IMG/VR virus record: IMGVR_UViG_3300044612_001094
Location: 1 to 22,508 of that record
Source: a virus
DNA length: 22,508 bases
Strand: one strand, 5' to 3'
The first letter of the stretch is position 1; each line of letters starts with the position of its first letter. Under the pieces are notes generated by a model. That model was not told the origin of the DNA and did no database searches. It was given only the letters and a program-made list of their open reading frames with translations. The position numbers were made by a program, and so were the translations under genes. Shown here piece after piece: positions 1-22,508 of this stretch.

Positions 1-94
1 TAAATCTCACGGCATACATATTAACAACCTTTCTAATATACGAAATATATCTCAAACTACAGACGGAGATTTTATAGATATAACACAGTTATGA
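1..94 (+). CDS. 3' end of an upstream gene (partial)
   Basis: An open frame runs from base 2 to a TGA at 92-94 and gives the last 30 residues of a protein, ending in FIDITQL. The stop overlaps the ATG of the next gene in an ATGA arrangement, the usual sign of translational coupling, and that is the main reason to accept it as real. The tail is rich in Asn, Ile and Ser and has no recognisable domain. The next three genes look like glycosyltransferases, so this may be another member of that cluster, but that is only inference from position. Confidence 0.55.
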   Translation, partial: KSHGIHINNLSNIRNISQTTDGDFIDITQL

Positions 95-768
95 AAATTT
101 GTACAGTTATACTAACCCACGACGACCCCTTATATAACCATTTTGATGGTATTAAAAGAAAGTATCTAGAAAAAAGTAATGAGGACTTTTTATTTGTTTA
201 TAACGGTACTGACACCTCAAAGCACAATTTAAACAACAATACATACAATTACTATTCTGATATTGTTCACCCTAGTGGTATACCTGTAATGTTTGAAAAA
301 TTTATCGATGTAATTAATAGCGGTCTTTTAAATGATTATGATTATGTAATCCGGGTCAATAGCTCTACATTTATAGATCTTAAACAAATAAGACAAAAAT
401 TAATAGATAAAAAAGAAAATGTTTATATGGGTTTTTTTTACCCTAACTGGGATTTTGTTTCTGGTGCTTGTTCTATTTTTTCAAAAGACGTTCTTAAAAA
501 ACTTACTGAAAATGTTCACTTAGTTAATAAAAATCAAGAAGATGATACAGCAATTGGCAGCTTAATGAGTAGACTCAATATACCAAAAACCTTTTTAGAT
601 AGAGCATGCTTTGAGACTCATATTCAAGACACTCATATTACCGTTCCCTCTGTAAGTGTTGTTCAGGAGGCACTTAAACAGCCACAGATTCGAATTCGTA
701 ATAACTCTAATCGAGAAGTTATTGACAAAGGAATATGGAATATTATAGCTGATATTGTTTTAAACTGA
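91..768 (+). CDS. Glycosyltransferase-like protein, GT31/Fringe-like GT-A fold
   Basis: 225 aa, predicted cytosolic, with no signal peptide or membrane segment. The N-terminus (MKICTVILTH) is a typical first GT-A beta strand. Residues 83-98 (DYDYVIRVNSSTFIDL) align in character with the metal-binding strand of beta-1,3-glycosyltransferases, and residues 124-156 (SGACSIFSKDVL, then EDDTAIGSL) resemble the GT31 'G-x-G...ED-x-x-x-G' block. The usual DxD triplet is replaced by N-S-S at 90-92, so metal use or activity may differ. It overlaps the preceding gene by 4 nt and is followed by a GT2-like gene, suggesting a sugar-transfer cluster. Targets could be host surface glycan, virion protein or DNA base; the sequence does not decide. 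The family is an inference from motifs. Confidence 0.55.
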   Translation: MKICTVILTHDDPLYNHFDGIKRKYLEKSNEDFLFVYNGTDTSKHNLNNNTYNYYSDIVHPSGIPVMFEKFIDVINSGLLNDYDYVIRVNSSTFIDLKQIRQKLIDKKENVYMGFFYPNWDFVSGACSIFSKDVLKKLTENVHLVNKNQEDDTAIGSLMSRLNIPKTFLDRACFETHIQDTHITVPSVSVVQEALKQPQIRIRNNSNREVIDKGIWNIIADIVLN

Positions 769-803
769 TTGCACTTTAATAAACAGCCTTTAAAATTAGA
801 TAA

Positions 804-1511
804 ATGAAGTTTACTCTAGCTTTCACAACATATAATAGTTATCAGTTTATTGAACAGCAGCTTAGTAAAGACTATTTTGCAATGTCAGAGGGACTTATTA
901 ACGAAATAGTTATTCAGGATGATTTTTCAGATGATTTTTTAAAGCTTAAATCAAAAGAAACTAAAAATATTAAAATATATCAAAATCCAAAAAGACTTCT
1001 CCCTCTATTAAGCAGACCCGAATTACTTAAAAACTGTAAAAACGAATGGGTGTTATTAATGGACAGCGATAACTTTCTTACCCCTAAAAGCTTTAGTTCT
1101 TTAAAAACAATTATACCTGAACCTGGTGTAATTTATATGCCGGGGTTTGCTGAACCAGATTTTAACTTTAGATCTCAATACCCAGATACTTTTATAGACT
1201 TAAAACTTGCTGCAAATAGAGTTGGTCAGCCTGGAACCAATTGGATGAATGTACTTTTAAATACCGGTAACTATCTGGTACCTAAAAATGAATATCTAGA
1301 CGTAGCAAAAACCATAGACCCTACTTTACCGGTATGTCCCTGTGAGGTTCTTTATTTTAACTACCTATGGCTTAAGGCAGGTAAGAGGTTCTTTTGTAAG
1401 AGTAATTACGAATATTTCCACACCCAACGACCTGATAGTTTTTATAGAACGTATTGTGCAGATACCCGCCTGCCTGATTCCTTATACGAACTATACTATC
1501 AACACAAATAA
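804..1511 (+). CDS. Glycosyltransferase family 2-like protein
   Basis: 235 aa. The N-terminus (FTLAFTTYNSYQFIEQQL) is the standard GT2 nucleotide-binding beta-alpha unit. It is followed by EIVIQDDFSDD at 34-44, where GT2 enzymes carry their first conserved Asp. EWVLLMDSDNFLTP at 81-94 contains the DxD metal motif (D87-S-D89). These three elements in order and at normal spacing support a GT-A nucleotide-sugar transferase. The C-terminal third is less typical and has several aromatic residues and Cys. The stop TAA shares its last base with the ATG of the next gene (TAATG), so the two are probably co-translated. Acceptor and sugar cannot be read from the sequence. Confidence 0.7.
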   Translation: MKFTLAFTTYNSYQFIEQQLSKDYFAMSEGLINEIVIQDDFSDDFLKLKSKETKNIKIYQNPKRLLPLLSRPELLKNCKNEWVLLMDSDNFLTPKSFSSLKTIIPEPGVIYMPGFAEPDFNFRSQYPDTFIDLKLAANRVGQPGTNWMNVLLNTGNYLVPKNEYLDVAKTIDPTLPVCPCEVLYFNYLWLKAGKRFFCKSNYEYFHTQRPDSFYRTYCADTRLPDSLYELYYQHK

Positions 1512-2323
1512 TGAAACAATTATTATATCTCGAATCTGGCGACAGAAAAGCCGGTTTATTTTCATATGTCATGCAAGTCATTGTTATGGCTAAAGTATGT
1601 GAAGATCAAAATATACCAATGTATATCGATTTTTCACAAGACATGCTTTATTACAAAGACGGTAAAACAAACGACAACGTCTGGGATTACTATTTTGAAC
1701 AACCCTACCCTGATATTGATCTTAACGAATATGAAAGGGTTAGAGCTGTTTGGTATCAAGATAATCGGCCGTTGCAGTTGCCGTTTCGGTACGAAAAAGA
1801 TTCAGACTTTTTAGAACAGGCTCGTAAATACTGCAAACAGTATGTTAAAATAAAATCTAGTCTCTTAGAGACAGCAAACAGTTTTATCAAAAACAATACC
1901 AATCAAAACTACTTAGCCGTCCATAAGCGAGGAACAGATCACGAAAACGTTAACTATTTTACTATTGAAAATTATTTTACTGAAACTGACAAATACATTG
2001 ATAACCACGATCAGCTTTTAGTTTGCTCAGATGAGCAGTTTTCAGTAGATGCGTTTAAGACTCGTTACGGATCTAAGGTAATTAGTTACGATAGTGCTAG
2101 AGAGACTGAAGAAAATCCTTCTCGTCGTAAAGGTGCTCATTACAAAGATAATGGGGATAATTTTGTATATAAGAATGGTAGAGATTGTGTAATTGAAGCC
2201 TATTTGTTATCTCAAGCAAAATTTTTATTAAAAACACTTTCAAACGTCTCCCATTACGCTGTAATGTCTAATGAAAATCTTGATTTCGTCTGGATAGATT
2301 CAGGGTATAAGACTTTTTATTGA
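1511..2323 (+). CDS. NodZ/fucosyltransferase-like GT-B glycosyltransferase
   Basis: 270 aa. Residues 135-144 (LAVHKRGTDH) match the GDP-binding 'H-x-R-x-T-D' loop of the NodZ/FUT8/POFUT superfamily, here with Lys at the middle position. Downstream, LLVCSDEQFSVDAFKTRYG resembles the 'fl-at-Dd...v...f...yg' segment. Near the C-terminus GRDCVIEAYLLSQAKFLLKT-SNVS matches the 'D-l-LL-s-c-d-f-l-v-g-t-S-n-v-s' motif. These three motifs in order make a GT-B fucosyltransferase-type fold likely. The protein is shorter than eukaryotic members and has no membrane anchor. It starts at an ATG overlapping the preceding GT2 stop by one base. It may decorate a phage or host glycan; the donor is presumed GDP-sugar by family only. 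Confidence 0.6.
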   Translation: MKQLLYLESGDRKAGLFSYVMQVIVMAKVCEDQNIPMYIDFSQDMLYYKDGKTNDNVWDYYFEQPYPDIDLNEYERVRAVWYQDNRPLQLPFRYEKDSDFLEQARKYCKQYVKIKSSLLETANSFIKNNTNQNYLAVHKRGTDHENVNYFTIENYFTETDKYIDNHDQLLVCSDEQFSVDAFKTRYGSKVISYDSARETEENPSRRKGAHYKDNGDNFVYKNGRDCVIEAYLLSQAKFLLKTLSNVSHYAVMSNENLDFVWIDSGYKTFY

Positions 2324-2354
2324 TTTAATCAACAACTCCTCTATACTATAAAGA

Positions 2355-4151
2355 GTGCGCTTAGTAAACTTTAAAACTCTTACGGTCAAGAACTTTCTCT
2401 CTGTCGGAGAATCTCCTGTAACTATTGACTTCCAAAAAGGTGTTAATGTCATAACCGGGGTAAACTACGACAAGGAAGATTCTAAAAACGGTGTTGGCAA
2501 ATCTACTATCGCTGATGCATTGTACTTTGCTTTGTTCGGTACTACAATTAGAGAGTTATCCAAGGACCTTATTGTTAATTCTTTTACAAAGAAAAAATGT
2601 GAAGTAGTTCTTACTTTCAGTATTGAAAACGGTAATGGTCTTTCCGAGTACAAAATTGTACGAACCATTAACCCTACTAAATGCTTTCTTACTCGTAACG
2701 GAGAAGATGTAACTCGATCAACCATGGCTAAGACAAACGAGTGTATTCAGAAACTTGTTCTGTCTAATGGTAAGATCTTTCAAAACTCGGTCATCATGAC
2801 TATCAATAACACTGTACCTTTTATGGCACAGTCAAAGATTGATAAGCGGAAGTTTATTGAAAGTATTCTTAGTCTTGAAATATTCTCTGATATGCTTTCG
2901 AAAGCTCGAGAAGAACACAACGGACTCAAGAGAGATTACGAAGTATTGTTCACTAAGGTAGAGGGTATTGAAAAGGGCTACAAATTTAATAAAGAGCAAT
3001 TAGATACCTTCGAGGACCAGAAGAAACAAAAAGTAGAAGCACTGGTTAAAAAGATTGAAGAGAACAAGCAAAAGATTGAAGATCTTAACAAAGGCGTCAA
3101 AACTTTACCTGACGACGTCTTGCAAAAGCTAAATACAAAAGAAGAACAATGTAATACCGATCTTAAAGATATACAGAAGAAGTACAAGTCAGCCTACGAA
3201 GTTCTAGCTGATGTAAAAAGTAAAATTAGCCATATTGAGTCCCAGCTTAAAGAAATTGAAAAGGTGGGAGCCATTTGTACTACCTGTAAGAGATCTTACT
3301 CAGAGGATGATATTAATCATAAAGAAGCTAACAAAAAAGAATTAAACACTAAACTAAAAGATCTCAGTAATGATCTTAAAAGTTCTCAAGAAGCATTAGA
3401 TGTAGTTAACGCTGAACAGTTTAAAAAAGAAAAAGAGATTAAAGATATTCAAGATAAAAGAAATGTTGTTAGGGACGTACTAAACAATAACAAGAACATA
3501 GAAACTAAAATTAGCTTTATTAACGATTCAATCCAGGAGGTTCTTAAAGAAATTGATCAAGTCAAAGGACAGACTAATCAAGCTCTTGAAAGTGTCGTTA
3601 AAGAACTAGAAGAAAAACTTTTAACCGGTAAAAAAGATCTTGAAATATTAGAACATAATCTCGATGTTTTAGAGTGCGTTAAGTTTGTTGTATCTGAAGA
3701 GGGTGTTAAGTCGTATATTGTTAAGAAGATTTTAGCAGTACTCAATGCCCGTATGGCTCATTATCTAGAACAATTACATGCAAACTGCTTGTGTCAGTTT
3801 AATGAATACTTTGATGAGATTATTACAGATGAAAAAGGGGAGTTAAAATCTTACTTTAACTTCTCAGGAGGCGAGAGAAAGAGAATTGATCTTGCTTGTC
3901 TGTTTTCTTTCTTAGATATTCGCCGGATGCAAGGCGAGGTACACTTTAGTACTATTTTCTATGACGAACTTCTAGATTCATCTCTGGACGATAAAGGAGT
4001 TGAATTGGTGTTAAAGATTCTTCGTGAAAGATCTCTTAAGCATAATGAAAACTGCTACATTATCACTCACCGCGGAAACGCTATAACCACCCAAGTAGAC
4101 AATATTGTCTTCCTTGAAAAACGAAACAACTTTACTTATTTATTATCATAA
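2355..4151 (+). CDS. 46: Recombination endonuclease ATPase subunit, T4 gp46-like (SbcC/Rad50 family)
   Basis: 598 aa; T4 gp46 is somewhat shorter (about 560). With its partner nuclease gp47 the family processes DNA ends for recombination-dependent replication. Visible elements: N-terminal KNFLSVGE typical of Rad50/SbcC; Walker A NGVGKST at 45-51, preceded by an insertion (NYDKEDSK) that lengthens the P-loop entry; long coiled coil at about 185-440; zinc-hook C-T-T-C at 308-311; ABC signature FSGGERKR at 503-510; Walker B TIFYDE at 533-538; switch His at 572. The start is GTG at 2355, chosen because homology begins right there (MRLVNFKTLTVKNF) and no upstream in-frame ATG fits. gp47 is not adjacent; glycosyltransferase genes lie upstream instead, so the partner must be outside the window. 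Confidence 0.93.
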   Translation: MRLVNFKTLTVKNFLSVGESPVTIDFQKGVNVITGVNYDKEDSKNGVGKSTIADALYFALFGTTIRELSKDLIVNSFTKKKCEVVLTFSIENGNGLSEYKIVRTINPTKCFLTRNGEDVTRSTMAKTNECIQKLVLSNGKIFQNSVIMTINNTVPFMAQSKIDKRKFIESILSLEIFSDMLSKAREEHNGLKRDYEVLFTKVEGIEKGYKFNKEQLDTFEDQKKQKVEALVKKIEENKQKIEDLNKGVKTLPDDVLQKLNTKEEQCNTDLKDIQKKYKSAYEVLADVKSKISHIESQLKEIEKVGAICTTCKRSYSEDDINHKEANKKELNTKLKDLSNDLKSSQEALDVVNAEQFKKEKEIKDIQDKRNVVRDVLNNNKNIETKISFINDSIQEVLKEIDQVKGQTNQALESVVKELEEKLLTGKKDLEILEHNLDVLECVKFVVSEEGVKSYIVKKILAVLNARMAHYLEQLHANCLCQFNEYFDEIITDEKGELKSYFNFSGGERKRIDLACLFSFLDIRRMQGEVHFSTIFYDELLDSSLDDKGVELVLKILRERSLKHNENCYIITHRGNAITTQVDNIVFLEKRNNFTYLLS

Positions 4152-4155
4152 TCTC

Positions 4156-5409
4156 ATGTCAAACTATCTCGTACAGCAATCAGGTATTCCTAATCTTATG
4201 GGTGCTCCTATAGGTCTGCCTCCCTTTATTCCCACCACAACCCAGGTACTGCCTGTTGCTAATCCGGGCGGTGTTTTGCCTCCTCCTGAAATACCCGGAC
4301 AAGGACTACCTAGAGCTATTAACTATCTTGCAGACTATGGTGGTTGTTCCTGGTATCGCTGTATGGCCCCGAACTTGATGCTTAACTTGTATCAAAAAGC
4401 CGTCATGCTTGAACTAACAACCATGGTTCTTGATCCGAGATTCTATACTGGAGTTAAAGCTGTTAAAATACAACGCCAGGCTACCCCTATTCAGAGAGAC
4501 TTTGTTAAGATGTTGAAAGCTATCTCAAAAGAGGCAGGCTTTAAGCTTATTTACGAAATTGATGATATTGTTTTTAGAGAAGACATTCCTGATTTTAATC
4601 GCAATAAAGACGCGTTCGTACAAGATGAAATCCGCAATTCTATTTTAGAGATTCTTGATATGTGCGATGAAGTTACAGTCACTTGTGAGTTCATGAAAAA
4701 CTATTTCGACGAGAAGATGGGTGTTAAAAAGTCTACTGTTATACCTAACTACCTTCTTCGCTGGTGGTTTGACCGGTACTACAATCTCGGTGAACTTGTT
4801 AAGAAATTTGATAAAAACAAGAAGAAACCGGTTATTTCAATTTTTGCTTCAGGCACTCATGTTGACGTAACTAATAGAACCGGACAAAGAGATGATTTTG
4901 AAATGGTGGTACCTGCTATCATTAATACCCGTAAAGACTTTAAGTGGCAATTCTATGGTTGTTACCCTCTACCTCTCAAACCTTATATTGATAGAGGAGA
5001 GATTACCTTTAAAGAATGGACAGCTCTTCCCGAGTTTCCCGGAGCTATGGCAGAATCTGGTACTCAGCTTACCTTTGCCGCTCTTCAGGACAACAACTTC
5101 AATCGTGCTAAGAGTAATATTAAGTTACTGGAAGCCGCCGCACTAGGCATTCCTTGTGTATGTCCCGACATGGTTACATACAAGGATGCTCACTTAAAGT
5201 ACTCAAATGCTGCAGAATTTATCGACTGTATCAAAACGGCTACTAAAAACCAGTCTGTTTATGCAGACTACTGTAAGAAAGCTCGTGCATATGCCGATAA
5301 CTTCTGGCTTGAAGATGAAAAGAACCTTATGAAACATCATGAGGCTTACTTTACCCCGTTCGGTTCACCTGAACGAAAGTATTTGCTTGAGACTAACCCC
5401 AAGTCATAA
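4156..5409 (+). CDS. GT-B glycosyltransferase (GT4-like) between gp46 and DNA polymerase
   Basis: 417 aa from the ATG at 4156, which lies 4 nt after the gp46 stop. An in-frame ATG at 4105 would bury the start inside gp46 and is less likely. Residues 1-52 are Pro/Gly rich and probably disordered. LPRAINYLADYGGCSWYR (51-68) resembles the glycine-containing donor/acceptor loop of GT-B enzymes. LIYEIDDIVF (131-140) is a motif common in phage GT4-like proteins, and STVIPNYL (193-200) marks the domain linker. FNRAKSNIKLLEAAALGIP (315-333) matches the C-terminal nucleotide-sugar binding helix of GT4 enzymes. The enzyme probably transfers a sugar from a nucleotide sugar. Its place inside the DNA-replication block, next to a DNA-modification cassette, makes a DNA base acceptor conceivable, but a glycan or protein acceptor is equally possible. 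Confidence 0.7.
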   Translation: MSNYLVQQSGIPNLMGAPIGLPPFIPTTTQVLPVANPGGVLPPPEIPGQGLPRAINYLADYGGCSWYRCMAPNLMLNLYQKAVMLELTTMVLDPRFYTGVKAVKIQRQATPIQRDFVKMLKAISKEAGFKLIYEIDDIVFREDIPDFNRNKDAFVQDEIRNSILEILDMCDEVTVTCEFMKNYFDEKMGVKKSTVIPNYLLRWWFDRYYNLGELVKKFDKNKKKPVISIFASGTHVDVTNRTGQRDDFEMVVPAIINTRKDFKWQFYGCYPLPLKPYIDRGEITFKEWTALPEFPGAMAESGTQLTFAALQDNNFNRAKSNIKLLEAAALGIPCVCPDMVTYKDAHLKYSNAAEFIDCIKTATKNQSVYADYCKKARAYADNFWLEDEKNLMKHHEAYFTPFGSPERKYLLETNPKS

Positions 5410-5423
5410 TACAATAGGTATTA

Positions 5424-7970
5424 GTGTATAGGAACGCATCATATAACCCACGAGAGGGTACTGTTTATCTAAGAACTTGGACTGAGGACGGTCATCGTAT
5501 CGATACCGAAGTTCCGTTCACACCTTATCTCTATACCGAGCATAAGGAGTCAAAAGACGCTACGTCCATCTTTAAAACACCGCTTAAAAAGCATTACTTT
5601 AAGAATACTTTTGAACGTACTAAGTTTGTTCAAGAAACTAAGAATCCAAGACTATTTGGCAATCTCTCTGTCGATCAACAGTTCTTGGTTGACCGATTCA
5701 AGGAGGATGTTCATAAACCTGAGTTCAGTCAGTTTCCTCTCAAGGTATTCTTTATCGATATTGAGACGTATTCACCAGGTGCTTTTCCTATTCCGAAGTA
5801 TGCTAAAGACCCAGTCAATCTTATAACCGTACTCGACACTCTTAGCGGCAAGATTCATACCTGGGGTCTTAGGGAAGACTATAAACCCAAACTCGATAAC
5901 GTTACATACTATTGTTGTAAGACAGAAGGTGAATTGTTTGAGAGATTTGTTAACTTTTGGAAGAAAGATCCGCCTGATATTCTGACCGGTTGGAACACCG
6001 AGCAGTTCGACATTCCTTATATTATCAATCGAGCTAAGAACTTACTCGGTGAAGACTTCATTAAACAGCTCTCACCCGTCGGTCAGGTACACTATAGAGA
6101 AAACTTTGCTAAGTTTGGTAAAGAGATGGGTCGGTGGTATATTTCTGGTATTAGCTGTTTGGACTACATGGAAATTTACAAGACGTACTCCAAGGGTGAT
6201 AGAGAGTCGTTCTCTCTAAACTACATTTGTGAATACGAACTTGGTGAAGGTAAACTAGCAATCAATGCTACTAATCTTTCTTCGCTCTCTGAAACTGATT
6301 GGGAAAACTTTGTCGATTACAACATTCAAGACGTTGATCTACTTCGTAAACTTGAAGAGAAGCTAAACTATCTTAAAATTATTCGACTCTTGTCTTATAA
6401 AGGCTGTACAAACTTTGAGAGAGCTTTAGGTAAGGTATCAATTGTAACGGGTGCTATGACGCTCCAGGCACAGAAGCAAGGATACGTCATTCCTACCTTT
6501 AAGAATGAAACTGAAAGAGAATCTCTTGAAGGTGGTTACGTTAGAGATCCAGAGAGAGGTCTTAAAGAGGCTATTGTATCGTTTGACGTTAACTCACTGT
6601 ACCCTAACACCATTATTACCCTTAACATTGGTTCTGAGACGAAGTTAGGTAAAATCGTAACCGGTGATCCCGAATACGATAAGGAAGTTGAGATCAAACT
6701 TGAGTCAGGCGGTATGTTTAAAGTTACTACTGATAAACTCAAGAAGTTCTTAAAAGACGAAAACGTCGCTCTATCTAAAGCAGGGGTATTGTACTCGCAG
6801 AAGTTTAAAGGTGTCTGTCCTAACCTGATTAATAGTATCTATGACGAACGTGTCTATGCACGTAACGAGATGCTTAAGCTTAAAAAGACAAAGCAGAAGG
6901 ATAAAGAAACAGTAGGTAAGATTCAATACTTTGATACACTTCAATACACGTTAAAGATCCTTCTTAACTCCATTTACGGTACGTTTGCTAACAAGCATTC
7001 AGCGTTCATGGATATTGATAACGCTTCGTCGATTACTTTGACTGGGCAAGCTGTTGCTAAAGCAGGCGGAGCCATTGTAGATACCTGGGCTAAAGAAAAG
7101 TTTGGTATTACTGAATCGCTTATTATTGCCGGAGATACAGACTCTCTATATACAACAATTCAGCCTATTCTCGACAAACTGGGTCTACCTTTAGTTAAAG
7201 ACGGTAATATTACTTCTGAGGCTCATCAGATCATTAATGCCATGGAAAAACATCTCAATACTGAGATCATTAACTGGGCTAAAACTGATCTTAATTCTGC
7301 TGATCCTCGATTTGTCTTTAAACGTGAAGCTATTGCTGACGTTGGGTCGTTCTTACAGAAGAAGCGTTACATTATTCATATCTTGGACGAAGAGGGCGTT
7401 CCTACTAATAAGTTTAAGTATGTAGGTGTTGAATTGGCACGGTCAACAACCCCTAAGGAAGTAAAGGCCTTGATTAAGAAAACTATTGATACGGCCTTCC
7501 TTACAAAAGATATTAAGAAGACTAATGAAGTGTTCCGGGAGGCTTACGATCACTTTAAAAACTTGGATGTATCTGAAGCCGCTTTCCGTAAGGCTGTAAA
7601 AGAGCTAGAAAAGTATTCAGGTGGTGCTTCATTACATAAGTTTAACCTCGGTACCCCTTGTCACGTAAAAGCTGCTCTTGCCTATAACTTCTTACTTGAG
7701 AAGATGGATATACAGACCAAATATGAAAAAATTAACTCTGGCCAGAAGATCAAATACTTCTACGCTATGAAAAATCCTTATGGTCTAGATGCTGTAGCGT
7801 TTACTGGAGAGTACCCTGGAGAGTTTCACGAGATTAAGATTGACTACGATAAAATGTTCGGTAAAATTGTAGCTCCTCCTATTGAACAGGTTTATGAAGC
7901 TATCGGATGGAGATTGCCGGTAATTGGCAAAGAAGTTCAAACAGATTTATTTGATTTATTTGGAGACTAA
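5424..7970 (+). CDS. 43: Family B DNA polymerase, T4 gp43-like
   Basis: 848 aa (T4 gp43 is 898), the replicative polymerase with 3'-5' proofreading. Exo I FFIDIETYS with D112/E114; Exo II NTEQFDIPY with D196; Exo III YNIQDVDLL with D303. Motif A SFDVNSLYP with D388; motif B KILLNSIYG at 511-519; motif C GDTDS with D571/D573. All catalytic residues are present, so both activities should be functional. The last ten residues (QTDLFDLFGD) resemble the C-terminal clamp-binding peptide of T4-type polymerases (LFDMFDF type), consistent with the gp45-like clamp at 17507-18244. The start is GTG at 5424, placed 14 nt after the preceding stop; homology begins at once (MYRNASYNP). No intein or intron interrupts it. 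Confidence 0.96.
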   Translation: MYRNASYNPREGTVYLRTWTEDGHRIDTEVPFTPYLYTEHKESKDATSIFKTPLKKHYFKNTFERTKFVQETKNPRLFGNLSVDQQFLVDRFKEDVHKPEFSQFPLKVFFIDIETYSPGAFPIPKYAKDPVNLITVLDTLSGKIHTWGLREDYKPKLDNVTYYCCKTEGELFERFVNFWKKDPPDILTGWNTEQFDIPYIINRAKNLLGEDFIKQLSPVGQVHYRENFAKFGKEMGRWYISGISCLDYMEIYKTYSKGDRESFSLNYICEYELGEGKLAINATNLSSLSETDWENFVDYNIQDVDLLRKLEEKLNYLKIIRLLSYKGCTNFERALGKVSIVTGAMTLQAQKQGYVIPTFKNETERESLEGGYVRDPERGLKEAIVSFDVNSLYPNTIITLNIGSETKLGKIVTGDPEYDKEVEIKLESGGMFKVTTDKLKKFLKDENVALSKAGVLYSQKFKGVCPNLINSIYDERVYARNEMLKLKKTKQKDKETVGKIQYFDTLQYTLKILLNSIYGTFANKHSAFMDIDNASSITLTGQAVAKAGGAIVDTWAKEKFGITESLIIAGDTDSLYTTIQPILDKLGLPLVKDGNITSEAHQIINAMEKHLNTEIINWAKTDLNSADPRFVFKREAIADVGSFLQKKRYIIHILDEEGVPTNKFKYVGVELARSTTPKEVKALIKKTIDTAFLTKDIKKTNEVFREAYDHFKNLDVSEAAFRKAVKELEKYSGGASLHKFNLGTPCHVKAALAYNFLLEKMDIQTKYEKINSGQKIKYFYAMKNPYGLDAVAFTGEYPGEFHEIKIDYDKMFGKIVAPPIEQVYEAIGWRLPVIGKEVQTDLFDLFGD

Positions 7971-7985
7971 TTTATACTTTCAACT

Positions 7986-8816
7986 ATGCTTATATCACAC
8001 GAAACACCGGTATCGTTGCTCCCCTACTCTTGGGGATATAACGATTACTGCTACTGCTTGGTGCATTTATTACCTGAGAATCAAAAATATAAAGACTTTT
8101 ATTTCAAATGTGTCGAGTATGGCCGTCATGTTTTATTAGATACATCTGTTTTTGAATTAGGGGAAAGCTTCGACCCAGAACAATATGCATATTGGGTCAA
8201 AACATTGAAACCAACAGAATATATTATTCCTGATGTTCTAGAAGATACTGAAGGTACTTGTAAGTCGATGGATAGCTTCTTGTCGAAGTATTCTGATCTT
8301 CCGGGTCGTAAAATCGGGGTAGTTCAGGGCAAGACATATCAGGAAATTGTTGACTGTTATAACTTCGTAGCACCTAAAGTTGACAAAGTAGCTATCTCTT
8401 TTGACTACTCTTATTATCTAGAACATTGGTCAACATCAGAAATTAGAGTACCTGAGTTCGTCAAACAACACGAACAAAATAAATGGTTTAAGTATGCTTT
8501 AGGTCGTGTACTGCTACTTGACAATCTTTATAACGACGATATTCTCGATGTAACAAAACCACACCATCTCTTAGGTGCATCAGTACCTTGGGAATTTTCA
8601 CTCTATGCTAAAAACGATCTGTCAGAATATATTGAAACTGTTGACACTTCAAATCCTATTGTGGCAGGTATTCTTGGTAAAAAATACAAATCCGAATACG
8701 GATTGTCAGAAAAATGGTCAGTAAAGCTTGTTGACTTTATTGATGCTGAATTGACTGAACAACAAGTTTACGATTCATTCTGGAATATTACTCAATTTAG
8801 AAAATTATGCAGGTAA
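7986..8816 (+). CDS. dpdA: DpdA-like DNA guanine transglycosylase (7-deazaguanine insertion)
   Basis: 276 aa. The pattern is that of a tRNA-guanine transglycosylase TIM barrel shortened as in phage DpdA proteins. LLDTSVFELGES at 50-61 corresponds to the TGT 'D-S-G-x-F-Q' general acid/base and substrate loop (D52). IIPDVLEDTEGT at 80-91 gives the base-recognition Asp (D83). IGVVQGKTYQE at 110-120 is the 'V-Q-G' loop (Q114, G115). HHLLGASVPWEF at 193-204 matches the TGT 'lmGvG-p' strand. TVDTSNP at 218-224 supplies the likely nucleophilic Asp (D220). There is no zinc-binding domain and no tRNA-binding extension, as expected for an enzyme acting on DNA. It overlaps the next gene, a formyltransferase, by 10 nt and is followed by QueF, which strongly supports a role in 7-deazaguanine DNA modification. 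The DpdA subfamily cannot be assigned by eye. Confidence 0.78.
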   Translation: MLISHETPVSLLPYSWGYNDYCYCLVHLLPENQKYKDFYFKCVEYGRHVLLDTSVFELGESFDPEQYAYWVKTLKPTEYIIPDVLEDTEGTCKSMDSFLSKYSDLPGRKIGVVQGKTYQEIVDCYNFVAPKVDKVAISFDYSYYLEHWSTSEIRVPEFVKQHEQNKWFKYALGRVLLLDNLYNDDILDVTKPHHLLGASVPWEFSLYAKNDLSEYIETVDTSNPIVAGILGKKYKSEYGLSEKWSVKLVDFIDAELTEQQVYDSFWNITQFRKLCR

Positions 8817-9358
8817 AAAAACGCACCTGGGGTACTTTTTTCTCTCAGACAGGTTCTGAAATCTATAAAATTTCTAAACATATCGATAGAGTACCTGATA
8901 TTATTATAACTAATAAATCGAAAGATAAGATTTTAGAAATTAATCCCGATCTATTTGATGAGTATTTGGATAAGATTGTGTGGTTACCTCAAAAGCCTGC
9001 AGTTGAAGATTATATACGAGTTATACCCGAAGGCAGCTTTGTAACCCTACACGGATGGCTGAGGATTATTCCGCCTGAAGTTTGTGATATGTACGAAATA
9101 TACAATCTTCATCCTGCACCTATTCATTTAGAAGGATATGAAAAATACAAGGGTAAAGACCCCCAGGTTAGAATATTTAAAGATAAAGCTAAGTACTCAG
9201 GTAATGTTATTCACAAATGTATTGCAGAATTGGATGCCGGGGAAATTTTAGCTAAGAATCAATTTGATGTACAGGGCTTTGACCTTGACATGGTGTTTAA
9301 ACTAACACATGCAAAAGCTACAGAACTGTGGTGTAGTTTTTTGGAGAATAGGTTATAA
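8807..9358 (+). CDS. dpdN: Formyltransferase-like enzyme, candidate dPreQ1 formyltransferase (DpdN)
   Basis: 183 aa, a compact single domain of the PurN/Fmt formyltransferase family. The N-terminus WGTFFSQTGSEI (8-19) matches the family's first strand and 'S-G-x-G-S-N' loop. YNLHPAPIHLEGYEKYKG (99-116) contains the catalytic Asn-x-His (N100, H102), and GNVIHKCIAELDAGEIL (132-148) contains the catalytic Asp (D143). The whole N/H/D triad is therefore intact. The family transfers a formyl group from 10-formyltetrahydrofolate to an amine. It starts inside the end of dpdA (10-nt overlap) and lies two genes upstream of queF, so preQ1's aminomethyl group is the obvious acceptor. DpdN is the name given to the predicted phage preQ1 formyltransferase. 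Alternatives are a generic PurN-like or sugar-amine formyltransferase serving the glycosyltransferases. Confidence 0.68.
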   Translation: MQVKKRTWGTFFSQTGSEIYKISKHIDRVPDIIITNKSKDKILEINPDLFDEYLDKIVWLPQKPAVEDYIRVIPEGSFVTLHGWLRIIPPEVCDMYEIYNLHPAPIHLEGYEKYKGKDPQVRIFKDKAKYSGNVIHKCIAELDAGEILAKNQFDVQGFDLDMVFKLTHAKATELWCSFLENRL

Positions 9359-9368
9359 TACATAAATT

Positions 9369-9917
9369 ATGAGAATAAGCTTCAGTGGTGCACAAAGCAC
9401 TGGAAAGTCGACGCTCTTGCAAGAGTGTAAGAAAATATACAGAGATTATGAATTCGTGGATGAGGTTACTCGTCATGTGAAGCGTACTTACGGTGTAAGT
9501 ATTAATGAAATAGGTAAGGACGAAACGCAGCTATATATTTTATCTGAACATATTAAAAATCATTTAAGAAATGATAAGAACTTAATTCTTGATAGATGTA
9601 TTCTTGATGGTTGGATATATACAAAGTATCTAGTGGTTAATGGGAAGGTGTCTGAGCAAGTTTTGCATGCTTTTAATGGAGTGTTTAGTTTTTTGATAGA
9701 TAAACTAGATTATATTTTTTATACTGATCCGTCAGACGTTAAACTTGTCGATGACGGTGAAAGATCTGTGGATTATAAATTTAGAGAAGATATAATTGAT
9801 ATGTTTGAAGATCTTATTAACTATAAGCTATCGCCTAAAAACAAACAAAAAATTGTTCGTCTTCAGGGAACTATCGAAGAGCGTATGAAAATTATTAACA
9901 ACTATTTAAAACAATGA
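9369..9917 (+). CDS. P-loop nucleotide/nucleoside kinase-like protein (NadR/AAA_28 type)
   Basis: 182 aa. Walker A GAQSTGKST at 7-15 follows a short beta strand directly at the N-terminus (MRISFSG). YEFVDEVTRHVKR is typical of the NadR ribosylnicotinamide-kinase-like group. ILDRCILDGWIYTKYL carries the D-R and D-x-x-x-Y elements seen in deoxynucleoside-kinase-like folds. VDDGERSVDYKFREDI resembles the arginine-rich lid. The protein should phosphorylate a small nucleoside-like substrate with ATP. It sits between the formyltransferase and QueF genes, and its 3' end overlaps queF by 4 nt (ATGA). The context suggests a link to nucleotide or modified-base metabolism, but post-replicative base exchange by DpdA does not require a kinase, so its role here is open. 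Confidence 0.62.
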   Translation: MRISFSGAQSTGKSTLLQECKKIYRDYEFVDEVTRHVKRTYGVSINEIGKDETQLYILSEHIKNHLRNDKNLILDRCILDGWIYTKYLVVNGKVSEQVLHAFNGVFSFLIDKLDYIFYTDPSDVKLVDDGERSVDYKFREDIIDMFEDLINYKLSPKNKQKIVRLQGTIEERMKIINNYLKQ

Positions 9918-10855
9918 GTACTAACCTATCCGATATCGCAGCTAAAACACTCGGTTCGTCAGCTTCTTACGCTGTCTATACTGAACATTTTGACCCTTCA
10001 CTCCTTAACCCTATGCCTCGTAAACTAGCACGAGACGGCTGGGGTATTAAAGGAAGTGAATTCGTAGGGTACGATACCTGGCACTGCCACGAAGCAACAT
10101 TTATTCTTGATAACGGCGCCCCTATTGCTGGTACTTTAAAATACACTTACTCATCAGATTCTGAGTACATGGTAGAATCTAAATCAGCTAAACTCTATCT
10201 CAACTCTTTTGATATGTGTAAGATGGGCTCCACTATTGAGAAAGCTATTGAGAATTACGAACAGCAAGTTAAAAAAGACTTAGAAGAAGCTTTAAAGACT
10301 ACTGTTGAAGTTAAATTCTTCAAATCAGGTGAAGATGCTAATGGTATCTTTCCTTTAAATGATTATCTTGATCTTCATGACTTCTTAGGTAGAGATCTTG
10401 AATCGCTTGAAATTACCGATTATAGCGCTGAAAAGAATCATATTGAATTTGAAAAGGTTGGTTTTGCTGGAAAAGGTTTTACTCCGGATAACAAACCTCT
10501 TTATGTAAACCGCTTTTTTACAAATGCTTTGCGTTCTCGTTGCCGTCATACAAAGCAGAAGGATACAGGAGCTGCTTATATCTCTATCAATACAATTGAT
10601 TCGGTCATTAAGCCTGCCTCATTGTTTAAGCAAATTGTCTCTCTAAGAGAGGTTAATGAATTTCATGAGTTTTGCGCAGAAAAGCTTTATACCGAGATCA
10701 TGAAACATCCTGAAGTAGATTCATGCTGTGTTACATTATTGTACTCTCGCCGTGGTTCTCTGGATATTAACCCCTGTCGTGCAACTAATCATAATATGCT
10801 GCCTGTAGCTCTCTACAATACCAAGTATTACACAAAAAAGGCTATGGGGCAGTAG
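9914..10855 (+). CDS. queF: QueF, NADPH-dependent 7-cyano-7-deazaguanine (preQ0) reductase
   Basis: 313 aa, similar in length and layout to the bimodular E. coli-type QueF (282 aa). The family reduces the nitrile of preQ0 to the aminomethyl group of preQ1 using NADPH. Seen: an N-terminal block with DPSLLNPMPRKLARDGWGI, matching the E. coli 'DaSLLqgvPRsLnRdplGl' region; the substrate motif ESKSAKLYLNSF at 88-99; the catalytic Cys210 in SRCRHTKQKDTG with Asp217 seven residues later, the same spacing as Cys190/Asp197 in E. coli; the substrate His-Glu in NEFHEFC (H251, E252); and the C-terminal signature SRRGSLDINP at 278-287. All key residues are present. Together with dpdA and a formyltransferase upstream, it points to preQ1-derived DNA modification rather than tRNA queuosine, which a phage rarely needs. 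Confidence 0.9.
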   Translation: MSTNLSDIAAKTLGSSASYAVYTEHFDPSLLNPMPRKLARDGWGIKGSEFVGYDTWHCHEATFILDNGAPIAGTLKYTYSSDSEYMVESKSAKLYLNSFDMCKMGSTIEKAIENYEQQVKKDLEEALKTTVEVKFFKSGEDANGIFPLNDYLDLHDFLGRDLESLEITDYSAEKNHIEFEKVGFAGKGFTPDNKPLYVNRFFTNALRSRCRHTKQKDTGAAYISINTIDSVIKPASLFKQIVSLREVNEFHEFCAEKLYTEIMKHPEVDSCCVTLLYSRRGSLDINPCRATNHNMLPVALYNTKYYTKKAMGQ

Positions 10856-10889
10856 AATTTTACAACCAGCAAACATAATATATAAGACT

Positions 10890-11264
10890 ATGAGTAACTC
10901 AGAAAATAAAATTGTAGTGTTCTTCGATTCAGTCGGCAGAACAATCCTTGGCGAAAAGCTTGAAGACAAATCAAACGACAAAGTTCTTTCTATTAAGAAC
11001 CCTGCTGTCGTTCACATCATGCCTAATCAACAGACTGGGCAACTCCAACTTCAAATCCTTCCTTTGTTCTTCAAAGAATTTTTAGCTGATAAAAACGAAG
11101 GCACAGTTTGGAGCTACAATCGTGCTAACATCACTGAAGCTGTTGATGTTGTATTTGACTTTAAACTTGAAGCTCAACACCGTCAAATCTTTGCTGCTAT
11201 GCCAGCACCCGCCCCTCAGCAACCTCAAGGTTCGCCTGAAGTCATCCGTTTGTTCGATGAATAG
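10890..11264 (+). CDS. Small conserved-type phage protein, candidate Sm/LSm-like fold
   Basis: 124 aa, no signal or membrane segment. The region 6-45 (NKIVVFFDSVGRTILGEKL, then LSIKNPAVVHI) has the alternating strand pattern with 'D-x-x-G-R-x-I-x-G' that recalls Sm/Hfq-like domains, and a second block follows (LQLQILPLFFKEFL). Sm-like proteins of presumed cyanophage origin are known, so the idea is plausible, but it rests on pattern only. The C-terminal 20 residues are Pro/Gln rich and end in EVIRLFDE, a short hydrophobic-acidic peptide similar in style to clamp-binding tails. Its leader has ATATATAAGACT directly before the ATG and no Shine-Dalgarno. The last 40 nt overlap the 3' end of the convergent homing endonuclease gene. 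Function unknown. Confidence 0.6.
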   Translation: MSNSENKIVVFFDSVGRTILGEKLEDKSNDKVLSIKNPAVVHIMPNQQTGQLQLQILPLFFKEFLADKNEGTVWSYNRANITEAVDVVFDFKLEAQHRQIFAAMPAPAPQQPQGSPEVIRLFDE

Positions 11265-11908
11265 TTAGTATATCTTTTTAAAAGTATTTTACTTTTATTT
11301 TTTACTAAACTACAAACAGGATCAATAGTACATCCTAAAGCTTTACTAGCTTCAGTAGCAGAGTTATAATATAAGATATTTCCAGTAATGGTATCTAATA
11401 ATTCTACTTTTAAACTATGAGTCGGTTTATGACCTTTTTTAGCTTTACTCATTGCTAAACAATGCTCGGGACTCTTTTTAATGCCCTTCATAGCTCTACT
11501 AACACCTTCCCCTCTACGTTTTATTAAAGCTTTAGATGGTTTTGGATATTTTTTACCTAGATTGGCTCCTCCGTTACCACCCGTAGCTTGAAGTTTTATA
11601 TTATAACCATTTTTAATAGTGTTAAGTTTTTTAATATAAAATTCTTCTTTTTTACGACAATCTTTAACATTTGTGTTTATTATTTCTAATACCTCAAATG
11701 CAAAATTTTGCATCCCGTATTTGTTAAAAGCATTAGTGAGTTTTTTATTATAGTAAGTATGTTTATGTTTTGCATATTGATTAAACCTTACCCAAAAACC
11801 CTTACCACATTTTCGAAAAGTACTGCCAATATAAATTTTATTGTTCAATAAGTTTTTAATTTGATAAACGCCATTATTGTATTTATAATTTTCGCTAATA
11901 AATTGCAT
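11225..11908 (-). CDS. GIY-YIG homing endonuclease (free-standing, T4 Seg-like)
   Basis: 227 aa and the only gene on the minus strand. GVYQIKNLLNNKIYIGS (13-29) contains the GVY and YIG halves of the GIY-YIG nuclease. R41 (FWVRFNQY) and E88/E89 (RKKEEFYI) fit the catalytic Arg and metal-binding Glu, and GYN at 101-103 completes the domain. Residues about 118-160 carry a lysine-rich NUMOD3-type DNA-binding segment (KALIKRRGEGVSRAMKG, SPEHCLAMSKAKKG). Residues about 168-215 form a NUMOD1-type helix-turn-helix (YYNSATEASKALGC). It is very AT-rich compared with uvsX next door, consistent with recent arrival. Its last codons run 40 nt into the 3' end of the opposing gene, so it inserted at a gene border. 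It would cut related phage genomes lacking it and spread by repair; it is not needed by the phage. Confidence 0.9.
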   Translation of the reverse strand: MQFISENYKYNNGVYQIKNLLNNKIYIGSTFRKCGKGFWVRFNQYAKHKHTYYNKKLTNAFNKYGMQNFAFEVLEIINTNVKDCRKKEEFYIKKLNTIKNGYNIKLQATGGNGGANLGKKYPKPSKALIKRRGEGVSRAMKGIKKSPEHCLAMSKAKKGHKPTHSLKVELLDTITGNILYYNSATEASKALGCTIDPVCSLVKNKSKILLKRYTNYSSNKRMTSGEP

Positions 11909-11999
11909 AATATTATTTATTCTACTATGAATAGTTTTTTAACTTCAGGACTAATAAATAGTAGGTTGCATTCCTCTGAGGTTCCTACACAATAAGAGT
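11909..11999. promoter_or_regulatory. Divergent AT-rich intergenic region between homing endonuclease and uvsX
   Basis: This 91-nt gap is one of the largest in the window. It holds ATAAATA on the minus strand at 11914-11920, five bases before the endonuclease ATG, and TAATAAATA on the plus strand at 11952-11960, 39 bases before the uvsX ATG. Both resemble the T4 late promoter TATAAATA. A small CCTCTGAGG palindrome lies in the uvsX leader (about 11975). No Shine-Dalgarno is seen before uvsX. The promoter reading is based only on motif and position; in AT-rich DNA such matches can occur by chance. Confidence 0.3.
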
Positions 12000-13106
12000 A
12001 TGGCAAAAAAAGACGATCCTCTTTCCGGGCTTAAAGATATCTTTAAAGCAGTAGACGACCTCAACCCTGATGCAGCAGTTCTTGATGCATCTACATTGTC
12101 AACCGCTGACGATTGGATTGATACGGGCTCTTATGCCCTCAATGCGATTATCAGCGGTTCGATGTATAAAGGTATCCCAGTAGGTCGTATTACGGGGTTC
12201 TCCGGTCCTTCAATGGCTGGTAAAACTCTTATCATGAATAAGATTATGGCTAATGCTCAAAAGAAAGGGTATATAGCTGTAATCTGGGACTCTGAAGTAG
12301 CTGTTGATAAGAAAGGTGCTCAAGCCGTTGGCATGGACCCGGCTAAGACTAAGTACTACCCGGTTGAGACTATCGAAGATTGTCGTAACCAGATTTGTAC
12401 CTTCCTTGATAATGTTATTAAAGCTGATAACCCTGATCTAAAGTTTATCGTTTCGATTGATTCTTTGGGTAACCTAGCATCTGCTAAAGAAATTCGGGAT
12501 ACAGCTTCTGGTAAAGATGCCTCTGACGTCGGTCAAAGAGCTAAAGCTATTAAGTCGATGATGCGTGTCTTGACTTACAAGGCTGCTAAAGCTCGTGTCC
12601 CTATTCTGTTCTCTAACCACGTCTATGACTCTATGGAGATGTTCCCGACTCTGGTTAAGACTCAATCAGGCGGTAAAGGACCGATCTATCTGGCCTCAGT
12701 GCTCGTTCAGCTCAGTACTAAGAACGAAAAAGTATCTGATAACCCTAATGAGAGTTCTGTAGCCATTGCTCATAACATCTCTGGTGTTACGTTGGGAGCT
12801 CTTACGATTAAGAACCGCTTTGTACCTAACTATCTTAAGACTGAATTGTACCTTAACTTTAAGACCGGTCTTGATAAACATACCGGCCTATTTGAGATTG
12901 CAGAAGCATTTCAAGTTATTGAGAAGCCTGGCCGTACGGTTATGTTTAATGGAGAATCTTTAGGTTATAGAAAAGACCTTGAAAAAGACCCCGAGTTCTG
13001 GGGCAAGGTTATGCCTAAACTCGAAGAGGTTCTTCAGGATAAGCTCTGTTACGGTGGTGGAGATACCTCAGTTGATATTGAAGAAGAAGTTGATAAAATC
13101 GATTGA
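12000..13106 (+). CDS. uvsX: UvsX-like RecA-family recombinase
   Basis: 368 aa (T4 UvsX 391). It would coat ssDNA with ATP and drive strand invasion for recombination-dependent replication and repair. Walker A GPSMAGKT at 69-76 follows GIPVGRITGFS, the normal RecA/UvsX entry. VIWDSEVAV carries the catalytic-Glu region, KFIVSIDSLGNLAS is the Walker B strand, and PILFSNHVYDSM with the following glycine-rich QSGGKGP region corresponds to DNA-binding loop L2 and its neighbourhood. The C-terminus is acidic (VDIEEEVDKID), as in RecA proteins. Its stop (TGA 13104-13106) overlaps the helicase ATG in a TGATG junction, so uvsX and gp41 are probably coupled. Base composition resembles the polymerase and gp41 and differs from the AT-rich homing gene upstream. 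Confidence 0.93.
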   Translation: MAKKDDPLSGLKDIFKAVDDLNPDAAVLDASTLSTADDWIDTGSYALNAIISGSMYKGIPVGRITGFSGPSMAGKTLIMNKIMANAQKKGYIAVIWDSEVAVDKKGAQAVGMDPAKTKYYPVETIEDCRNQICTFLDNVIKADNPDLKFIVSIDSLGNLASAKEIRDTASGKDASDVGQRAKAIKSMMRVLTYKAAKARVPILFSNHVYDSMEMFPTLVKTQSGGKGPIYLASVLVQLSTKNEKVSDNPNESSVAIAHNISGVTLGALTIKNRFVPNYLKTELYLNFKTGLDKHTGLFEIAEAFQVIEKPGRTVMFNGESLGYRKDLEKDPEFWGKVMPKLEEVLQDKLCYGGGDTSVDIEEEVDKID

Positions 13107-14449
13107 TGTCTTCTAAACTCGATCTTGATTACTACGAGAATATCATCCTCTTTAACTCCTTGCTGAGTCAAGAGTATCTCTCGTCGATCATTGAATATAC
13201 TGACCCGGAGTATTTTAATGATAGTAATATCAAAACTATCTTTAAGGCTATTACTTCGTTTTTTACTGAGCGTGGTCTTTGTCCTACAGCTACTGAGCTT
13301 AAGGCTCGTCTAACAACAGACGAAGAGAAGAAAGCCTTTAATGAGGTAGCTACAAAATTTAAAGAGCTTGACACTAAATTTAATAAAGAAGAACTCATAG
13401 TTAATACAGAGCGCTTCTTACAAGAAAGATGCTTATATAAGACTATTGTTGAGACAGCAGAAAAGTATTCTCAGGGTAAGGCTGATCCGGCAGAAACCTT
13501 AAAAGAGTTTGAAAAGGCTTACAATATTACTTTGTCAGAAGATATTGGTTCTTGGTATTTCGAAGATATTGACGAACATATTAATGAACTCACTAAAGTC
13601 TATAACCCTCTCCCTACGGGTTGGAAATTCTTAGATGAGAGACTCGAAGGCGGGCTATTCCCTAAAACCTTAACCTGTCTGGTTGGTCAGGTAAACGTAG
13701 GTAAGAGTATCTTTTTAGGTAACTTAGCTGCTAACATGGTAATGAAGGGCAAAAACACTTTACTCATCTCTCTTGAAATGTCTGAGTTCATGTACGCTAA
13801 GCGCATTAGTACCCAGCTTACCCAGATCCCTCATAACGAACTTAAGGTTTATGTCGACGAGCTTAAACAGCAGGTAGGACATATTCGTAAACAAATTGAT
13901 TCGAAACTTGTTATTAAAGAGTATGCACCTAAAACTATTACAGTTCGTCATGTTGATGGTTATATCGGTAAGTTGAAGCATAAAGGGTTTGTACCTGACG
14001 TTGTCGTTATTGACTATATTAATCTACTGAAGCCTACTTCTAAAAATTTGAACTCGTATGCTGAAGTAAAAGAGATTGCCGAACAACTTCGAGCTCTTTC
14101 ATTCAAATACAATATTCCTTTTGTTACTGCCTCTCAATTAAATCGCGGTGCCTTTAATACAGCATCTCCGGGCATGGAAGGCATTTCAGAGAGTATTGGT
14201 CTTGCAGCTACCTGCGACGTTATCTGTTCTCTATGGCAGGAAGAGGAAGATAAAGAACTAGGACTCATTCACCTTGGTATGCAAAAAAATAGATTTGGTG
14301 TCAATTACGGTCATTGCACGTTTAAAGTTAAGTACGAAACGTTAACCTTAACTGAAGTTAACCCTGATCATTTTGCCCAAGAAAATACCCAGCAAGCGGT
14401 AATGGAAGCCGAGAATACCTTAGCTAAATTAACAGAGCAAAATACTTGA
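13106..14449 (+). CDS. 41: Replicative DNA helicase, T4 gp41-like (DnaB family)
   Basis: 447 aa from the ATG at 13106 (T4 gp41 475). A TTG three bases earlier is possible, but the ATG in the TGATG overlap with uvsX is preferred. The N-terminal DnaB-type domain (about 1-140) is helical and starts YYENIILFNSLL. The RecA-like motor begins near 165 (NPLPTGWKFLDERLEGG). Walker A GQVNVGKS lies at 194-201, SLEMSEFMYAKRI is motif H2-like, VVVIDYINLL is Walker B, TASQLNR is the H3 sensor and QKNRFG holds the arginine finger/motif H4 region. It would unwind the fork 5'-3' on the lagging strand as a hexamer. No primase gene is recognisable in the window. Confidence 0.94.
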   Translation: MSSKLDLDYYENIILFNSLLSQEYLSSIIEYTDPEYFNDSNIKTIFKAITSFFTERGLCPTATELKARLTTDEEKKAFNEVATKFKELDTKFNKEELIVNTERFLQERCLYKTIVETAEKYSQGKADPAETLKEFEKAYNITLSEDIGSWYFEDIDEHINELTKVYNPLPTGWKFLDERLEGGLFPKTLTCLVGQVNVGKSIFLGNLAANMVMKGKNTLLISLEMSEFMYAKRISTQLTQIPHNELKVYVDELKQQVGHIRKQIDSKLVIKEYAPKTITVRHVDGYIGKLKHKGFVPDVVVIDYINLLKPTSKNLNSYAEVKEIAEQLRALSFKYNIPFVTASQLNRGAFNTASPGMEGISESIGLAATCDVICSLWQEEEDKELGLIHLGMQKNRFGVNYGHCTFKVKYETLTLTEVNPDHFAQENTQQAVMEAENTLAKLTEQNT

Positions 14450-14462
14450 TTATTAGAACACT

Positions 14463-14482
14463 ATGTAGTAAATACTCTACAT
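14463..14482. promoter_or_regulatory. Perfect inverted repeat just upstream of the start at 14487
   Basis: ATGTAG and CTACAT flank the 8-base loop TAAATACT. One more T-A pair (14462/14483) extends the stem to 7 bp. The stem ends three to four bases before the ATG at 14487. As RNA it could hide the start codon region; as DNA it could bind a repressor or hold a promoter element (TAAATA lies in the loop). It lacks a U-tract and is AT-rich, so a terminator is unlikely. Arm lengths are read directly; the function is inference. Confidence 0.4.
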
Positions 14483-14486
14483 ACAA

Positions 14487-14795
14487 ATGTTTAACGAAAA
14501 AGTCCTTAATGACTTTAATTCAAGAAATGATCCGCTAAGGCAAATTTGTACTAAAGAGTATATACTCGGGGTATTTAAATTTGGCTCGTACCTTTCTATA
14601 CTTCATAACAAAAGATTGAACCCTTCTGCTATTTTTGTATGTATTTTAGAGAACAAAGAAATTAGAGACTTGTTTATGGAGGTTACTCATTCAGAAAGTG
14701 TGCACGAAGCTCTATTAGGTCTCTTGCAATTATACCCACCGCTATTAAAATCGAAGAATACCAAACGGTTGTTTAAAAAATCGATTTCAAAATGA
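14487..14795 (+). CDS. Hypothetical small protein between helicase and gp32
   Basis: 102 aa, basic C-terminus (KSKNTKRLFKKSISK), predicted mostly helical (FNEKVLNDFNSR, EYILGVFKFGSYLSIL, ESVHEALLGLLQLYPP). No family is recognised. Its TGA overlaps the ATG of the following gene (ATGA), so the two are probably co-translated and may act together. T4 places the helicase loader gp59 beside gp32, and this pair occupies the equivalent gap between gp41 and gp32, so a replication-accessory role is possible but not shown by any motif. A perfect inverted repeat sits directly before its start codon. Confidence 0.55.
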   Translation: MFNEKVLNDFNSRNDPLRQICTKEYILGVFKFGSYLSILHNKRLNPSAIFVCILENKEIRDLFMEVTHSESVHEALLGLLQLYPPLLKSKNTKRLFKKSISK

Positions 14796-15460
14796 CGGAT
14801 TTAGAAAAACGTATATTCAACAAGCATTTGATTGTATCACGCTCCCTTCGTAATAAACCTTTCAAACTTCGTCAAAATTTTGATAACTTTGAACACGATC
14901 CAAAATTCATACATATCAAACGTCTATCAACTTTCTTTACCAAGTATCCTGATGTAAATATGGACACGTATTTTATTGCTCCGTATAAGATTTACCCTGA
15001 TGTTTCTTATTTTGATTTAGCATACTTTGCTTCTCCTCGAGCTATTAAAACCTACACAATTTACAAACAGCAACTTCTATTACAGTCCCCGGATACTCAA
15101 AAAGAGGAAGTAAAAGAATCGCTTTTATTTGTTGTTCGTTATTGCTTACAGAATAACATTCAACTTCACGACTACACTGTCTACACCGAGAAAGGTATAG
15201 AGCCGGTGTGGATGTACCACATAAAGCATAATAAAATCAATCCATACGTTGTTATGGTGTTCCCTAATATCTTTAACACAATCAATGCTATGCCCGAAGA
15301 TGAAAGAGAGATGCTTTTAGGGCATTTCGGCAGAAATTTTTTAGAGTATAGAACCCGCTATCAAAACTCTACTGAACTAAAGCCTTATCTTGAAAAGGCT
15401 TATCAGCGTCTAAAACTTTTTGTAGATAAAAACTTGAACTCTACAAAAAATCATACATAA
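14792..15460 (+). CDS. Hypothetical protein, positional candidate for helicase loader (gp59-like role)
   Basis: 222 aa, close to the length of T4 gp59 (217), strongly basic at the N-terminus (NKHLIVSRSLRNKPFKLR) and rich in Tyr and Phe in the middle (YFIAPYKIYPDVSYFDLAYF). It is predicted helical, with no signal or membrane segment. No domain is recognised, and I do not see residue-level similarity to T4 gp59. It lies 10 nt upstream of the gp32 gene, as gp59 does in T4, and is coupled to the small gene before it. The best statement is an unknown protein of the replication block whose place and size suggest helicase loading or gp32 partnership. Confidence 0.55.
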   Translation: MTDLEKRIFNKHLIVSRSLRNKPFKLRQNFDNFEHDPKFIHIKRLSTFFTKYPDVNMDTYFIAPYKIYPDVSYFDLAYFASPRAIKTYTIYKQQLLLQSPDTQKEEVKESLLFVVRYCLQNNIQLHDYTVYTEKGIEPVWMYHIKHNKINPYVVMVFPNIFNTINAMPEDEREMLLGHFGRNFLEYRTRYQNSTELKPYLEKAYQRLKLFVDKNLNSTKNHT

Positions 15461-15470
15461 TATATCAACT

Positions 15471-16400
15471 ATGACATTCACTAAAAATATGTTTAACGAA
15501 ATTAAGGAGTCTTTGTCTAATAAGAAAGAGTCTCCTTTTAAAGAAATCATGAAGTTCGAACCCGGCAAAACGTACGTTGTTCGTCTTCTCCCGAATGTAA
15601 TCGATCCTAGGGGTACAATCTATCATTATTACCATCACTCCTGGAACAGCTTGTGTAACGGTCAGTTTGTTACTGCGCTGTGTCCTTCGACTTATGGTGA
15701 GCAGTGCCCTATAGATCAGTACGTTCTCAAGACCTATAACACAGGTACTATCGAAGAGAAATCTAAGATCAAGACTATCTCTCGTAAAGAGAACTGGTTT
15801 GTTAATGCTTACGTTATTTCAGATCCTACTAACCCTGAAAACGAAGGTAAAGTTAAAGTTATTCGCTACGGTAAAGAGTTAGCCAAGATTATTAACTCTG
15901 CCATCGATGGTGAAGATTCTGATGAATACGGTGTTCGTATCTTTGACGTTGCAGAAGGCTGCTCTTTGAAGATTAAGTCAGAAGCTCGCTCAGGTGGTCC
16001 TGCATCTCGAGCCTTTGTTACTTACACAGCTTCTAAGTTTACTTCACCTTCTAAGTTGGATGGTATGGATGCTAAGAAAGTTGATAGCCTCTATGAGTCT
16101 CTTATTGAGCTTGATAAGATCATTAAGCCAAAAACTTACACTGAGCTGCAGCGTATGATGGATCAACACTTCTTCTGTGTTCAAGACGTTAATACCTTAG
16201 ATGAAGAAGATGAACCAGCTCCTGCAAAAGCTGTTGAAAGTAAGAAAAACGATGCCTTAGATTCTATCTTCGCGGGTATCAAAGAGTCTACTACAACTGA
16301 AACACCTGTCTCTAAGACTGAGGTAAAAGAAGAAGCTCCTTCTAAACCTGCTCAAGACGATACGGATGCTAAATTGAAAGAACTTCTTGCTTCGCTCTAA
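15471..16400 (+). CDS. 32: Single-stranded DNA-binding protein, T4 gp32-like
   Basis: 309 aa (T4 gp32 301). It coats ssDNA at the fork and in recombination. The N-terminal segment (1-25) is basic, as needed for cooperative binding. FEPGKTYVVRLLPN (29-42) begins the OB fold. Candidate zinc ligands lie in HHSWNS to QCPIDQY (H55/H56, C62, C71, C79), corresponding to the T4 His/Cys3 site. WFVNAYVISDPTNPENEGKV and IRYGKEL match one of the best conserved gp32 blocks. Residues from about 237 are a low-complexity Glu/Lys/Pro/Thr linker with acidic patches (LDEEDE). The last residues (KLKELLASL) are not acidic, unlike the T4 tail. The leader ATATATCAACT precedes the ATG with no Shine-Dalgarno; folE follows after 3 nt. 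Confidence 0.9.
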   Translation: MTFTKNMFNEIKESLSNKKESPFKEIMKFEPGKTYVVRLLPNVIDPRGTIYHYYHHSWNSLCNGQFVTALCPSTYGEQCPIDQYVLKTYNTGTIEEKSKIKTISRKENWFVNAYVISDPTNPENEGKVKVIRYGKELAKIINSAIDGEDSDEYGVRIFDVAEGCSLKIKSEARSGGPASRAFVTYTASKFTSPSKLDGMDAKKVDSLYESLIELDKIIKPKTYTELQRMMDQHFFCVQDVNTLDEEDEPAPAKAVESKKNDALDSIFAGIKESTTTETPVSKTEVKEEAPSKPAQDDTDAKLKELLASL

Positions 16401-16403
16401 TTT

Positions 16404-17069
16404 ATGCTAAAAGGTAAAAAGAAATTACAATACGCTAACCATAATGTTGTTCATTCTTCTGAAGAGATTAATGAACTTATTGAAAACGGTGCTAAGGCAT
16501 ATGAGGCATATCTTGATGCTTTAGGCTTCGATTGGCGTAATGACCCTAACAGTGCTGATACCCCTCGTCGGGTAGCTAAAGCGTTTGTAACTGACTTGGC
16601 TATGGGCTGTTATTCAGCACCCCCGAAAGTGACTGCATTCGATAACGTTGACGGTTATGATGGTATGGTATGTCAGAATAATATTAAAGTTGTTTCGATG
16701 TGTTCGCACCACCACGCACCCTTCATGGGGGTAGCGCACGTAGCCTATATCCCTGCTAAGAACGGTAAGGTACTCGGTTTATCGAAACTCAATCGTATTG
16801 TAGATTGGTTTGCCCGCCGTCCTCAGGTTCAGGAAAACCTCACTATGCAGATTCATGAATATATTGATCATGTCTGTGAAAAGAATAAGGGTGTTGCAGT
16901 CCTTATCGAGGCTAATCATACTTGTTGCTCTAATCGCGGTATTAAGCATGATTCAACTATGCGTACTGCTAGAATGTCTGGTGCTTTCTTAGATGAAAAA
17001 GATAATTCGAGAGCTGAGTTTTACAAGTTTGTGGAGTTCGCTCAAAACAATAAAGGAGCGGTTTCTTAA
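16404..17069 (+). CDS. folE: GTP cyclohydrolase I
   Basis: 221 aa, full length. The enzyme converts GTP to 7,8-dihydroneopterin triphosphate, the first step of both folate and 7-deazaguanine (preQ0) synthesis. Visible: [10 protein letters not shown] (52-61); zinc ligands C100 and H103 in [10 protein letters not shown], and C174 in [32 protein letters not shown] (125-147), the most conserved block of the family; and the C-terminal EFYKF. All metal and substrate residues appear intact. It lies 3 nt after gp32, about 5.5 kb from the dpdA-queF cassette. In this phage it most likely feeds deazaguanine synthesis and also 10-formyl-folate pools that a formyltransferase would need. QueD, QueE and QueC are not in the window. 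Confidence 0.95.
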
Positions 17070-17073
17070 GCGT

Positions 17074-17532
17074 ATGAATATCCCTGAAGATCAATTAGCA
17101 GCAGCTCTTGTAGCTAAAATGGCTGGTATGACCTTAAAAGAGGTTGATCAGCAAACCATTCAGCAGTCTTCTACAGGACCTGCTACAAGAATTGACCCTA
17201 CTAAATTCATTCAGGGTATTCAGCAGCACAAGGTTTCTGAGCATAACAGAATGATTGATCATGCCAATAGAATGGCTGAAATGTTGCATCCGTTACCTCA
17301 GGAACCTCTACCTCTTGCAAGTATCTCTCAACCTGCACCTCAAACTGTCTCTCAACCACAGGTAGAGACTTTCACCGGTCAAGATCCCAACCAACTAACT
17401 TTTGACTTTCTAGACGAAAGTACTAAAAAGAATTCACTAAAGCAGTTGGATTTAATCGTAGATTATCTATACTCTATTAACAACAAACTAGACAGGATTT
17501 TAAACCGTGACAAACATTCTATCTCTGAATAA
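17074..17532 (+). CDS. Hypothetical linker-rich protein with possible clamp-binding motif
   Basis: 152 aa from the ATG at 17074, four bases after folE's stop. A longer frame beginning inside folE (16993) is rejected because the extra residues overlap folE throughout. Residues 1-70 are helical, 72-105 are a Pro/Gln linker, 107-115 read QLTFDFLDE, and 120-145 (LKQLDLIVDYLYSINNKLDRIL) form a likely coiled coil. The QLTFDF segment resembles bacterial and phage sliding-clamp-binding peptides (Q-L-x-L-F type). The gene overlaps the clamp gene by 26 nt. It could be a clamp partner, for example a late-transcription co-activator of the gp33 kind or a replication adaptor; this is inference from motif and position. 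Confidence 0.55.
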   Translation: MNIPEDQLAAALVAKMAGMTLKEVDQQTIQQSSTGPATRIDPTKFIQGIQQHKVSEHNRMIDHANRMAEMLHPLPQEPLPLASISQPAPQTVSQPQVETFTGQDPNQLTFDFLDESTKKNSLKQLDLIVDYLYSINNKLDRILNRDKHSISE

Positions 17533-18244
17533 AGAGAGCTTTGTTCAAAAGTATCTCCTTCCCGTAAGTAAATTAGCAGATAACGTCTCTCTGTCTTTTA
17601 ATGGTGAGGAAATTATTACTACTTGTGCCTCTCAAGATGGTTCTATCGTTCTGCTAGCTACTTACAAGGCTGGCGTTGCAGTAAAAGGTATCACTCGTAT
17701 CAACTTACCTGATATTAAAAAGTTTATACGACTCCTTGACTGTGTAGATGTTAATGAATTAGCTCTCACTATTCAAGGTAACCACCTCAATTACGAATCT
17801 TCTTCGTATAGATTTAACTACTTCTTACTAGAAGACAGTTACATGCAGAGGTGCCCGGTTAACCCTGAAAAGATTAACAAGTTAAAATATGATTCAGGTT
17901 TTCTTTTGAGCACCGCGAAGTTTAACGAAGTATTGAAGTCTAGCTCTATTGCTACTGACTCCGACAAGCTTTACTTCTACACTAAAGATGATAAGGTGTA
18001 TGCTGAGTTAAATGACTACGAAAGACAAAACATTAACAACATCACTTTACTCGTTGCAGATAAGTTTGTAGGTGAACCTATTAAGTCAGCACTTCCTCTT
18101 AATTTGGAAAACATAAGAATGCTTGCAGGTCTTAAAGCTGATAACCTTACCGTAAAAATTAATAACGACTTAAAGGTAACTCTCTTTCAGATCGAGGAAC
18201 AAGATATTAATATAAAATTTATTATATCAGCCCTTGTAAAATAA
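17507..18244 (+). CDS. 45: DNA polymerase sliding clamp, T4 gp45-like
   Basis: 245 aa (T4 gp45 228). The start is GTG at 17507, inside the 3' end of the preceding gene; no ATG fits. The protein has the two-domain, strand-rich pattern of a PCNA/gp45 clamp: FVQKYLLPVSKLADNVSLSFNGEEIITTCASQDGSIVLLATY in domain 1 and FLLSTAKFNEVLKSSSIATDSDKLYFYTKDDKVYAEL in domain 2, each a helix followed by strands, ending IKFIISALV. Similarity to T4 gp45 is by fold pattern rather than exact motifs, so confidence is moderate. As a trimer it would tether the gp43 polymerase, whose C-terminal DLFDLFGD peptide fits the role. Clamp loader genes (gp44/gp62) are not in the window. Confidence 0.75.
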   Translation: MTNILSLNKESFVQKYLLPVSKLADNVSLSFNGEEIITTCASQDGSIVLLATYKAGVAVKGITRINLPDIKKFIRLLDCVDVNELALTIQGNHLNYESSSYRFNYFLLEDSYMQRCPVNPEKINKLKYDSGFLLSTAKFNEVLKSSSIATDSDKLYFYTKDDKVYAELNDYERQNINNITLLVADKFVGEPIKSALPLNLENIRMLAGLKADNLTVKINNDLKVTLFQIEEQDINIKFIISALVK

Positions 18245-18266
18245 TAATAGTCAAATAAATCTTTAT

Positions 18267-18608
18267 ATGTCAAATAAATTATCCACATTAGGTTATACAC
18301 TAAAACGTCTTCGGGACTCGGGCTACTATGCGCACAAACTCTTCACAGAGTATAATGACGCCGATCCTCGCGCTTGGACTATCATTATTGACCCAGGGGT
18401 TTCATCGGTGTTTTGTACTTGTTATGTCAATCAACCTTTCTTCGGGGACACCTATTTTGAGATACATGATGGTGATCAAAGAATTCCCGGGAGGTTGAAA
18501 ATTGCTACATCCTCTTTTGAGGTACTTGTTGAACATCTTGTAAAATACAACGTTAATAATAAGGCTCCAGGCTATAACACCCGTAAGCAGACACAAGCAG
18601 TAAAATAA
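18267..18608 (+). CDS. Hypothetical protein downstream of the clamp
   Basis: 113 aa with a basic first helix (LSTLGYTLKRLRDSGYYAHKLF) followed by strand-rich sequence with DPRAWTIIIDPG, VFCTCYVN and DTYFEIHDGDQRIPGRLKI, then a helix (SFEVLVEHLVKYN). No signal peptide or membrane span. I do not recognise the family; the shape suggests a small alpha/beta phage protein with one compact domain. It follows the clamp by 22 nt with an AT-rich leader (TCAAATAAATCTTTAT) and no Shine-Dalgarno. The following gene starts 11 nt after its stop. Confidence 0.6.
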   Translation: MSNKLSTLGYTLKRLRDSGYYAHKLFTEYNDADPRAWTIIIDPGVSSVFCTCYVNQPFFGDTYFEIHDGDQRIPGRLKIATSSFEVLVEHLVKYNVNNKAPGYNTRKQTQAVK

Positions 18609-18611
18609 ATA
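18605..18611 (+). promoter_or_regulatory. Possible late promoter element ATAAATA
   Basis: ATAAATA, 8 bases before the ATG at 18620 and overlapping the stop of the previous gene. It matches the core of the T4 late promoter (TATAAATA). If used as a -10 element, the transcript would have almost no leader. AT-rich context makes a chance match quite possible. Confidence 0.25.
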
Positions 18612-18619
18612 TTAACGCT

Positions 18620-19000
18620 ATGGCTGCCGATGATAAAAATAAAAAAGGCGGCCCGAAGAAAACTTCCGGTCGTAAGAAAAAAACAGATGTAATGGGTCTC
18701 AGTGCTGTTGACGCTGATCAGTACGTCTTGCCTGAAAAACAAAAGTTACAGGTTGAAGAAGTTATTAAGCAGGCCTTTTTAAGGTTCTACGATAGTGCTT
18801 CGCTCAAGAAATACAGAGTTAAAGATTTGGAACATCTCGATTCTATTGTTTCTGAATTTTTAAAAACTTTTATTGTGATGGGTTACGATATGAACGGCGA
18901 AAAAGCCTTCATTATGCATGCACAAAGTCCGCATGATAGAGATGCCCTTATAGAACATCTCCGTACTACACTCCTTGGTTTTATTAATCCACAGAGTTAA
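18620..19000 (+). CDS. Hypothetical protein directly upstream of large terminase (small terminase candidate by position)
   Basis: 126 aa. Residues 1-24 are extremely Lys/Gly rich (DDKNKKGGPKKTSGRKKK) and likely disordered and nucleic-acid binding. The rest is helical (KQKLQVEEVIKQAFLRFYD, VKDLEHLDSIVSEFLKTFIVMGYD, DRDALIEHLRTTLLGF). T4 gp16, the small terminase, is encoded just before gp17 and is also a small helical DNA-binding protein (164 aa), so position and basic character fit. No sequence motif confirms it. It ends 9 nt before the terminase GTG start. Confidence 0.5.
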   Translation: MAADDKNKKGGPKKTSGRKKKTDVMGLSAVDADQYVLPEKQKLQVEEVIKQAFLRFYDSASLKKYRVKDLEHLDSIVSEFLKTFIVMGYDMNGEKAFIMHAQSPHDRDALIEHLRTTLLGFINPQS

Positions 19001-19009
19001 ATATACTTT

Positions 19010-21835
19010 GTGCCCAAAAGCAAAGATATATTTACAGATCCCTACGATGATGTTATAATCGAAAACCCTATAGACGACTCCCAGTACTATAGAGGTGATA
19101 AAAATGTTCCCAAAGAAGATGCACAGTTTGAGTGGACCCCTAAGATGGTCAAGGAGCTCAAGAAGTGTAAAGAGAACATTATTCATTTTGCTGAGAATCA
19201 CTTCTGGATTGTAAACCTCGATAGAGGTAAGATGAAGATTGAGCTTTATAAGGCTCAAAAGAAAGCTCTCAAGTCCCTTGCCGACAATAGGTTTGTCTGT
19301 GTCTTAGCCTCCCGTCAATGCGGTAAAGCTCTAGCTCTAGATACACCTATATTAACCAAAGACGGTTGGTCCACAATGGGTCAATTAAAAGACGGTGATA
19401 CTATATACGGATCAAATGGACAGTTTGTCCGGGTACTCAAAGCTCATGAACCTTTATATAACCGCAATTGTTATGAAGTAGTGTTCGATAATGGTGAAAA
19501 AATCGTAGCAGATGAAGAGCACTTATGGTTCACTCAAACCAGAAAAGACCGGCATAAAAAAGATACTGGGTCAGTTAAGACGACTAAAGAAATTCTAGAT
19601 ACGCTATTAACACATGGTGGTGAACCTAATCACCGCATACCTATGAGTATGACAGGTGTTGAGAGTGAAATAAAAGACCTACCTATTGAGCCGTACATTC
19701 TAGGTTTTTGGCTCGGCGATGGAACCACTGATACCGGGACTATAACTGTCGGTGATAGAGATTTACCTGAGATTATAAATCTATTAAATGAAAGTGTACA
19801 ATTTGATCAAATAACCTGTAAACGTTATAAACAACAAAGCACCTTTGTAAATATAACGTGTTCTGAAAAAAAGCGAAGTAAAAGTTTAATCTCTATTTTA
19901 AAAGAAAATAATCTCCATAAAAATAAGCATATACCTGAAATATACTTTCAGTCATCCCGAGAACAAAGATTAGAGCTACTAAAAGGTTTAATGGATTCTG
20001 ATGGCTATATTGATTCAAGAGGTTATGCTAATTTTTATAATACAAATTTAGAACTAGTTAAACAGGTAAGAGAATTAGTAGAGAGCTTAGGTTATAAAGT
20101 TACTGATAAAAAATTTATACCTAAATTAAACGGAGTAGAATGTAGTGAGTGTGGTATCGTAATTTTTAAACCACGTGAATTAGTTTGTAAGTTATCCTTT
20201 AAAACAAAAAGAATTAAAGTAGAACCACAAATTAACAACAGTAAAAAAAGAACACATTATCATTACATTAAAAAAATTACACCTGTCAAGAGTGTTCCTG
20301 TGAGATGTATAACAGTTAATAGCGAAGATAGTTTATATCTTGCCGGTAAACAGCTCATACCTACACATAATACAACAATCACCACGATATATGCACTCTG
20401 GAATACTTGCTTCTTTGACGACCAGAGAGTTATTATTGTAGCCAACAAAGAGAACACTGCCATTAACATCTTTAAGAGAATAAGAATGGCTTATGAACTC
20501 TTACCCAACTATCTCAAGCCCGGTGTTAAAGAGTACGGCAAGACCGGGGTAACTTTTGCTAACGGTTCTAGTATTGGTATTAGTACTACTACTTCGACAG
20601 CAGCTCGTGGCGACACCGCTTCTATTCTTTGTATTGACGAGGCAGCCTTTATTGACCCGCACTTCATGGAAGAGTTCTGGAAATCAGTTATTCCTATTGT
20701 TTCATCAGGTAAGAAGACAAAAATTTTTATGGTGAGTACCCCTAACGGTACCGGTAACAAGTTTTACGAAATATATTCAGGAGCTGAAAAAGAGACTAAT
20801 GGATGGCATGCTGAAAGAATTGACTGGTGGGATGTCCCAGGTAGAGGAGAAAAATGGCGCAAACAGATGGTAGCTGCTCTCGGCTCTGACGAAGCATTTC
20901 AACAAGAGTTTGGTAATACCTTTCTGGATGCTGGTAACTCTGCTGTTGGTGCTTCGGTTATTGAAAGGTACAAAGAAAATAAAAAGCCGGTTATTTGGCG
21001 CGGGGAAGGAGATGCTTATAGAGTGTTTGAACTACCTGATCCTTCTAAGCTATATGTAGTTGGTGTTGACGTTGGTGAAGGTATTGGGAGAGCCTCTTCC
21101 GTAGCTCAAGTACTTGATGTTACAGACTTAACTGAAATAAAACAAGTAGCTGTTTACGGAACTAATGTTGTAGAACCTTATCACTACGCCAATAAGCTTG
21201 TTTGTTTAGCTGGTCAGTGGGGCAACCCTCCATTATTAGTAGAAAGAAATAACTGCGGCGGTCAGGTAATTGATGCTCTCTTTCACAAACATATGTATGA
21301 AAGAATTGTTTCATGTTCTAAATTAGCCAATACGGGATCTTTTTCGAACACTAGACATTTAGGTATTCTCTCCCACAACAATTTACGCTTTGCAGGAGTG
21401 GCTAATATGCGTTACTGGGTTAACTTTTTACAGACAGTTTATATTAATGATATGGATACTATTAAGGAATTAGAAACCTTTATTAGATATCCTAACGGTA
21501 CATATAGAAAGAAGAATGATAATTTTTATGACGATAGAGTTATGTCACTTGTCTGGGCTTTGTTTGCTCTCGAACCAGAAATCTGTGAACAAATATTTCA
21601 AGTTGAGCAATACGATGATCAGAATAAACCTTTAAAAATCTTAGATAACGGTTTTTACGAGATTCAGAAAGAACTATATGGAGTAAAAGAATTAAATAAT
21701 CTAGATACCTCTACCGGTTTAATGACTAACGAATCTGAAAAATACGAACCTTTGATTTCTCAAAGGGAATTAGAAAAAATGCACGATAATTCAGATTATT
21801 GGGATTTAATGGATGGAGGTTGGAAGCCACTATAA
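19010..21835 (+). CDS. 17: Large terminase subunit, T4 gp17-like, interrupted by an intein
   Basis: 941 aa as translated; removing the 348-residue intein leaves 593 aa, near T4 gp17 (610). It packages DNA into proheads using an ATPase and cuts concatemers with a nuclease. ATPase: Walker A SRQCGK (101-106) continuing as TT (455-456) after the intein, Walker B ILCIDEAAF with D543/E544, and coupling motif VSTPNGTG (575-582). Nuclease (RNase H fold): VVGVDVGEG with D687, LLVERNNCGG with E745, NFYDDRVMSLV with D841/D842. All active-site residues are present. The start is GTG at 19010, nine bases after the previous stop; no upstream ATG fits. The Walker A motif is split between K106 and T455, so splicing is needed for an active motor. 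Confidence 0.95.
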   Translation: MPKSKDIFTDPYDDVIIENPIDDSQYYRGDKNVPKEDAQFEWTPKMVKELKKCKENIIHFAENHFWIVNLDRGKMKIELYKAQKKALKSLADNRFVCVLASRQCGKALALDTPILTKDGWSTMGQLKDGDTIYGSNGQFVRVLKAHEPLYNRNCYEVVFDNGEKIVADEEHLWFTQTRKDRHKKDTGSVKTTKEILDTLLTHGGEPNHRIPMSMTGVESEIKDLPIEPYILGFWLGDGTTDTGTITVGDRDLPEIINLLNESVQFDQITCKRYKQQSTFVNITCSEKKRSKSLISILKENNLHKNKHIPEIYFQSSREQRLELLKGLMDSDGYIDSRGYANFYNTNLELVKQVRELVESLGYKVTDKKFIPKLNGVECSECGIVIFKPRELVCKLSFKTKRIKVEPQINNSKKRTHYHYIKKITPVKSVPVRCITVNSEDSLYLAGKQLIPTHNTTITTIYALWNTCFFDDQRVIIVANKENTAINIFKRIRMAYELLPNYLKPGVKEYGKTGVTFANGSSIGISTTTSTAARGDTASILCIDEAAFIDPHFMEEFWKSVIPIVSSGKKTKIFMVSTPNGTGNKFYEIYSGAEKETNGWHAERIDWWDVPGRGEKWRKQMVAALGSDEAFQQEFGNTFLDAGNSAVGASVIERYKENKKPVIWRGEGDAYRVFELPDPSKLYVVGVDVGEGIGRASSVAQVLDVTDLTEIKQVAVYGTNVVEPYHYANKLVCLAGQWGNPPLLVERNNCGGQVIDALFHKHMYERIVSCSKLANTGSFSNTRHLGILSHNNLRFAGVANMRYWVNFLQTVYINDMDTIKELETFIRYPNGTYRKKNDNFYDDRVMSLVWALFALEPEICEQIFQVEQYDDQNKPLKILDNGFYEIQKELYGVKELNNLDTSTGLMTNESEKYEPLISQRELEKMHDNSDYWDLMDGGWKPL
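19328..20371 (+). mobile_element. Class 3-type intein with LAGLIDADG endonuclease in terminase Walker A
   Basis: Encodes residues A107 to N454 of the terminase ORF (348 aa). Block A is ALALDTPILTKDGW, with Ala at position 1 in place of Cys/Ser. Block B EEHLWFT has His171 and Trp173. Block F VRCITVNSEDSLYLAG has Cys433. Block G LIPTHN has Thr452-His453-Asn454, followed by +1 Thr455. Trp, Cys and Thr at these positions are the WCT signature of class 3 inteins, where the block F Cys replaces residue 1 as first nucleophile. The endonuclease carries both LAGLIDADG motifs: YILGFWLGDG (229-238) and LLKGLMDSDG (323-332). The DNA is more AT-rich than the flanking exteins, a sign of later insertion. 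Endpoints follow from rejoining SRQCGK with TT. Confidence 0.93.
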
Positions 21836-21836
21836 T

Positions 21837-22445
21837 ATGCCAGACAACGACCTTTGCGAGACACCACAACCTACCCAGCAGTCAGTTCTTAATAGATCTG
21901 GTAAAGATAAGTTTTTATTGGTTTTAAATTTACCCCCTATTCTTAGAAAGAGATCCACCTCTGATGAGCTTCTTGATTTAGACCCTTTGCAGATAAGCGT
22001 TTATGGAGCGGTAGTACCACCAATTCAGGTGCCTCCTAACGAATTACGATTTGCAGGCCAGTCCCTCAATGTTTCATCTTACTCACGTCCTAACTACCCA
22101 CCCTTAACAGTTAATTTTATTATAGACAATAAATTTCGCAACTATTGGATACTCTGGAAGTGGTTGGCTCTGCAAAATGACCCGAGAACAAGCCTGTACA
22201 CTGGAACCGATCCTGGTCTTGAAACTTGGAAAGATAGAACTGAAGGAGGTATAGTAGCAGAATATCAAACAGATGTATCGGTTATAGGTTTAAACGAATA
22301 TAACGAAAGATCTATAATTTTCACGTACTATAATGCGTTCGTTACAAATTTAGGAGGAATTAATTATAGTTATAGAGATTCAGAGCTTATAGAATCTGTA
22401 GTAGAATTTCAATATAGTCAGCTAGATGTTAATCTTATTACCTAA
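21837..22445 (+). CDS. Tail tube protein (T4 gp19-like family)
   Basis: 202 aa from the ATG at 21837, one base after the terminase stop; an upstream ATG at 21813 inside the terminase gene is less likely. After a short variable N-terminus, the pattern FLLVLNLPPIL, PPNELRFAGQSLNVSSYSRPNYPPLTVNFIID, RNYWILWKWLALQND, AEYQTDVSVIGLNEYNERSIIFTYYNAFVTNLGGINYSY and VEFQYSQLDV follows the T4 gp19 order (strand, 'p-g-r-x-i', 'v-w', late strands ending in 'e-v-t-l-x-y'). The tube family also includes gp48/gp54-type baseplate tube proteins and neck relatives, and I cannot exclude one of those. The neighbour downstream is a probable sheath gene, supporting a tail structural role. Confidence 0.62.
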   Translation: MPDNDLCETPQPTQQSVLNRSGKDKFLLVLNLPPILRKRSTSDELLDLDPLQISVYGAVVPPIQVPPNELRFAGQSLNVSSYSRPNYPPLTVNFIIDNKFRNYWILWKWLALQNDPRTSLYTGTDPGLETWKDRTEGGIVAEYQTDVSVIGLNEYNERSIIFTYYNAFVTNLGGINYSYRDSELIESVVEFQYSQLDVNLIT

Positions 22446-22461
22446 AAATTACCATAAAAAG

Positions 22462-22469
22462 CATAAATA
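22462..22469 (+). promoter_or_regulatory. Candidate T4-type late promoter CATAAATA
   Basis: CATAAATA lies 13 bases before the ATG at 22483 and differs from the T4 late consensus TATAAATA at one base. It stands in a gap of 37 bases ahead of a likely structural gene, where a late promoter is expected. Motif and location are seen; activity is inference. Confidence 0.4.
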
Positions 22470-22482
22470 ATAATACAAGATT

Positions 22483-22508
22483 ATGGCACGTTCAATTAAT
22501 TCACCAGG
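22483..22508 (+). CDS. 5' end of probable tail sheath gene (partial)
   Basis: Only eight complete codons are present (MARSINSP, with the next codon apparently Gly). An early 'S-P-G' is characteristic of T4 gp18-like sheath N-termini, which begin with a few residues and then SPG. Position after terminase and next to a tail-tube-type gene fits the T4 17-18-19 region, although the sheath and tube order appears swapped. The fragment is too short for certainty. Confidence 0.4.

Follow-up and report, generated by a model that had tools for sequence, protein, structure and literature searches.

The insert in the large terminase subunit (TerL) of this virus is, with a probability of roughly 93%, an intact and mobile class 3 intein that occupies the Walker A loop of this T4-type TerL and that is predicted, from its sequence, its modelled fold and analogy with characterised inteins, to splice via the cysteine at position F:4. 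The terL gene is located in a complete virus record of 22,508 bases (hereafter the window, which is the whole stretch of DNA that was analysed) and forms a single open reading frame at 19010-21835, with a GTG start and 941 codons for amino acids without any interruption of the frame. Other T4-like genes of the window encode a B-family polymerase, a UvsX-type RecA and a DnaB-type helicase, in addition to a gp46-type nuclease and a tail-tube-like protein, the latter two called by inspection or below the cut-off. The features of the gene are as follows.

19010..19327, plus strand: N-extein of TerL, residues 1-106, with the Walker A half SRQCGK at its end; residues 26-107 align with T4 gp17 up to SRQLGK, and the end agrees with the empty alleles
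19328..20371, plus strand: predicted class 3 intein, 348 residues, Ala1 to Asn348 (precursor residues 107-454)
19328..19330, plus strand: Ala1 (block A:1), without an N-terminal nucleophile, from the alignment
19520..19528, plus strand: block B, with His65 (B:10) and Trp67 (B:12), precursor residues 171 and 173; the same numbers as His65 and Trp67 of the MchDnaB1 intein
19688..20120, plus strand: LAGLIDADG homing endonuclease domain, limits approximate (Pfam LAGLIDADG_3, E 1.2e-7, above cut-off; fold match to PI-SceI)
19718-19720, plus strand: Asp131 in LAGLIDADG motif 1, GFWLGDG
19925-19927, plus strand: Lys200 of block D
20000-20002, plus strand: Asp225 in LAGLIDADG motif 2, GLMDSDG
20306..20308, plus strand: Cys327 (F:4; precursor residue 433), proposed first branch-point nucleophile
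20363..20371, plus strand: end of block G, with Thr346 (G:5), His347 (G:6) and Asn348 (G:7), precursor residues 452-454, from the alignment
20372..20374, plus strand: Thr+1 (precursor Thr455), first residue of the C-extein, from the ORF translation and the empty alleles
20372..21832, plus strand: TerL C-extein, the rest of the ATPase and the nuclease domain, of T4 gp17 type (Pfam, phmmer)

The exteins identify the host protein. In a phmmer search of the PDB with the full query, T4 gp17 (3EZK) is matched with an E-value of 6e-49 over precursor residues 26-107 and 454-848, and this homology spans both the ATPase and the nuclease domains, as in T4-type TerL. The C-extein also scores above the cut-off for Terminase_6N (T4likevirus-type) in Pfam, which upholds the T4-like terminase host of the initial annotation; an NCBIfam search of the 941-residue precursor returned no family above the cut-off.

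The intein splits the Walker A motif of TerL between lysine and threonine (SRQCGK/T). Its boundaries are fixed at the codon level because 42 related TerL loci have an empty site and read contiguously across it as SRQxGK followed by TT or ST (GK-TT or GK-ST). Moreover, the left-flank DNA of the window is near-identical, up to the join, to that of empty alleles, for example L010, L014 and L033, so the intein has been inserted with codon precision. The ORF translation and these empty alleles give precisely the interval that had been proposed from the sequence.

A comparison with characterised inteins places the splicing residues. Precursor residues 107-176 and 422-454 align without gaps with the class 3 DnaB1 inteins 6BS8 and 6RIX (phmmer against the PDB, whole-sequence E-values of 6e-19 to 2e-18), and Ala1, His65, Trp67, Cys327, Thr346, His347 and Asn348 each pair with the same residue in the DnaB1 inteins of M. 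smegmatis and M. chimaera. In the MchDnaB1 intein the corresponding residues include His65, Trp67, Cys124 and Thr143 (PMC7664689), and the spacing of 19 between Cys and Thr (124 to 143) is that found here (327 to 346). The TerL intein thus combines the absence of a nucleophile at position 1 with Trp at B:12, Cys at F:4 and Thr at G:5, and it additionally has His at B:10, His-Asn at G:6-G:7 and Thr at +1. A class 1 intein would begin with a Cys1 or Ser1 nucleophile; the residue here is Ala1, at a boundary set by the empty alleles. The initial annotation had named Ala1, Trp173, Cys433, Thr452, His453-Asn454 and the +1 Thr455 (the latter five in precursor numbering), all of which are found at these numbers, and it had held that a Cys or Trp lying off F:4 or B:12 would speak against a class 3 intein; the gap-free alignment puts both on those positions and likewise confirms the placement of Trp, Cys and Thr in blocks B, F and G.

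The same signature is retained in an alignment of 172 relatives, which were collected by similarity and come from viral contigs, bacterial genomes and phage records. All 172 have Cys F:4, Thr G:5 and His B:10, and Trp B:12 is present in 171, a conservation that is partly circular, as the relatives were collected by peptide-pattern scans and one of the patterns includes this Trp; none of them includes Cys F:4, Thr G:5 or residue 1. Residue 1 is Ala in 157 of the 172, only three have Cys or Ser, and 169 lack Cys, Ser or Thr at this position. The +1 residue is Ser or Thr throughout (172/172), and the insertion lies directly after Gly-Lys in 154, in a P-loop for most of them. Several relatives deviate in single features. 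The inteins of L064 (5007-6035) and L072 (Pleione gp218) have the full WCT signature yet start with Ser1, mixing features of class 1 and class 3, and that of L153 has Cys1 with WCT. In the T4-type TerL of L005 (5259-6314), L094 and L061, class 3 inteins have Ser in place of the penultimate His (PTSN end). The intein in the TerL of Vibrio phage VCO139 (L077) has Ala1, Cys F:4, Thr G:5 and apparently Asn at B:12, and is a possible deviating class 3 intein, in a long-branched row whose alignment is unsure.

An AlphaFold model of the intein, built from an alignment of seven related inteins, has a mean pLDDT of 76, with values mostly of 80-94 in the splicing part; residues 293-308 and some of the endonuclease are poorly modelled. 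The predicted splicing domain superimposes on chain C of 6BS8 with a Z-score of 21.7 and an rmsd of 1.2 Å over 125 of 125 residues (41% identity), which is its best match among the HINT-only chains listed; gp41-1, in its class 1 and engineered forms, reaches 18.0-18.3, and the other HINT-only chains listed do not exceed 17.9. Among the HINT-only chains listed, class 3 structures are the nearest to the predicted HINT fold of the model. Compared as a whole, the model matches PI-SceI, which combines an intein and a LAGLIDADG endonuclease in two domains, with a Z-score of 25.8. Sequence, predicted fold and comparative evidence agree in supporting the class 3 assignment.

The endonuclease domain contains two LAGLIDADG motifs with their catalytic acids, and Asp131, Asp225 and Lys200 are invariant across seven aligned inteins. 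Its GC content is 31%, versus 38-41% in the exteins. Between the window and the related locus L002, whose intein is 84% identical, the dN/dS of the intein is approximately 0.04 with dS near saturation, a constraint equal to that of the exteins; over all comparisons it is about 0.04-0.22, and these values are rough, as dS is near or at saturation. The dN of the endonuclease part is likewise low. These substitution patterns indicate that the intein is under purifying selection. In the endonuclease, which the initial annotation had described as active-looking, the acids are kept, dN is low, and Pfam and the fold match agree; the domain is predicted to cleave DNA. A second endonuclease gene is present in the window at 11225-11908 on the minus strand, where Pfam identifies a GIY-YIG endonuclease that is free-standing and has a NUMOD1-like part; it lies between a small ORF, the end of which it overlaps, and the UvsX-type recombinase, and is likely a homing endonuclease.

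All chemical steps of the proposed splicing route are carried over from characterised class 3 inteins (PMC5222942, PMC7664689, PMC4031507). Intein residues 1 to about 85 would come together with residues about 310 to 348 as the HINT domain, in which Cys327, aided by His65 and Thr346, would attack the Lys(-1)-Ala1 bond and carry the N-extein in thioester linkage. Transfer of the N-extein from Cys327 to Thr+1 would follow, Asn348 would cyclise with the assistance of His347, and an acyl shift would restore the native GK-T bond, such that ATP binding by the TerL ATPase would have to await splicing. The element would spread by homing, with the LAGLIDADG domain cleaving terL alleles that lack the intein close to the Lys/Thr codons.

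Ala1 is also a class 2 residue (PMC4031507), which by itself would suit an intein of the KlbA type. In that review, the known class 2 inteins are orthologues of KlbA and have Cys+1, Asp at F:4 and Ser at G:6 (PMC4031507), whereas the TerL intein has Thr+1, Cys at F:4 and His at G:6, and its nearest HINT-only structures are class 3, which makes a class 2 identity highly improbable. The insert could also be broken or capable of cleavage only, with splicing lost and TerL either dead or processed into two pieces, given that a metagenomic contig could represent a defective genome and that splicing of this intein is a prediction. However, the frame of 941 codons is open, every catalytic residue is present, purifying selection acts on intein and exteins alike in the comparison with L002 despite the high dS, and TerL is an essential packaging ATPase whose Walker A loop would be ruined by an intein that did not splice; a defective insert is thus very unlikely.

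A further consideration is that the class 3 intein might double as a post-translational switch that delays the activity of the packaging ATPase, for example by redox sensing at Cys F:4, a mechanism proposed for a M. smegmatis DnaB intein. The presence of a single catalytic Cys and the splitting of the P-loop would be compatible with such a role, and a mycobacterial DnaB intein has been reported as an oxidative stress sensor (PMC6195587). Nevertheless, no sequence feature points to regulation, and the 42 related loci without the intein fit a dispensable selfish element, so we consider regulated splicing unlikely and retain the reading of an intact, mobile class 3 intein.

Among known systems, the Mycobacterium DnaB1 inteins (Msm DnaBi1, 6BS8; Mch DnaB1, 6RIX/6RIY) share Ala1, His B:10, Trp B:12, Cys F:4, Thr G:5, the HN end and insertion after GK, and their HINT folds lie within 1.2-1.5 Å of the model of the TerL intein. 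They differ in their DnaB helicase host, in Ser at +1 and in the sequence of the splicing domain (about 41% identity), and the solved forms are mini-inteins without an endonuclease. The inteins of Krischvirus MIZ4 and AV108 (Straboviridae; OR167180, OR352938) also have Ala1 and the class 3 signature, are inserted into a T4-type TerL at the identical Walker A position (SRQLGK/TT, +1 Thr) and are of endonuclease-containing size (331 residues), but they are only about 36% identical. In a quick tree of 163 inteins with SH-aLRT support, the intein of the window falls within a clade of 23 inteins from T4-type metagenomic TerL (SH-aLRT 100), and the Krischvirus pair is placed outside this clade, so it probably represents a separate arrival. 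Host labels in the tree were derived from the Walker A pattern alone, and counts of independent arrivals are accordingly approximate; at least one row labelled "TerL1_like", L118, is actually a T4-type TerL.

The TerL intein of the RaK2-like (Alcyoneusvirus) Klebsiella phage W12-3 (PP728206, an unannotated record marked unverified) has the W, C, T and HN residues, a LAGLIDADG domain and the GK/T site (ARQMGK/TT), but starts with Leu1 and is about 30% identical. The inteins of the mycobacteriophage C1 exonuclease (Pleione gp218) and of the LittleE TerL share the WCT signature, a LAGLIDADG domain and about 38% full-length identity (37.6% for Pleione gp218, one of the named full-length matches). 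Pleione differs in Ser1 and in a site outside a P-loop, and LittleE in a site other than the GK/T of Walker A. Pleione gp218 and its fellow C1 mycobacteriophage proteins are of the Catera Gp206 kind, and Catera Gp206 was reportedly tested for splicing as a class 3 intein by Tori and Perler in 2011. The T4-like Salmonella phage Mooltan (Kuttervirus; MH688040) was considered as a class 3 precedent and rejected: its intein occupies the same GK/T Walker A site of a T4-type TerL but is a 159-residue class 1 mini-intein (Cys1, Asp F:4, Phe B:12, SHN end). TerL inteins were previously noted in RaK2 and K64-1 (PMC5259590), and, in mycobacteriophages, both P-loop inteins of TerL between Lys and Thr and class 3 inteins were described in 2016 (PMC5050341). 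None of the papers searched was found to assign class 3 to the intein of a T4-like TerL, but the present call is a direct application of known criteria.

Two contigs that are 99.99% identical (L061 and L066) are the only ones found with two inteins in one TerL gene (L061, 4878-8537). The first, at the Walker A site, is a 141-residue class 3 mini-intein with a penultimate Ser, and the second, before Walker B, is class 1-like (Cys1, Cys+1) and divided between two ORFs that flank one for a GIY-YIG endonuclease (6109-7014). A split class 3 intein was considered for these contigs and rejected, as the class 3 intein is intact and the split one is the class 1-like intein downstream. Maturation of this TerL would need both cis and trans splicing, and we take the arrangement to resemble AceL-TerL-like split inteins and the "fractured gene" layout.

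The initial annotation had regarded a T4-like terminase as a notable host and class 3 inteins as a minority. The former finds little backing, since class 3 inteins occur at the same site in Krischvirus, in RaK2-like phage and in metagenomic T4-type TerLs, and the latter is dated, with 1,701 class 3 inteins catalogued in 2020 (PMC7891396). The TerL intein is an ordinary class 3 example with many relatives at the same spot, some of them in named coliphages. It is a tentative and rather doubtful proposal that the Lys/Thr joint of the T4-type Walker A is a hot spot entered repeatedly and independently by inteins of different classes (class 3 inteins as a large clade in uncultured phages and as separate arrivals in Krischvirus and RaK2-like phage, and a class 1 intein in Kuttervirus), with splicing possibly timing the onset of packaging. 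Knowledge of the intein mechanism is unchanged by this intein. It does offer a clear class 3 example whose endonuclease is complete and for which many matching empty alleles exist within a single narrow group of T4-type phages, a set well suited to studies of homing and of class 3 splicing outside Actinobacteria. For annotation, it serves as a reminder that the absence of an N-terminal Cys from the insert does not prevent a TerL of more than 900 residues from being a normal, splicing terminase.
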